From positions 62,001 to 126,000 of the forward strand of contig NZ_FPAF01000010.1 of assembly GCF_900116295.1 (NCBI RefSeq): a DNA stretch of 64,000 nt. Reading direction: 5' to 3'. The stretch comes from Bacillus sp. 103mf (lineage in GTDB: Bacteria > Bacillota > Bacilli > Bacillales > Bacillaceae_G). This document shows, one piece after another, positions 1 through 64,000 of this stretch (position 1 is its first letter; every line of letters begins with the position of its first letter). The notes under the pieces were generated by a model, which saw nothing but the letters and a program-made list of their open reading frames with translations, was not told where the DNA came from and ran no database searches. The translations under genes and the position numbers were made by a program.

Positions 1-68
1 ATTGAGTGAGTTTATAAGTTTTCGAACTCTTCTCCCCTGACTAGGAGAATCATGTAAATCACTCTTTC

Positions 69-146
69 ATTTTAATTAGTCATGTGTGACTAATTAAAAT
101 CATTATATACACAGCTATTTTATTAGTCAACTTTGACTAATAAAAT
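69..146 (-). promoter_or_regulatory. Leftward sigma-A promoter with two palindromic operators
   Basis: On the minus strand a -35 TTGACT (125-130), a 17-bp spacer and a -10 TATAAT (102-107) form a near-consensus promoter firing leftward, off the window. Two perfect inverted repeats flank it. One has 14-bp arms at 69-82 and 87-100 with spacer TGTG. The other has 14-bp arms at 117-130 and 133-146 with a 2-bp spacer, and it contains the -35. Both share the core TTAGTCA/TGACTAA. The layout fits a dimeric repressor such as TetR, MarR or PadR type. The neighbouring PadR gene points left and ends at 315, so it is one candidate ligand of this site, which is inference only. Confidence 0.7.
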
Positions 147-172
147 GTGACTATACAAATACAAATGAAAAA

Positions 173-245
173 GCAACATAAAAATCCCTATCTTTTTAGG
201 CGGGCAAGAGCATCCGGCCCTGCATAGCAGCGACTTATATGTTGC
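173..245. repeat. Short copy of dispersed 'GGCC-ATGCATAG' repeat family
   Basis: A 73-bp element bounded by perfect 8-bp terminal inverted repeats (GCAACATA at 173-180, TATGTTGC at 238-245). Its inside has the block that recurs in longer copies near 12.9, 13.1, 14.1, 32.6, 55.1 and 63.9 kb: a short pyrimidine run, CTTTTTAGG, GAGAGCAT-like, CGGCC and TGCATAG. It carries no ORF. This copy lacks the middle segment present in the longer ones. Confidence 0.6.
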
Positions 246-314
246 GAAATAAAAATGAATTTATAGATATTATATTAAAGAACCTACTATACAGAGGTTC
301 TCTTTTTGAACGAT

Positions 315-830
315 TCACTTAGAACTAAGCGTTTTAACAGTTTTTTCAAGAAACGCAATTTCTGCTTCTAACATTGTTATTTTATGCTCTATTGCCAGAT
401 TGACCCCAACTCTCATCTCATGCACTGGAGTTTGTTTAAAAATATGAATTAATTTCTTATTTTTATTTAATCGTTCCTCTAAAGCGGGCAAATATTTTTC
501 TAATGGAAGAAAATCCATAAACATGAGTCCTATATCACCTTGATAATTAACGCTCTCAGCTGAAGATAAATTGTTCAATAACAACTTATAAAAATATTGT
601 TTACCCTTTTCATTAATAGAGTACACTTTTCGAGATGGTCTGTTTCCTTCTTGTTCCAATTGAACATCAATGTATCCCTTTTTATTGAGTTTATCTAAAG
701 TTGCATAAGCAGTAGGTTTTTTCATATCTGTAACTGTACTTAAATTTCTTTCAATAAATTCATTAATTTGATATCCATGCTGACTTTGGCTCATAAGCAA
801 ACCAAGCAGGACGAGTGAGCGCTGTTCCAT
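315..830 (-). CDS. PadR family transcriptional regulator
   Basis: A 171-residue protein with the PadR N-terminal winged helix (about residues 1-80; LVLLGLLMSQSQHGYQI followed by a tyrosine/lysine-rich recognition region) and a helical C-terminal dimerisation half of the long PadR type. It is probably a ligand-responsive repressor; the ligand and targets are unknown. The start is placed at the ATG at 830, because AAAGG sits 9 bases upstream; an in-frame ATG at 839 abuts that Shine-Dalgarno and is less likely. PadR repressors often control adjacent transporters or stress genes. Here the nearest candidate is the off-window gene served by the paired palindromes at 69-146. Confidence 0.85.
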   Translation of the reverse strand: MEQRSLVLLGLLMSQSQHGYQINEFIERNLSTVTDMKKPTAYATLDKLNKKGYIDVQLEQEGNRPSRKVYSINEKGKQYFYKLLLNNLSSAESVNYQGDIGLMFMDFLPLEKYLPALEERLNKNKKLIHIFKQTPVHEMRVGVNLAIEHKITMLEAEIAFLEKTVKTLSSK

Positions 831-984
831 AGAGATCATCCTTTCTAAACCATATTATATCTGATGATGGAAATGAGAACTAGACAATAACTCAATTACG
901 TGGATTGTTAGGAATTATTATACGACAAATATGTATAGGAAAACTATCTCTTAGCGCCCACTCTTTCTTTTATAAGCTACAACT

Positions 985-1725
985 TCAAAGCGTCTGTCCA
1001 TTATCAATTGTAAATATCTGTCCCGTAATCGATTCTTGCGTCAATTGAAACAGGATCGCCTCAGCAATTTCATCAGGTGTTGAAATTCTTTTCAGTGGTA
1101 TGTTCCCAGCAAGTTGATGCATCTTCTCTTCATGGTTCGCCCACCATCTTGTATGAACTGCACCAGGAGCAATACTATTCACTCTAATCTGAGGTGCGAG
1201 TGAAATCGCTAACGATTTTGTCATCGTATGAATGGCCCCTTTTGTTACTGCATACGGAACAGACGAACCTAGTCCCGTTATTCCAGCAACGCTGCCTATA
1301 TTCACGATCGCACCCGCTCCTTTCTTCTTCATATGAGGAACAACAGCCTTTATACAATAAAACATCCCTTTTACGTTTACATTAAAAAGAGAATCCCACA
1401 CTTCATCTGTTACAGACTGCAAATCATCCATCGGTATTTGTGCCGTTATACTCGCATTATTTACTAAAGCATCTACCGCTCCAAAAGATTTCACAGTTTG
1501 CAGCACCATGTCTTTTACCTCTTTTTCTATGGCTACATTAGCTTTCAAAACAAGCGCTATACCTCCGCGCTTTACAATCTCGTCCCTTGTTTCTACTGCT
1601 TCTTTTTCCGAACGGCTGTAATTTATTACAACCTTTGCCCCTGCATCTGCTAGTTTCAAAGCCGTTGTCTTTCCGATACCAGTACCGCCGCCTGTTATAA
1701 TGACTACTTTATCTTTTATCTCCAC
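985..1725 (-). CDS. SDR family NAD(P)-dependent oxidoreductase (FabG-like)
   Basis: A 246-residue classical short-chain dehydrogenase/reductase. It has the Rossmann motif TGGGTGIG (residues 11-18), the NNAS motif near residue 89, the catalytic Ser145 and the YxxxK pair Tyr158/Lys162. The substrate is unknown. FabG-like members reduce 3-oxoacyl or sugar/alcohol carbonyls. The start is a GTG at 1725 preceded by AGGAG. The longer in-frame ATG at 1815 would translate a bcr-type repeat (1751-1808) and is rejected. A LysR gene is divergent, with a large palindrome between them, so LysR control is likely. Confidence 0.85.
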   Translation of the reverse strand: MEIKDKVVIITGGGTGIGKTTALKLADAGAKVVINYSRSEKEAVETRDEIVKRGGIALVLKANVAIEKEVKDMVLQTVKSFGAVDALVNNASITAQIPMDDLQSVTDEVWDSLFNVNVKGMFYCIKAVVPHMKKKGAGAIVNIGSVAGITGLGSSVPYAVTKGAIHTMTKSLAISLAPQIRVNSIAPGAVHTRWWANHEEKMHQLAGNIPLKRISTPDEIAEAILFQLTQESITGQIFTIDNGQTL

Positions 1726-1750
1726 TGCCTTTTCTCCTCTTCTTATCGTA

Positions 1751-1808
1751 TTTATTATCCTGCTATTCGTGGGCAGTAAGCCTCCCACTGATGGAAGTTT
1801 CACTCTAT
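1751..1808. repeat. Short bcr-type repeat element
   Basis: A 58-bp sequence matching the ends of the full-length element at 8660-8817 (TTTAT/ATCCTGCTATTCGTGGGCAGTAAG and CCCACTGATGGAAGTTTCAC) but lacking the central part. It sits in the 5' region of the SDR gene and is read through by a spurious in-frame N-terminal extension. Similarity to the B. cereus group bcr elements is from memory of that family. Confidence 0.65.
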
Positions 1809-1860
1809 CACTCATTGTATCCTTGCTCCTGCAAAAGGTATAATACTGAATAATGAAGTT

Positions 1861-1881
1861 GATATCATTTCAAATGATATC
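1861..1881. promoter_or_regulatory. Perfect 21-bp palindrome between SDR and LysR genes
   Basis: Arms GATATCATTT and AAATGATATC with a single central C, lying 17 bases upstream of the LysR TTG start (1898). It also lies about 136 bp upstream of the SDR start. It is a good candidate operator for autoregulation by the LysR protein or for the divergent pair. No LysR T-N11-A consensus is claimed beyond the symmetry. Confidence 0.55.
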
Positions 1882-1897
1882 AGTGGAGGGATCTATT

Positions 1898-2725
1898 TTG
1901 GAAAGTCATGACTTATGGATTTTTAAACATGTTGCCGAATTACAATCTATCTCTAGAGCCGCTGAAAGACTCGGATATGTGCAGCCAAATATAAGTCAGC
2001 GGATAAAAAGCTTAGAAGAAGAACTAGGCGTTAAATTATTAAGACGTAATAACAGAGGCGTAACATTGACTGAAGACGGAAAAATTTTATTGCATTATAC
2101 AAATCAAATTATGATGTTAATGGATGAAGCAAAATCAAAAATAAACCCTAAAAAGTGGCGAGAATCTTTAATTATCGGGGCACCGCAAACTATTTCCGCT
2201 GTAAAAGTTCCCCGCCTACTCTCTTCCTTTTTACAGTCTAATAACAACATTGATGTAAAAATAAAAACAAATAGTAAACTAAAATTACAAGAAATGCTTG
2301 CTTACGGGGAGATTGACGGAGTTTTCATAAGCGGTTCATATAACGATTCGCAGTTCGAAAATGTTTACCGTTATTTTGAAGACATCATACTCGTTTCTCC
2401 AATTGAACAGCATCATCCAACACTACTTGTGAATAGCGATCCAAGTTGTATATATAGAAATAAATTGTTGGATTTTGCAGAGAAACATCATTTCAATCAA
2501 CCAGCTATCATAGAATTCGATTCACTTGAAGCCATTCTCCAAGCGGTTCATGCCGGACTTGGGATAAGCATCCTACCAGCAGATGTTATACATAGCCGAA
2601 AAGAAATGAAGTCCACTCATCATCAAGAACTACCAGACAAAATGAAGATTGATTTTATTATTAAACATGGAAAACAAATGTCACAAAGTTTGGAGAAGTT
2701 TATTTCATTTTTGAAGGAATTATAA
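1898..2725 (+). CDS. LysR family transcriptional regulator
   Basis: A 275-residue LysR-type protein. The N-terminal helix-turn-helix is at about residues 5-65 (SISRAAERLGYVQPNISQRI, then LEEELGVKLLRRNNRGVTLTEDG), followed by a periplasmic-binding-protein-like effector domain. The TTG at 1898 is chosen because GGAGGG lies 7 bases upstream. The ATG 45 bases further upstream would translate the palindrome and has no visible ribosome binding site. It is divergent from the SDR gene, its probable target. A weak hairpin (2726-2745) follows the stop. The effector is unknown. Confidence 0.85.
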   Translation: MESHDLWIFKHVAELQSISRAAERLGYVQPNISQRIKSLEEELGVKLLRRNNRGVTLTEDGKILLHYTNQIMMLMDEAKSKINPKKWRESLIIGAPQTISAVKVPRLLSSFLQSNNNIDVKIKTNSKLKLQEMLAYGEIDGVFISGSYNDSQFENVYRYFEDIILVSPIEQHHPTLLVNSDPSCIYRNKLLDFAEKHHFNQPAIIEFDSLEAILQAVHAGLGISILPADVIHSRKEMKSTHHQELPDKMKIDFIIKHGKQMSQSLEKFISFLKEL

Positions 2726-2826
2726 TTCTTACAATAATGTAAGAAATTTGTTAGGCAATTCGATGTTTCCGCTTCTTAATTCAATATAAGCTAAAGTTCA
2801 AAGATATGACAAAGGAGCGGATTCTC

Positions 2827-2946
2827 ATGAACGAAAATCAAGATTTATTATTCACTCAAATTGTTACTGGCTCTTGCTTAGGTGGCTTTGTATTATTCTC
2901 TTGTATTGCTGGTTTAATCAAAGTCGTTCATCATTTTTTCATGTAA
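2827..2946 (+). CDS. Small single-span membrane protein, 39 aa
   Basis: ATG preceded by AAAGGAGCGG at proper spacing. The 39 residues start MNENQDLLFTQIVTG and contain one hydrophobic segment (about residues 13-33) followed by a basic/histidine tail (KVVHHFFM). A hairpin with T-run (3015-3055) ends the unit. No family is recognised. The strong ribosome binding site, the transmembrane profile and its own terminator support a real gene, but no function can be assigned. Confidence 0.6.
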   Translation: MNENQDLLFTQIVTGSCLGGFVLFSCIAGLIKVVHHFFM

Positions 2947-3014
2947 TGATAGAAATCTCTTAAAGGAGTTAGACTTCGATGTGTACAAGTTCCTCGATGA
3001 TTAAAAAACAGATT

Positions 3015-3055
3015 AAAAGGATTACCTCGTATGAAGAGACAAGGTAATCCTTTTT
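3015..3055. terminator. Bidirectional intrinsic terminator
   Basis: 13-bp stem AAAAGGATTACCT (3015-3027) / AGGTAATCCTTTT (3042-3054) with T-rich flanks on both strands. It separates the small membrane gene from the convergent PhnA-like gene. Confidence 0.8.
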
Positions 3056-3071
3056 AATTTCTATCAATACT

Positions 3072-3407
3072 TTATGCTTTTTTCACAAATTCAGATTTTA
3101 ACTTCATCGGTCCGAAACCATCGATTTTACAATCAATATCATGATCGCCATCAACTAAACGAATATTTTTTACTTTCGTACCAATTTTTACAACTAATGA
3201 AGTTCCTTTTACTTTTAAGTCTTTAATTACTGTTACAGAATCACCATCGTTTAAAACATTTCCGTTCGCATCTTTCACCACTTTTTCATCTTCACTATTT
3301 CCCGCTTCTAACGTCCACTCATGCGCGCATTCTGGACAAACAAACAGAACTCCATCTTCGTAAGTGTATTCTGAATTACATTTTGGGCAACTTGGTAAAT
3401 TTGACAT
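3072..3407 (-). CDS. PhnA/YjdM-type zinc-ribbon protein
   Basis: 111 residues. The N-terminal zinc ribbon CPKC...CPEC (about residues 6-27) precedes the conserved C-terminal PhnA domain ([26 protein letters not shown] and [38 protein letters not shown]). Proteins of this family are named for phosphonate utilisation, but the real role is unclear. No phn genes are nearby. The ATG at 3407 has GGAGGAAATAAACTT upstream; the longer ORF start at 3491 lies inside the terminator of the gene upstream. Confidence 0.85.
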
Positions 3408-3490
3408 AAGTTTATTTCCTCCACTCGCTATATATACTTTTATATACTGCCATAGTCTTCTTTTATTGACAACCCTACCCGGGTACAACA

Positions 3491-3520
3491 AAAAAAGGAA
3501 GCATAACCCGCTTCCTTTTA
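3491..3520 (-). terminator. Terminator of the XapX gene
   Basis: On the minus strand AAAAGGAAGC, a 7-base loop and GCTTCCTTTTTTT directly follow the XapX stop codon. Confidence 0.75.
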
Positions 3521-3522
3521 TG

Positions 3523-3681
3523 TTAACCCCAAAAAAATTGTACTAACTTCATTCCCCCCCACACCCCAACGATTCCCATAATCGCTGAGAAAACTGGAGG
3601 TGCAGGAATTGGAAGTTTTAATAGCGTAAATAGTACCCCTACGATTAATCCTGCTAAAGTTGACATTAAAATTTCATGCAT
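3523..3681 (-). CDS. XapX domain (DUF1427) small membrane protein
   Basis: 52 residues, [21 protein letters not shown] then [22 protein letters not shown]. Two hydrophobic spans are separated by the PIPAPP motif typical of XapX-domain proteins. The start ATG at 3681 follows CTAGGAGG with good spacing. XapX was named from a xanthosine operon, but small XapX proteins occur widely and have no settled function. It has its own terminator and appears monocistronic. Confidence 0.8.
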
Positions 3682-3808
3682 ATTGTCTTCCTCCTAGATG
3701 CTTTATTTGCTGCTTTTCTTTCATTTATACATCCAGATAATTGCTAGCACAGCTTGTATTAGCATTCCCTAAAATAGGATATTTTTCGCATGCGTTGAGC
3801 TACTATTA

Positions 3809-3858
3809 AAAAAAGGATAGAACAGGCAGTATGTAACTGCTTGTATCTATCCTTCTCT
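3809..3858 (-). terminator. Terminator of the GW-repeat protein gene
   Basis: Long hairpin whose minus strand reads AAGGATAGATACAAGCAGT, loop, ACTGCCTGTTCTATCCTTTTTTT, directly downstream of the stop at 3865. Confidence 0.75.
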
Positions 3859-3864
3859 TTCTCT

Positions 3865-5973
3865 TTAATAATTCCCGAGCTCTGATTCAGGACTCTGAAT
3901 GATCACCGGATTCTTAGCTGGATCTAGCCACTTCAAAATAGAAATAACGTCTTGCTGATCCGTGCCAGTACAGCCATGTGTATACATATCAGAAACATGG
4001 AAGAAGATTGCACTTCCTGCTCCCGGAGTTCTATCTGTATTATAGTTGATAACAAATCCGTAATTATAAGCAGGTATGTCCATATTTTCAGCACTTCTCC
4101 ATTGTCCCTTCGTCGCACTGCGAGACTGCCACGTGTTATAAAGAGCGCTGTTCGAATCATCAACCCAAACATCATCCGACGTAATCTGACGGAATGGTAA
4201 TTTTGTACCCGGATTACCATAACGACCAAATGCGGTACCAATAGAATATTTCCCTCTCGGCGACTGCACGACATTTTCACTCATTTGGGGTGCAAATCCA
4301 TCACGGCCAATGTGTCCATTCATATCTAACAGCTGCTTCCAAGCACCATTTACACGTTCAAACGTACGAATGCGTGCTAAGTTTGTTCCGTAACCAGTTG
4401 TAGTCACAACAATTAATTGATTGTTATTACCAATTGTATGGAAGCGATCTGCAAGTGTGACCTCACCTAAACTAACCGCTCGGCTATCAAGCCAGCCCTT
4501 GCGTCCGTTTTGCTCAATTTGGTACCACGTCACTCCGTTATAGGTTGCAGATTGTAACAAATTCAAGTTTTGATTAGCAAAATCCGCTGCAGAACCAACA
4601 TAATTAGCATGTTGCATTCCGTAAGGCTTCGTCCAAACTGCATTACCCGCTGCATTGGTCACATGCCCTACTTTGTTTAAAGCTTGAATATTCGTTGCAC
4701 TAGAAATTGCCTTCGCATCAATCCAACCTTCTTCATGACCATCTACTTTAAAATAATACCAATGTGTACCATCTTTATCTAGACTGCGGATAATTTGAAG
4801 CGGACGACTATCGTAATTACTTGCAGATCCAACATAGGATGCACCATTTTCACCATACGGCGTACTCCATACTGCATTCCCATCCGTATCTCCAACAAGT
4901 GCGATTCGATTTTCATCTTTTATATTCGATACCGTCTTCGTAAAGACACGCGCATCCACCCAACCTAATACTTTGCTGCCTGTCATAATTTTATTCCACG
5001 TAACGGTTCCTTTCATAGCGCTTTGGACAACCTGGATGTTTTGATAACTATATTTATTAGTAGAATCAATCCAACTTGCGCCATATTCGCCGTAAGGATC
5101 ACTCCATATTCCGTCTCCTTTCATGGAAAAACCAATTACAGCAGCGGAATTTTCATCTTTTACATTGGTTAAACCTGACACTGCCTTCTCCCCATCGATC
5201 CAGCCTAACAGCTTACCATCTTTCATTACTTGGTACCAAGTTGTGTTCCCTCTCTTTACAGTCTTCACCACCTGAACCGTTTGATAAGCATAATCATTGG
5301 TGCTTCCAACATACTGAGCACCTGTAATCCCATAAGGTGTTGTCCATATACCATTATTAGAGCTTCTTCCGATTGTAACCGTAAAATTGGCAGCCTGCGC
5401 TTCCCCAGCATTATCTAACGCCTTTTGATCTATCCAGCCCATTACTTTGCCATCTATGCTAAATTTATACCACTGCACACCACCATATGTAGCACTTTCT
5501 ACTAACTGAATATCTCGGTAAGCATAAAGATCCGTTGAACCTAAATAATTCGCACCGGGTATACCATACGGCATCGACCATATACCGTTAGCTGCCGTTG
5601 CCCCCATCACAGCCGTCTGATTCATTGTTTGGATATTTTTCAAATTACTTAACGCCCTACTATCAAGCCAACCAATTACTTGACCATCTATACGAAATTG
5701 ATACCATACTACATTATTTAATGTCATCTTCTGAACCAACTGAATATCTCGACCTACATAATCATTCGTAGACCCCACATAACTAGCACCCGCTAATCCA
5801 TAAGGAAACGTCCAAATGGAATTACCTGTCGTCCATGCCACAATTTGATTCTCTTGTACACTAGTCGCAGGAGGATTATCCGCTGCTTGAACAGGAAGTG
5901 CCAAAAGCAGTACAGCTCCTCCTGCCAGCACAACATTACTATATAACTTGGAATACAATTTCTTATTTCGCAA
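3865..5973 (-). CDS. Secreted six-GW-module L,D-transpeptidase-like protein
   Basis: 702 residues. A signal peptide (about 1-30, VVLAGGAVLLLALPVQAA) is followed by six tandem GW-type SH3 modules of about 75 residues each. Each module has NxIWxxPYG, a YVGST-like stretch and a final GWIDxxAL. GW modules bind lipoteichoic acid and cell wall. The C-terminal about 190 residues (from DRFHTIGNNNQLIVVTT) end in HVSDMYTHGCTGTDQQDVISIL, matching the catalytic HxxxxxHGC region of YkuD-type L,D-transpeptidases with cysteine nucleophile. A role in peptidoglycan cross-linking or wall modification is inferred. The start is TTG at 5973 with GGGGGAG upstream. It is monocistronic. Confidence 0.8.
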   Translation of the reverse strand: MRNKKLYSKLYSNVVLAGGAVLLLALPVQAADNPPATSVQENQIVAWTTGNSIWTFPYGLAGASYVGSTNDYVGRDIQLVQKMTLNNVVWYQFRIDGQVIGWLDSRALSNLKNIQTMNQTAVMGATAANGIWSMPYGIPGANYLGSTDLYAYRDIQLVESATYGGVQWYKFSIDGKVMGWIDQKALDNAGEAQAANFTVTIGRSSNNGIWTTPYGITGAQYVGSTNDYAYQTVQVVKTVKRGNTTWYQVMKDGKLLGWIDGEKAVSGLTNVKDENSAAVIGFSMKGDGIWSDPYGEYGASWIDSTNKYSYQNIQVVQSAMKGTVTWNKIMTGSKVLGWVDARVFTKTVSNIKDENRIALVGDTDGNAVWSTPYGENGASYVGSASNYDSRPLQIIRSLDKDGTHWYYFKVDGHEEGWIDAKAISSATNIQALNKVGHVTNAAGNAVWTKPYGMQHANYVGSAADFANQNLNLLQSATYNGVTWYQIEQNGRKGWLDSRAVSLGEVTLADRFHTIGNNNQLIVVTTTGYGTNLARIRTFERVNGAWKQLLDMNGHIGRDGFAPQMSENVVQSPRGKYSIGTAFGRYGNPGTKLPFRQITSDDVWVDDSNSALYNTWQSRSATKGQWRSAENMDIPAYNYGFVINYNTDRTPGAGSAIFFHVSDMYTHGCTGTDQQDVISILKWLDPAKNPVIIQSPESELGNY

Positions 5974-6060
5974 ACCTTGCTCCCCCTAAATTTCCTGTAA
6001 TTTTCCCTTCTATTCTATCATTATCGATGTACGCGGGATACTAATAATGGGGGGCGTTCT

Positions 6061-6163
6061 AAAATATCGGCGATTTTTTAAATATATCGATCGCTTCTTC
6101 TCATATATCGGCGAAATTTCGAATATATCGGCGATTCGACAAAGAATAAAGATCCTTCGACAA
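6061..6163. repeat. 103-bp 'ATCGGCGATTCGACA' repeat, left copy flanking the NERD gene
   Basis: Nearly identical, and equal in length, to 7174-7276. It contains four spaced TATCGGCGA / TATCGATCG blocks and ends ATAAAGATCCTTCGACAA. Related shorter copies are at 33629-33684 and 59141-59276. No coding potential. Confidence 0.8.
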
Positions 6164-6187
6164 GAATCACCAAATTTCAAAAAATGA

Positions 6188-7156
6188 TTACTGAATTAGA
6201 TTTGTTAAATCGTACTTCCTCCCTTTGTATTCACCTTTATAAGGCAAGTTCATTGCACGGGTTAACCTTTTTATTACTGAGCTTGATGTAATGTAAAGAA
6301 ACTCTTTCAATTCTTTATTCGTAACAGTCGTTCCAAGAAGGAGGGCATAATCTTGCAAAGCATCCTTGTGTGCAAATTTAGAAATACCATTGCAATTCGA
6401 ACAATGCCATCCTTTGTTTACCTTAATCATTGGAAGATAGGAACACTCCAGGCAGTGTACTCCTTTTAGTAATTCATGTTTCGTAACTTGATATTGCTCA
6501 AGAATATTTCGGTATAAAGGAGAATGATTCGTCATTATTTGAAGCGTAAGATTTTGTATTTCTTGCGCTGATAGAATCTCTACATGCATACGTTCCAAAT
6601 CCTCAATTTTATTTGGAAGATTTGCGCTATGAATAACTTTTCGGGAAAAATCTTGCTTATGGGAGGAAGTCTTAATAATTGTACGAGGTGTACTAATAAC
6701 AATAAGAGATTCAATTTTTAGGGCTGAAAATCCATATAAGTTTAACCATTTTTGAAGTTGTTTTTCTTGTCTTTTCATTTGCAAAATAGGATCTGGGAAT
6801 CCTTCTGACTTTTGTTCAGATATGCGAATAAGTTGATTAAATTCAGAGTCAAACAGTAATGTACCTGTTATATTTTTAATTTCTAGCAAAAGAATAAATC
6901 GTGAGGAAAGGATGAGAGTATCAATTTGAAAATAATGATCCTGATCAAACAATCTTATATCATGTAAAATGCTGTACTCTTTATCTGGCAAAAAGCTTAA
7001 CGGATAATCAATAGCTTGTTCACCTTTATACCCCGCCTTGTATTTGGCCAATGTTTCAGAAATAGCATTCCTTTTCGGATGATCAGCGGGTAATCTTCTG
7101 AATAAAGCTTCCAACTGCCGAAGATAAATTGGTATTTTCCGCTCTTTCACAATCAT
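6188..7156 (-). CDS. NERD domain protein with zinc ribbon
   Basis: 322 residues. The N-terminal half carries a nuclease-related (NERD) domain: GYKGEQAID, then FQIDTLILSSRFILLLEIKNITGTLLFD around residues 75-110, containing the D...E.K residues expected of restriction-endonuclease-like folds. A treble-clef-like zinc ribbon CLEC...CSNC follows at about residues 235-257. The C-terminal about 50 residues resemble a helix-turn-helix. A DNA-processing role is likely but unproven. ATG at 7156 is favoured (AAGGGG 8 bases upstream). The gene is bracketed within 25 bases by two copies of a 103-bp direct repeat. Confidence 0.75.
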   Translation of the reverse strand: MIVKERKIPIYLRQLEALFRRLPADHPKRNAISETLAKYKAGYKGEQAIDYPLSFLPDKEYSILHDIRLFDQDHYFQIDTLILSSRFILLLEIKNITGTLLFDSEFNQLIRISEQKSEGFPDPILQMKRQEKQLQKWLNLYGFSALKIESLIVISTPRTIIKTSSHKQDFSRKVIHSANLPNKIEDLERMHVEILSAQEIQNLTLQIMTNHSPLYRNILEQYQVTKHELLKGVHCLECSYLPMIKVNKGWHCSNCNGISKFAHKDALQDYALLLGTTVTNKELKEFLYITSSSVIKRLTRAMNLPYKGEYKGRKYDLTNLIQ

Positions 7157-7173
7157 CTCAGCCACCCCTTTAT

Positions 7174-7276
7174 AAAATATCGGCGATTTTTGTAATATAT
7201 CGATCGTTTCTCCTCATATATCGGCGAAATTTCGAATATATCGGCGACTCGACAAAGAATAAAGATCCTTCGACAA
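7174..7276. repeat. 103-bp 'ATCGGCGATTCGACA' repeat, right copy flanking the NERD gene
   Basis: Direct repeat of 6061-6163 with only a handful of substitutions. A fragment of the same family (about 7317-7350, AAACATCGGCGATATAACGATCG) follows. The rest of 7277-7600 holds no convincing gene. Confidence 0.8.
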
Positions 7277-7517
7277 AAAGCGGCACCTGTTACTCACATA
7301 TAACATAATAAGAGCTCCATTCTAAAACATCGGCGATATAACGATCGATTTTAAATGATGACAGTCCACCTAGCACTCCTCTATAGATAAATCGCACTGA
7401 TACAGTATAGCAAAATCGCCTCACGATACAAAAGGTGACTATTTCATAATCACGATGGACAATTAACAAACTATGTATTGTAAAGTTATTTTTTAGTGAT
7501 GCAATTAAAAAACATAA

Positions 7518-7562
7518 GGCAAGTTAATAATCAGCTCATAAACTTGCCGTTAGTTCATATTA
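7518..7562. repeat. Hairpin-forming repeat left of yitT
   Basis: GGCAAGTT...AAACTTGCC with a 15-base middle, followed by GTTAGTTCATAT. A diverged copy of the same 40-45 bases occurs at 8893-8940. The two flank the YitT gene and bcr element. No coding potential. Confidence 0.5.
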
Positions 7563-7602
7563 AGTACTTTTCATCGGAACCTTTATAAAAAAAAACCAAT
7601 AT

Positions 7603-7640
7603 AAAAATCACCTTTTAACCAAACTAAAAAGGTGATTTTT
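7603..7640 (-). terminator. Terminator of the YitT gene
   Basis: Stem AAAAATCACCTTTT (7603-7616) / AAAAAGGTGATTTTT (7626-7640), with T-rich minus-strand tail. Confidence 0.8.
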
Positions 7641-7673
7641 CGTGAAACTATATTAAAATTTTCTAAGTTATAA

Positions 7674-8546
7674 CTAGTGAATATCATGTTTTGTGAAATT
7701 ACCGCCCTTTACTTCTGCTACGTCATATACCGTAACAAAGGCATTTCCATCAATTTCATAAATGATTTCTTTCATTTTACTTTCTTCTAAACGGTTAATG
7801 ACACAAGTGATTTCTTTAAATTGTTCACGTGAATAACCGCCGTAAACTTCATTATACGTTGCACTTCGACCTAAGCGATCTCGAATTGTCTCTACCATTA
7901 ATTCAGGTTCCTTTGTGATAATTTTAAATGTTTTAGAACCACTTAAACCTACTTCAACGATGTGAATGACTTTAGAAGCAATAAAGTAAGCAATTGCTGA
8001 AAGAATAGCTCCTTCAAGACCAAATACTGCCGAGACAAAAATGAAGACAAACATGTTTAAAAATAAGATGAGATCACTTGTCCCAAAAGGTAATTTTCGA
8101 GAAAGTAATACGGCTAACATATCAATTCCATCTAATGCGCCCCCATTACGCAATGCTAACCCCATACCAAAACCGATGATAATCCCCCCAACAACGGTAA
8201 CTAACAATGTATCACCATGAATAATAGTTGGTACTTCGTGCATAAGAATCGTACCGATTGCTAATGAAGCAATACCGATAATCGAATAAATAGCAAAATT
8301 TCTACCAATTTGCTTATACCCTAACCAAACAAAAGGGATGTTAATGACTGCAATTAGAAGTCCTAATGGTAATCCAAGTAGTTTTGAGCTAACGATACTT
8401 AAACCCGTCACGCCACCATCTGAAACGTTGTTTGGGATTAATACCGATTCTAGTCCATATGCTGTTATAAACGCCCCAATAATAATCATCAATACTCGTA
8501 AAACGATTTTTAGTTTATTCGGCTTGTGCTTTTTGATTTTACTCAT
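7674..8546 (-). CDS. YitT family membrane protein (DUF161/DUF2179)
   Basis: 290 residues. Five to six hydrophobic spans fill residues about 15-185, including the family motifs LIPNNVSDGGVTGLSI, LGLPLGLLIAVINIPF and GMGLALRNGGALDGIDMLAV. A soluble C-terminal DUF2179 domain follows (GSKTFKIITKEPELMVETIRDRLGRSATY...). This is a conserved Firmicute membrane family of unknown transport role. The ATG at 8546 has GGAGG 6 bases upstream; the longer ORF start at 8603 lacks one. Monocistronic with its own terminator. Confidence 0.85.
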   Translation of the reverse strand: MSKIKKHKPNKLKIVLRVLMIIIGAFITAYGLESVLIPNNVSDGGVTGLSIVSSKLLGLPLGLLIAVINIPFVWLGYKQIGRNFAIYSIIGIASLAIGTILMHEVPTIIHGDTLLVTVVGGIIIGFGMGLALRNGGALDGIDMLAVLLSRKLPFGTSDLILFLNMFVFIFVSAVFGLEGAILSAIAYFIASKVIHIVEVGLSGSKTFKIITKEPELMVETIRDRLGRSATYNEVYGGYSREQFKEITCVINRLEESKMKEIIYEIDGNAFVTVYDVAEVKGGNFTKHDIH

Positions 8547-8659
8547 GTAATTCCTCCGTTTCAAACTAGTTTCTCTTTTCATTACCATACCTATGAGAAT
8601 CATTCCTAATAACTATTCTAACATATTACCATCCAAATACTTTTTTAAGCTGTTTTTCA

Positions 8660-8817
8660 ATAAAGTGAAACTTCCATCAGTGGGGGTTTTCTTCCTCTCC
8701 CACTGATGGAAATCCCGACCAATCGGGCACATGCCAGCAGTTATCCTCCACCTATCTTCTTTGCTTCTCTCTCAATCTTGAGGTGGGGGTCTTACTGCCC
8801 ACGAATAGCGGGATAAA
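8660..8817. repeat. Full-length bcr1-type repeat element
   Basis: About 148-bp element bordered by direct repeats ATAAA (8660-8664 and 8813-8817), the pattern expected for a target-site duplication. Ends GTGAAAC...GCGGG. It contains a terminal hairpin CCATCAGTGGG/CCCACTGATGG, a CGACCAATCGGGCAC block and a CCCACCT...AGGTGGGG stem. Copies or fragments occur at 1751, 16877, 26336 and 41664. It has the size and sequence that I associate with the B. cereus group bcr1 element. No ORF. Confidence 0.8.
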
Positions 8818-9064
8818 ATGACCCGATTGCCTGAAATTTTTTGTTTTTAAACACATTTCTATGATTTCTCATGAAAAGTGAAAGTATAAGTTTACCGCGA
8901 GCTAATAATGAACTCATAAGCTTGCCGTTAGTTTATACATACAGAGTATAGAAAAAAGTTTGATTAAAATACGGACTTTATTTTTATAAATCACGATATT
9001 CAAAATCATCCGACACACCATTTCTTCCAGATGGTATAATCAGGGAAAGGAAGGTGAATGAGCT

Positions 9065-9256
9065 ATGGAAAAAAAAATAGGTTGGAATAATCTGATGCAT
9101 TTAGTCTGGTTAGGAATTTTCGGGGCAGCCTTATCGGGTTTTGCTAAGTTGATTCCTAACAATACTTTGTCCTGGGGAATCCTTGCTGTTGGAATTGTAA
9201 TTACATTTGGGTCTTCTCTTACAGGGCTTTACTTACTTAAAAAAAACAGAATATAA
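9065..9256 (+). CDS. Small two-span membrane protein, 63 aa
   Basis: 63 residues starting MEKKIGWNNLMHLVWLGIFGAALSG, with hydrophobic segments at about 12-28 and 36-55 and a basic C-terminus (KKNRI). Candidate ribosome binding sequence GGAAAGGAAGGTGA upstream. The family is not recognised with certainty. It looks like a short conserved Bacillus membrane protein without assigned function. It converges on ssrA. Confidence 0.6.
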   Translation: MEKKIGWNNLMHLVWLGIFGAALSGFAKLIPNNTLSWGILAVGIVITFGSSLTGLYLLKKNRI

Positions 9257-9380
9257 GAACGGATAACCCTGATAGTTCACGAAACCAATTTTTCATATAG
9301 GAAGAATAAAGCTGCTGTAAACAGAAAGAAGCATAAATTGACCAAAACGGCCATCTTATGCTTCTTGTTATACAAAATAA

Positions 9381-9406
9381 AAAAACCACCAAATATGTAT
9401 TGGTGG
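9381..9406 (-). terminator. ssrA terminator
   Basis: On the minus strand CCACCA, a 9-base loop and TGGTGG are followed by seven T. The 5' arm includes the mature tmRNA 3' CCA. Confidence 0.7.
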
Positions 9407-9762
9407 AGACGGTGGGAGTCGAACCCACGTCCAAAAGTATCGGCACTTAAGCTTCTACGAGTGTAGTCGATATATTGGCATTTCGCAAACCCTTCAGCCT
9501 ATCGACAGGCTTCCGAATTGCTAGTCTGGTTGTTCTCTTCCTTTGTCCTCAGACGGCGAACTCCGGCGTAGCCCACTTAGAGTGAGTCCGCTACCCTACC
9601 ACATGGGCGATGGAGGGGCGAACCGCTAAAAGCTGTTATTAAGCAGCTAAAGCGAAGTTGTTTTGTTGTTTGCCAGTTATTGGCTTTGACGTTTTAACGA
9701 GGCCGATCCCCTCGACTCGCAACTTAAGCTCGAACTACCCCTGTCGAATCCGTAACGTCCCC
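9401..9762 (-). ncRNA. ssrA: tmRNA (ssrA)
   Basis: 362-nt transfer-messenger RNA. The 5' end GGGGACGTTACGGATTCGACAGG and 3' end GGTTCGACTCCCACCGTCTCCACCA form the alanine tRNA-like half, with CCA encoded. The tag frame at 9639-9674 reads GKQQNNFALAA then TAA, preceded on the peptide by the tRNA-borne Ala. It rescues stalled ribosomes together with SmpB, encoded immediately upstream. A strong promoter sits at 9847-9874, about 80 bases upstream of the mature 5' end, so a leader is expected to be removed by RNase P. Confidence 0.97.
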
Positions 9763-9846
9763 ATATAAGAAATGGAGCATACGAAGTATATTCGTGATAG
9801 CTGCTAATGAGCTGTTTTTCAATGTTCAACTGACCTTACATTTGTT

Positions 9847-9874
9847 ATTATAGCACACGATCGCCATTTTGCAA
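9847..9874 (-). promoter_or_regulatory. Sigma-A promoter for ssrA
   Basis: Minus-strand -35 TTGCAA (9869-9874), 16-bp spacer and -10 TATAAT (9847-9852). It starts 15 bases after the smpB stop, so ssrA has its own promoter in addition to possible readthrough from smpB. Confidence 0.75.
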
Positions 9875-9889
9875 TTGTAAATTTATGTA

Positions 9890-10357
9890 TTACATTTTTT
9901 GACGATCGCGGAATGCACGTGCAATTTCACGTTTTGCTTCTTTTTCTTTTAAGTCGTGGCGCTTGTCGTATTGCTTTTTACCTTTACCTAAACCAAGTTC
10001 CATTTTCGCAAACCCATTTTTTAAGTAAATTTTAAGCGGCACAAGCGTATAACCTGTTTCTTTCGTATATCCGATTAACTTTAAAATTTCTTTTCTATGA
10101 AGAAGTAGCTTCCTTGTACGAAGCGGATCATGGTTAAAACGATTTCCTTGTTCATACGGACTAATGTGCATATTATGTACCCATACTTCACCATTTTGCA
10201 CACGGGCAAAGGCATCTTTTAAATTTACACGACCTGCGCGAATTGCCTTAATTTCCGTTCCTTGAAGGACAAGACCTGCTTCATATGTTTCTTCAATAAA
10301 ATAATCATGATATGCTTTTTTATTTTGTGAAATAACTTTTCCTTGACCTTTTGGCAT
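9890..10357 (-). CDS. smpB: SsrA-binding protein SmpB
   Basis: 155 residues, full length. It has the SmpB oligonucleotide-binding barrel with [29 protein letters not shown] near the N-terminus, [18 protein letters not shown] in the middle, and the basic C-terminal tail [32 protein letters not shown] that enters the ribosomal A site. It delivers tmRNA to stalled ribosomes. Gene order rnr-smpB-ssrA is the common Bacillus arrangement. Confidence 0.97.
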
Positions 10358-10430
10358 CTCTATCTTTGCCTCCCTTCATTTGTACTATTGTAGCAAAATA
10401 TGAAGAAAGAAGCCATATATGGCTTCTTTC

Positions 10431-12776
10431 TTACTTACGTTTTTTCTTTTTCTTCTTAAAGTTCGGTGCATTTTCAAAGAATGGCTTGTTCTTTTTGCTG
10501 CCGTTTCGTTTTCCATTACGGCTTGATTCTTTTCCTTGCCCGCCGCGATTATTATCACGGTCGCCGCGTTTTTTTCTAGTTCCTTTCGGCTGTTCAATGA
10601 CAACAGGACGATCTTTTCGTTGTCGTTTCACACTGCCTTTCATGCCGACAATTTCAAAGTCAATCGCGCGTTCATCTTTGTTTACGTTAATCACGCGAAT
10701 TGTAATTTCATCACCAATGCGGAAGACATTACCTGTGCGTTCGCCAATCATCGCAAAATGACGTTCGTCATAGCGGTAGTAGTCATCTGTTAAATAGCTA
10801 ACATGAACAAGGCCTTCAATTGTATTTGGAAGTTCTACGAATAAACCGAAGTTTGTTACAGAACTAATGATTCCGTCGTATTCCTCACCAATTTTATCAA
10901 GCATGTACTCAGCTTTTTTCAGTTCATCTGTTTCACGCTCTGCTTCAACAGCGCGGCGCTCCATATTAGAAGAATGCTCCGCAATATCCGGTAAATTTTC
11001 ACGCCACTTTGCTTGTGTTTCATTGTCCACTTTTCCGTTAATTAAATACGTGCGAATTAATCTGTGCACAATTAAATCTGGATAGCGACGAATTGGTGAT
11101 GTGAAATGTGTATAAAACTCTGTCGATAAACCGAAGTGACCTAAACTATCAGCATCGTAGCGTGCTTGCTTCATAGAACGAAGCATAACTGTTGAAATAA
11201 CAACCTCTTCTGGTTGACCTTGTACCATCTCTATAATTTGTTGCAGCGCACGCGGATGCACTTCGTTTCCGCGGCCTTTTACCGCATATCCAAAGTTTGT
11301 AATAAACTCAAAGAAACGCTCTAATTTATCTTCTTTCGGATCTTCGTGAACACGGTACATAAACGGTACGTTCATCCAGTGGAAATGCTCTGCAACTGTT
11401 TCGTTTGCTACTAGCATAAATTCTTCAATGAGCTTTTCAGCAACAGAACGCTCACGTAACACAACATCTGTCGGCTTGCCTTCTTCATCCACTAATACTT
11501 TCGCTTCTTTGAAGTCAAAGTCAATGGCTCCGCGGCGCATACGCTTTTCACGTAAAATAGCAGCTAGTTTCCCCATCTCTTGGAACATTGGGACTAACGG
11601 CTCATAGCGGGCCATTAATTCCTCATCCTCATCGTCCAAAATGCGCTTCACATCAGAATACGTCATACGCTCCGCTGTTTTAATCACACTTTGGAAAATT
11701 TCATGCTTCACTACTTCCCCTTGCTCATTAATTTCCATCTCACAAGATAAAGTTAAGCGGTCTACCTTTGGATTTAATGAACAAATTCCGTTAGATAAAC
11801 GATGCGGAATCATCGGAATAACACGGTCTACAAGATAAATACTCGTTCCGCGTTCAGCTGCTTCGCGGTCAATTGCTGAGCCTTCTGTCACGTAATGACT
11901 TACATCTGCAATATGTACACCAAGCTTATAATTACCGTTCTCAAGCTTCGTTACTGTAACTGCATCATCTAAGTCTTTCGCATCCGCACCATCGATTGTA
12001 ACAATTGTTTGATCTCGTAAATCACGGCGCCCTTGTAAATCGTTCTCATCAATTGTTTCTGGTACACTGTTCGCATGCTCCATTGCATCTTCCGGGAACG
12101 CAAGCGGTAAGTTATGCTTATGAATAACGGATAAAATATCAACGCCTGGATCGTTTTTATGACCAAGAATTTGAATAACTTCTCCTTCTGCACTTAAACG
12201 ATCTTGCGGATAGCTTGTAATTTTAACAACAACTTTATGCCCTTCTACCGCACCCATAGAAGCATTTTTGGGAACGAAAATATCGCTCGTCCAGCGTTTA
12301 TTATCAGGAATCACAAAGCCAAAGTTTTTCGATTCTGTATATGTACCAACTAATTCTTTTGTTCCGCGCTCTATGATACGAACAATTGTCCCTTCCTTGC
12401 GCGAACCGCTTGACTCTGAACTAATACGTGCTAATACTGTGTCACCATGCAGTGCGCCTTTTAATTCTGTTGGCGGTATAAAAATATCATCTGTGCCTTT
12501 TTCTTCCGGTACGACAAATGCAAAGCCGCGGGCATGTCCAATAAGCTTGCCGCGCACTAAGTTCATTTTCTCTGGAAGACCGTAGCGATTACTTCTTGTC
12601 CGCACAACAAGTCCTTTTTCCTCCATAATGACAAGTGCCTTCACAAACTCTTTAAAATCCGCTGCATCTTCAATACCGAACGCTTCTTCTAACTCTTGCA
12701 CAGTAAGCGGTTTATATGCTTCTTCTTTCATAAACGATAACAATTTATCGATGTTTTCTTGAATAATTTCCTCCAA
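10431..12776 (-). CDS. rnr: Ribonuclease R
   Basis: About 781 residues. Order: N-terminal winged helix (about 1-70), cold-shock domains, RNB catalytic domain ([11 protein letters not shown] near residue 265 carries the catalytic aspartates; [20 protein letters not shown] follows), S1 domain ([31 protein letters not shown] near 640) and a lysine/arginine-rich tail. It is a 3'-5' exoribonuclease that degrades structured RNA and helps process tmRNA and dispose of non-stop mRNA. The TTG at 12776 has GGAGG at 9-base spacing; the TTG at 12782 would be only 3 bases from it. Confidence 0.96.
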
Positions 12777-12867
12777 GTACAAAAACCTCCTTCTAAATCC
12801 TCGTATTGTATATTGTATCCGAAAAGATAACCATATATAAATGATGTTGTCCTATATAAATCTATTT

Positions 12868-13198
12868 TCGCTTTTCACATATAAATCGTTACTATCCAAA
12901 ACAAAACAGGACATGCTCTCGCCTTCTCATTTTGTTTTAAACCTAGCACGTGGCACAAAACAGGCACTGACCGCTTCTACGCATGGCCAGTTGCTCCCGC
13001 CCACCTAAAAAGAAAAGGATTTTTATGCCGGGTTTTCAACATACAGATCACCGCTATCCAAAACAAAATAAGACCTGCTCTTGCCTCCTCCCTTTGTTTG
13101 AAACTTCGCATGTGGCAGAAACAGGCACTGACCGCTCCTATACATAGCCAGTTGCTCTCGCCCATCCTAAAAAGAAAAGGGGGTTTATATCGATTTTT
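12868..13198. repeat. Two tandem copies of the 'GGCC-ATGCATAG' repeat family
   Basis: Two adjacent diverged copies (about 12868-13034 and 13037-13198). Both carry CGTGGCA/CATGTGGCAGA, CAGGCACTGACCGCT, CTA(C/T)GCATGGCCAG / CTATACATAGCCAG, CTC(T)CGCCCA and CCTAAAAAGAAAAGG. They lie between est and rnr and contain only short chance ORFs. Confidence 0.65.
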
Positions 13199-13238
13199 CA
13201 ATCTGTATTTATATATGTAAAAAAGAGGCAACTAGATC

Positions 13239-13979
13239 TTACCAATCTAGTTGCTCCAAGAAGTTATATACATCTTCATGCAGCTCATCACGCTGCTTAT
13301 CAAGCGTAATTACATGTGTAGAATCTTCGTACCACTTAATTTCTTTTACATTTGATTCTACTCCATTATAAATAATATTTGCGCTATCTGTATTAATCAT
13401 TTCATCATGGCGCGCTTGCACAACAAACGTTGGTGCATAAATCATATCAATGTTATTACGCACATCGCGAATTAAATCTTGCAGTGCTCTTAATGTGTTC
13501 ATCGGTGTTTGCTTAAACGCAAACATCTCTTCTTCAATCTTCTCTGGTGATTTACGCTCACGCTTTTTATATTCGCGTGCGTACGCTAGTATACCTTGGT
13601 ACATCGTTTCTTCGCTTTTAATATACATCGGAGCACACATCGGTACCACTCCGATAATCGGCATTGTATAAGCAAGTTTTAACGAAAAGACACCGCCAAG
13701 TGATAAGCCAACAGCTGCAATCTTTTCATATCCTTTATCTTTTAAATGTTGATATGCTTCCATTACATCTTTCCACCAGTCTTCTGGACCCGTGTGCACG
13801 AGCTGCTCTGGTGGTACACCATGACCTTTATAAATCGGAGCATGACATGTGTAACCTTTTGTCTCTAAATAACGTCCAAGCATACGAACATCTGCAGAAT
13901 TTCCTGTAAAACCATGTAATAGTAAAACAGCACGTTCTCCCGCCTCAAATGTAAATGGTTTTGGGGATGCTAGTTTCAT
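13239..13979 (-). CDS. est: Carboxylesterase, alpha/beta hydrolase
   Basis: 246 residues of the Est30-type monoacylglycerol lipase/carboxylesterase family. It has oxyanion motif LLLHGFTG (about 20-27), nucleophile elbow GLSLGG with Ser93, acidic residue in QARHDEMI and histidine in STHVITLD near the C-terminus. It hydrolyses short to medium acyl esters; the physiological substrate is unknown. It sits between secG and rnr as in other Bacillus genomes. ATG at 13979 is preceded by an AGAAGGAGAAAG-type site. Confidence 0.9.
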
Positions 13980-14038
13980 TTCTCTTTCTCCTTCTCTATC
14001 TATAATGTAATCCTCATATATATGTCCATTTTAATTTT

Positions 14039-14147
14039 CCGACACATAAGTCGCTGCCTGGCACGTGGCAGAAAAAGGAACCGGCCGCTTCTATGCATGG
14101 CCAGATGCTCTCGTCCTCCCCTAAAAAGAAAAGGGGTTTTTATGTCG
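14039..14147. repeat. Copy of the 'GGCC-ATGCATAG' repeat family
   Basis: Starts CGACACATAAGTCG and ends TATGTCG, an imperfect terminal inverted repeat. Inside are GCACGTGGCAGA, CCGCTTCTATGCATGGCCAG and CCCCTAAAAAGAAAAGGGG. It lies between est and secG. Confidence 0.65.
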
Positions 14148-14234
14148 TTTTTTAATTTGTATTTATATATTGTCTATCCATAGTGTAACATAGTTTCTTT
14201 TCCATAATCTAATCAGAAATTTCTCTCGATAAAT

Positions 14235-14270
14235 AAAAAAAGATTCAACCTGGGAAGGCGAATCTTTTTT
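14235..14270 (-). terminator. secG terminator
   Basis: Stem AAAAAAGATTC / GAATCTTTTTT around AACCTGGGAAGGC, immediately after the secG stop. Confidence 0.8.
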
Positions 14271-14272
14271 AT

Positions 14273-14506
14273 TTATACTTGTAAATACGTAACAGCAAAT
14301 GTTAACACGAAGAATAATACAGCAAGAACAATTGTAATGCGGTTTAATACAGCCTCTACTCCACGTGCTTTTTGCTTGCCAAATAATTGCTCCGCGCCGC
14401 CAGAAATTGCACCGGATAAACCAGCACTCTTACTAGATTGCATTAATACAAGTACAATTAATAACAGCGATACAATAATAAGTAAAACTGATAAAAACGT
14501 ATGCAC
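14273..14506 (-). CDS. secG: Preprotein translocase subunit SecG
   Basis: 77 residues with two hydrophobic spans (about 4-24 and 52-73). The conserved central stretch [31 protein letters not shown] matches SecG. It is a small subunit of the SecYEG channel in the cytoplasmic membrane. It precedes est and rnr as in other bacilli. AGGAGG lies upstream of the ATG at 14506. Confidence 0.95.
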
Positions 14507-14598
14507 TTTACATGCCTCCTAAAGTTTCAATTACTTTAAATGTAACATAAAAGAATTGGAAAAGCGAGAGCGTCTCATACACCTAATATTTCACCAGG

Positions 14599-15288
14599 TT
14601 AAATAAAAAACGTTACAATTAATGGACCTAGTAAACATGTTAAGATTGCTGTTAATGTCATCGTTACAGATCCGATTACGCCTTCGTTTTCATTATTTTT
14701 CATCGCCTGCATAACGCCCATAATATGCGATGCACAGCCAAACCCAATTCCTCTTCCAACAGAATTTGTCACTCTGCTCCATTTTAATAAAAGAGGACCA
14801 AAAATTGTTCCAGATATCCCAGCAATTATTACGAAAGCCGCTGTTAACGATGGTACACCACCAACTTCCTCTGACACACTCATAGCTACTGGCATCGTTA
14901 CTGACTTCGGTAGTGAAGATAAAATTAAGGTTCTATCCGTTCCAATAACGGTTGCAATCATCATATCACTTGTAATGGCAACTATTGTTCCAACCAATAC
15001 ACCGCCAGCAATTGGTACAATATATTTCTTTAAAATACCGCGTTGTTTATAAAGAGGGATCGCAAAAGCTACTACACCAGGTCCAAGCAATTTCGAAATC
15101 CAGCCCCCACCACTTTGCATATATTGTTGATACGGTATATCACATACAACTAACAATATAATCATCAAAGCTGTTGTTACAAGCATGGGAATGGTAAACG
15201 GCGTTGGAAACCACTTATAAATCTTCTTTGAAAATTGATATAATAGCACTGTTAATATAATCCAACCAATTCCAATTACTATGCTCAT
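14599..15288 (-). CDS. LrgB/CidB family membrane protein
   Basis: 229 residues with six or more hydrophobic spans. It has the family signatures PYQQYMQSGGGWISKLLGPGVVAFAIPLYKQ, LSSLPKSVTMPVAMSVSEEVGGVPSLTAAFVIIAGISG and GIGFGCASHIMGVMQAMKNNENEGVIGS. LrgB/CidB partners of holin-like LrgA/CidA modulate murein hydrolase activity, and family members also act in pyruvate uptake. Its start overlaps the lrgA stop by 4 bases (ATGA), so the two are translationally coupled. Confidence 0.92.
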   Translation of the reverse strand: MSIVIGIGWIILTVLLYQFSKKIYKWFPTPFTIPMLVTTALMIILLVVCDIPYQQYMQSGGGWISKLLGPGVVAFAIPLYKQRGILKKYIVPIAGGVLVGTIVAITSDMMIATVIGTDRTLILSSLPKSVTMPVAMSVSEEVGGVPSLTAAFVIIAGISGTIFGPLLLKWSRVTNSVGRGIGFGCASHIMGVMQAMKNNENEGVIGSVTMTLTAILTCLLGPLIVTFFI

Positions 15289-15653
15289 TGTATCTCTTTT
15301 TCCTTCCTATTCGCAAAGTATTGTCCTGTATGTCCTGCTGCAACAATAATTAAAAACGTACTCACGACAACAGTAAGTAATAGCGAAATACCTTTATGCA
15401 CAAAAAAAGAACCATAATTCATTAAACCAATAATTGAAGGAATTAATAAAAATGGCATAAGATCAACCAATGTTTCTGCTCCAAAATCAAACCATTTCAC
15501 AGGAAGGAATTTCAAACCAAGCAATATAAATAACAAAAACATCCCTATTAAACTTCCCGGAATCGGAAGATGAAGCGCTCTTTCTATCCACGCTCCAATC
15601 ATATAAAATATATAAAGTGCTGCTACTTGGATAATAATTTTTGTGAATTTCAT
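15285..15653 (-). CDS. LrgA/CidA family holin-like protein
   Basis: 122 residues with four hydrophobic spans and the family motif GSLIGMFLLFILLGLKFLPVKWFDFGAETLVDLMPFLLIPSIIGLMNYG. It belongs to the CidA/LrgA holin-like family and forms a pair with the downstream LrgB-like gene. The ATG at 15653 is favoured; a longer reading from 15728 adds 25 residues unlike the family. No LytSR-type regulator genes are adjacent. Confidence 0.9.
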   Translation of the reverse strand: MKFTKIIIQVAALYIFYMIGAWIERALHLPIPGSLIGMFLLFILLGLKFLPVKWFDFGAETLVDLMPFLLIPSIIGLMNYGSFFVHKGISLLLTVVVSTFLIIVAAGHTGQYFANRKEKEIQ

Positions 15654-15938
15654 CTGTCTATCATCCTTTATTATGCGATTGTTGACATCTCCTACATTCA
15701 TCATAGTACAAATTGTGAAGACCTTCAATTTATTTTGTTGACAAATTCAGAACAATATGGTATGCGCTTACATTCTTATTTTTCTGTATTTACAACAGAA
15801 TTAGCAATTAGAGTTTTTTATTGTTATATAAAGTTTATATCTCCAAAATTTCCGAAAGACTTGCAGCTGTAGGTCATGTTGTATTCTACATAGCAGCAAA
15901 TAAGCCCATAGTCTGCACTATACCTTTGCCTTATTGGC

Positions 15939-15983
15939 ACAAAAAAAAAAAAAAAAAACAATTGCTTAACTTAGCAACTGTTT
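15939..15983 (-). terminator. Terminator with an 18-T tail
   Basis: Minus-strand stem AACAGTTGCT / AGCAATTGTT followed by T18 (plus-strand A18 at 15941-15958). It lies after the lipoprotein gene. The stretch 15660-15940 between lrgA and this point has no convincing gene; around 15870-15910 it carries a short GTCATGTTGTATTCTACATAGCAG segment resembling the right window edge. Confidence 0.75.
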
Positions 15984-16000
15984 TTTTGCAAGAAATCCTT

Positions 16001-16780
16001 TTAGTTTCCTTCTGGTAACTGGATTGGATCGAATTTCTCATCATAAGAAATTTTTGTATCTCCTATAATTTGAACTGTTTCTTTATTCATTTTCATCTTG
16101 GCATCTGTCTTAATAGATTCCAGTTTAAATTCTTTTGTAATGATATACTCTACATGCATTGAGTCAACAGTTGCCTGTTGCCGTTCAAATATTTTTTTCG
16201 CGTTTTCATTAACACTGATTAAATAGTCCTTTGCTTCTTGTCCGTTCAACTGAAATGAAAGTTTATATGTATCTCCATTTTTCTCCACTTTCATTTTACC
16301 TGTCAATTGTAATGTTTTCTCGAACTCTTCCATCGTATTTTTAGATGTTTTGAAATTATTCGCGTTTACTTGATTTAATCGATCTGCTGGAACTGGGACA
16401 AACTTTCCTGAATTGGGATCTTTTACTTCAGCCGCAATCTTCCCACCTACATCAAAGACTACAAGATCTGTACCCCCAATATTCGTTTCAGTTCGAGAGT
16501 TTCCTTTCTTCGGCTCAAACTGTGATTTCATTTTTGTATCTGTTGACATATTTAAAGCTTTCGTGTTCATATCACATGTCATTGTAACATGTTCTTCTTT
16601 TTTGAAATTATCAATAGCGTTCTTAAAAATATCCTTCGCTGCTAGTTCTTTCTCTTTTTCTTTTTGTACTGATACTGTTTTAGGCTCATCAATCTTTGTT
16701 GCAGTTTTTTCACTGCTACACCCTACTCCTACTATTCCTACCATAAGTGCTAAACTAGAAACTGCAATAATTTTTTTCAT
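16001..16780 (-). CDS. Lipoprotein of the DUF6612/LppX-like type
   Basis: 259 residues. A lipoprotein signal peptide MKKIIAVSSLALMVGIVGVGCSS (lipobox VGVGC) is followed by a lysine-rich linker. A soluble domain then shows repeated beta-strand patterns (HVTMTCDMNTKALNMSTDTKMKSQFEPKKGNSRTETNIGG...GKIAAEVKD...). It resembles the lipid-binding-like lipoproteins grouped as DUF6612, which is a tentative assignment. It is expected on the outer face of the membrane; no function is known. ATG at 16780 follows GGGGGAG. Confidence 0.65.
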   Translation of the reverse strand: MKKIIAVSSLALMVGIVGVGCSSEKTATKIDEPKTVSVQKEKEKELAAKDIFKNAIDNFKKEEHVTMTCDMNTKALNMSTDTKMKSQFEPKKGNSRTETNIGGTDLVVFDVGGKIAAEVKDPNSGKFVPVPADRLNQVNANNFKTSKNTMEEFEKTLQLTGKMKVEKNGDTYKLSFQLNGQEAKDYLISVNENAKKIFERQQATVDSMHVEYIITKEFKLESIKTDAKMKMNKETVQIIGDTKISYDEKFDPIQLPEGN

Positions 16781-16876
16781 AAAATTCTCCCCCATTTCTG
16801 TCCCACACCCTTATTTATATATTGAATTACAGTAATTCACAAGTATTTTTTATCCATACTTTTACATTTACATAAG

Positions 16877-16983
16877 ACCTTCACCAATCGGGCACATGCC
16901 AACAGTTGTCCCCCACCTATCTTCTTTGCTTCTCTCTCAATCTTGAGGTGGGGGTCTTACTGCCCACGAGTAGCGGGATAAAA
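16877..16983. repeat. 5'-truncated bcr-type repeat
   Basis: 107 bp matching the distal two thirds of the 8660-8817 element (CCAATCGGGCACATGCC through TAGCGGGATAAA), without the GTGAAAC end. It abuts the eno terminator. Confidence 0.75.
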
Positions 16984-16986
16984 ATA

Positions 16987-17016
16987 AAACCGGCCGTGAT
17001 TTCTCACGGCCGGTTT
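16987..17016 (-). terminator. eno operon terminator
   Basis: 13-bp perfect stem AAACCGGCCGTGA / TCACGGCCGGTTT with TTTC loop and T-rich tail, just after the eno stop at 17030. Confidence 0.9.
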
Positions 17017-17029
17017 TTACATTCTACAA

Positions 17030-20662
<3,633 letters not shown>

Positions 20663-20666
20663 CTAA

Positions 20667-21851
20667 TTATTTGTCGTTAAGACAAACTACACCAGGAAGT
20701 TCTTTACCTTCCATAAATTCTAATGACGCACCGCCGCCAGTAGAAATGTGGCTCATTTTATCAGCCATACCGAATTTTTCAACAGCTGCTGCAGAGTCAC
20801 CACCGCCGATAACAGAGTATGTACCTTCCGCATCTGCTAATGCTTGTCCTACTGCTTTTGTACCTTCTGCATATGGAGCCATTTCGAATACACCCATTGG
20901 TCCGTTCCATACAACAAGCTTAGAGTTTTTAATTACATCTGCATAAATTGCACTTGTTTTCGGTCCAATATCTAATCCTTCCCAAGTAGCAGGAATAGAA
21001 TCGATATCTACAACTTGTCGGTTTGCAGTTTCAGAGAAGTCATCTGCAACGACGCAATCAACTGGCATGTAGAAGTTTACACCTTTTTCTTGTGCAAGTT
21101 GCATAAACTCTTTTGCTAGTTCAATTTTGTCATCTTCACATAGAGACTTTCCGATTTCATGACCTGCTGCTTTTACAAATGTATAAGCAAGTCCGCCGCC
21201 AATGATTAAGTTATCAACTTTATCAAGTAGATGACGTATTACACCGATTTTATCTTTTACTTTCGCACCACCGATGATTGCTGTAAATGGACGATCTGGA
21301 TTAGAAAGTGCTTTACCTAGTACTTCTAATTCTTTTTCCATTAAGAAACCTGATACTGCTGGTAAGTAATCTGCAATACCTGCAGTAGAAGCATGAGCAC
21401 GGTGAGCTGCACCGAATGCATCGTTTACGAAAATATCAGCAAGAGCTGCAAATTCTTTCGCAAGTTCTGCATCGTTCTTTTCTTCGCCCGCATAGAAACG
21501 AACGTTTTCAAGAACTAATACGTCGCCTTCGTTCATTGCTGCAATCGTTTCTTGTACAGCAGGTCCGAATGCTTCGTCCGCTTTTTTCACATCTTTACCA
21601 AGAAGCTCACCTAAACGTGTAGCTACTGGAGTTAGACGCATTTCTTCTACCACTTGTCCTTTTGGACGACCTAAATGGCTTGCTAAAATCACTTTCGCAC
21701 CTTGCTCTACTAAATATTGAATTGTAGGAAGAGCCGCACGAATACGAGTCTCGTCTGTAATTTTGCCTTCTTTCATTGGTACGTTGAAGTCAACGCGGCA
21801 AAATACTCGTTTACCCTTTAAATCTACGTCACGAATTGATTTTTTGTTCAT
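20667..21851 (-). CDS. pgk: Phosphoglycerate kinase
   Basis: 394 residues. It has the N-terminal [11 protein letters not shown] motif, [21 protein letters not shown], and the C-terminal nucleotide-binding GPMGVFEM and [14 protein letters not shown] motifs. It makes ATP from 1,3-bisphosphoglycerate. A stable hairpin lies in the 134-bp gap to gapA. tpiA follows after about 31 bases. Confidence 0.99.
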
Positions 21852-21915
21852 TGGATTTCCCTCCGACTAGTTAGGATTGACAAAACCCATTCAAAAGCTT
21901 ATCACATTTGCTTAT

Positions 21916-21958
21916 AAAACGAAAGAAGAGAGAGGGAACAAACCCTCCCCCTCGTTTT
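21916..21958 (-). promoter_or_regulatory. Hairpin between gapA and pgk
   Basis: Minus-strand AAAACGAGGGGGAGGG pairs with CCCTCTCTC...TCGTTTT across TTTGTT. It is strong but lacks a long T-tail, so it may act as partial terminator or 3' stabiliser of the highly expressed gapA mRNA. Confidence 0.5.
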
Positions 21959-21985
21959 GTCATTGATAACTGATAAACTTAAGAA

Positions 21986-23017
<1,032 letters not shown>

Positions 23018-23024
23018 TTAAGGG

Positions 23025-24050
23025 TTATTTACCCTTTACTAACTCTTTTGCTGCACCTTCGTCTGTAATAAGTAACGAAGTGTGTCCTTGTTTAATTACT
23101 GCTTGAATTGCTTTTGCTTTTGATGAACCTCCAGCAACTGACACGACATGAGATACATGCTGTAAATCTTCAAGCTGCATGCCAACTGTTTGTACTTTAT
23201 GAACTACTTCACCTTGTTCGTTGAAGTAGTATCCAAAGGCTTCACCGACCGCTTTGTTCTCTTTAATTTTCATCCAATCTGCTTCTAAAGTACTTCTTCT
23301 ACGCGCCATTGTTAAGGCATCACCGATTCCGTGAATGACAATGTTGGAAGATCGAATCAACTCAAGAATTTCTTTCACAGAAGGTTCTGTCACAATGGAT
23401 GCATATGCCTCGCTGCTTACATGGTCAGGAACATACAATAAGCGATAATTACTCATCGTATTTTGTGCCATTTTCGCACAAATCGTGTTTGCTTCTAACT
23501 CAACACTCTCTCCTATTCCACCGCGTGCTGGGACAAATAACATATGTAGGTCCCTGCAATCAATTTGCATCATATCAGCTACGGCAGCTATCGTGGTTCC
23601 TCCAGTCACAGCAACGATATTATTCGCTGTCAGACGATCTTTTATACAAGAGGCACAAGCGCGGCCCATCTCCAGCTTGACCCAAGGTGATTCATCACTA
23701 TCACCAGGGACAACGAAAACTTCATCTAAGTCTAATGTTTCCTTAAGCTGCTTTTCCAAAACCTTCAAACCAGAAATTTCTTTCATAAAGTCTTCCAAAG
23801 CAAGAATAACAGCTGTTCCTTCTTCTGTTAATGTCATTCCAGAAGAGGCGACGTGAATCAAGTTCTCATCTTTCAAAACCTGTACTTCACTTCGTAATAC
23901 TCGTTCTGTCATACCAAGACTTGCAGATAAATTTCTTCTACCAATAGGTTGTGTTAACCGGATGTACTGAAGAATTTGCATTCTCTTTTGCATAACAGGT
24001 AGCAGATCAGGTAATAATTTTTTTGTATACTGAATCCATGAGCGCATCAT
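23025..24050 (-). CDS. cggR: Central glycolytic genes regulator CggR
   Basis: 341 residues. It is a SorC-family repressor with an N-terminal helix-turn-helix (LTQPIGRRNLSASLGMTERVLRSEVQVLKDENLI, about 34-67) and a C-terminal sugar-phosphate binding domain (TGGTTIAAVADMM, IVIHGIGDALTMARRR). In Bacillus it represses its own operon, and fructose-1,6-bisphosphate relieves repression. The first of two adjacent ATGs (24050) has GAGGAG 7 bases upstream. The operator lies directly upstream at 24089-24124. Confidence 0.97.
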   Translation of the reverse strand: MMRSWIQYTKKLLPDLLPVMQKRMQILQYIRLTQPIGRRNLSASLGMTERVLRSEVQVLKDENLIHVASSGMTLTEEGTAVILALEDFMKEISGLKVLEKQLKETLDLDEVFVVPGDSDESPWVKLEMGRACASCIKDRLTANNIVAVTGGTTIAAVADMMQIDCRDLHMLFVPARGGIGESVELEANTICAKMAQNTMSNYRLLYVPDHVSSEAYASIVTEPSVKEILELIRSSNIVIHGIGDALTMARRRSTLEADWMKIKENKAVGEAFGYYFNEQGEVVHKVQTVGMQLEDLQHVSHVVSVAGGSSKAKAIQAVIKQGHTSLLITDEGAAKELVKGK

Positions 24051-24088
24051 ATTGTATCTCCTCACCACATTGGTTCATTCTCTATGTG

Positions 24089-24124
24089 GTCATTATATGT
24101 CCCGTGGTGACATATTGTGTCCCG
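24089..24124 (-). promoter_or_regulatory. CggR operator
   Basis: Minus strand reads CGGGAC-N6-TGTC-N4-CGGGAC-N6-TGAC, matching the tandem CggR site known from B. subtilis except for one base in the last half. A candidate promoter (TTACAA, 18 bp, TATTTT) lies just upstream at about 24129-24158. Confidence 0.88.
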
Positions 24125-24179
24125 CATAGAGTAAAAAAATATTCCTGCTACATTTAGTATTGTAACAGGAGATGCAAAG

Positions 24180-24428
24180 TTATTCAACTCTTATCGCACG
24201 AATTATGCTGTTCATTATGACATCTTTGTGAATAATTCCATATCCTACCTCTTCCCCTTCGATTTCAACGACGGGAATCGTAAGATGATACTTTTCTAAC
24301 AGCTGTTCATCCTCATAAATATCTATTTCTTTCAAATCAAATACGTATTCATCTTTCAACTCTTGCAGAAGTTGTTTCGCCTTTTGACAAAGACCACATT
24401 CTTCCTTTGTATATAGAATAACCTCCAT
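24180..24428 (-). CDS. Small glutaredoxin-like protein
   Basis: 82 residues with a thioredoxin fold: MEVILYTKEECGLCQKAKQLLQEL, with the redox pair CGLC at about 11-14, and a cis-proline-like TIPVVEIEG. It is the DUF836/glutaredoxin family found next to cggR or sigma-54 genes. A thiol-redox role is likely; the partner is unknown. It starts 9 bases after the sigma-54 stop and so is probably co-transcribed with it. Confidence 0.85.
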   Translation of the reverse strand: MEVILYTKEECGLCQKAKQLLQELKDEYVFDLKEIDIYEDEQLLEKYHLTIPVVEIEGEEVGYGIIHKDVIMNSIIRAIRVE

Positions 24429-24437
24429 ACTTATCAC

Positions 24438-25733
24438 CTATACAATCGTTTTTCGCAGAGAAGAAGCTGGAATATTTAACTGCTCTCGATATTTCGCTAC
24501 TGTTCTGCGCGAAACAATAATTTCGTGTTCTTCTTCTAACATTTTTGAAATCTTTTGATCTGAAAGTGGTTTTTTCTTATTTTCTCTCTCTACAAACTTC
24601 CCGATGAGCTGCTTCACTCTCTTCGTTGAAATTGCCGCGTCTTCTGTTGTTGCTACCGCATTGCTAAAGAATGACTTCATTTCAAATAAACCATACGGTG
24701 TTTGCACATATTTATTACGCGTTGCACGGCTAATGGTTGACTCATGGACACCTAATATTTCAGCCACCTCTTTTAACGCAAGCGGCTTTAAATATTGCGG
24801 ACCATTCATAAAAAAGTCGCGCTGCTTTTCAATAATTACTTCCATTACATTTAAAAGCGTTTGTTTTCTTTGTTTTAAACTACGCATAATCCATTGTACA
24901 TGCTGATATTTTTCCGAAACATAAGAAGCGACGTCACTTTCACTATTATGAAGAAGCTCACTATACTCTGAATGAATTTCAATTCTCGGCATATTACGCT
25001 CATTCATCTGAATCAGCAAGCGATTATCTTCTTTTTTCACCGCTATATCTGGAACAATGTACATCGGCTTCTCCGAAGAAAACGCCAATCCTGGTTTCGG
25101 CTGCAATGATGTAATCACATGAACAGCTTCTTGTAATTCTTCTGTACTACATTTCAATACATTTGTTAACTTGCGCCAATCTTTCTTTACAAAATATGCA
25201 AAATGTTCATCTACAATTATTTCCGCTAAAGTACTCCTTTTTTGTAAGCGCTTTAATTGAATGGTTAAACACTCTTGAATATTTCTCGCTCCTACCCCTG
25301 CTGGCTCTAACGATTGAACGAGCTCCATGCAGCTATTTACTTCTTCTATACATACCGATAATAACGACGCTAATTCTTCATTCGTTTCTTGTAAATACCC
25401 GTTCTCATCTACATTTAAAATAATAAATGAGGCAATTTTTCTTTGCTCTTCATCTATTTTATAATACTGTAATTGGTTTACTAAATGTTGTTGAATCGTC
25501 GTGGAATCCACACTATAAATTTCTATTTGATTCTCAGTTTGTTTACTTGTTGTTTTACTCTTTTTCTTTTCCCTATCAAAGCCACCTAGCTCAATAAGGG
25601 GATTTTCCAGCGATTGCTCATACAAAAACTCCGTTAATTCCTGCACATTGTACTGGAGCATTGTAATCGCTTGCCTTAACTCTTGCGTCATTGCCAAACG
25701 TAAACTTTGTTCTTGTAAAAGACTTGCTTTCAC
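24438..25733 (-). CDS. rpoN: RNA polymerase sigma-54 factor
   Basis: 431 residues. N-terminal activator-interacting region I (SLRLAMTQELRQAITMLQYNVQELTEFL), an acidic linker, core-binding region, and the C-terminal RpoN box (IVSRRTVAKYREQLNIPAS) preceded by a helix-turn-helix (LKEVAEILGVHESTISRATRNKYVQTPYG). It directs transcription of sigma-54 promoters with bEBP activators; in Bacillus it is also called SigL. The start is GTG at 25733 with GGGGGAG upstream; an in-frame ATG 102 bases earlier has no family match. Confidence 0.95.
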   Translation of the reverse strand: MKASLLQEQSLRLAMTQELRQAITMLQYNVQELTEFLYEQSLENPLIELGGFDREKKKSKTTSKQTENQIEIYSVDSTTIQQHLVNQLQYYKIDEEQRKIASFIILNVDENGYLQETNEELASLLSVCIEEVNSCMELVQSLEPAGVGARNIQECLTIQLKRLQKRSTLAEIIVDEHFAYFVKKDWRKLTNVLKCSTEELQEAVHVITSLQPKPGLAFSSEKPMYIVPDIAVKKEDNRLLIQMNERNMPRIEIHSEYSELLHNSESDVASYVSEKYQHVQWIMRSLKQRKQTLLNVMEVIIEKQRDFFMNGPQYLKPLALKEVAEILGVHESTISRATRNKYVQTPYGLFEMKSFFSNAVATTEDAAISTKRVKQLIGKFVERENKKKPLSDQKISKMLEEEHEIIVSRRTVAKYREQLNIPASSLRKTIV

Positions 25734-25956
25734 CCTAATCTCCCCCTCACTTCTATTGTACAATAAGTTTATAAAAAGGAGAATCCTTACAAAACACCCA
25801 TATCCACATATTATTACTCTATATGTATTATTCAAGTTTATATATTACAACTAAAAAATGAATAATATCAGGCGGAATTAGTGACAGACTTTAAAAATAT
25901 CCGCCATTTTTTATACCACATACTAATAGTAACTCTCATTTTAAGAAATAACAATT

Positions 25957-26010
25957 AAAAAGAGTAGTTTAAATATAATGAAACCTCATTATACTTAAAC
26001 TACTCTTTTT
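25957..26010. terminator. 25-bp inverted repeat, likely bidirectional terminator
   Basis: Arms 25957-25981 and 25986-26010 pair over 25 bp with one mismatch around loop AACC. T-runs lie on both outer sides. It is unusually long for a terminator. It sits between sigma-54 and tRNA-Arg. 25734-25956 holds nothing else evident. Confidence 0.6.
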
Positions 26011-26046
26011 CCCTTTTATATTTAAGAATTCTATAAACAAATTAAT

Positions 26047-26080
26047 AAAAACCCTAACTTCAATATAAGTTAGGGTTTTT
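26047..26080 (-). terminator. tRNA-Arg terminator
   Basis: Stem AAAACCCTAACTT / AAGTTAGGGTTTTT directly 3' of the tRNA on the minus strand. Confidence 0.8.
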
Positions 26081-26083
26081 CGA

Positions 26084-26159
26084 CGCGCCCAGAGGGATTC
26101 GAACCCCCGGCAGACGTGGTACCGGAAACCACCGCTCTATCCAACTGAGCTATGGGCGC
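26084..26159 (-). tRNA. tRNA-Arg (anticodon CCG)
   Basis: 76-nt cloverleaf. Acceptor GCGCCCA/TGGGCGC with G discriminator, D-arm GCTC...GAGC, anticodon stem GTGGT/ACCAC with loop TTCCGGT (anticodon CCG), T-arm GGGGG-TTCGAAT-CCCTC. The 3' CCA is not encoded. It is a solitary gene with its own terminator and decodes CGG arginine codons, rare in this low-GC genome. Confidence 0.9.
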
Positions 26160-26335
26160 ATTATAATACACTCTACGGCAAAAGGACACCTTTTTACCCT
26201 ATCGCGCACTGTTTATTATACGATATGTTCGTTTTGGAAGCAATTATTTCTTAATATCGCAGTTTACAGAGCTACACCTTAGACATCAATATGAAAGAAT
26301 CATCTTTTTACCTGAACGTAAATTCTCTTTATACA

Positions 26336-26390
26336 ATAAAGAGAAACTTCCATCAATGGTGGTTTTACTCCCCACTAATAGCAGGATAAA
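26336..26390. repeat. Short bcr-type repeat element
   Basis: 55-bp mini-element between two ATAAA copies (26336-26340, 26386-26390): GAGAAACTTCCATCAATGG...CCCCACTAATAGCAGG. It is close in size to the copy at 1751-1808. The stretch 26160-26335 shows no gene. Confidence 0.65.
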
Positions 26391-26396
26391 ACAAAC

Positions 26397-26423
26397 GGCC
26401 TACATCGCACAACGACGTAGACC
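26397..26423 (-). terminator. Terminator of the KimA-like gene
   Basis: Stem GGTCTACGTCG / CGATGTAGGCC on the minus strand followed by GTTTGTTTTAT. Confidence 0.65.
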
Positions 26424-26455
26424 ACATAACTCAAATTATCAATAATAAAACAATA

Positions 26456-28369
26456 TTATTTATGTAAGTGATACGGAACCGTTGTAATCACGATATCTTT
26501 ATTGCGTATAAACCACATGCGTAAAAGAAGTGCACTTTGGTTATGCAATGCATTATGCCACCATTTGTGCGCAATAAACTGCGGAATAATAATATGGATA
26601 TGCCCCCCAGCTTCTTGTTTCGCCTCTATTGTTTTAATAAGGCGATTCAGCGGTTCAAGAAGAGAACGATATTTACTGCGAAGAACTACCAGTCTACAAG
26701 GAGTTCCCCAGTCTTTCCATTTTTTCTCCATTTTATTTATAGATTGTTCATCGAAACCAACGTATACAGCAATCGGATCAACATCTAGACTTTTCGCAAA
26801 GGATATCGTGTTGTTCACAACACGATGAACGCCTGACACTAAAACGAGTGTGACTACATCACTTGCTACTGGACGTATCGTTTGCATATCGATGCGCAAT
26901 TCTTTTGCAACATCTTCATAATGACTGTGAATTGACATTGAGATAAAAATCATAATAGGCAAGACAACTAATACAACCCAAGCGCCCCCCGTAAACTTTG
27001 TAACAGCAAAAATAACAGCAACGATTGATGTAATTACAGCACCAACCGTATTAATCGTAAACTTAACTTTCCAGTTTGGTCCTTTTACTCGTTTCCAGCG
27101 CCGCATCAAACCAATTTGCGCTACCGTAAACGAAAGGAAAACACCGATTGCATATAGCGGAATTAACGCATTCGTATGCGCACGAAACGATATAATCAAA
27201 ATACATGCTAGTGATGCTAGCACAATAATTCCATTTGAATATCCTAAACGGTCTCCACGATTTGTTAAACTTCGAGGCAAAAATCCGTCTGCCGCCACAA
27301 TTGCAGCAAGCTGAGAAAATCCTGTAAATGTAGAATTTGCCGCCAAAATTAAAACAATAAACGTAAACCATATAATTACTTGATATAAAATTCCATGTCC
27401 AAAATACATGCCAGTTAACTGCGACAACATCGTATTGTGTGGATCTGGTGTAACACCTTTCGCATACAGATGATACGAAAATCCTAAAAGTGTCACAGCT
27501 GTGATAGAACCTAAAGCAATATACGTTCTAATTGCGTTTTTTTGCTGTGGTTCTCTAAAAATAGGAACTGCATTTGAAATCGTCTCAATTCCTGTAAGTG
27601 CTGAACAGGCTGAACTGAACGCTTTCAAAACTAATAAAGTTGTTAAGCCTTCTGGAACTGTTCCAAAGCTCGGCGTACTTGGTTGAATAAACCCGTGACG
27701 AAATTCATCAAAAAATCCCGTAAAAATTAAAGTTAACATACAAATCATAAACCCGAATGTCGGCCAAGCAAATACGCGAGCTGATTCTGCTACCCCGCGT
27801 AAGTTTATAAGTACTAAGATAACAACGCATAAAATCGCCAAAATCGTTTCATAAGGCGCAACTACAGGATACGCTGAAGAAACAGCTTCTATCGCTGCAG
27901 ATACAGATACCGCTACGGTTAACACATAATCAACGAGCAGAGAACTAGAGGCAACAAGGGAAACCCAGCGCTGCTTGAAATTATCTTTCGCAATGGCATA
28001 CGCTCCTCCGCCGTTTGGATATGCTAAAATCCCCATAATATACGACACAATCAAAATTGCCAAAAGAACGATAGTCGAAATGGTAATCGGCATAATCAAC
28101 CATTTCGCATCAGGACCAAGTCCTGCAAGCTCTGTCATTCCTGATTCAGGTCCATAGGCAACAGATGAATACAAATCTGCCGAAAGGATAGGAAGCGCAA
28201 TTAACCAAAATAATTTGTTGTGCTGCGCATGAAGCTCTGACGTTCGCATCGGACGACCAATTAAAAAGCGCTTCACACTACTGAAATTACTTGCAGAAAA
28301 CCAAATTGCAATTAATGCGAATATAATTAACACTGCTTCCAACCATCTAACTAAAGTATGATGATCCAT
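26456..28369 (-). CDS. KimA-like APC family potassium importer
   Basis: 637 residues. About twelve membrane spans (residues about 12-470) precede a cytoplasmic C-terminal domain of USP type. Motifs recalled from B. subtilis KimA are present: SSVAYGPE, NGGGAYAIAKDN, LLVDYVLTVAVSVSA, KAFSSACSALTGIE, GDRLGYSNGIIVLA and the end ALHNQSALLLRMWFIRNKDIVITTVPYHLHK. KimA is a high-affinity H+/K+ symporter inhibited by c-di-AMP. This homologue has an added N-terminal span (about 1-28). Its upstream region shows no recognisable c-di-AMP (ydaO) riboswitch. It is monocistronic. Confidence 0.82.
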   Translation of the reverse strand: MDHHTLVRWLEAVLIIFALIAIWFSASNFSSVKRFLIGRPMRTSELHAQHNKLFWLIALPILSADLYSSVAYGPESGMTELAGLGPDAKWLIMPITISTIVLLAILIVSYIMGILAYPNGGGAYAIAKDNFKQRWVSLVASSSLLVDYVLTVAVSVSAAIEAVSSAYPVVAPYETILAILCVVILVLINLRGVAESARVFAWPTFGFMICMLTLIFTGFFDEFRHGFIQPSTPSFGTVPEGLTTLLVLKAFSSACSALTGIETISNAVPIFREPQQKNAIRTYIALGSITAVTLLGFSYHLYAKGVTPDPHNTMLSQLTGMYFGHGILYQVIIWFTFIVLILAANSTFTGFSQLAAIVAADGFLPRSLTNRGDRLGYSNGIIVLASLACILIISFRAHTNALIPLYAIGVFLSFTVAQIGLMRRWKRVKGPNWKVKFTINTVGAVITSIVAVIFAVTKFTGGAWVVLVVLPIMIFISMSIHSHYEDVAKELRIDMQTIRPVASDVVTLVLVSGVHRVVNNTISFAKSLDVDPIAVYVGFDEQSINKMEKKWKDWGTPCRLVVLRSKYRSLLEPLNRLIKTIEAKQEAGGHIHIIIPQFIAHKWWHNALHNQSALLLRMWFIRNKDIVITTVPYHLHK

Positions 28370-28695
28370 AACTCTTTCTCCTTTTAATCGCTATTTGCTA
28401 ATTTTTATTCTCCTAATTTAAATTGATACATAATATTTTAAACAACGAAATATAAAATATGTACTTTCTGAAAATACCCTCAATTAAAGTTCTACAAATT
28501 CATATATAATCGTTATTCTTAAATAAACATAACTACCGATATTATAATTCGTCAGCATAAATCCTTATATTTTCAAATTATATATGGATGAAAATTTATA
28601 TTTCGAAAAGAACCTAAAATTGGTAATTATATTTCAATACACATTCACAAATTCTAATGATTGAAATTCAATTCAATTAGAGGAGGAATTACGTT
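28370..28695. other. AT-rich divergent intergenic region
   Basis: 326 bp between the KimA-like gene and the divergent spoVA2-type operon. It must hold the operon promoter, expected to be sigma-G, but I cannot pick a convincing -35/-10. A GCATA/CAAATTA pair at about 28555-28580 has too short a spacer. No riboswitch-like structure or small ORF was found. Confidence 0.4.
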
Positions 28696-28902
28696 ATGAC
28701 TGTAATTACAAAACTTAAACAAACTGTTTCAGGATTAAAAAGCGCACAAGCAAGCTTAGAGGGATTCGCTCTTGATACTGATAACCAACAAGCGAAGCAA
28801 TTATTTCAAAGTGCAGCACAGCAAACGCAATCAATTATTGAATCTTTAAATCCACGCGTTCAAGAGGTTCAACAAGAAGAACCTCAATATACACAGCAGT
28901 AA
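28696..28902 (+). CDS. DUF1657 protein, spoVA2-type operon gene 1
   Basis: 68 residues: MTVITKLKQTVSGLKSAQASLEGFALDTDNQQAKQLFQSAAQQTQSIIESLNPRVQEVQQEEPQY. This small helical DUF1657 protein is closely similar to the second copy at 31402 and to the C-terminus of the 2Duf protein. RBS AGAGGAGG upstream. It is the first gene of the operon. A hairpin with T-run (28949-28979) separates it from the next gene, so it may be produced in excess. Forespore expression is expected from known homologues. Confidence 0.9.
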   Translation: MTVITKLKQTVSGLKSAQASLEGFALDTDNQQAKQLFQSAAQQTQSIIESLNPRVQEVQQEEPQYTQQ

Positions 28903-28948
28903 AGGGCGCTTAAAGCAAACATAATGATACCCACTTTATGCTGAATCG

Positions 28949-28979
28949 AAAAAAGGGTGATACAATATCATCCTTTTTT
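28949..28979 (+). terminator. Possible attenuating terminator inside the operon
   Basis: AAAAAAGG-GTGAT, loop ACAAT, ATCAT-CCTTTTTT between the first DUF1657 gene and the lipoprotein gene. It could reduce downstream transcription, or there may be a second promoter. Confidence 0.5.
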
Positions 28980-29019
28980 CACCTCAAATTACATAGAGCT
29001 ATAGAAATGGAATGATACA

Positions 29020-29514
29020 ATGCGAAAATTCAGGATCATTACTTTGTTATTCCTTCTCTTCTTCAGTTTCCTAAGCGGCTGTAACAGTCCTCTAGATAAA
29101 AAAGTAAAAAAAGAAGCGAATGAGAAAGAAGAGCACAAAACAACTAAAAAAGATACACAATTAACACAAGTCAGCATGGAGACTGTTGATCAATCCATAG
29201 CAAATCAAGCGAAAGATCAGATTCTTAACATGGAAGAAGTAATTGAAGTAAAAGCGGTTAATTTCAATAACGAACTATATGTAGCCGCGAAGCCAGAGCA
29301 CCACGAACGCTTTCAAATCAAGAAATTAAAAAAAGAAATGAAACAGACATTAGAAAAGATGTATCCTAATTTAAAAGTTTATGTCAGTATGGATAAAAAA
29401 ATTTTAATGTTGCTAGATAAATTAGAAACAAAGATTAAAAACAAAGAAGCAGATAAAAAAGAAATAAAAAAACAACTGAAAGTAGTAAAAGAAGAAATGC
29501 ATTCCGATATTTAA
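29020..29514 (+). CDS. YhcN/YlaJ family sporulation lipoprotein
   Basis: 164 residues. The signal peptide ends in lipobox FLSGC (Cys about 21), then a charged linker, then a YhcN/YlaJ domain (QSIANQAKDQILNMEEVIEVKAVNFNNELYVAAKPEHHERFQIKKLKKEMKQTLEKMYPNLKVYVSMDKKI). A lysine-rich C-terminal coil follows. These lipoproteins are found in the spore inner membrane or forespore. Its place as the second gene matches the spoVA2 operon organisation. No direct function is established. Confidence 0.88.
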   Translation: MRKFRIITLLFLLFFSFLSGCNSPLDKKVKKEANEKEEHKTTKKDTQLTQVSMETVDQSIANQAKDQILNMEEVIEVKAVNFNNELYVAAKPEHHERFQIKKLKKEMKQTLEKMYPNLKVYVSMDKKILMLLDKLETKIKNKEADKKEIKKQLKVVKEEMHSDI

Positions 29515-29548
29515 TAATACTTTTCAACATAGAAAAGGATGGATTCGT

Positions 29549-30025
29549 ATGTCAAGCCAAAACAAAGATTTAACACCAATGCAGCAAGAATATAAAAAAT
29601 TTGAACAGCAGCGCGAACCAAAGCGTCCTGTTCTAAAAAATTGTATAAAAGCTTTTTTTGTTGGCGGATTCATTTGTTTAATCGGTCAACTTATCTCCAC
29701 ATTTTATATTACTTATTTCGATTTTACTGAACGATCTGCAGGTAATCCAACTGTAGCTACAATGATCTTTATTTCTATGCTTCTAACAGGTTTTGGTGTA
29801 TACGATCGATTAGCTCAGTTTGGCGGGGCAGGTACAGCCGTTCCTGTTACCGGATTTGGAAATTCTGTCATATCAGCTTGTATCGAGCACCGTACGGAAG
29901 GTTTTGTTCTTGGAGTGGGCGGGAATATGTTTAAACTAGCCGGATCTGTTATTTTATTTGGCGTATTTTCCGCTTTTGTAATCGCACTGATTCGAACGAT
30001 TCTAATCCAATGGGGAGGGTTTTAA
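29549..30025 (+). CDS. spoVAC: Stage V sporulation protein AC
   Basis: 158 residues. A short soluble N-terminus is followed by about four to five membrane spans with the motifs FFVGGFICLIGQ, DRLAQFGGAGTAVPVTGFGNSVISA and EGFVLGVGGNMFKLAGSVILFG. SpoVAC-type proteins form a mechanosensitive-like channel part of the spore dipicolinic-acid channel. The stop codon abuts the spoVAD ATG (TAAATG). It belongs to the second (spoVA2) set, additional to the standard spoVA operon elsewhere. Confidence 0.95.
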   Translation: MSSQNKDLTPMQQEYKKFEQQREPKRPVLKNCIKAFFVGGFICLIGQLISTFYITYFDFTERSAGNPTVATMIFISMLLTGFGVYDRLAQFGGAGTAVPVTGFGNSVISACIEHRTEGFVLGVGGNMFKLAGSVILFGVFSAFVIALIRTILIQWGGF

Positions 30026-31036
30026 ATGTTACAAGGCCACCGAACATGGGTATTTGAAAACAAACCCGTGATTATATCAACTGGTGTCATTGGCGGACCA
30101 TTTGAAGCGAACGGAAAAATCCCTGAGGATTTCGATACATTGCACGATAATTTATGGTTAGGACAAGACTCCTATGAAAAGGCACATCGAATTTTATTTG
30201 AAGAGGCTTGCAGCAGAGCAACAGAAAAAGCAAAACTACGGAAAGAAGATATTCAATTTATCCTGGCGGGAGATTTAATTAATCAAATTACTCCTTCAAG
30301 CTTTGCTTGCCGGACACTTGGCACTCCCTATCTCGGATTATTCGGGGCTTGTTCTACTTCGATGGAGGGACTTGCTTTAGGTGCAAGCATCGTAAATGCA
30401 AAAGGAGCAAAATATTTATTAGCAGGAGCATCAAGTCATAATACTGCTGTAGAAAAACAGTTCAGATATCCAACTGAATACGGAGGACAAAAACCCCCTA
30501 CTGCGCAGTGGACAGTAACAGGGGCCGGTGTTGCCTTATTAAGTGATCAAGGAGATGGACCTTGCGTAACGTCAGCAACAATTGGAAGAGTGATCGATAT
30601 GGGGCTAACCGATCCGTTTAATATGGGCGGGGCTATGGCTCCTGCTGCTGTCGACACGATTGAAGCACATTTAAGAGAACGACAAATCGACGTATCCTAC
30701 TACGACTTAATTGTAACGGGCGATCTCGGCCATGTAGGACGCGAAATTGCCTTTGACTTACTACGTAAGCAAGGAACATCAATACGAAGCGAACAATTTC
30801 TAGATTGCGGATTACTCATTTACAGAGACGATCAACCTATTTTAGCAGGAGCAAGCGGTCCAGGCTGCTCAGCAACTGTTGTGTATGGACATTTATTAAA
30901 CCGAATGAAAAAAGGAGAGTTTAGCAAAATACTTGTAGTTGCTACTGGAGCTTTACTTTCTCCATTAACTTTCCAACAACAAGAAACGATTCCTTGTATC
31001 GCCCATGCAGTATCCATTGAAGTTGGAGGTGTATAA
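30026..31036 (+). CDS. spoVAD: Stage V sporulation protein AD
   Basis: 336 residues with a thiolase-like fold: GTPYLGLFGACSTSMEGLALGASIVNAKGAKYLLAGASSHN and the C-terminal ASGPGCSATVVYGHLLNRMKKGEFSKILVVATGALLSP. SpoVAD binds dipicolinic acid and sits on the outer face of the inner spore membrane. It overlaps closely with spoVAC upstream, and the RBS of spoVAE lies in its last codons (GGAGGTG). Confidence 0.96.
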   Translation: MLQGHRTWVFENKPVIISTGVIGGPFEANGKIPEDFDTLHDNLWLGQDSYEKAHRILFEEACSRATEKAKLRKEDIQFILAGDLINQITPSSFACRTLGTPYLGLFGACSTSMEGLALGASIVNAKGAKYLLAGASSHNTAVEKQFRYPTEYGGQKPPTAQWTVTGAGVALLSDQGDGPCVTSATIGRVIDMGLTDPFNMGGAMAPAAVDTIEAHLRERQIDVSYYDLIVTGDLGHVGREIAFDLLRKQGTSIRSEQFLDCGLLIYRDDQPILAGASGPGCSATVVYGHLLNRMKKGEFSKILVVATGALLSPLTFQQQETIPCIAHAVSIEVGGV

Positions 31037-31039
31037 TAC

Positions 31040-31390
31040 ATGATCTTTTTTTGGGCTTTTGTAATTGGCGGCCTCATTTGTGTTATTGGACAAATTATGT
31101 TCGACGTATTCAAACTCACCCCTGCTCATACTATGGCGACACTTGTTGTCATTGGCGCCATATTAGATGGATTTAATTTGTATGAACCGTTAATTGATTT
31201 TGCCGGAGCAGGTGCAACAGTTCCTATTACAAGCTTTGGGAACGCTCTCGTTCACGGTGCAATGGCAGAAGCGGCTGAGCATGGCATCATTGGCGTTATA
31301 ACAGGAATGTTTAAAGTAACAAGCGCCGGTGTATCCGCCGCAATTATCTTCGGATTTATCGGTGCTTTATTATTCAAACCAAAAGGATAA
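31040..31390 (+). CDS. spoVAE: Stage V sporulation protein AE (AEb type)
   Basis: 116 residues with four hydrophobic spans: [58 protein letters not shown] and [20 protein letters not shown]. It is paralogous to SpoVAC in the [15 protein letters not shown] motif. This is the short SpoVAEb-type subunit of the spore DPA channel. It is three bases after the spoVAD stop. Confidence 0.94.
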
Positions 31391-31401
31391 GAGGTGTTCT
31401 C

Positions 31402-31608
31402 ATGACCGTTGTTGCAAGTGTAAAAACATGCCTTGCTAGTTTGAAAGGTGCACAAGCAAGTTTAAGTGCACTTTCACAAAATGCTGCTGACGACGAAGCG
31501 AAACGTGTGTTTCATGAATGTATGTTAGAGATGGATAGTGTAATTGCTGATTTACAAGGGCGAGTTTCAGCATTAGAACGAGAAGAACCACAATATAAAG
31601 GATTCTAG
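31402..31608 (+). CDS. DUF1657 protein, spoVA2-type operon gene 6
   Basis: 68 residues: MTVVASVKTCLASLKGAQASLSALSQNAADDEAKRVFHECMLEMDSVIADLQGRVSALEREEPQY. It is a second DUF1657 copy in the operon, with similar length and the same EEPQY ending as the first. Helical, probably soluble. RBS GAGGTG. Its neighbours fix it as the penultimate gene of a spoVA2-type operon. Confidence 0.9.
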   Translation: MTVVASVKTCLASLKGAQASLSALSQNAADDEAKRVFHECMLEMDSVIADLQGRVSALEREEPQYKGF

Positions 31609-31628
31609 GAAGACTGGAGGGAATATAT

Positions 31629-32504
31629 ATGCCTGACATTCACATACCAGAATGGCCGCTTGTCATTATACGTTCTTTATTTGTCTTAATTATTTTATTT
31701 GCCATTACGAAATGGCTTGGAAAAAGACAAATCTCTCAACTTTCCTTTTTTGAGTACATAGCAGGTATGACGATTGGTGATATCGCTGCAGAAGTATCAA
31801 CAGGGTTGGAACAAAACTTCTTCCACGGTATTTCTAGTATGATGGTTTTTGCTATCATACCTTTTTTCGCAGGACTAGTTTCCTTAAAAAATAAGACGGT
31901 ACGAGATTTTGTAGAGGGTAAATCCACTATTTTCATAAAAGATGGCAAAGTACTCGAAGATAATTTAAAAAAGGAAAAATATACGAGCGACGAACTACTA
32001 GAGCTCCTACGAAAAAAAGATGTATTCAACATAAACGATGTTGAATTCGCTATATTAGAACCGAGCGGTGAATTAAACGTATTATTAAAGAAAGACAGAC
32101 AACCATTAACTGCAAAAGATATCGGATTAAAACTACCAAATGAAAAAGAAACGCACACAGTCATTATGGATGGAAACATAATGGATGAACCTCTTGCAGC
32201 AAGCGGTCATAACCGAGCTTGGGTTCGCACTGAACTCGAAAAAATAGGAGTTGCAATAGACAACGTATTCATTGGACAAATCGACTCCTACGGCCAACTA
32301 ACTGTCGACATATACAATGATAAAATTCAAATGCCTTCTCCTCAAGACAAACCATTATTACTCGCTTCTTTAAAGAAGTGTCATGCTGATCTTGAACTCT
32401 TTTCTTTAGAAACGAAATCAAGTACCGCCGCGAGCATGTATGCAAACAACGCCAAGAAGCTAGAGGAAATCTTAAACAAAGTAACTTATTTACTTAAAGA
32501 ATAG
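31629..32504 (+). CDS. 2Duf protein: DUF421 (YetF-like) fused to DUF1657
   Basis: 291 residues. Three N-terminal membrane spans (about 12-85) and a YetF/DUF421 soluble domain (GLKLPNEKETHTVIMDGNIMDEPLAASGHNRAWVRTELEK) are followed, from about residue 235, by a DUF1657 domain (LLASLKKCHADLELFSLETKSSTAASMYANNAKKLEEILNKV). This DUF421-DUF1657 fusion is the '2Duf' gene product that, in spoVA2mob operons of heat-resistant Bacillus spores, contributes to elevated wet-heat resistance. The conclusion for this strain is inferred from architecture. A terminator follows (32509-32544). Confidence 0.9.
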   Translation: MPDIHIPEWPLVIIRSLFVLIILFAITKWLGKRQISQLSFFEYIAGMTIGDIAAEVSTGLEQNFFHGISSMMVFAIIPFFAGLVSLKNKTVRDFVEGKSTIFIKDGKVLEDNLKKEKYTSDELLELLRKKDVFNINDVEFAILEPSGELNVLLKKDRQPLTAKDIGLKLPNEKETHTVIMDGNIMDEPLAASGHNRAWVRTELEKIGVAIDNVFIGQIDSYGQLTVDIYNDKIQMPSPQDKPLLLASLKKCHADLELFSLETKSSTAASMYANNAKKLEEILNKVTYLLKE

Positions 32505-32508
32505 TACG

Positions 32509-32544
32509 AAAAAGAACGCTTATATATGTAACGGCGTTCTTTTT
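32509..32544 (+). terminator. spoVA2-type operon terminator
   Basis: Stem AAAAAGAACGC / GCGTTCTTTTT with T-run, 5 bases after the 2Duf stop. Confidence 0.85.
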
Positions 32545-32547
32545 TGT

Positions 32548-32707
32548 GCTTATATAAATCACTGCCATGCGGCGAACAAGGAACCTGCACTCGCTTTCTC
32601 TTTCTCTTTTTGTTTTCACTTCGCACGTGGCAGAAAAAGTTCCTGACCGCTTCTATGCATGGCTAGATGCTCTCGCCCACCTAAAAAAGAGGGGTTTTCT
32701 ATAAATA
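32548..32707. repeat. Copy of the 'GGCC-ATGCATAG' repeat family
   Basis: Contains GCACGTGGCAGA, TTCCTGACCGCTTCTATGCATGGCTAGATGCTCTCGCCC and CCTAAAAAAGAGGGG, as in the copy at 14039. It lies between the spoVA2-type operon and the clpP promoter. Confidence 0.65.
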
Positions 32708-32822
32708 TGTTTAAATTCACCCAATTCGGTTATCATGAGGAAGATATAGAAAAAGGGAATTCCTTATTTATAGCGAATTAACATGATACACCTACATATT
32801 TTTTAAAACTGAAGTGGTTTCG

Positions 32823-32852
32823 TTTGACCTTTATTGACCATAATTGTATTAT
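32823..32852 (+). promoter_or_regulatory. clpP promoter with CtsR box
   Basis: -35 TTGACC (32824-32829), 17-bp spacer, -10 TATTAT (32847-32852). A CtsR heptad repeat overlaps the -35: TTTGACCTTTATTGACC (32823-32839), the complement of the GGTCAAA-type direct repeat. It predicts heat-shock induction by CtsR release. Confidence 0.9.
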
Positions 32853-32887
32853 AAAATTAACAAATGTGTTAAAGGAGGAAGTTACAC

Positions 32888-33469
32888 ATGAATTTAATTC
32901 CTACAGTTATTGAACAAACAAATCGCGGGGAACGTGCTTACGATATTTACTCTCGTTTATTAAAAGACCGCATCATCATGCTTGGCAGCGCAATTGATGA
33001 CAATGTAGCAAACTCTATCGTTTCTCAGCTTTTATTCTTAGAATCACAAGACCCAGAAAAAGATATTCATTTATATATCAACAGTCCTGGCGGATCTATT
33101 ACAGCAGGTATGGCAATTTACGACACAATGCAATTTATTAAACCAAACGTATCTACAATTTGCATCGGTATGGCTGCATCTATGGGTGCTTTCTTACTTG
33201 CAGCTGGTGAAAAAGGAAAACGTTTCGCTCTTCCAAACAGTGAAGTTATGATTCACCAACCACTTGGCGGTGCACAAGGACAAGCGACAGAAATTGAAAT
33301 CGCTGCAAAACGCATCCTATTCTTACGCGATAAACTAAACAAAATTCTTTCTGAGCGTACAGGTCAGCCATTAGAAGTAATCGAGCGCGACACAGAACGC
33401 GACAACTTCATGACAGCAGAAAAAGCGTTAGAATACGGCTTAATTGATAAAATCTTTACAAATCGCTAA
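32888..33469 (+). CDS. clpP: ATP-dependent Clp protease proteolytic subunit
   Basis: 193 residues. The catalytic triad is Ser98 (GMAASMGA), His123 ([11 protein letters not shown]) and Asp172. N-terminal [30 protein letters not shown] and the IGF/Y-binding surface are typical. It forms the tetradecameric protease chamber with ClpC/ClpX/ClpE, and also degrades SsrA-tagged proteins made by the tmRNA encoded upstream in this window. RBS AAAGGAGG. It is expressed from a CtsR-controlled promoter. Confidence 0.98.
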
Positions 33470-33477
33470 GAAAAGCG

Positions 33478-33590
33478 GAAGTGGCTCGTTCAGAATATGA
33501 GGGGGATGGAGCTTCTGACAAAGAGGTGCTTTTTACCTCGACGGAAGAAGCGAAGCCACCGAACATTCTAGCCGCTGGAGCTGGATCAGA
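33478..33590. repeat. Diverged dispersed repeat after clpP
   Basis: GAAAAGCGGAAGTGGCTCGTTCAG...AGCCGCTGGAGCTGGATCAGAAG resembles a repeat common in bacilli (AGCGGAAGCGGCTTGTTC...GCCGCTGGAGCTAGA), recalled rather than searched. No ORF. The clpP terminator follows. Confidence 0.45.
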
Positions 33591-33625
33591 AGAAAAGAGC
33601 TATCATTTGCGATAGCTCTTTTTCA
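33591..33625 (+). terminator. clpP terminator
   Basis: AAAAGAGCTATC, loop ATTTGC, GATAGCTCTTTTT. It is separated from the clpP stop by a repeat. Confidence 0.8.
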
Positions 33626-33628
33626 TTT

Positions 33629-33684
33629 ATCAGCGCTTTTTTCAATATATCGGCGATTCGACACGGGAGAAAGACCCTTCGACC
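33629..33684. repeat. Partial 'ATCGGCGATTCGACA' repeat
   Basis: ATCAGCGCTTTTTTCAATATATCGGCGATTCGACA plus AAAGACCCTTCGACC, the distal half of the family seen around the NERD gene and at 59141. Confidence 0.65.
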
Positions 33685-33731
33685 ATGTTCGACAGGAAAG
33701 TAGCCGAGCCACAGTCACTCCATTCACAATA

Positions 33732-33766
33732 AAAAAGCTATCGCACATTGCGATAGCTTTTTTATT
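33732..33766 (-). terminator. crh terminator
   Basis: Perfect stem AAAAAAGCTATCGC / GCGATAGCTTTTTT around ACATT, at the crh stop. Confidence 0.85.
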
Positions 33767-34019
33767 GTTCTTTTTGCACATAAGCAACGAGTGCTTCCAA
33801 TGCTTCTGTCTCATCTGATCCTTCTGTCGTAATTGTAACTTCACATCCAGATCCAACAGCTAAGCTCATAATCCCCATAATGCTCTTAGCATTAACCGTT
33901 TTACCGTCTTTCTCCATAAAAATATCAGCTTGAAAACGATTTGCCTCTTGTACAAACAACGCTGCCGGACGTGCTTGTAATCCAGTCTTCAACAGCACCT
34001 CTACCCGTTTTTGAACCAC
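33762..34019 (-). CDS. crh: HPr-like protein Crh
   Basis: 85 residues of the HPr fold. Position 15 is Gln (TGLQARP) instead of the phosphotransfer His, so it is Crh rather than PtsH. Regulatory Ser46 is kept in AKSIMGIMSLAV. HprK phosphorylates Ser46, and Crh-P works as CcpA co-repressor; unphosphorylated Crh also inhibits methylglyoxal synthase in B. subtilis. GTG start with AAAGGGGA upstream. It is last in the nudix-rapZ-yvcK-whiA-crh cluster. HprK is encoded about 9 kb to the right. Confidence 0.95.
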   Translation of the reverse strand: MVQKRVEVLLKTGLQARPAALFVQEANRFQADIFMEKDGKTVNAKSIMGIMSLAVGSGCEVTITTEGSDETEALEALVAYVQKEQ

Positions 34020-34040
34020 TGTTCCATTCCCCTTTGCCCA

Positions 34041-34991
34041 TTATTTTTTTATAACCGCTTCACCGGCGCGTAATTTCTCAGCAATATCATCAATTTTACG
34101 CAAACGATGATTGATACCCGATTTACTAATGTTTCCCCCAGATACCATTTCTCCTAATTCTTTCAATGTAACATCTTGATAATTGATACGCAATTCTGCG
34201 ATTTCACGTAATTTATCTGGTAAAAAATCAAGTCCAACAGTCTCTTCAATATAACGAATGTTTTCAATTTGTCTTAAAGCTGCACCAATCGTTTTATTTA
34301 AGTTTGCTGTTTCACAATTCACAAGACGATTTACAGAGTTACGCATATCGCGCACAATACGAATATCTTCAAACTTCAAAAGAGCGGTATGAGCACCAAT
34401 AATATTTAAGAACTCGGTAATCTTTTCCGCTTCCTTTAAATATGTAATGTACCCTTTTCGCCTTTCTAACGTTTTACTATTTAATGCAAATTCATTCATA
34501 AGCTCACATATCGCGTCATTATGTTCTTTGTATAATGAGAAAATTTCTAAATGATACGATGATGTTTCTGGGTTATTAACAGATCCCCCCGCTAAAAAAG
34601 CCCCGCGTAAGTATGACCGTTTACAACACTTTTTCTCGATTAGTTCTTGTGAAATATGACGAATAAACGAAAAGTCCTCTCGTACAATGTGCAAGTCTAA
34701 TAAAATTTCACGTACTTTCTCAACTAAACGAACGATGTATACATTATTTTTCTTTAAACGCATTTTCTTACGGACAAGTAGTTCAACTGTCACATTATAT
34801 CCTTTTTTCAATAATGTATAAATTCTCCGAGCAATCGCTGCATTTTCCGTTTGAATGTCAATGATTACACGGCGGTTTGAAAAGGAGAGTGAACCATTCA
34901 TACGAAGTAATGCTGACAACTCTGCCTTCTCACAGCATTCCTTCATTTCGAGCTTTGTCAGCTCCTTCTTTGTTTCTGATGCAAAGGACAA
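34041..34991 (-). CDS. whiA: Cell division protein WhiA
   Basis: 316 residues. An N-terminal LAGLIDADG-homing-endonuclease-like domain ([52 protein letters not shown]) precedes a C-terminal helix-turn-helix ([38 protein letters not shown]). It binds DNA and influences division and chromosome segregation in Bacillus. The start is TTG at 34991 with AGGAGG 8 bases upstream; an in-frame GTG at 35000 overlaps that site. Conserved cluster rapZ-yvcK-whiA-crh. Confidence 0.96.
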
Positions 34992-35100
34992 CAGTTCCAC
35001 CTCCTAACAGTCATAATTACTTTTATGCCCTAAATGAACTTGTAGCGTTACCTCAAAGAAGTAACGCCTTCTACCATGCAAACTTTTTCAAGCTTACAAG

Positions 35101-36054
35101 TTATATTAATGAATATAAAATCGAAGCTAGCTTTATCGTATCATGACGCACAACTTGATCATCATACTTTGCTAAACAACCTTTAATCAACTTAATATTA
35201 TGCGCGGTAAAGCGATCTTCATCAATCGCAACTGGCTCCGACATTTCTTCTGCATAACGCCCTAATAGTTCAGATGGAATTGGTTCATCGTTCACTATTA
35301 CTGTATCGATAAACGCTTCTCCAAGATGATCATGCAATGCTTTCACATGGTCAAATGCTGTATATCCCATTGTTTCACCAGCTTGGGTCATAACATTACA
35401 AACGTAGGCTTTCTTCGCTTTTGCCTGAAGAACCGCATCCCCGATTTTTTTCACCATTAAATTCGGCAAAATGCTCGTATACACACTTCCTGGTCCAAAT
35501 ACAAGTAAATCAGCTTTTTGAATTTCCATTAATGTTTCATGAAGCGGTTCTACGTCTCCCGGTGTTAAAAAGACACGGTTAATTTTTTTACCGTAATACG
35601 GAATTTTTGATTCCCCGCTTACAATTTGCCCATCTTCCAATTCCGCATGCAACACAACACTTTGATTCGCAGCCGGAAGTACACGTCCTCTTACATTTAA
35701 CACTTTACTTGTTTCCGTAATAGCATGAAAAAAATCACCTGTAATAGCTGTCATTCCAGCTAACAATAAATTTCCAAGCGCATGTCCTGTTAATCCTTCT
35801 CCTGATGTAAAACGATGTTGAAATAACGCTTCCACAAGTGGCTCTACATCAGACAATGCAACAAGCACATTGCGAATATCTCCAGGAGGCGGGATTTCTA
35901 ACTCATCACGAAGTCTCCCAGAGCTTCCCCCATCATCAGCAACCGTTACAATCGCGGTAATGTCGACTGGATACTTTTTTAAACCGCGTAATAAAACGGA
36001 TAGACCAGTTCCGCCTCCCATAATAACGATTTTCGGTTTCTTCTCTTTTCCCAT
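35101..36054 (-). CDS. yvcK: Gluconeogenesis factor YvcK/GlmR
   Basis: 317 residues of the CofD/YvcK fold: PKIVIMGGGTGLSVLLRGLKKYPVDITAIVTVADDGGSSGRLRDELEIPPPGDIRN at the N-terminus, then GHALGNLLLAG and FGPGSVYTSILPNL. It binds UDP-GlcNAc and stimulates GlmS in B. subtilis, linking carbon flow to cell-wall synthesis; it is needed on gluconeogenic carbon. ATG 36054 is preferred over the GTG that directly follows the rapZ stop. Confidence 0.96.
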   Translation of the reverse strand: MGKEKKPKIVIMGGGTGLSVLLRGLKKYPVDITAIVTVADDGGSSGRLRDELEIPPPGDIRNVLVALSDVEPLVEALFQHRFTSGEGLTGHALGNLLLAGMTAITGDFFHAITETSKVLNVRGRVLPAANQSVVLHAELEDGQIVSGESKIPYYGKKINRVFLTPGDVEPLHETLMEIQKADLLVFGPGSVYTSILPNLMVKKIGDAVLQAKAKKAYVCNVMTQAGETMGYTAFDHVKALHDHLGEAFIDTVIVNDEPIPSELLGRYAEEMSEPVAIDEDRFTAHNIKLIKGCLAKYDDQVVRHDTIKLASILYSLI

Positions 36055-36057
36055 CAC

Positions 36058-36939
36058 TTAATGTCCCTTTCTTTTCTCCACATCACGATGAGACACATGG
36101 GTTGTATATTCTTGCTTCAAATGTTTCATCAAATATTCTGCAAGTGTAACGGATCGATGTTGTCCTCCTGTACATCCAATGGCAATAACAAGCTGACTTT
36201 TTCCTTCGCGCTTATAATGCGGAAGCATAAAGGAAATAAGGTCTGTTAACTTCTCCAAAAATTTGTGCGTTTCATTAAATTTCAGCACATATGATGATAC
36301 TTCCTCGTCAAGACCTGTTAATGGCTTCATGTGTGGAATATAGTATGGATTTGGTAAAAAACGAACATCAAATACTAAATCAGCATCAATTGGAATACCA
36401 TATTTGAATCCAAATGACATTACGTTTACGCGAAATGCTTGTTCATCCTCTGTTGAGAATAATTGAATAATCTTTTCTCTTAGTTCTTTCGGCTTTAATT
36501 CCGACGTATCAAGTACAATATTTGCACGCGCCTTCATATCTGTTAATAGCGTACGTTCTGCTTCTATTCCTTTTAATGGAAGACCTGTTGGAGCAAGTGG
36601 ATGTGAACGCCTTGTTTCTTTGTAACGTGTTACAAGCGTACTATCTTTTGCATCTAAAAATAAAATATGCGGAATAATCCATGTGCGTTCTGTTAAATCA
36701 TCAAGCGCTCCCCATAAATGATCAAAGAACTCTCGTCCGCGTAAATCAATACCGAGCGCTACTTTATTCATTTTGCCTTTCGAGTCTGCCATTAATTCAA
36801 CAAACTTCGGCAACAACATGGGCGGTAAATTATCCACACAAAAATATCCTAGGTCTTCAAAACTTTGCAAAGCAACTGTTTTCCCGGCTCCAGACATTCC
36901 TGTAATAATAACCATTTTAATATCATTATGCGCGTCCAT
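36058..36939 (-). CDS. rapZ: RNase adapter/nucleotide-binding protein RapZ (YvcJ)
   Basis: 293 residues. Walker A GMSGAGKT (14-21) and the C-terminal conserved [23 protein letters not shown]. It is a GTP/ATP-binding family; in enteric bacteria it controls GlmZ RNA turnover, whereas in Bacillus (YvcJ) it affects competence and carbon metabolism. ATG at 36939 has GGGGGGAT upstream. It abuts the yvcK start with no spacer, so the two are coupled. Confidence 0.95.
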
Positions 36940-36957
36940 TATATCCCCCCTCATGGT

Positions 36958-37416
36958 TTAACTCGGATCTAACCGATACGAAAGTAATTCAAAGTCTGGT
37001 GTATATACAAATGTACCGTAAATAATACCATTTCCTTTAATTAAATAATCAATAATATGATAATCTCCTGGTGCCATTGGCAGCTCATCAATCTTATCAA
37101 ATGTATGCCAGCCTATTATCCCTTCTTCGCTTTGCAGTTTATTTTCTCCTGCAAAATCTGTCGCTAAGAAAGAAAACATCATCCATTCGGAAACAACCTT
37201 GTCTCCTTCTTGGATTACGAAAGTGAAGACACCTTTTAATGCTGGATTTTTCAAATAAATCCCCGTTTCTTCGCGATATTCGCGAACAACCGATTCTCTT
37301 ACTGTTTCCCCGCGTTCCATCTTACCGCCTGGGGCAACCCACCAATTTCGACGAGGCTTTTGTAATAAAAGAACTTCATTACCCTTGATTAACACACAGT
37401 TTGTCACTCTTTGCAA
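36958..37416 (-). CDS. Nudix hydrolase (YvcI-like)
   Basis: 152 residues with a complete Nudix box at residues 31-53 (G-x5-E-x7-REYREETGI). MutT-like 8-oxo-dGTP diphosphatase annotation is common, but the substrate is not fixed by sequence. It starts with TTG at 37416 (GAGGTG at 8-base spacing). First gene of the nudix-rapZ-yvcK-whiA-crh cluster; 18 bases to rapZ. Confidence 0.88.
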   Translation of the reverse strand: MQRVTNCVLIKGNEVLLLQKPRRNWWVAPGGKMERGETVRESVVREYREETGIYLKNPALKGVFTFVIQEGDKVVSEWMMFSFLATDFAGENKLQSEEGIIGWHTFDKIDELPMAPGDYHIIDYLIKGNGIIYGTFVYTPDFELLSYRLDPS

Positions 37417-37606
37417 GCTTCTTCACCTCAGCTATTAACGGAGAAATCCCCATTATATACTTCCTTCATTATACTATCAAATACAGTTTGTCACAACGAA
37501 TGAACCTCTTGTCTAAAGCAAATGAAAAAGATGATGGGAGACTATTCCCATCACCATTCAGGAAAAAATGAAAAAACTGCATATCTCATAATGATTTAGA
37601 TAGAAA

Positions 37607-37711
37607 TTATTGATCATCTACAATAATATACGCTGTTCTTATTGGTCCATGTACACCTACGACAAGATTCATTTCAATATCAGCACTGTTTGATGGACCA
37701 GAGATGAAATT
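37607..37711 (-). pseudogene. Remnant of a lutC-like (LUD domain) gene, C-terminal end only
   Basis: In one frame the minus strand reads [21 protein letters not shown] then [13 protein letters not shown] and a stop. This matches the C-terminus of LutC/YkgG LUD-domain proteins (SGPSxTADIE...GVHGP). No start, no upstream homologous sequence and no RBS remain; upstream sequence is unrelated and out of frame. It seems to be a decayed fragment of a lactate-utilisation gene. 37417-37606 holds nothing else I recognise. Confidence 0.7.
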
Positions 37712-37751
37712 CAAACAGGATGGAGGGGTTTCCCTTTGTATTTATATAGAA

Positions 37752-37785
37752 AAAAGCTGTCTCAATAAAGACAGCTTCTCTTTTT
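37752..37785 (-). terminator. trxB terminator
   Basis: Minus-strand AAGCTGTC, loop, GACAGCTTTTTTC downstream of the trxB stop. Confidence 0.8.
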
Positions 37786-37791
37786 TGTTCA

Positions 37792-38754
<963 letters not shown>

Positions 38755-38826
38755 CTATTCTTATCGCTCTTTTGATACCCTCATTATACTGTCGGTAATG
38801 TTTTTTTCCCAATGATTTGCTCGCGC

Positions 38827-40338
38827 TTATGCATGCACACATCTTACTGCTTGCACATACTTTCGTACAGTTGCTACCGATACATTATATATATTCCCAA
38901 GCTCTGCCTGCGTCAATTTATTTTGACATTCGCCTCTTACAATATATTCAACTGCCGCTGACCAGCCATATACATTTGTAAACGTCGTTCCGCTTGTGTA
39001 TAAGCGTATAAATGTACAAAACCAAAGATGTAAACATTCTTCAATCAGCTCATCATCTTTTTTTGTATAATTATATAAAGCATCTGCAATACGGACACAT
39101 TGTTCAAACGGCTGAAGCTCCTGCGGAATATTTTTATGACTATTAATTAAAAAGAAATAGTGCGCCAGCTGTGATACAATCGGAACACGCTTAGGAGATT
39201 GCATCACATCAAAGAAAAAACCGACTTTCTCTGGTGTTGTCAGCTCATTCATTAAATATAAAGCTAGCATTTGTTCTTCTAACGTTTCACTTTGCTGAAA
39301 AGATTGCTGCAGTTCTCGAAATAAAATATTTTGGCCTTCATCTGCTAAATTAATAGCATTCCAAGGCTCCTTTCCTTTTTTATCAGGATGTAACTCTACA
39401 ACATGCGTCCACATTTTCTCTGCTGTTTGTTCATCGTTTACCATATAAGCAGAATATGCAAACCAATAATAAAAACTAACATCACCTTCGTAACCTTGAC
39501 GCTTTAAAACTTTTAACCATTTATATGCACTTTCGAAACGACCAATTGTTGCAAATGTTGTCCCTAATTTCACACGATGTTCAAACGACATCGGATACAC
39601 TGTCTCCAATTGCTCTGCTAACTTTTCTACTTGCTTATATTCCCCAACGGAATATAGAAAAATAAGCGTATTACATAAGGCATGAATATTCCCTGGATTC
39701 TTCTCTAAAATTAGCTCTGTCATTTTCAATGCTTGATCAACATTTCCAAGCTGAAAATGAGCAATTGCTAAATTATTATGTGCCGACCAAAATTCCGGAT
39801 ATTCCGTTATAACCCCTTCAAGCGTCGCAATCGCCTCTTCTAATTGACCGTTCCGAATATAATGATTCGCTTGCTCTTGCATCACAATTAATCCATCTTC
39901 ATCTTCAAATTCCGGCGCATCCATTTCTTCTTCTTCAATAATCTCTAAAAGTTCCATCGTCTCCGCAATAAACTCTTTATCCGTCGCAATTTCTAAATAC
40001 CGCTCTGCATACTTTTTCGCTTGTTGGAATAGACCAAGATACGCATAATTATTTGCCATAAAATAATAGCATTCTTCTATTTGTTCACCCGTACGAACAA
40101 TTTGTAATAAAATTTGATTAGATTCGTGATACTCTCCCGCTTCTGATAATGCCGTTGCTAATTGACATAAAATAAACGGCTCTTTCTGATTTTGTGCCGC
40201 TCTTTTAAAATATTTAATTGCATCTTCTAAATGATGATTGCGATAAGCCTTCATTCCTTTATCATAAAAGAAATCGGCTAATTGATTAAAAGAAATAACT
40301 TGTCCGTTATCTTTATGAATTTCTTGATTTTTCCCCAT
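38827..40338 (-). CDS. TPR repeat protein (YvcD-like)
   Basis: 503 residues made almost wholly of tetratricopeptide-type helical repeats (for example DKGMKAYRNHHLEDAIKYFKRAAQ; NHYIRNGQLEEAIATLEGVITEYPEFWSAHNNLAIAHFQLGNVDQALKM). The last about 30 residues (LTQAELGNIYNVSVATVRKYVQAV) look like a helix-turn-helix. It sits beside trxB as yvcD does in B. subtilis. It is probably a scaffold or regulator; no partner is known. RBS GGAGG before ATG at 40338. Confidence 0.85.
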   Translation of the reverse strand: MGKNQEIHKDNGQVISFNQLADFFYDKGMKAYRNHHLEDAIKYFKRAAQNQKEPFILCQLATALSEAGEYHESNQILLQIVRTGEQIEECYYFMANNYAYLGLFQQAKKYAERYLEIATDKEFIAETMELLEIIEEEEMDAPEFEDEDGLIVMQEQANHYIRNGQLEEAIATLEGVITEYPEFWSAHNNLAIAHFQLGNVDQALKMTELILEKNPGNIHALCNTLIFLYSVGEYKQVEKLAEQLETVYPMSFEHRVKLGTTFATIGRFESAYKWLKVLKRQGYEGDVSFYYWFAYSAYMVNDEQTAEKMWTHVVELHPDKKGKEPWNAINLADEGQNILFRELQQSFQQSETLEEQMLALYLMNELTTPEKVGFFFDVMQSPKRVPIVSQLAHYFFLINSHKNIPQELQPFEQCVRIADALYNYTKKDDELIEECLHLWFCTFIRLYTSGTTFTNVYGWSAAVEYIVRGECQNKLTQAELGNIYNVSVATVRKYVQAVRCVHA

Positions 40339-40460
40339 AGATCCTCCATTATTTCATTCTTCTATCTATAAGTATAAACGATTCTTCTAAAAACAAAACA
40401 GTATATTATACGCAAATATTTCCTTTTCATTCCCGAAAAGAAAAGGAAAATGTTACATTT

Positions 40461-40976
40461 CTAACATTTCCCTTCTCTCACTGCCATTTCCTCTTTCGTA
40501 TAAATAACACGCATCGGATTTCCACCAACGAAAGCACCGCTCGGTACATCACGATGAACAAGTGTGCCCGCTGAAACAATCGCTCCATCTCCAATGACAA
40601 CACCCGGTAAAATAGTCGAATTTGCTCCAATCATTACTTCGTTTCCAATTGTAATTTCACCAAGGCGATATTCTGTAATTAAATATTCATGAGCTAATAA
40701 TGTTGTATTATAACCAATGATCGAATTATGCCCAACTGTAATTTTCTCTGGAAACATAATATCTGGCATAACCATAAGTGCAAAAGAAGTTTGCTCTCCA
40801 ATTTTCATTCGCAAAAATGTGCGATATAACCAATTTTTCATCCGTAAAAATGGAGTATAACGTGCAATTTGAATGACAATGAAGTTTTTCATCACTTTCC
40901 AAAATGAAACTGTCTTATATACGTTCCATAATGAATTTGCTCCTGACACAGGATAGCGTGTTGTCCGTCGCACCAT
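40461..40976 (-). CDS. Left-handed beta-helix acyltransferase (YvoF-like)
   Basis: 171 residues. The hexapeptide-repeat region (IGEQTSFALMVMPDIMFPEKITVGHNSIIGYNTTLLAHEYLITEYRLGEITIGNEVMIGANSTILPGVVIGDGAIVSAGTLVHRDVPSGAFVGGNP) folds as an O-acetyltransferase of the LacA/NodL/WbbJ type. Acceptor unknown. It lies 12 bases after ppaX, in the hprK-lgt-ppaX-yvoF order known from B. subtilis, so it is part of that operon. Confidence 0.88.
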   Translation of the reverse strand: MVRRTTRYPVSGANSLWNVYKTVSFWKVMKNFIVIQIARYTPFLRMKNWLYRTFLRMKIGEQTSFALMVMPDIMFPEKITVGHNSIIGYNTTLLAHEYLITEYRLGEITIGNEVMIGANSTILPGVVIGDGAIVSAGTLVHRDVPSGAFVGGNPMRVIYTKEEMAVREGKC

Positions 40977-40988
40977 TCTCTCCCCTTG

Positions 40989-41636
40989 TCAACTCAATTC
41001 ATGAGGCAAGATTGTTAACAAGTCACTCATTTTTTCTAACACATAGTCCGGTTTATAAGACTCTAAGTATTCGCGTCCTTTAATTGTCCATGCAACAGCC
41101 GCTGTCTTCACGCCAGCATTTTGTCCGCCAACAATATCGTGATGATTATCCCCTACCATTAAAGCTTCTTCTGGCTTTGCTCCTAATAATTGCAGTGCTC
41201 TTTGAATCGGTTCTGGATGCGGCTTCACATGCTCTACATCATCAATTGTCACCACAACATCAAAAAACTCTTTTAATTTCGATAGCTTTAATCCCATTTC
41301 GACAGTTTGGCGCACTTTCGTTGTTACAATCCCGATTTTATAACCTTTCTTCCGAAGTTCTTGTACAGTTTCATACACTGTTTCATACTCTTCTACTAAC
41401 TCATCATGATGTTCATGATTAAAATTGCGGTAACATTGAATGAGTTCTTCTACTCGTTTTTCGTCAATTTTACTAAATGTATCGTGCAATGACGGACCGA
41501 TAAACGGTAGTACGTCTTCACGCTTATACTGATTTGGATAGTACTTTTCTAAAGTATGTAAAAATGAAGAGATAATAAGTTCGTTCGTATTAATCAACGT
41601 TCCATCCAAATCAAATAACACTGTATTTATGTTCAT
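40989..41636 (-). CDS. ppaX: Pyrophosphatase PpaX
   Basis: 215 residues. HAD superfamily: motif [10 protein letters not shown] (9-17), motif [12 protein letters not shown], motif III region KPHPEP, motif [17 protein letters not shown]. PpaX hydrolyses the pyrophosphate released when HprK dephosphorylates seryl-P-HPr. ATG at 41636 with GGGTGGCG upstream. The longer frame to 41753 translates a bcr repeat and is rejected. The repeat cluster separates it from lgt and hprK. Confidence 0.94.
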
Positions 41637-41663
41637 CTTTTCGCCACCCTTAGTTGTTGTATG

Positions 41664-41973
41664 ATAAAGTGAAACTTCCATTCGGAGATGCTTTTTCCTC
41701 CGAATGGTTAGCCCGCCCAATCGGGCTCTTACAAGCAGTTCCTCTCCTCGCATTCTCTTCTGCGCTTACTGCTTGTTAGAGCGGGATAAAGTGAAACTTC
41801 TATTCGAAGTTACTTTTTCCTTCGAATGGTTAGCCCGCCCAATCGGGCTCTTACAAGCAGTTCCTCTTCTCGTATTCCCTTCTGCGCTTACTGCTTGTTA
41901 GAGCGGGATAAAGTGAAACTTCCATCAGCGATTTTATCCCGCTGATGGAAAACCCGCGAATAGCAGGATAAGA
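41664..41973. repeat. Three bcr-type elements inserted head to tail
   Basis: Unit 1 (41664-41790) and unit 2 (41786-41912) have an identical 122-bp period; unit 3 (41908-41973) is a short version. All begin ATAAAGTGAAACTTC and end AG(A)GCGGG or GCAGG. Adjacent units share the ATAAA pentamer (41786-41790, 41908-41912). Each has the terminal hairpin with different but self-complementary bases (CATTCGGAG/CTCCGAATG, TATTCGAAG/CTTCGAATG, CATCAGC/GCTGATG). Confidence 0.8.
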
Positions 41974-41978
41974 AAAGA

Positions 41979-42004
41979 AGCAGCGCCGCATGTTTGACGC
42001 TACT
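41979..42004 (-). terminator. Possible lgt terminator
   Basis: Minus-strand AGTAGCG, loop, CGCTGCT followed by TCTTTTCTTAT, 30 bases after the lgt stop. It might be leaky, to allow ppaX expression. Confidence 0.5.
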
Positions 42005-42033
42005 TTTTCTCATTCACCTCTGAAGTTCTATCC

Positions 42034-42846
42034 TTATTGTTCTGAATATCGTTTATCCGCATACCCCATTTTTCGTCTCACAAACACAAAAATAATAGAA
42101 ACGAGAATTAAGGTAATTGATACAACTTGTGCAATACGAAGCGGGCCAAGCATTAAGCTATCTGTACGTAATCCTTCTACAAAGAAGCGACCGATAGAAT
42201 ACCAAGTTAAATATATAAAAAATAGTTCCCCGCGTCGTAAATTTGCTTTTCGAAGAAGTAGAAGTAAAATAACCCCAGCAAAATCCCATAACGATTCATA
42301 TAAAAATGTTGGATGGTAATATACACCATCAATATACATTTGATTCACAATAAATTGTGGTAAATGTAAACTTTCAAGAAATTGACGCGTTACCTCACCG
42401 CCATGAGCTTCTTGGTTCATAAAGTTTCCCCAGCGTCCAATCGCTTGTCCAAGTAAAATACTCGGCGCTGCAATATCCGCTAGCTTCCAAAAAGACAGAC
42501 CGCGTTTTTTCGCAAATACAATTCCTGTAAGAACCGCACCAATTAATCCGCCATGAATCGCTAAACCACCTTGACGAATGTTAATAATTTGACTTGGATT
42601 GTGCGAATAGTAATCCCATTCGAAAATAACATAGTATGCACGTGCACAAAGGATTGCAAGCGGCACTGCAATTAGGACCAAATCAATAAATGTATCTTTC
42701 GGAATACCAAGACGCTCTCCTTCACGGGTTGCGAGCCACAATCCGAGCAAAACAGCAGTACCAATAATGACACCATACCAATAAATCGGAAACGGCCCAA
42801 GCTGAATTGCCACGCGATCAAGCTGCGGTACAGATCCTAATAGCAT
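42034..42846 (-). CDS. lgt: Prolipoprotein diacylglyceryl transferase
   Basis: 270 residues with seven membrane spans. It carries the Lgt signatures [30 protein letters not shown] and the conserved [18 protein letters not shown]. It transfers diacylglycerol to the lipobox cysteine of prolipoproteins such as those encoded at 16001 and 29020. ATG at 42846 preceded by AAAGGGAG. Follows hprK by 52 bases. Confidence 0.97.
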
Positions 42847-42898
42847 ACTCTCCACTCCCTTTCTTTTTATCCTTCACTAATGGAAATTTCATTTGTAT

Positions 42899-43828
42899 TT
42901 AATTTTGATTCCCTAGTTCAATCGCACTCATAAGACGCTCTGAAAATTGCTGCGCTGCATTGACGCCCATACGTTTTAAACGGAAATTCATCGCTGCTAC
43001 CTCAATAATAACAGCTAAGTTTCGACCAGGTCGTACTGGAAGTGTGATCTTTGTAATCTCTGTATCAATGATTTTCATTTTTTCTTCATCTAAACCAAGG
43101 CGGTCGTAATTTTTCTTTTGATCCCAAATCTCAAGATTAATTACAAGTGAAATACGTTTATGGTTACGCACTGCACCTGCACCAAATAACGTCATAACGT
43201 TAATAATGCCAAGTCCACGAATTTCAAGTAAATGTTCAATTAACTCCGGTGAACTCCCGACTAATGTATCATCATCTTCTTGACGAATTTCTACACTATC
43301 ATCAGCCACAAGGCGATGTCCACGCTTCACAAGCTCAAGTGCTGTTTCGCTTTTCCCGACACCACTTTGTCCTGTAATCATTACACCAACACCATAAATA
43401 TCAACTAACACACCGTGAATAGCTGTTGTTGGCGCTAATTTACTTTCTAAATAATTCGTCAAACGACTCGATAAACGTGTTGTTTTTAACGGCGAGCATA
43501 ATAACGGTACGCCAGTCTGACGAGATGCTTGCATTAACTCCTCTGGTACATCTTGACCGCGCGTTACGATAATGCACGGTGTTTCTTCTGTACAAAGCGC
43601 TTGCATGCGCATTTTCTTTTGTTCTTCTGTTAACGTATCAAAAAAAGTAAGCTCCGTTTTCCCAAGAAGCTGAACACGATCAGCTGGATAATATGTAAAG
43701 AATCCTGCCATTTCAATTCCAGGGCGTGATAAATCACTTGTATCAATTGGACGGTGAATTCCTTCCTCACCACTTACTAACTCTAACTGAAAATGTTCAA
43801 TTAAGTCTTTCGTTCGAACTTTTGGCAT
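42899..43828 (-). CDS. hprK: HPr kinase/phosphorylase
   Basis: 309 residues. Walker A GQSGVGKS (153-160), the HprK signature [19 protein letters not shown], and catalytic His in [10 protein letters not shown]. It phosphorylates Ser46 of HPr and Crh in response to ATP and fructose-1,6-bisphosphate and reverses this at high phosphate. It works with Crh (33762) and PpaX. ATG follows CGTGGAGG. Confidence 0.97.
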
Positions 43829-43999
43829 ATATAAACCTCCACGTTGCGGAATGTATCTAAGCAGCGTACTACCACTCTACCCGCTATTGTACCATTTTTT
43901 TCTGAAAACACGAAACACGCTTTCTTTTGAAAAAGAAAAAAACATTCCACGCTTTGCGCAAAATGTTTTACGTTTTGTCGGATACTTTCTGCCTTCCGA

Positions 44000-44374
44000 T
44001 TATTCTTTCTCATATAACGGTTCAATAATCACTTTCTCAATTAACATATTTAAAATTGAAATGAAAATTGCCGCAATAATCGCTGCGCCAAATCCAGATA
44101 AATTGAACGCATCACCAAGTATCGAATCTGTAATTTCTAGCGTAATCGCATTAATAACAATTAAGAAAAACCCAAATGTTAACACAGTAATTGGCAGCGT
44201 AATTAAAATTAATAACGGTTTAACAAATACGTTTAGAAGAGACAAAATAACGCTCGCAATCACTGCTGTTTGTATATTTGCTATTTCAAACGCACCTGGT
44301 GCAAATATTTTGAGAAGACCTGATACAACGATTAGCACAATACTGTTTACAATAAGTGATATAATCCATCTCAT
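44000..44374 (-). CDS. yvlD: YvlD family membrane protein (phage holin 4 family)
   Basis: 124 residues, four hydrophobic spans: MRWIISLIVNSIVLIVVSGLLKIFAPGAFEIANIQTAVIASVILSLLN, the family motif VKPLLILITLPITVLTFGFFLIVINAITL and GFGAAIIAAIFISILNMLIEKVI. It belongs to PF04020-type small membrane proteins, and yvlD also neighbours hprK in B. subtilis. Function unknown. Five bases after a 35-codon ORF. Confidence 0.88.
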   Translation of the reverse strand: MRWIISLIVNSIVLIVVSGLLKIFAPGAFEIANIQTAVIASVILSLLNVFVKPLLILITLPITVLTFGFFLIVINAITLEITDSILGDAFNLSGFGAAIIAAIFISILNMLIEKVIIEPLYEKE

Positions 44375-44379
44375 GTTCT

Positions 44380-44487
44380 TTACACTTCCTTTTCACTAGG
44401 GACAATGAATACCCAAACTACATATACCAACAATAATACTTGAAATCCGCAAAGATTACCAAGAACAAATGAAATGAAAACACACAT
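44380..44487 (-). CDS. Small hydrophobic protein, 35 aa, upstream of yvlD
   Basis: ATG at 44487 preceded by AAGAGGAATCTT. The product begins MCVFISFVLGNLCGF, runs through one hydrophobic helix (LLLVYVVWVFIV) and ends PSEKEV. The stop lies 5 bases before the yvlD start, and the yvlD Shine-Dalgarno (AAGGAAG) is inside its last codons, so translation may be coupled. No homologue recognised; it could be a leader peptide or a genuine micro-membrane protein. Confidence 0.5.
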   Translation of the reverse strand: MCVFISFVLGNLCGFQVLLLVYVVWVFIVPSEKEV

Positions 44488-44524
44488 AAGATTCCTCTTA
44501 CGAACAGTTCTTCTTTAAATTTAT

Positions 44525-44836
44525 TTACTCATTCACAAGCAATTGTACACCTTTCACAATATTCCAGATGAAAATAACAAGGTTCACAAATCCAAATAAC
44601 AACATCGCAATAAGCACGATTGCACCAATTTGTTCTGGTGTGTTCATAACAAATACAAGTAGAAAAATGAGAAATAAACAAAAGAACGGTAGTAAATGCG
44701 AAATGAAAGCTTTCTTTGCATGACATTTCACTTCTTCATGAGGAACAACAAAATATACAATGATCGGAAATAATAGCGGAGCCACAAAAATACTAAAATA
44801 ACAACAAGAGGCTAACACTTTTTCGGTAGAATCCAC
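44525..44836 (-). CDS. DUF4870/Tic20-like membrane protein
   Basis: 103 residues, three hydrophobic spans: VLASCCYFSIFVAPLLFPIIVYFVVPHEEVKCHAKKAFISHLLPFF then two further spans ending NIVKGVQLLVNE. The pattern with a central KxAFxxHL matches DUF4870 proteins. Function unknown. GTG start at 44836 with AAGGGG 8 bases upstream. It lies between uvrA and yvlD. Confidence 0.8.
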   Translation of the reverse strand: MDSTEKVLASCCYFSIFVAPLLFPIIVYFVVPHEEVKCHAKKAFISHLLPFFCLFLIFLLVFVMNTPEQIGAIVLIAMLLFGFVNLVIFIWNIVKGVQLLVNE

Positions 44837-44870
44837 ATCCTCATCCCCTTTGGATGTTGTATATAGCAGA

Positions 44871-44911
44871 AAACATGTAACAGAGAAGCACAGCCCCTCT
44901 GTTACATGTTT
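44871..44911 (-). terminator. uvrBA operon terminator
   Basis: Perfect 15-bp stem AAACATGTAACAGAG / CTCTGTTACATGTTT, three bases after the uvrA stop. Confidence 0.85.
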
Positions 44912-44913
44912 CT

Positions 44914-47784
44914 TTACTGTGTTAATTCTACTTCTTTTACTTTTTCTTTCATACGTGCTTTATCACGTTCTAAAACACCTTTTAAATACTTTCCTGTGTA
45001 AGATCGCTCTTCTTTCACAACCTGCTCCGGCGTACCTGTAGCAACAATTTGTCCGCCCTTATCTCCGCCTTCAGGACCAAGGTCAATCAGATAATCTGCC
45101 GTTTTAATGACATCTAAGTTATGTTCAATAACAAGTACAGTTTCACCATTATCAACAAGACGCTGAAGCACTTTTAACAGACGAGCAATATCATGTGCAT
45201 GAAGCCCCGTTGTCGGTTCATCTAAAATGTACAACGTGCGGCCTGTTGAACGGCGGTGCAGCTCAGATGCTAACTTCACACGCTGTGCTTCTCCGCCCGA
45301 TAACGTCGTTGCCGGCTGACCGAGCTTCATATAATCAAGCCCTACATCCACAAGCGTTTGGAGCTTACGTTTAATTTTTGGGATATTAGCAAAGAACTCT
45401 ACCCCATCTTCAATTGTCATCTCTAACACTTGAGAAATATTTTTATCTTTATATTTTACTTCCAGTGTTTCACGATTATAACGTTTTCCATGACAAACTT
45501 CACATGGAACGTACACATCTGGTAAGAAGTGCATTTCAATTTTAATAATTCCATCACCGCGGCACGCTTCGCAGCGGCCACCTTTTACGTTAAAGCTAAA
45601 GCGGCCTTTTTGATAACCGCGCACCTTTGCTTCATTCGTTTGCGCAAACACATCACGAATATCATCAAACACACCTGTATATGTTGCTGGGTTAGAACGC
45701 GGCGTCCGACCAATTGGTGATTGATCAATATCAATTACCTTATCTAAATGCTCAAGGCCCTTAATTTCCTTATGCATACCAGGCTTACTCTTCGATTTAT
45801 ATAATTTTTGAGCCACTGCTTTATATAACACTTCATTAATTAATGTACTTTTTCCTGAACCAGATACACCCGTTACAGCAACAAATGTACCGAGCGGAAA
45901 GGACATCTTCGCATTTTTTAAGTTATTTTCCTTTGCCCCAATAACCTCAATCTTACGACCATCACCTTTACGACGCTCTAACGGAACTGGAATAAACTTT
46001 TTACCGGATAAGTATTGTCCTGTTAAAGACTTATCGTCTTGCATCACTTCTTGCGGCGTCCCAGCTGAAACAACTTGCCCGCCATGAATACCTGCACCAG
46101 GACCAATATCTAATAAATAATCCGCGGCCATCATCGTATCTTCATCATGCTCAACAACGATAAGTGTATTTCCTAAATCACGCATATTTTTCAGTGTTTG
46201 AATTAAGCGATCGTTATCACGCTGATGTAAACCGATAGAAGGTTCATCAAGAATATATAATACACCTGTTAAGCTCGAACCAATTTGCGTCGCTAAGCGA
46301 ATGCGCTGCGCTTCTCCGCCCGATAACGTTCCAGCTGCACGGCTAAGCGTTAAATAATCAAGTCCCACGTTAATTAAGAAGCTAAGACGCTCTTTAATTT
46401 CGCGCAAAATCAGCTTCGCAATACTTTGTTGCTTTTCTGTTAATTCGATATTTGTAAAGAATTCGTGCGCATCCTGCACAGAAAACTGCGCCACTTCCGC
46501 AATCGTTTTTCCACCTACAAAAACAGCTAAAGTTTCCGGTTTCAAACGAGCGCCTTTACATTTTGGACAAGCTTGCTCCGCCATATATTTTTCCATTTGC
46601 TCACGAATATAATCGGAGCTCGTTTCTCGGTAACGGCGCTCAATGTTCGGAACTACACCTTCAAAAATAATCTCGCTTTCCTTCACTTGACCAAAGTCGT
46701 TCACATAGCGGAAATACACTTTTTCTTCTCCGCTTCCGTACAACACTTTTTCAAACAAATGCTTCGGAATATCTTTTACTGATGCATCCATATCAATGCC
46801 ATAATGGTTACAAACAGACTGCAACAATTGCGGATAATATTGTGAGCTTGTTGGCTCCCAAGGTGCGATTGCATGATCGTTTAATGATAAATCCCAGTTT
46901 GGAATGACTAAATCAAGATCTACTTCTAACTTTGAACCAAGTCCATCACAAGACGGACACGCACCGAACGGACTGTTGAAAGAAAACATGCGCGGCTCAA
47001 GTTCACCGATGGAGAACCCGCAATACGGACAAGCGTGATGCTCACTAAACAGCAACTCCTCTTCTCCAATCACATCAATTAAAACGCGGCCTTCACCAAG
47101 CTTCAAAGCCGTTTCTAATGAATCGGCAAGGCGACCTGCAATTCCTTCTTTCACCACAATACGGTCAATCACGACTTCAATGGAATGTTTTTTATTTTTA
47201 TCTAACGTAATTTCTTCCGATATATCAAGCATTTCTCCATCAATGCGAACGCGGACATATCCTTGCTTTTTAATATCTTCTAATAGCTTCACATGCGCAC
47301 CTTTACGTCCCGATACAATCGGTGCGAGCACTTGCAGCTTCGTACGTTCTGGATATTCTAAAATACGATCTACCATTTGCTCAACTGTTTGCGATGTAAT
47401 TTCAATGCCATGATTTGGACAGATCGGTGTTCCGACACGCGCAAATAATAAACGTAAATAATCATAAATCTCCGTCACCGTTCCAACTGTTGAACGCGGA
47501 TTGCGACTCGTCGTTTTTTGGTCAATTGAAATCGCCGGCGATAACCCTTCAATTGCATCGACATCCGGTTTATCCATTTGCCCTAAAAATTGACGTGCAT
47601 ACGCCGATAGCGATTCTACATAACGGCGCTGTCCTTCTGCATAAATCGTATCAAACGCTAACGACGATTTCCCTGAACCGGATAGCCCTGTTACAACAAC
47701 AAGCTGATTTCTCGGAATGGTGACATCTATATTTTTTAAGTTGTGGGCTCTCGCACCTTTTACAACGATAAAATCTTTACTCAT
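44914..47784 (-). CDS. uvrA: Excinuclease ABC subunit A
   Basis: 956 residues, complete. Two ABC modules (Walker [10 protein letters not shown] near 31 and GVSGSGKST near 640; signatures [17 protein letters not shown] and [18 protein letters not shown]) and zinc fingers CPYCGF/CPSCDG and [16 protein letters not shown]. It recognises DNA lesions in nucleotide excision repair and loads UvrB. ATG at 47784 lies five bases after the uvrB stop, in one operon with a LexA-like site upstream of uvrB. Confidence 0.98.
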
Positions 47785-47789
47785 TGCCT

Positions 47790-49772
47790 TCACCCTTCTG
47801 CTTTTAGTTCTAATAATAAATCACGAAGCTCAGCTGCTCGCTCAAAATCAAGCGCTTTTGCAGCTTCTTTCATTTCCGCTTCCATTTTTGCAATTACATT
47901 TTCTCGTTCTTTTTTCGTCATTTTCTTAGAAACTAGTGGTGCTGTCTCATACGTTTCGGTATCTTCCGCAGCCATCGTTGCACGGATGACATCGCGCACC
48001 TCTTTTTGAATTGTTTTCGGTGTAATGCCATGCTTTTCATTATATGCTTCTTGAATTTGACGACGACGCTTCGTTTCTTCAATTGCAATTTCCATCGATT
48101 TTGTAATTCGGTCTGCATACATCACAACATGACCGTTTGCATTACGAGCTGCACGACCAATCGTCTGAATAAGCGAACGCTCTGAACGAAGGAATCCTTC
48201 TTTATCTGCATCTAATATAGCTACAAGCGATACTTCGGGAATGTCCAGTCCTTCACGAAGTAAGTTAATGCCAATAAGCACATCAAACTTTCCTAATCGA
48301 AGATCGCGAATAATTTCAATTCGTTCCAACGTCTTGATTTCAGAATGCAAGTAGTTTACTTTAATGCCAACATCCTTCAAGTAATCAGTTAAATCCTCCG
48401 ACATTTTCTTTGTTAATGTCGTAATTAGCACTCGCTCATTCTTGGCAATTCGGTCATGAATTTCTCCTAATAAATCATCAATTTGTCCTTCTATTGGACG
48501 AACATCAATTTTTGGATCCAAAAGCCCTGTTGGACGAATAATTTGTTCCACCACTTTTGGTGAATGCTCAAGCTCATATGGACCTGGCGTTGCTGATACA
48601 TACACAACTTGATTCGTTTTCTCTTCAAACTCTTCAAACATAAGCGGTCTGTTATCAAGCGCTGATGGCAGACGAAATCCATGATCAACAAGCACTTGCT
48701 TACGCGCCTGATCTCCGTTATACATCGCTCTTACTTGTGGCACTGATACATGCGACTCATCCATCACGATGAGAAAATCTTTAGGAAAATAATCTAATAA
48801 TGTATACGGTGTTGAACCAGCTGGGCGAAGCGTCAAATGACGGGAGTAGTTCTCAATCCCTGAACAAAAGCCCATCTCACGCATCATTTCTAAATCGTAA
48901 CGTGTCCGCTGCTCTATCCGCTGCGCTTCTAACAATTTACCGTTATCATTTAATTCTTTTAAGCGTGCTTCTAATTCTTTTTCAATATTTTCGATGGCAA
49001 CTTTCATCTTTTCTTCGCGTGTAACGAAGTGAGATGCCGGAAAGATTGCCACATGCTCACGTTCTGCTAATACTTCACCTGTTAATGCATTTACTTCCCT
49101 GATACGATCAATTTCATCACCGAAAAATTCAATTCGGATACAATGCTCATCAAGAGATGCCGGGAAAATTTCAACTACATCACCGCGCACGCGAAACGTC
49201 CCACGCTGGAAGTCAATATCATTACGGCCATACTGCACATCAACAAGTTCACGAAGCAATTGATTACGATCTTTCTCCATACCAACGCGTAAAGAAACAA
49301 CAAGCTCACTATATTCTTCTGGAGAACCTAAACCGTAAATACAAGACACACTCGCTACAATAATAACATCATCTCTTTCAAATAAAGCCGATGTCGCTGA
49401 GTGACGCAATTTATCAATCTCATCATTAATTTTTGCGTCTTTTTCAATAAATGTATCTGTTTGTGGTACATATGCTTCCGGTTGATAATAGTCGTAGTAA
49501 CTAACAAAATATTCAACCGCATTGTTCGGAAAGAAATCTTTGAGCTCACTGTATAGCTGTCCTGCTAACGTTTTATTATGAGCCATTACAAGTGTTGGCT
49601 TCTTCACTTCTTTAATGACATTTGAAATCGTAAATGTCTTACCCGTTCCTGTCGCTCCAAGCAACACTTGATGTTTCTTACCATTTTTGATCCCAGCTAC
49701 CAGCTGCTCTATCGCTCTTGGCTGATCACCTTGCGGAGAATATTCTGAGACAATTTCAAATTGATGTTCCAA
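47790..49772 (-). CDS. uvrB: Excinuclease ABC subunit B
   Basis: 660 residues. Helicase motifs (GATGTGKT near 39, the beta-hairpin [22 protein letters not shown] near 92-113, [22 protein letters not shown]) and a C-terminal UvrC-binding UVR motif ([30 protein letters not shown]). It verifies damage and nicks with UvrC. TTG start at 49772 with GGAGG 10 bases upstream. Confidence 0.98.
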
Positions 49773-49843
49773 ATAAATCCGCCCTCCTCGTAAAAAATCT
49801 GTATTTTTATTTTAACACGAACACTCATGAAAAAACCAAAAAA

Positions 49844-49857
49844 CGAACAAATATTCG
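49844..49857 (-). promoter_or_regulatory. LexA (SOS) box upstream of uvrBA
   Basis: CGAACAAATATTCG differs by one base in the conserved halves from the Bacillus CGAAC-N4-GTTCG box, and lies 72 bp upstream of the uvrB TTG. Expected to mediate DNA-damage induction. Confidence 0.7.
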
Positions 49858-50026
49858 ATAAACAATTCGACAATGAATTATTTTTTGTATAGGTAGAATT
49901 TTCTAAAAAATTAATATTTACAACACCCACTTTTCATATTACAATACGTTTAAAGATTCGACATTATACGACAAATCGAACGTAAAGTTCAGAATATTAC
50001 AACAACTAGAGGGTGAGGGAGCTTAT

Positions 50027-51436
50027 ATGGATCTATTTCGAAAAAAATCGATTTCTGCACTGCTAGCGCAATCGCAGCAGAAAGGCGCTTCTTTAAAAAA
50101 GGAGCTAGGTGCATTTGATTTAACAATGTTAGGAGTCGGCGCTATTATTGGAACAGGCATCTTCGTTCTTACCGGCGTTGCAGCAGCAAAACATGCAGGA
50201 CCAGCACTTATTTTATCGTTTATTTTATCCGGTTTAGCCTGTGTATTTGCGGCATTATGTTATTCCGAATTTGCTTCAACTGTACCGGTATCAGGTAGTG
50301 CTTACACTTACAGCTATGCAACATTTGGAGAAATCATTGCTTGGATTTTAGGTTGGGACTTAATTCTAGAATACGGATTGGCATCTTCAGCCGTTGCATC
50401 TGGTTGGTCAGGATATTTCCAAGGATTATTAGCTGGATTTGGTATTAAATTGCCTCACGCTTTAACCAGCGCTTATAATCCTGCAGCTGGCACATACGTA
50501 GACGTACCAGCAATTTGTATTATTTTTATCATGACATTGTTATTAACAAGAGGCGCAAAAAAATCAGCTCGCTTCAATGCCATTATGGTAGCTATCAAAA
50601 TTTTTGTTGTTCTTCTATTCATCGGCGTTGGTGCTTTCTATGTAAAACCTGAGAACTGGACGCCATTCATGCCATTTGGCTTCTCTGGCGTAACAACTGG
50701 AGCAGCAACTGTATTCTTTGCTTATATCGGATTTGATGCTGTATCAACAGCTGCTGAAGAAGTAAAAAATCCACAGCGTAATATGCCAATTGGTATTATT
50801 GCTTCCTTAGCAATCTGCACAATCTTATATATCGTTGTTTCATTAGTATTGACAGGAATCGTTCCCTACAACCAATTAAACGTAAAGAACCCTGTTGCAT
50901 ATGCTTTGCAATATATTCATCAAGATTGGGTTGCTGGACTTATCTCTTTAGGAGCAATTGCTGGGATTACAACAGTATTACTCGTTATGCTATATGGACA
51001 AACTCGTTTATTTTATGCAATGAGCCGCGATGGCTTACTACCAAAAGCATTTTCTCGCGTAAATCAAAAAACGCAAACACCTGTTATGAACAGCTGGATT
51101 ACAGCAGCTATGGTTGCTTTCTTTTCTGGATTTGTTCCATTGGACAAGCTAGCAGAGCTAACAAACATCGGTACATTATTCGCATTCATCGTTGTATCAA
51201 TCGGCGTTATCATCTTACGAAAAAAACAACCAGACTTGCCGCGTGCTTTTAAAGTACCATTCGTACCATTGGTTCCGATATTAGCAATTCTATTCTGCGG
51301 ATACTTAACATTACAACTTCCTGCAACAACATGGATTGGCTTTGTCGTTTGGTTAATTATCGGATTAGTTGTATATTTCAGCTACGGTTATAAAAATAGT
51401 ACGCTGAAAGATGGTCAAAAAGAAGACGTTGCCTAA
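50027..51436 (+). CDS. APC superfamily amino acid permease (CAT type, YfnA-like)
   Basis: 469 residues with twelve or more membrane spans. Signatures are GVGAIIGTGIFVLTGVAA near residue 37, SGSAYTYSYATFGEIIAWILGWDLILEYGLASSAVA, FFAYIGFDAVSTAAEEVKNPQRNMPIGI and TLFAFIVVSIGVIILRKKQPDLPRAFKVP. It is a cationic/branched amino-acid transporter-like permease; the substrate cannot be fixed by sequence. RBS GAGGGTGAGGGAG. The leader shows no T-box or riboswitch. The terminator at 51454 is shared with the convergent gene. Confidence 0.9.
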   Translation: MDLFRKKSISALLAQSQQKGASLKKELGAFDLTMLGVGAIIGTGIFVLTGVAAAKHAGPALILSFILSGLACVFAALCYSEFASTVPVSGSAYTYSYATFGEIIAWILGWDLILEYGLASSAVASGWSGYFQGLLAGFGIKLPHALTSAYNPAAGTYVDVPAICIIFIMTLLLTRGAKKSARFNAIMVAIKIFVVLLFIGVGAFYVKPENWTPFMPFGFSGVTTGAATVFFAYIGFDAVSTAAEEVKNPQRNMPIGIIASLAICTILYIVVSLVLTGIVPYNQLNVKNPVAYALQYIHQDWVAGLISLGAIAGITTVLLVMLYGQTRLFYAMSRDGLLPKAFSRVNQKTQTPVMNSWITAAMVAFFSGFVPLDKLAELTNIGTLFAFIVVSIGVIILRKKQPDLPRAFKVPFVPLVPILAILFCGYLTLQLPATTWIGFVVWLIIGLVVYFSYGYKNSTLKDGQKEDVA

Positions 51437-51443
51437 TAAAAAG

Positions 51444-51477
51444 AAGTGTTGTCTTTAACGGGACAACACTTCTTTTT
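51444..51477. terminator. Bidirectional terminator
   Basis: AAGAAGTGTTGTC, loop TTTAACG, GGACAACACTTCTTTTTTC, between the convergent permease and membrane-protein genes. Confidence 0.8.
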
Positions 51478-52066
51478 TCTTTTTCGGAAAAACAACGTAA
51501 GAAAGCGTAATAAACGTATCTACACCGAAAACGATTCTCCACACTTTACTTACACGATTCACAGTTTCATTTAAAAATATATCAGCATCCCAACTTGATA
51601 TGTTTTCAAGTGGTACTAATCCATACAGAAAGAAAAACACAATGTGCACACCCGCAAATACAATAAAGTGAATCCCCCAATGTAACAACTCTTGCTTCGT
51701 ATATGCCCAGCCTGTTAATTCTACTTCCTCTTGTGTCATTGGCAGTGCTTCTCCCCGCCACTTTGCAATCATTCGTTGTATACGTAAATCTAGCTTCCTT
51801 AAATCTTTCTTTCCGTAAAAAACAGCATACAATAAGATGATGACGATAATAATTTGAAATTGAGAAAACTTCCCTGTTTCATAATAATCAACGACACCTA
51901 ACGTTAAAATAAATAATTCATTTAACAATAATACAATCCCTACAATGAAACTTGCTTTATGCAGTTGAAAAGCATACCTTAACAAAAAGAAACTAATCAC
52001 TGCACTCCAAAACACAATTTCAGCGCCAATTAAAAATGCCCAGCGATACTCGATTAGTATATTCAT
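51455..52066 (-). CDS. Integral membrane protein of unknown function
   Basis: 203 residues with about six hydrophobic spans (MNILIEYRWAFLIGAEIVFWSAVISFFLLRYAF...; FIVGIVLLLNELFILTLGVV...; LHWGIHFIVFAGVHIVFFFLYGLVPL; WRIVFGVDTFITLSYVVFP). No family recognised with confidence. Its start overlaps the stop of the MerR gene by one base (TAATG), so the two form an operon and the regulator probably controls it. Confidence 0.75.
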   Translation of the reverse strand: MNILIEYRWAFLIGAEIVFWSAVISFFLLRYAFQLHKASFIVGIVLLLNELFILTLGVVDYYETGKFSQFQIIIVIILLYAVFYGKKDLRKLDLRIQRMIAKWRGEALPMTQEEVELTGWAYTKQELLHWGIHFIVFAGVHIVFFFLYGLVPLENISSWDADIFLNETVNRVSKVWRIVFGVDTFITLSYVVFPKKKKEVLSR

Positions 52067-52818
52067 TATGTCTCCTCTCCTTCTATATACACTTCAAAAG
52101 CCGTATCCATATACTGCAAAAGCTCTTCTTCAATTGGATACATATTCATCCTTTTCGACTCTTCTTTTGATTTACGTACTTCCCACAATTTATCTAAAAA
52201 CGCCTCATCACCGTTTGCCATCTCCCTGCATTTTTCTAAAATGATTCCAGTAATTCCTTGTACTTCCGCATCACTTGGTGCTTTTTTCTTCTGCATGAGT
52301 TGCCGCATTCGCTTTAATAGAATAATCCACTCTTGCACTTCTGCATTTTGCTCACTCATGTTTGGCAAATTTTTAAGCAAATGTTCTTCTTTCTGTGAAA
52401 ATACTTGTTGCTGAAATAGCTGCTGCATTCGCGGGGACCGCTGCGAAAGTTGCATAAGCTCAAACATAATATCCCAATTAAGTTCGCCTTCCAGCTCAGT
52501 AGAATACAAAACAGCTTGTAGCATTTTCTCCATACGCGAAAACTTCTTCTGTTCTTCTCGCACGAACAACAATTGCTTTTGCAAAACATCCTTGAAAATA
52601 GGACTCTCTATTTCTAACATATTCATAATTTCTTTTAATGAAAAACCCATTTCTTTAAAAAATAAAATTTGTTGTAACTTCACCACATCAGCTTTACTAT
52701 ATAACCGATGTCCGCCTTCCGTCTTTCCGCTCGGCTCTAACAAACCGATCTGATCATAATACCGAAGCGTCCTTACTGTAACACTTGTTTCCTTCGTTAA
52801 CTGTTGAATAGAAATCAT
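52066..52818 (-). CDS. MerR family regulator with long effector domain
   Basis: 250 residues. N-terminal MerR winged helix (MISIQQLTKETSVTVRTLRYYDQIGLLEPSGKTEGGHRLYSKADVVKLQQILFFKEMGFSLKEI, 1-65), dimer coil, then a TipAS-like helical C-terminal domain. The ATG at 52818 is favoured: AGAGG lies 9 bases upstream, and longer in-frame starts fall on the promoter -10 (52841-52846). It likely autoactivates from a 19-bp-spacer promoter and controls the downstream membrane protein, coupled by TAATG. The ligand is unknown. Confidence 0.88.
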   Translation of the reverse strand: MISIQQLTKETSVTVRTLRYYDQIGLLEPSGKTEGGHRLYSKADVVKLQQILFFKEMGFSLKEIMNMLEIESPIFKDVLQKQLLFVREEQKKFSRMEKMLQAVLYSTELEGELNWDIMFELMQLSQRSPRMQQLFQQQVFSQKEEHLLKNLPNMSEQNAEVQEWIILLKRMRQLMQKKKAPSDAEVQGITGIILEKCREMANGDEAFLDKLWEVRKSKEESKRMNMYPIEEELLQYMDTAFEVYIEGEET

Positions 52819-52840
52819 TTCCATCACCCTCTCATTTTTC

Positions 52841-52871
52841 ATTATAAAAGGTGACGTAACGTTAGTTTCAA
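52841..52871 (-). promoter_or_regulatory. MerR-type promoter with 19-bp spacer
   Basis: Minus-strand -35 TTGAAA (52866-52871), 19-bp spacer containing the dyad CTAACGTTACG, -10 TATAAT (52841-52846). Overlong spacers with a central dyad are the hallmark of MerR-activated promoters; the CTAACGTTNCGT core recalls Mta/TipAL-type sites. Confidence 0.75.
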
Positions 52872-52884
52872 GAGGTTTTATAAA

Positions 52885-52920
52885 AAAGAGCCGTTTACAT
52901 CTTCTTGTAAACAGCTCTTA
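52885..52920 (-). terminator. Terminator
   Basis: Minus-strand AAGAGCTGTTTAC, loop, GTAAACGGCTCTTTTTTAT, after the 74-aa membrane protein gene. Confidence 0.8.
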
Positions 52921-52932
52921 TCGAAATCATTC

Positions 52933-53157
52933 TTATTCATCATCTTCAAGATTTTTAAGTTTTCGTTTCTCCCATGCACAAATCGCAAAAAAGATTGCAC
53001 TACCAGTTGCCATAATTGGAAACTCCCAACCTTTTTTCCCTTTCGATATCATGTCGTAAAATGCCCAAATTAATAGGCATGTACTGTAAAACAGAAAGGT
53101 GTATCTAGAAGCTTTTCCTGTTATATGCCATTCGTATTCATCGACTCGTCTTTTCAT
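52933..53157 (-). CDS. Small membrane protein, 74 aa
   Basis: 74 residues with two hydrophobic spans (TFLFYSTCLLIWAFYDMI; FPIMATGSAIFFAICAW) and a charged C-terminus (EKRKLKNLEDDE). AAGGAGATATGAATC precedes the ATG. Third gene of a probable unit with the 129-aa membrane protein and the XRE regulator upstream. No family recognised. Confidence 0.7.
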   Translation of the reverse strand: MKRRVDEYEWHITGKASRYTFLFYSTCLLIWAFYDMISKGKKGWEFPIMATGSAIFFAICAWEKRKLKNLEDDE

Positions 53158-53203
53158 GATTCATATCTCCTTCAAAACCATTATTCATTCTCACTGCACC
53201 CTA

Positions 53204-53593
53204 TCACGCTCGTTTTCCAAATGCCATTGCAACAATAAAACTCCCAACCATCAAAGCGCAGCAGATAAGAAACATTTCTTGTATTGGTAATGTTTCTCTA
53301 CCGACCATTTTACTTATGCCAATATAGAAAATGAGAATAATGAATGACATCATAAAAGAAATATTTAAGTATCTCTTTATATTGTCTTGTACCCTTTCAT
53401 CAATCTCAGGAATTTCTTCACGTTCAAACTTTTTCTTTTTGTAATAAGCGTATAAAATCACAAATACAATCATCAAAACATTACTCAGTAATACAGGTAT
53501 CTTCGGTATAGAAGAATCCATCATAAATAATAGAATATCCCCTATAACCAACCCAAAAAAAGTCCCTATGTACAGTGATTTATAACTTTCCAT
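53204..53593 (-). CDS. Membrane protein, DUF2178-like, partner of XRE regulator
   Basis: 129 residues with four hydrophobic spans; spans 2 and 3 are split by a cytoplasmic acidic/basic loop with EIPEIDERVQDNIKRY. A DER motif before a membrane span is typical of DUF2178-like proteins that accompany small XRE repressors (tentative). ATG 53593 has GGGGGAT upstream. It starts 10 bases after the XRE stop. Role unknown; such pairs resemble regulator/membrane-effector modules. Confidence 0.7.
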   Translation of the reverse strand: MESYKSLYIGTFFGLVIGDILLFMMDSSIPKIPVLLSNVLMIVFVILYAYYKKKKFEREEIPEIDERVQDNIKRYLNISFMMSFIILIFYIGISKMVGRETLPIQEMFLICCALMVGSFIVAMAFGKRA

Positions 53594-53603
53594 CACAATC
53601 CCC

Positions 53604-53798
53604 CTATTCCAACGTAAAAATCTCCTCCACACTCATCTTAAAATACTTCGCAATCTTTAATGACAACTCCAAACTCGGATTGTAATGATGATTTTCAATC
53701 GCAACAATTGTTTGACGCGTCACTTGCATTGCTTTTGCCATCTCAACTTGCGTAATATGATTTTGCTTTCTTAATTCTTTAATTCTGTTTTGCACCAT
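53604..53798 (-). CDS. Small XRE/Cro-type repressor
   Basis: 64 residues forming one helix-turn-helix: MVQNRIKELRKQNHITQVEMAKAMQVTRQTIVAIENHHYNPSLELSLKIAKYFKMSVEEIFTLE, with TQVEMAKAMQVTRQTIVAIE as HTH. It is the YozG/YvaO-like short-repressor type. ATG at 53798 with AAGGGTGG. Two identical 16-bp palindromes flank its promoter, indicating autoregulation. A similar module is at 61643-62347. Confidence 0.88.
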   Translation of the reverse strand: MVQNRIKELRKQNHITQVEMAKAMQVTRQTIVAIENHHYNPSLELSLKIAKYFKMSVEEIFTLE

Positions 53799-53812
53799 AG
53801 AATCCACCCTTA

Positions 53813-53875
53813 AAAAGTAAAGATATCTTTACTTTTATTATAAATATTTTCCAGCACAAGTAAAGATATCTTTAC
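53813..53875 (-). promoter_or_regulatory. XRE promoter between two identical palindromes
   Basis: The palindrome GTAAAGATATCTTTAC occurs at 53817-53832 (perfect symmetry extends to 53813-53836) and at 53860-53875, centres 43 bp apart. Between them on the minus strand are -35 TTTACT (53859-53864), 16-bp spacer and -10 TATAAT (53837-53842). This indicates cooperative autorepression. Confidence 0.8.
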
Positions 53876-53890
53876 AAAATCCCCAATAAA

Positions 53891-53912
53891 AAAAGGACTT
53901 GCTCAGCAAGTC
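53891..53912 (-). terminator. YeiH-type gene terminator
   Basis: GGACTTGCT-C-AGCAAGTCC with A-run (plus strand) before it, giving a T-run on the minus strand. Confidence 0.75.
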
Positions 53913-53914
53913 CT

Positions 53915-54937
53915 CTACACAAAATGCAACACATATAAAAGCGTATACCCAAGAACAGAAAGTAATACCGATCCAATGAGCCCTGCAACAAATGCTTTCG
54001 TTCCTAGCTTACGAAATGTCTTAAATTCTACATTTAAGCCAAGCCCAGCCATGGCCATAGCCATAAGCATGTAAGAAACAACAACGATATCGCTTGCGAT
54101 TTTTTCAGGTACAATTCCTAATGAATGAAACGCACTCACTGCTAAGAAACCAAAAATAAACCAAGGAATCGGAATGTCACGCCAAGATTTTTTTTGCCCC
54201 GTTTCTTCTCCACGCTGAAACCATATGCCAATTAAAATGGCCACAGGTACAAGAAAGGCAACGCGCGTTAACTTCATAATTACCGCAATATCAACCGATT
54301 GACTTCCACCAGGTGCTGCCGCTGCAATGACATGAGCAATTTCATGCAATGTTGCCCCAGAAAAAACACCATATCCATACGGAGACAAATGAAGCACAGG
54401 ATACAGCAATGTATATGCTAATGTGAAAATTGTTCCTAAAATCGCAACGATCGCTGCACTAACTGCGACCTCTTCATCCTTTGCTTTTACTTGCGGTCCA
54501 ATTGCCACAACAGCTGCCGCCCCGCAAATCGCTGTTCCGCATGCCGTTAAAATGCCAAGTTTCTTCTCTACTTTACAAAAACGTGTTAATGCATATACAA
54601 CAGTAAGCGTAAATGTAATGACAATTGCGGCCATGACCAACACCTTTGGACCAGCCTTCGCAATATCAACTAAATTTAATCGCATACCGAGTAATATAAT
54701 CCCTAGACGCAGTAGTTTTTTACTCGAAAAATTTGTTCCTGCAACCGCTTGATTCGGTACACCAATTGTTGCTCTCCATATCATTCCGATTAGAATAGCA
54801 ATTACTAATTGGCCCATAATACTTAAAAATGGAAGCTGCGCCAAGTATTTTGCAACAATAGCAATCAGTAACGTAATCCCAATGCCCTGCGCGAATCCGA
54901 AACGCTTCTCCTTTTGTAAGGCTATCATTTGATTCAC
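53915..54937 (-). CDS. YeiH family putative sulfate exporter (UPF0324)
   Basis: 340 residues, about ten hydrophobic spans. It has the family signatures SSKKLLRLGIILLGMRLNL, LTACGTAICGAAAVVAIGPQVKAKDEEVAVSAAIVAILGT and FSGATLHEIAHVIAAAAPGG. Members are called PSE sulfate exporters but biochemical proof is limited. GTG at 54937 with GGAG 9 bases upstream. Divergent from a CysL-like LysR gene, matching the common yeiH-lysR pairing. Confidence 0.88.
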   Translation of the reverse strand: MNQMIALQKEKRFGFAQGIGITLLIAIVAKYLAQLPFLSIMGQLVIAILIGMIWRATIGVPNQAVAGTNFSSKKLLRLGIILLGMRLNLVDIAKAGPKVLVMAAIVITFTLTVVYALTRFCKVEKKLGILTACGTAICGAAAVVAIGPQVKAKDEEVAVSAAIVAILGTIFTLAYTLLYPVLHLSPYGYGVFSGATLHEIAHVIAAAAPGGSQSVDIAVIMKLTRVAFLVPVAILIGIWFQRGEETGQKKSWRDIPIPWFIFGFLAVSAFHSLGIVPEKIASDIVVVSYMLMAMAMAGLGLNVEFKTFRKLGTKAFVAGLIGSVLLSVLGYTLLYVLHFV

Positions 54938-54988
54938 TTTGTACCACTCCAATAACTATCTTGTAACATGCATGTTCGTTCTACTTTC

Positions 54989-55057
54989 ATTATAAGAGCA
55001 TTTTAATCATAAGTTTAATACTAATATGCTATTTCAATCATCAAGAAAACTTATGAT
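54989..55057. promoter_or_regulatory. YeiH promoter region with LysR-type inverted repeat
   Basis: Minus-strand -10 TATAAT (54989-54994) with candidate -35 TTAAAC 18 bp upstream. Arms ATCATAAGTTT (55006-55016) and AAACTTATGAT (55047-55057) form a perfect 11-bp inverted repeat, with a further ATTATAAG near 54989. Plausible LysR sites. Confidence 0.55.
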
Positions 55058-55117
55058 AGAATGTAACTACTCAGTCACTCTATGAAAAAAGGCAGAAAAG
55101 TATTATTTTAAATGGCC

Positions 55118-55250
55118 AGGGAGGGACTGGCTATGTATAGGAGCGGTCAGGGCCTTTTCCTGCCACGCGCAAAGTTTGAAAACAAAGAAAGGCAGCAAGG
55201 TGTATGTCCATTTTTATCTTCATAACAGCAATCTATATGCTGAAAAATGA
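55118..55250. repeat. Copy of the 'GGCC-ATGCATAG' repeat family
   Basis: GGCTATGTATAGGAGCGGTCAG, CTTTTCCTGCCACGCGC and a GAAAACAAAGAAAGGCAGCAAGG tail, as in the 12.9-13.2 kb copies in opposite orientation. It separates the YeiH promoter from the LysR gene by an extra 130 bp. Confidence 0.6.
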
Positions 55251-55366
55251 ACATAACTTCCTATAGGTAATAAGAGGCGTATTTTCACTGGAATCATACC
55301 CCTTACCAAATTTCTAAATGAAATGTATGGCTAAGTAGTTACGATAAAATTTAAAAAACGAAAGGA

Positions 55367-56269
55367 ATGAGTCTCATAAACACCGACATTTTAAAAATTT
55401 TTGTAACAGTCGTAGAGCAAAAACATTTTTCAAGAGCTGCCGAAATGCTGAATCTTTCCCAGCCAGGGGTAAGCATGCACATTCGCAATTTAGAAAATGA
55501 ATTCGGCACAACGCTCATTCAGCGCTCACCGAAACATGTCCAAGTCACAGAAGCAGGAAACATTTTATACATACATGCAAAACAAATGCTTACACTGTAC
55601 GAAGAAGCAAAACAAGAAATTAATGAACTTCATAATATCGTTACGGGGACGTTGCGTATTGGCGCTAGTTTTACAATTGGAGAATATCTTCTTCCTAAAA
55701 TATTAGCAAACTATGCAAAGGAACATCCACGCGTTGAAGTTCATACCTTTATCTCGAATACAGAAGAGGTATTACAAGGAGTTCGCTCGAATCAACTAGA
55801 TATTGGCTTAGTAGAAGGGCAAGTCATCTACACAGATGTAGACGTAGAATCATTTATGGAGGATGAAATGAAGCTTGTCGTTCCGCCAAATCATCCTCTG
55901 ACGATGAAAAACCCGATTCAGACAAACATGCTGCAAGATCAAATATGGGTGCTCCGCGAAACCGGTTCAGGAACAAGGGCTTACAGCGACCGCTTTATTC
56001 ACGACCATCACTTAAAAATGAAGCGTTACTTCACATTTAGCAGCATTCAAAGTGTAAAAGAAGCCGTTGCGGCCGGACTCGGAATTGCCATTTTATCAGA
56101 CTGGACAGTACGTAAGGAATTGCAAGCTGGTGAAGTATGTCACATCCCTGTGCCAAACGAAAAACTCATGCGCCCGTTCTCCATTGTACGGGGAAAATAT
56201 TTTATTCCTTCTAAAGCGATTCAAGTATTTTTAGATCATGTGCAAAACTTTGCGAATCAACAGCGTTGA
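55367..56269 (+). CDS. LysR family regulator (CysL-like)
   Basis: 300 residues. HTH at about 7-65 (VVEQKHFSRAAEMLNLSQPGVSMHIRNLENEFGTTLIQRSPKHVQVTEAG) and a LysR effector domain with GTLRIGASFTIGEYLLPKIL. It resembles CysL/YwfK activators of sulfur genes and is divergent to the YeiH transporter, its likely target. Odd point: the only ATG abuts AAAGGA with no spacer; a codon 9 bases beyond that site is ATA, so either a poor site or a non-canonical start is used. Confidence 0.85.
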   Translation: MSLINTDILKIFVTVVEQKHFSRAAEMLNLSQPGVSMHIRNLENEFGTTLIQRSPKHVQVTEAGNILYIHAKQMLTLYEEAKQEINELHNIVTGTLRIGASFTIGEYLLPKILANYAKEHPRVEVHTFISNTEEVLQGVRSNQLDIGLVEGQVIYTDVDVESFMEDEMKLVVPPNHPLTMKNPIQTNMLQDQIWVLRETGSGTRAYSDRFIHDHHLKMKRYFTFSSIQSVKEAVAAGLGIAILSDWTVRKELQAGEVCHIPVPNEKLMRPFSIVRGKYFIPSKAIQVFLDHVQNFANQQR

Positions 56270-56297
56270 CCTTTACACTAATGTGAAGGTTTAAAAT
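56266..56297 (+). promoter_or_regulatory. MerR-type promoter with 19/20-bp spacer dyad
   Basis: -35 TTGACC (56266-56271, overlapping the LysR stop), then -10 TTAAAA/TAAAAT (56291-56297). The dyad ACCTT-TACAC-TA-ATGTG-AAGGT (56269-56290) fills the spacer, as expected for activation by the MerR protein encoded just downstream. Confidence 0.75.
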
Positions 56298-56319
56298 AAG
56301 AAAAGAAGGAGTGATAGAT

Positions 56320-56679
56320 TTGCGCATCGGAGAATTATCGAAACGTACAGGCGTAAGCGAACGTTCATTACGGCATTATGAGGAAAAAGGCTTATTGACT
56401 TCAAAACGACTTGCAAATGACTATCGTGATTTTGATGAAACGACGATTGAACAAGTAAAGCTCATTCAAATGTATTTGCAGCTTGGGCTAAATTTAGAAG
56501 AAACCGCTAGAATATTGCGTTGTTTAGAAATAGAGCCGCACTTATACGATAACCCGTGCAGCAGTATCATCACACTTTACGAGGATAAGCTTGCGGAAGT
56601 AAAAAAGCAGATTTCGTTACTTTCTCATATCGAGGCTAATTTACAAAAACACATTAAGCTGTTAAAAGAAAGGAATTGA
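56320..56679 (+). CDS. MerR family transcriptional regulator
   Basis: 119 residues: RIGELSKRTGVSERSLRHYEEKGLLTSKRLANDYRDFDETTIEQVKLIQMYLQLGLNLEETARILRCLEIEP, then a coiled coil. A Cys near residue 68 and Cys in NPCSSI near 79 might sense thiol stress, but this is speculative. The TTG at 56320 has AAGGAG at 8 bases; the GTG at 56311 overlaps that site. It forms an operon with the flavodoxin-like oxidoreductase 6 bases downstream. Confidence 0.88.
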   Translation: MRIGELSKRTGVSERSLRHYEEKGLLTSKRLANDYRDFDETTIEQVKLIQMYLQLGLNLEETARILRCLEIEPHLYDNPCSSIITLYEDKLAEVKKQISLLSHIEANLQKHIKLLKERN

Positions 56680-56685
56680 TATACG

Positions 56686-57222
56686 ATGTTCGTTTTACAC
56701 GGTAGTTCACGTTCAAATGGGAATACAGAACAATTAACTCATATGCTGTTAGAAGGCGTCCAAACGGAAGAAGTATATTTACGCAATCATACCATCAAGC
56801 CCATTACAGACCAGCGTCACGATGCCGAGGGCTTTCAACCAATTGATGATGATTACGAGGGCATCGTCAAACGAATGCTTGAGCATGATACTATTGTCTT
56901 CGCAACGCCGCTTTATTGGTACGGGATGAGCGGATATATGAAAAACTTTGTCGATCGTTGGTCGCAAAGCTTACGAGATGCCTCCCTTCATTTTAAAGAA
57001 CGTATGAAAGATAAGAAAATGTATGTTGTCATTGTCGGCGGCGACAATCCAAAATTAAAAGCACTTCCGCTCATTGCACAGTTCCAGTACATTTTTGATT
57101 TTGTCGATGCTTCCTTTGAAGGTTATATAATTGGATCTGCCAATGCACCAGGAGAGATTGTGAATGACAAAGAAACAATCGAAAAGGCAAAACTATATAA
57201 TCAAATTTTTAAGGAAAATTAA
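56686..57222 (+). CDS. NAD(P)H-dependent oxidoreductase, flavodoxin-like
   Basis: 178 residues of the FMN-reductase/NADPH quinone reductase fold. It has MFVLHGSSRSNGNTEQLTHMLLEG (FMN phosphate loop), TIVFATPLYWYGMSGYMKNFVDRWSQ and VVIVGGDNPK. Probably reduces quinones, flavins or nitro compounds; exact substrate unknown. Six bases after the MerR gene and likely its target. Confidence 0.85.
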   Translation: MFVLHGSSRSNGNTEQLTHMLLEGVQTEEVYLRNHTIKPITDQRHDAEGFQPIDDDYEGIVKRMLEHDTIVFATPLYWYGMSGYMKNFVDRWSQSLRDASLHFKERMKDKKMYVVIVGGDNPKLKALPLIAQFQYIFDFVDASFEGYIIGSANAPGEIVNDKETIEKAKLYNQIFKEN

Positions 57223-57231
57223 CAGAATGAT

Positions 57232-57261
57232 TTGACAAACTAACATCCAAATGCATACAAT
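57232..57261 (+). promoter_or_regulatory. Sigma-A promoter of the ABC-F leader
   Basis: -35 TTGACA (57232-57237), 18-bp spacer, -10 TACAAT (57256-57261). The predicted start near 57268 gives a leader of about 235 nt before the ABC-F ATG at 57503. Confidence 0.85.
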
Positions 57262-57296
57262 AAAGGTGAAATTATGAAAGGAAGGTACATCGGCCA

Positions 57297-57308
57297 ATGA
57301 AGTTCTAA
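57297..57308 (+). CDS. Three-codon upstream ORF (MKF-stop) of the ABC-F leader
   Basis: ATG AAG TTC TAA preceded by GAAAGGAAGG within the predicted transcript. A second short frame (57274-57300, MKGRYIGQ) ends with ATGA overlap, but its own Shine-Dalgarno would lie upstream of the predicted transcription start. Minimal uORFs are a feature of ribosome-sensing attenuators that control ABC-F resistance genes. Confidence 0.6.
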   Translation: MKF

Positions 57309-57357
57309 TTCTCTTTTTTATTCATCCATCACAAATAGTGAAACAAAATGATGAAAA

Positions 57358-57502
57358 CTAGAAGAGGATTAGTCTACCCTTTTGTCGATAACTTTCTTTT
57401 GACAGGAACATGTAAAAATACGTGTACAGTTTTTTGTGCATCTCTTTTTTACATGCTACGGGTGAAATCTATCCTCTCTAGTGAAACTAGGGAGGTTTTT
57501 TT
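57358..57502 (+). promoter_or_regulatory. Attenuator/RBS-sequestering leader of the ABC-F gene
   Basis: Hairpin 1 (GAACATGT 57406-57413 / ACGTGTAC 57420-57427, then AG and T6) is a terminator. CATGTAAAAA (57409-57418) is exactly complementary to TTTTTACATG (57446-57455), so it can form a competing antiterminator. Hairpin 2 (CCTCTCTAG 57473-57481 / CTAGGGAGG 57487-57495 plus T7) is a second terminator that also buries the Shine-Dalgarno GGGAGG. The strand 57358-57372 (CTAGAAGAGGATTAG) can pair with 57469-57481, apart from two bulges, and so free the RBS. Confidence 0.75.
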
Positions 57503-59140
57503 ATGACCATTTTAACAGCACGAAACATTGAAAAAAGCTTTGGTGACCGCACTTTATTTACGTTACAAGCACTTGATATCCACGCCCATGATCGCATTGG
57601 AATTGTCGGTGTAAACGGCGCCGGAAAATCAACGCTATTACAAATATTAAGTAAAGAAATAGAACCTGATGGCGGAACGATTACTCATTACGGTTCGATC
57701 GCTATCATTCCACAATTCCATGAGGAGACATTGGAAACAGCCTCTTCTATTGCAAAAGGACAATGGGGTATTTCTCACGTCACAACGAATATGAGCGGCG
57801 GCGAACGCGGGCGTTTAAAAATTGCTCATGCTCTTGAACAAGAAGCATCTATCTTATTTGCTGATGAACCAACAAGTCATCTCGATATGCATGGCACAGA
57901 ACAACTAGAGCAGGCATTACTATCTTATAAAGGAGCAATTATTTTAATTTCCCATGACCGCGCCTTATTAGATGCCATTTGTACAAAGATAATCGAGATT
58001 GAAGACGGTACCGTTCGGGAATATAAAGGAAATTACACAAACTACCGGGGACAAAAGGGTCAGCAAAGGCAGCACCAGCAAGCGGAATATGAAAAGTATA
58101 CGAAAGAAAAACAGCGCTTAGAAACAGCAATCGCCAGCAGACTACAGCGGGCTTCCGGTATGACAAAAATTCGTTCAAGTTTTAGTTCTTCTGAATCTAG
58201 GCTATATAAATCGGGAGCAGCTTATAGCCAAGGCAATGTTCAAAAAGCCGCAAAAGCACTAGAAACAAGATTAGAACAACTAGAAAAGAAAGAAAAACCA
58301 AAAGAAATTGTGCATACAAAGTTTGATTTACAATACCATGCACCCATTCATAGTAAAACAGCTGTGCAATTTAATAAAATTACGAAAAAAATTGGCAACC
58401 GCACCCCCTTTCACAATATAAACGGAAGTATAGCTCCAGGTGCAAAGCTTGCTATTCTCGGAAAAAATGGAAGTGGAAAAACAACGCTATTTCATCTGAT
58501 TCAAGCAAAGGAACGAGGAATTCAGCTTTCAAAAAGCTGTAAAATTGGTTATTTTGAACAAACATTAGCCATTCTGCAAAAAGACAAAACCATTTTACAA
58601 AACGTAATGGAAGAAACGCGTTATGACGAAGCTTTCGTACGAACAATCCTTGCTCGCCTACTATTTCGAAGAGAAGATGTGTATAAACAAGTAAACGTAT
58701 TAAGCGGCGGCGAACGTGTAAAGGTCGCACTAGCAAAAATCTTCTTAGGAGACTACAATATGCTTCTTCTTGATGAACCGACAAATTATTTAGATCTTGC
58801 CACTCAAGAAGAACTAGAGCACATGCTGAAAGATTATCCTGGTACTGTGTTGTTCATTAGTCACGACCGCACATTTGTTCATAAAATTGCTGATCACATT
58901 TTACACCTAGATGAAGACGAACCGTGGATCTTTCAAGGCAATTACAAGCAATATACGAAACGAACTGAACAGTCTTCTATCAATCCAACAGAGCAGGAAC
59001 TATTGCGTCTACAAACAAAATTAACAGAAGTAATCGGACGCATTTCGATGCCAGGACGTCACGATGATGTGATTGCTCTGGAAAATGAATACGAGCAGTT
59101 GCTACGTCAAATTCAAGAATGTAAAGCATCTGTCCTCTGA
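57503..59140 (+). CDS. ABC-F type ribosomal protection protein (VmlR/Vga-like)
   Basis: 545 residues: two ABC domains without membrane spans. First domain: Walker A GVNGAGKS (about 35-42), signature MSGGERGRLK, Walker B ILFADEPTSHLD. An interdomain linker follows, with a basic coiled-coil (TKEKQRLETAIASRLQRASGMTKIRSSFSSSESRLYKSG). Second domain: GKNGSGKTT, LSGGERVKVALAKIF, LLLDEPTNYLD. Length and layout match antibiotic-resistance ABC-Fs that enter the ribosomal E site and displace lincosamides, streptogramins A or pleuromutilins; drug range cannot be read from sequence. The elaborate leader supports drug-inducible expression. Confidence 0.88.
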   Translation: MTILTARNIEKSFGDRTLFTLQALDIHAHDRIGIVGVNGAGKSTLLQILSKEIEPDGGTITHYGSIAIIPQFHEETLETASSIAKGQWGISHVTTNMSGGERGRLKIAHALEQEASILFADEPTSHLDMHGTEQLEQALLSYKGAIILISHDRALLDAICTKIIEIEDGTVREYKGNYTNYRGQKGQQRQHQQAEYEKYTKEKQRLETAIASRLQRASGMTKIRSSFSSSESRLYKSGAAYSQGNVQKAAKALETRLEQLEKKEKPKEIVHTKFDLQYHAPIHSKTAVQFNKITKKIGNRTPFHNINGSIAPGAKLAILGKNGSGKTTLFHLIQAKERGIQLSKSCKIGYFEQTLAILQKDKTILQNVMEETRYDEAFVRTILARLLFRREDVYKQVNVLSGGERVKVALAKIFLGDYNMLLLDEPTNYLDLATQEELEHMLKDYPGTVLFISHDRTFVHKIADHILHLDEDEPWIFQGNYKQYTKRTEQSSINPTEQELLRLQTKLTEVIGRISMPGRHDDVIALENEYEQLLRQIQECKASVL

Positions 59141-59276
59141 TATATCAGCCGTTCTTTGCAATATATCGGCGATTTTCATAATATATCGACCGTTCTTTAC
59201 AATTTATCGGCGATTTTCATAATATATCGACCGTTCTTTACAATTTATCGGCGATTCGACACGATATAAAGACCCA
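59141..59276. repeat. 'ATCGGCGATTCGACA' repeat with a 41-bp tandem unit
   Basis: Two full 41-bp units (TTCTTT(G/A)CAAT(A/T)TATCGG... CGATTTTCATAATATATCGACCG) and a partial third lead into ATCGGCGATTCGACACGATATAAAGACCC, the family's 3' end. It starts two bases after the ABC-F stop. Confidence 0.75.
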
Positions 59277-59308
59277 CAGGCAACATTAGACATGCTAAAC
59301 ACACTAAA

Positions 59309-59331
59309 GAGGGCTGACTCAGGTCAGCCCT
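59309..59331 (-). terminator. Nitroreductase terminator
   Basis: Stem AGGGCTGAC / GTCAGCCCT with TCAG loop, just after the nitroreductase stop; T-run is weak. Confidence 0.65.
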
Positions 59332-59336
59332 TCCGA

Positions 59337-60044
59337 TTAAAATTTATTCCAAGTTAACACATCATCAAGTGGAAGGCGAACTTTTTCAAACCCAGCCTGC
59401 ACTGCTTTCCCTACACAAATTAACATGACAGGTTCAAGATTTTCTGGAACATGAAAAGCCTCTACAAATTTCTGCGGATGGAAACCACCAATTGGTACAG
59501 TGTCAAAACCTTTTGCTTTTGCCGCTAACATAAGCTGCATCGCTACTAAGCCACCATCAATCATCGCCACGCGAGTAGCTTGTTCATTAGAGAATTTCCC
59601 ATAGTTTTCAACAATTGAATTGACATAGAAATTCTTCGTTTCTTCTGTCATTCTTCCTTTTTTCACTACTTCTCCGTAAATTTTCTCAGCATTTTTATAG
59701 GCCTGTTTATCTCCTAAAACAGCAATGACAATAGAAGCATCTACAATTTGTTGTTGATTGTTTGCAATTGGTAATAACTCTTCTTTCGCTGCTTCATCTT
59801 GCACAACAAGAAATCTCCATGATTGTAAGTTTGACGATGACGGAGCTAAAGTTGCGAGCTCTAAAATTTCACGAATATCTTTTTCATCCATTTTAAAATG
59901 CGAATCATAATGACGTACAGATTGGCGCTCCTTAGCGATAGTAAAGAAATCTGTGTCCGTAATTTCTTTCGGAGCTTCCGTATGAGTAGTAAGCTCATGG
60001 ATTTTATTCAAATACTCTTCTGTTGCTGATCTTTTTGCAGACAT
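59337..60044 (-). CDS. Nitroreductase family oxidoreductase
   Basis: 235 residues. FMN-binding motif AKERQSVRHYDSHF (about 36-49), TLAPSSSNLQSWRFLVV, and the C-terminal PIGGFHPQKFVEAFHVPENLEPVMLICVGKA. An N-terminal 30-residue extension precedes the core. Reduces nitroaromatics, quinones or flavins; natural substrate unknown. ATG after AGGGGGAG. Its promoter carries two palindromes and lies between it and the Rrf2 gene, which probably represses it. Confidence 0.9.
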   Translation of the reverse strand: MSAKRSATEEYLNKIHELTTHTEAPKEITDTDFFTIAKERQSVRHYDSHFKMDEKDIREILELATLAPSSSNLQSWRFLVVQDEAAKEELLPIANNQQQIVDASIVIAVLGDKQAYKNAEKIYGEVVKKGRMTEETKNFYVNSIVENYGKFSNEQATRVAMIDGGLVAMQLMLAAKAKGFDTVPIGGFHPQKFVEAFHVPENLEPVMLICVGKAVQAGFEKVRLPLDDVLTWNKF

Positions 60045-60061
60045 TATATTTCTCCCCCTTA

Positions 60062-60121
60062 ACTGTTCTGATTTTAAGAACAGTATATTCTTTTAACTGT
60101 TCATTTGTCAAGAACAGTTAA
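60062..60121 (-). promoter_or_regulatory. Nitroreductase promoter with paired operators
   Basis: Minus-strand -35 TTGACA (60106-60111), 18-bp spacer, -10 TATACT (60082-60087). Inverted repeats: ACTGTTCT-N7-AGAACAGT (60062-60084) covers the -10, and TTAACTGTTC-N9-GAACAGTTAA (60093-60121) covers the -35. Both share CTGTTC/GAACAG. Confidence 0.82.
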
Positions 60122-60127
60122 TTATAA

Positions 60128-60165
60128 AAAAATAAAACGAAAACTACAGTTCCGTTTTATTTTTT
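60128..60165 (-). terminator. rrf2 gene terminator
   Basis: AAAATAAAACG / CGTTTTATTTT on the minus strand with seven T, overlapping the last codons of the Rrf2 gene. Confidence 0.65.
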
Positions 60166-60578
60166 TCTTTAGGAAGTAAATCAGCTAGCTTTTTCTTTGC
60201 CAGCCCCTCTACAAGCCATCTTTCCATTTCATCTCGTAATTCATATAACGCTGAACATGTCGAAGGAGAAAAACACTCTTTCCCATCTACATCAAGAAAT
60301 CCTTTTGAATACGGGTCTGCTCTTATCGCATCATAAACTTCTACTAATGTAATTTCATTTGCAGATCTAGCTAAATAATAACCGCCATCTCGTCCTTCTT
60401 TCGCTGCAATCAGTTCTGCTTTAACTAAATGAGTAAGGATTTTTCTTAAAAAGAGTGGCTTTGTTCCTAACTTTTCAGCCATAATTGCACTAGGACAAAT
60501 ACCATCATAATCCGCTAGTACCAATAAAGATTGCACAGCAAGTCCGAACCATTTCGTACTTGAAACCTTCTCTTTCAT
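60144..60578 (-). CDS. Rrf2 family transcriptional regulator
   Basis: 144 residues. Winged helix with ICPSAIMAEKLGTKPLFLRKILTHLVKAELIAAKEGRDGGYYLARSANEITLVEVYDAI. Cysteines at DGICPS, KECFSPSTC could bind an Fe-S cluster or sense electrophiles, but the classical C-x5-C-x7-C spacing is not evident, so a thiol sensor (YwnA/HypR-like) is possible. HypR of B. subtilis regulates a nitroreductase (hypO), a close parallel to the downstream gene. RBS AGAGGTG. Confidence 0.85.
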   Translation of the reverse strand: MKEKVSSTKWFGLAVQSLLVLADYDGICPSAIMAEKLGTKPLFLRKILTHLVKAELIAAKEGRDGGYYLARSANEITLVEVYDAIRADPYSKGFLDVDGKECFSPSTCSALYELRDEMERWLVEGLAKKKLADLLPKEKNKTEL

Positions 60579-60708
60579 TCGTTTTCACCTCTCTATTAGT
60601 CTAAACAATTTTGCTGAAAAGACAACTTAAAGTCCATATGAAAAGAACCCCTCCTCTTAGTTGAAAAAGGGTTCACACACTATCATATCTCTTATGCAGC
60701 AACTTCTC

Positions 60709-61023
60709 TTATCGAACTTTAACTGCAGTTCCGCTTACAGCTACCATTAACATACCTTCACGAACTACTTCATAATCAACATCAATGCCAACAATTGCGT
60801 TTGCACCTTTTTGCGCTGCAAGCTGCTTCATTTCTTCCATTGCAATATCACGCGCTTCTTTTAACTTACTTTCATAAGCACCAGAACGGCCGCCGACAAC
60901 GTCACGAACAGAAGCAAATAAATCACGAACGATATTTGCTCCCATAATTGCTTCTCCGTTTACGATATCAATATACTCTTCAATTTCTTTTCCTTGAATA
61001 ACAGAAGTTGTTGTAACGATCAT
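60709..61023 (-). CDS. YbjQ family heavy-metal-binding-domain protein (UPF0145)
   Basis: 104 residues: [82 protein letters not shown]. This matches the whole YbjQ family, a pentameric fold of unclear function. RBS AGGAGG. No obvious operon partner. Confidence 0.93.
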
Positions 61024-61181
61024 AATAGATTACCTCCTATGTATATAAGCTTATAACCCTATGTATAAAATACCCTAATTTCATGAAATTACATCATATT
61101 GGGTAATAACCTTAACCTCATCATACATAACAAATCTTTCATTACTCTCTCATGAATGTTAAAAAAGCCTTTCAAATAACT

Positions 61182-61514
61182 CTAATTTGCACAATGCTTC
61201 CCGTTAATATAATACGCTGACTCTGTGAAAACCGTAAATACAACCTCTACTTCTGGAAGTCCAAAATTCATTACATATGTAGTAATGGCCTTGGCGAATC
61301 GATCACGAATTTCCTGTCCACGCTCGAACCATTTCACTTCAATAAGAGGAAACGCTTCTATTTCTTCCCCATTGTATACAAATGTAGAACTTGGTAGTTC
61401 CAACGTAAAATTATCCGTACCACACTCACAAATCTCTGCAAGCTCTTCTACTAATGGTTTACTTATATCCTTTAATTGTTCAGTAGTAATTCCACGAAAC
61501 ACAACATGCGGCAT
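61182..61514 (-). CDS. DUF1904 protein
   Basis: 110 residues: MPHVVFRGITTEQLKDISKPLVEELAEICECGTDNFTLELPSSTFV... and KWFERGQEIRDRFAKAITTYVMNFGLPEVEVVFTVFTESAYYINGKH. DUF1904 proteins have a tautomerase-like alpha/beta pattern but no proven activity. GGAGGG precedes the ATG. Monocistronic. Confidence 0.85.
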   Translation of the reverse strand: MPHVVFRGITTEQLKDISKPLVEELAEICECGTDNFTLELPSSTFVYNGEEIEAFPLIEVKWFERGQEIRDRFAKAITTYVMNFGLPEVEVVFTVFTESAYYINGKHCAN

Positions 61515-61642
61515 GTGAATCCCTCCGTTAGATAGCTTTATATTTGTTCACATCATAGCATAATTTATTTTGCTGTACTAGAATGTATGGAGACATTTCA
61601 ATGACATTTTCAAAAAACATAATATGTTTATGCTTTTATTCA

Positions 61643-62152
61643 TTAATACAACTTCTTTAAATTAAGCAATGCTATTCCATACATAGAGAGTCCAAAAAAT
61701 GCTCCTCCACAACTCCATATAATAATATCAAATGAAGAAACAGATATTTCTCCTGACCTTAAATAAGGAAAAATATAAGACATGAGAATAAACATCGTTC
61801 CCCCCCAAAACATACCTGCTTTTAAACTGTCTATTTTTAGTTTTTTCTTTTTTTCTAAATATTCCTCTTTTGTTGCACATTCCGTATCATTTAAATTTTT
61901 CTTTTTTATATTCCGCATTAAATAAGTTGCGTAAATCATATTAACTACAAAAACAATTATAGTTCCTATAGATAGGGTGTTGCGAATCGTATCAACTACC
62001 AACATGATAACCATCACTAACATATTCAAATACCATAGCAGTACTCCTGCCACAGCTAATTCTTTATTTATTTCTTGTTTTTGGTATTCGTCTCTCTCGC
62101 TCATCGCTCCTATGAAATTTAAATATAATTTTTCTTTCCATTTGTTTTTCAT
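61643..62152 (-). CDS. DUF3278 membrane protein, partner of XRE regulator
   Basis: 169 residues with about four membrane spans in two pairs: (AGVLLWYLNMLVMVIMLVV; TLSIGTIIVFVVNMIYATYLM) and (AGMFWGGTMFILMSYIFPYL; IIWSCGGAFFGLSMYGIALL), separated by a basic loop. N-terminal FIGAMSERDEYQKQEINKEL with the E-R-D-E motif resembles DUF3278 proteins. It begins 3 bases after the XRE stop, with GGGAGG inside that gene. Role unknown. Confidence 0.78.
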   Translation of the reverse strand: MKNKWKEKLYLNFIGAMSERDEYQKQEINKELAVAGVLLWYLNMLVMVIMLVVDTIRNTLSIGTIIVFVVNMIYATYLMRNIKKKNLNDTECATKEEYLEKKKKLKIDSLKAGMFWGGTMFILMSYIFPYLRSGEISVSSFDIIIWSCGGAFFGLSMYGIALLNLKKLY

Positions 62153-62155
62153 TAC

Positions 62156-62347
62156 TTAGCTCTCCTCCCAAAATAAAGTATTTAAATCGGTGTTTAACGC
62201 TTTCGCTAATTCAATACATAAGGCTAAAGAAGGATTATATTTATTGTTCTCAATTAAATTTATTGTTTGTCTAGCAACATTGACTTTTTTAGCTAGTTCC
62301 AACTGAGAAAGCCCTTCCTGCTTTCGATATTTTCGAACATTATTCAA
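62156..62347 (-). CDS. Small XRE/Cro-type repressor
   Basis: 63 residues with HTH SQLELAKKVNVARQTINLIENNKYNPSLALCIELAKALNTDLNTLFWEE. Start: TTG at 62347 has AGGAGG at 7 bases; the ATG at 62353 is only one base from that site. It is paired with a downstream DUF3278 membrane protein, and operators flank its promoter, as in the 53.2-53.9 kb module. Confidence 0.88.
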   Translation of the reverse strand: MNNVRKYRKQEGLSQLELAKKVNVARQTINLIENNKYNPSLALCIELAKALNTDLNTLFWEES

Positions 62348-62369
62348 ATACATGCCTCCTTTATATTTT

Positions 62370-62427
62370 TGTCATTTATATGTGACATTTTATAGTGAAA
62401 TACAAGAAATGTCAATTATATATGACA
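62370..62427 (-). promoter_or_regulatory. XRE promoter between two palindromic operators
   Basis: TGTCATTTATATGTGACA (62370-62387) and TGTCAATTATATATGACA (62410-62427), centres 40 bp apart. On the minus strand the -35 TTGACA (62410-62415) lies in the second and a -10 TAAAAT sits 17 bp downstream, next to the first. Confidence 0.78.
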
Positions 62428-62455
62428 TAATAAGACCCACAAAAAAATAGCACAA

Positions 62456-62488
62456 AAAAAAAACGCATCTAACTTTAGATGCGTTTTT
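62456..62488 (-). terminator. minJ terminator
   Basis: AAAAACGCATCTA, loop ACTT, TAGATGCGTTTTT downstream of the minJ stop. Confidence 0.85.
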
Positions 62489-62510
62489 ATATGCCATTCT
62501 TTTAACAGCA

Positions 62511-63695
62511 TTATCCAACTTCCGTATCCCACTGATGTTCTTGTTCTACAAAAACAATCCCAAGTTCGTGATGCTCCCCTTCATAAATCGCATGTTGTAC
62601 AAGGCGAAGCTCACCGTTCGTATCAACAACTTCCATTTTACAAAAAGCACCTGTTGTTCTTGATTGCAACGCATTGTAGAACTCACCCACATTTGTTGGA
62701 ACGACCCCGTTCATTTTTACAATGATTTCCCCTGGCTTCAAGTCCAGCGCCTCCCCGGCTGTACCTGGAATTGTGCCTAGTACAACTAGACCATTATCGC
62801 GGGAAGAAAAGTATGCAGGGCGCCGTCCATCTTCCAAACGCTCTTGCACAGCAATTGTCAACCGTCCAAGAATTGCTACTCCCATAGCTACAATTGCTAA
62901 TGTATGCCACCAATAACTCACTATTCCTAATAGAAGGACAACTGCAGCTAGCCCAAACACGCGTCGTCCTGTAAATAACAACGCTTCTTTTGGCTCAAAG
63001 CTTTTAATCGTTCTCGTAAATCCAACTAAAAACGGAATTAAGAATAAAGAAAACTTTTGTGATCCAACAGAGACAACTGGCCACCAAGATACAAACTGCG
63101 TTAAAGTATCGCCTGGTATAAGAACGAATAACGGTACCAGCCATAATCTGTTTGATTCATGCAATCCAATATTTAAACTGCGTTTTCCTTTTCGCAATTT
63201 CGGAGTTGAATAGTTTGTGGCATTTTTAGAAATAAGTAAACCTTCTACAACTAACATGAGGCCAAGTAAAATCGCTAATGATACAATACTACTCTCTTCT
63301 CCTTCTTGAAGCTGTAAGAAGGAAAACGGAAGTTTCGAAGATAATACCGCTGCTACAATGGCAACCCCTAACGTATATGCAGGTGATAAGTATCTATACT
63401 GAACAATGATAGCAAACAATACCGTCCAAATCGCCATTATAAACACACTTGCTTGTGATACAACAAGTCCTGCTAAGGCTGTAATCAATGATAAAATGAT
63501 TCCTAAACCAATTCCTGCAAATATAGATGTACGTAGTTCATACCAAACATCATACACCTTAAAGGAAAAATCTTTCCGCTCTCGTAATACTCGTAAATAT
63601 CCAACAAAAAAACTACTTATAAAGAAAACATACAAAGCAGGATGCATTAAAAAACGCACGATTGCCTTCACAATTTCTGATAACCAACTCTCCAC
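62511..63695 (-). CDS. minJ: Cell-division topological determinant MinJ
   Basis: About 394 residues. Multiple membrane spans (MHPALYVFFISSFFVGYLRVLRERKDF...; GLGIILSLITALAGLVVSQASVFIMAIW...) and a C-terminal PDZ domain (NGLVVLGTIPGTAGEALDLKPGEIIVKMNGVVPTNVGEFYNALQSR). MinJ bridges DivIVA and MinD at poles and septa in Bacillus. A GTG at 63695 with GGTGGTG 9 bases upstream is preferred; the ATG at 63713 lacks a clear RBS and adds six residues. Confidence 0.9.
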   Translation of the reverse strand: MESWLSEIVKAIVRFLMHPALYVFFISSFFVGYLRVLRERKDFSFKVYDVWYELRTSIFAGIGLGIILSLITALAGLVVSQASVFIMAIWTVLFAIIVQYRYLSPAYTLGVAIVAAVLSSKLPFSFLQLQEGEESSIVSLAILLGLMLVVEGLLISKNATNYSTPKLRKGKRSLNIGLHESNRLWLVPLFVLIPGDTLTQFVSWWPVVSVGSQKFSLFLIPFLVGFTRTIKSFEPKEALLFTGRRVFGLAAVVLLLGIVSYWWHTLAIVAMGVAILGRLTIAVQERLEDGRRPAYFSSRDNGLVVLGTIPGTAGEALDLKPGEIIVKMNGVVPTNVGEFYNALQSRTTGAFCKMEVVDTNGELRLVQHAIYEGEHHELGIVFVEQEHQWDTEVG

Positions 63696-63876
63696 GAAAC
63701 GATTCACCACCATTTATAAGATATTTTATTTCTTCCGTACACATTACCTTATGTAAGATTTACTCCGTTTCATTTTATCTTATCATAATTAATCAAACGT
63801 TTGTTTAACACATAAAAAATATACAGAACATTGTACTTATCACATTGAAAATATATATAAATACAAATTGAAAAAA

Positions 63877-64000
63877 CGACATAAAAACCCTTTCTTTTTA
63901 GGGAAGGGCGAGAGCGTCTGGCCGCACATGGGAGCGGTCAGGGCCTTCCCCTGCCACGCGCCAGGTTTTACCAGTAGCAAACATGTTGTATTCTGCATAG
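63877..64000. repeat. Copy of the 'GGCC-ATGCATAG' repeat family, cut by window end
   Basis: Starts CGACATAAAAACCC and continues CTTTTTAGGGAAGGGCGAGAGCGTCTGGCC, GGAGCGGTCAGGGCC, CTGCCACGCGCCAGG, then CATGTTGTATTCTGCATAG at the edge. 63714-63876 upstream of it contains no gene. Confidence 0.6.

Follow-up and report, generated by a model that had tools for sequence, protein, structure and literature searches.

The leader of a Vga-like ABC-F gene in Bacillus sp. 103mf is, with a probability that we put at about 85%, a ribosome-sensed attenuator in which a single RNA switch would have two outputs. The uORF, the pairing strands, the mutual exclusion of their helices and the overlap between the terminator and the Shine-Dalgarno sequence rest on the sequence together with computation. 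The arrangement is already known from related genes (vmlR, rli53/lmo0919 and, above all, cplR), and the window, i.e., the whole 64,000-nt stretch of DNA that was analyzed, adds one instance of it. The elements discussed below are the following.

57232..57261, plus strand: promoter TTGACA-18-TACAAT, 11 of 12 consensus bases
57277..57285, plus strand: Shine-Dalgarno sequence of the uORF, AAAGGAAGG, read from the sequence, 11 nt 5′ of the uORF
57297..57308, plus strand: putative three-codon uORF ATG AAG TTC TAA (MKF), with equivalents in 7 of 7 Vga/VgaL loci
57305..57317, plus strand: strand 1, 5′ arm of the anti-antiterminator, paired over 13 bp to 57360-57372 in the MFE structure
57358..57379, plus strand: strand 2, of which 57360-57372 pairs with strand 1 and 57358-57379 with strand 3
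57380..57455, plus strand: middle arm, comprising the helix 57380-57388/57399-57407 (masked state), a 10-bp helix and the inner hairpin 57422-57441
57460..57481, plus strand: strand 3, 3′ arm of the antiterminator, −19.5 kcal/mol with 57358-57379
57473..57502, plus strand: predicted intrinsic terminator, a 10-bp stem (57473-57495) followed by T7 (57496-57502), −13.2 kcal/mol
57490..57495, plus strand: Shine-Dalgarno sequence of the ABC-F gene (GGGAGG), part of the terminator 3′ arm and spaced 7 nt from the ATG
57503..59140, plus strand: ABC-F ribosome-protection-like gene, 545 aa, nearest to the Vga group

The promoter, which a preliminary description of this DNA had called strong, is indeed close to consensus, and transcription presumably starts near 57268, giving a leader of 235 nt from that start to the ATG. 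The three-codon uORF MKF named in the same description is present along with its Shine-Dalgarno sequence and, to judge from the sequence, is probably translated. An eight-codon frame at 57274-57300 (MKGRYIGQ, read by eye) begins about 6 nt past the presumed transcript start and overlaps the start of MKF as ATGA. This frame is probably untranslated, because its possible Shine-Dalgarno sequence lies mostly 5′ of the presumed transcript start.

Strand 1 starts with the final base of uORF codon 3 and overlaps the uORF stop, and the core of the helix that it forms with strand 2 (helix 1:2) has a pair probability of 0.997 in the free RNA. The 5′ arm of the terminator (57473-57482) overlaps strand 3, and bases 57473-57481 are common to helices 2:3 and 3:4, which are mutually exclusive by computation. 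The T7 follows the terminator stem at an offset of 0 nt and abuts the ATG of the gene at 57503; the hairpin 57473-57495 is the sole site listed in a terminator scan of 56800-57700. All six bases of GGGAGG are paired in the free RNA. These observations uphold the second hairpin of the preliminary description, with its T7 and with a 3′ arm that is the Shine-Dalgarno sequence. They also make the combined transcriptional and translational control proposed there likely, since the terminator hairpin also hides the Shine-Dalgarno sequence.

The attenuator would operate as follows. With no drug present, ribosomes would pass through the three-codon uORF, leaving strand 1 to pair with strand 2; strand 3, being free, would fold with strand 4, and RNA polymerase would terminate at the start codon, within the T7. 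In any read-through RNA, the Shine-Dalgarno sequence would be buried in the same terminator hairpin. A drug that stalls the ribosome at the uORF start would leave strand 1 covered, and strand 2 could then capture strand 3 before strand 4 is synthesized. The terminator would not form, transcription would continue, and the Shine-Dalgarno sequence would be out of its 10-bp hairpin. The middle arm would fold alike in both states and would most likely serve as a strand spacer or a polymerase pause. Drug stalling, termination and induction are the steps that we infer for this leader.

The leader has an MFE of −66.9 kcal/mol, compared with a mean of −45.0 (sd 4.2; z −5.2) for dinucleotide shuffles, none of which (0 of 300) folds as low; 77 of 2552 stretches of 235 nt, taken from both strands of the window, are at least as stable. 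A ribosome footprint on the uORF was masked in three ways (57276-57312, 57276-57315 and 57276-57318), with pair probabilities calculated on the leader plus 13 nt, which together with the free RNA gives four modeled states. Under the masks ending at 57312, 57315 and 57318, the probability of the terminator falls from 0.976 in the free RNA to 0.076, 0.002 and 0.002, respectively, and that of helix 2:3 rises from 0.000 to 0.820, 0.882 and 0.883. When growing transcripts are folded with the last 10 nt hidden, the free series retains helix 1:2 from 57378 onward, and the full 2:3 helix is found in the masked series from 57492 onward. With the shortest mask and a leader ending at 57502, the MFE structure retains the terminator (−54.7 vs −53.2, a difference of 1.5 kcal/mol). 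Energies for “AAT forced” structures under a mask were disregarded, since pairs that are forced take precedence over the mask.

The masked state is less clear-cut with respect to the ribosome-binding site. There, the Shine-Dalgarno sequence sits in a weak local fold (−4.5 kcal/mol), in which the probability of being unpaired is 0.15–0.18 for GGG, 0.85–0.93 for A and 0.01 for the last GG. The pairing of 57358-57372 with 57469-57481, which was said to free this site, is reproduced, but full release is not borne out in the masked model, in which the site is still mostly paired. Folding of full-length and truncated leaders, the check that had been suggested, shows that the distal switch flips with the mask and that the supposed first switch is indifferent to it.

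The ABC-F protein exceeds the curated cut-off of NF000355, a general model of ribosome protection (520.5 bits vs 380), and obtains its top score, 583.9 bits, from the Vga model NF000170, for which the cut-off is 725; it can therefore be described as Vga-like, but not as Vga by that cut-off. Of the solved structures, 7nhl (“Lincosamide-streptogramin A resistance protein”, 412 bits) matches it best, with 5zlu (349 bits), Lmo0919 (7nhn, 300 bits) and ExpZ (6ha8, 240 bits) ranking lower. Structure 6ha8 is presumably VmlR. The plasmid proteins Vga(C) and Vga(A), at about 41–44% identity, are the best among the matches listed, and a plasmid tblastn search returned at least 5000 records, all below 60% identity among the matches listed. 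Searching genome contigs with the protein yielded only two remote MAG loci (27% and 22% identity). In viral contigs, the protein as query found no relative, and a six-protein alignment as query found 14 loci with 22–43% identity in the best segment. The gene is apparently chromosomal, judged from its surroundings, and its product would presumably function in resistance. The tmRNA tag, GKQQNNFALAA, together with the genes present, would fit a relative within the Bacillaceae, e.g., Lysinibacillus.

An array of a 41-bp unit in 2.9 copies (59140-59256) begins at the end of the ABC-F gene. The repeat core ATATCGGCGATT has eight matches in the window (at most one mismatch), all on the plus strand, vs 0.38 expected, at 59140-59256, 6064-6136, 7169-7249 and 33647-33658. 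Longer tandem arrays are found at 12892-13201 (162-bp unit, 1.9 copies) and at 41663-41925 (122-bp unit, 2.2 copies).

Comparison with published systems agrees with the assignment, made in the preliminary description, to uORF-sensed attenuation ahead of an ABC-F gene, the kind described for cplR (PMC10201436), vmlR (PMC9226507) and rli53/lmo0919 (PMC8079631). The uORF and its Shine-Dalgarno sequence lie in the anti-antiterminator, the helices are exclusive by computation, and an ABC-F gene follows. In cplR of Clostridioides difficile, the terminator stem is described as hiding the Shine-Dalgarno sequence, the transcript as ending at the start codon, and both kinds of attenuation as acting together; the uORF start codon is reported to be required for induction (PMC10201436). 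Like cplR as published, the window has a three-codon uORF in a 5′ hairpin, a terminator stem that holds the Shine-Dalgarno sequence and a poly-U tract that runs to the start codon (57473-57502, then ATG at 57503). It differs in the organism and in the peptide, MKF instead of MRI, the comparison being with the published description.

For vmlR, mutants in the uORF, SL-1 and SL-3 are reported to behave as expected of an anti-antiterminator/antiterminator/terminator system; induction depends on the uORF start codon, a separate SL-4 partly hides the Shine-Dalgarno sequence, and SL-1 is separated from the distal strand of the antiterminator by a stretch with a NusG-dependent pause motif, TTNTTT (PMC9226507). 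The best Rfam match of the window leader is ncr1575 (RF02452; positions 1-212 of the 212-position model, 37.1 bits, E 4.3e-4, gathering score 60), a family that among 14 control genomes has a match in B. subtilis only. We infer that RF02452 is the vmlR leader because its consensus holds AUGAUUAAC, GCUAUUU and CCUUCC, which are quoted for the vmlR uORF, SL-2 and SL-3 (PMC9226507). The window leader and this family both have a three-codon uORF in the anti-antiterminator, and the Rfam consensus has GGGAGG in its terminator 3′ arm. Unlike the window, vmlR is published with the uORF peptide MIN and with SL-4, which is absent here; its protein is also more distant (240 bits).

The rli53 leader of lmo0919 is reported to contain a translated three-amino-acid ORF (PMC8079631). 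A Listeria leader of this lmo0919/vgaL type (locus L032), which matches Rfam rli53, shares with the window the uORF MKF in the context CCAATGAARTTCTAAT, strands 1-4 and a terminator arm that is the Shine-Dalgarno sequence, located in L032 9 nt from the ATG. Unlike L032, the window has no match to rli53 (RF01481, gathering score 70), none being found in 57200-57550 up to E 10, and Lmo0919 is more distant from its protein than is Vga(A) (300 vs 412 bits). Strands 1-4 and a three-codon uORF followed by CTAAT, as in the window, also occur ahead of vga(A), vga(C) and similar plasmid genes of Staphylococcus and Jeotgalibaca (L012, L013, L014, L016 and L017).

These likenesses were also assessed with a descriptor, the thresholds of which were chosen after the leader had been seen: a uORF of 1–3 codons including the ATG, helix 1:2 at −9 kcal/mol or below, helix 2:3 at −8 or below, and a terminator at −8 or below with a T tract. 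Two matches were found on both strands of the window, namely the leader (−13.9, −16.5 and −13.2) and a site of about equal strength on the minus strand at the edge of a tRNA-Arg gene (−11.7, −12.0 and −16.5); the shuffled 330-nt leader region gave 0 matches in 1000. Applied with the same thresholds to the match strand of 12 fetched loci, the descriptor picks the leader uORF in all seven that encode Vga/VgaL proteins: L012 (Vga(C)), the near-duplicates L013 and L017 (Vga(A)), L014, L015, L016 and L032. Their uORFs, of two to three codons, overlap strand 1 in every case and encode MKY (L012, L016), MIN (L013, L017), MRN (L014), MK (L015) and MKF (L032). On the match strand of L018, L019, L021 and L023 there was no match, and L020 had one that was out of place, about 1.6 kb upstream of the gene.

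Two layouts can be distinguished. In L012, L013, L014 and L016, unlike in the window, the terminator lies 33–41 nt before the ATG and is followed by a separate Shine-Dalgarno sequence; in the window, L015 and L032, the terminator arm is itself the Shine-Dalgarno sequence, 5–9 nt from the ATG. The leader of L015, an Acetoanaerobium ABC-F locus, has an apparent two-codon uORF, ATG AAG TAG (L015:1244-1252), in the four-strand layout. A basal helix (57277-57286/57391-57400) closes the SL-1 hairpin of the window leader over the uORF Shine-Dalgarno sequence and scores −16.4, vs −4.9 to −12.0 for non-cognate partners; it is distinctive in L015 too. In L012, L013, L016 and L032, however, some non-cognate partners outscore the cognate one, and for this reason the basal helix was set aside as evidence.

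For msrD, the leader peptide is described as longer, and the leader as having a single intrinsic terminator along with a TTNTTT site (PMC10314930). Just before the msr-like genes of L019 and L021 lies an ATG...TAA frame, MYLIFM, which is the MsrDL peptide as published (PMC10314930). About 1.4 kb upstream of the same genes, Rfam sRNA_1300 (RF02862) matches L019:1363-1593 and L021:1361-1591; sRNA_1300 may, for its part, represent an attenuated leader belonging to the upstream gene.

The preliminary description had envisaged a two-stage attenuator, in which the stalled ribosome would shift two terminators, one at 57408-57435 that has an antiterminator to itself and another at 57473-57502. We regard this as improbable. 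The exact 10-base complement on which it was founded (57409-57418/57446-57455) does exist and is the longest Watson-Crick helix in the leader. A helix at least as long arises in 9 of 200 shuffles when the whole leader is used, and in 2 of 300 when its 96-nt middle part is; moreover, hairpins precede both T6 tracts of the middle arm. Both hairpins, however, are weak, offset from their T tracts and absent from the terminator scan of 56800-57700. The first (57408-57425, 7 bp, −4.8 kcal/mol, or −6.5 with flanks) ends 4 nt before its T6, and the second (57422-57441, −6.8 kcal/mol), which carries the T6 at 57430-57435 across its loop, ends 3 nt before the T6 at 57445-57450. The 10-bp helix was rejected as an antiterminator: its 3′ strand is made 11–20 nt past the end of the first T6 (57435), too late to antiterminate the first hairpin, and the helix keeps a mean pair probability of 0.985 throughout the four modeled states, irrespective of the uORF mask. 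In the growing-transcript folds, the first hairpin appears at identical transcript lengths with and without the mask and, as modeled, is a transient alternative. Of the earlier claims, the 7-bp hairpin and the exactness of the complement stand, whereas two separately switched terminators do not, since the distal element alone changes among the modeled states.

Our suggestion is that a structural role, or one in pausing, suits the middle arm better. A vmlR-like, NusG-dependent pause that gives time for ribosome loading on the uORF would add to the attenuator reading, and we hold it tentatively, at somewhat less than an even chance. The motif has a published precedent between SL-1 and the distal antiterminator strand of vmlR (PMC9226507), occurs three times in the middle arm (57394, 57430 and 57445) and is present once in the corresponding part of L012, L014, L016 and L032. 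Against this, it is missing from that part of L013 and L015, and the pause stays a suggestion because, when the plus strand of the window is divided into 666 tiles of 96 nt, 233 contain TTNTTT. Another reading, that the T7 is an A/T-rich spacer and the switch merely hides or frees the ribosome-binding site, appears to us quite improbable. It accords with the full sequestration of the Shine-Dalgarno sequence in the free RNA and with the chance occurrence of T-rich spacers in A/T-rich DNA, but the 10-bp stem, the 0-nt offset and the T7 constitute the one terminator-like site in 56800-57700, the cplR transcript, with the same layout, is reported to end at the start codon (PMC10201436), and the Listeria and Acetoanaerobium leaders are laid out likewise. 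Finally, the uORF could be incidental and the switch could sense something else, e.g., a small molecule or a protein. Three-codon frames are common by chance, and translation of this one is a prediction; nevertheless, the recurrence of a uORF over strand 1 in 7 of 7 Vga/VgaL loci, the need for the uORF start codon in vmlR and cplR induction as published (PMC9226507; PMC10201436), and the absence from the leader of any Rfam match at or above the gathering score make this very improbable.

The logic common to these leaders appears clear from their sequences; their descent from one family does not. RF02452 matches 0 of the 12 fetched loci at E 0.01. A covariance model built from five leaders, with the window and Acetoanaerobium held out, ranks the window leader first of nine window matches, at E 0.13, and misses that of Acetoanaerobium at E 10. 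For these reasons, common descent is not claimed. In the consensus structure of five relatives, 92.9% of cells pair and no pair is changed on both sides, a result equaled by 500 of 500 shuffles; covariation among the five gives no support beyond conservation. A hand-anchored comparison covered the window, L012, L013, L014, L016, L032 and the ncr1575 consensus, L015 being left out as its register differs. Helix 1:2 keeps 10–12 of 12 pairs across these seven leaders, and the only one changed on both sides is pair 9, which reads C-G in the window, G-C in Listeria and A-U in the remaining five; the other columns are constant, show G-U variation, or lack the pair in one or two of the seven.

Searches with the leader DNA returned only pieces of about 37 bases from plasmid records (E 0.8, 8 records) and nothing from phages, and a pattern common to the window and Listeria leaders had 0 matches in viral contigs. 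CplR is placed in ARE1 and VmlR2 in ARE2 in the published account (PMC10201436). It is conceivable, but in our opinion doubtful, that a single RNA element, ancient or exchangeable, underlies the minimal-uORF leaders of both VmlR and the Vga group, is listed in Rfam under two sRNA names (ncr1575 and rli53), and has moved between ABC-F subfamilies independently of the gene. The window would then exemplify such an element, with its Vga-like gene, its end-to-end match to the vmlR model and its Listeria uORF peptide.

The leader will be no surprise to a specialist. It brings an apparently chromosomal Vga-like ABC-F gene into the group that a three-codon uORF gates, and it places the compact cplR-style layout, with terminator and Shine-Dalgarno sequence in one hairpin, outside Clostridioides, as does the Listeria leader. 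The comparison further suggests that terminated leaders of a single functional kind lie behind the Rfam sRNAs ncr1575 and rli53, a link that would aid annotation. Should the protein prove to work as a resistance factor, it could be missed in susceptibility tests carried out without induction.
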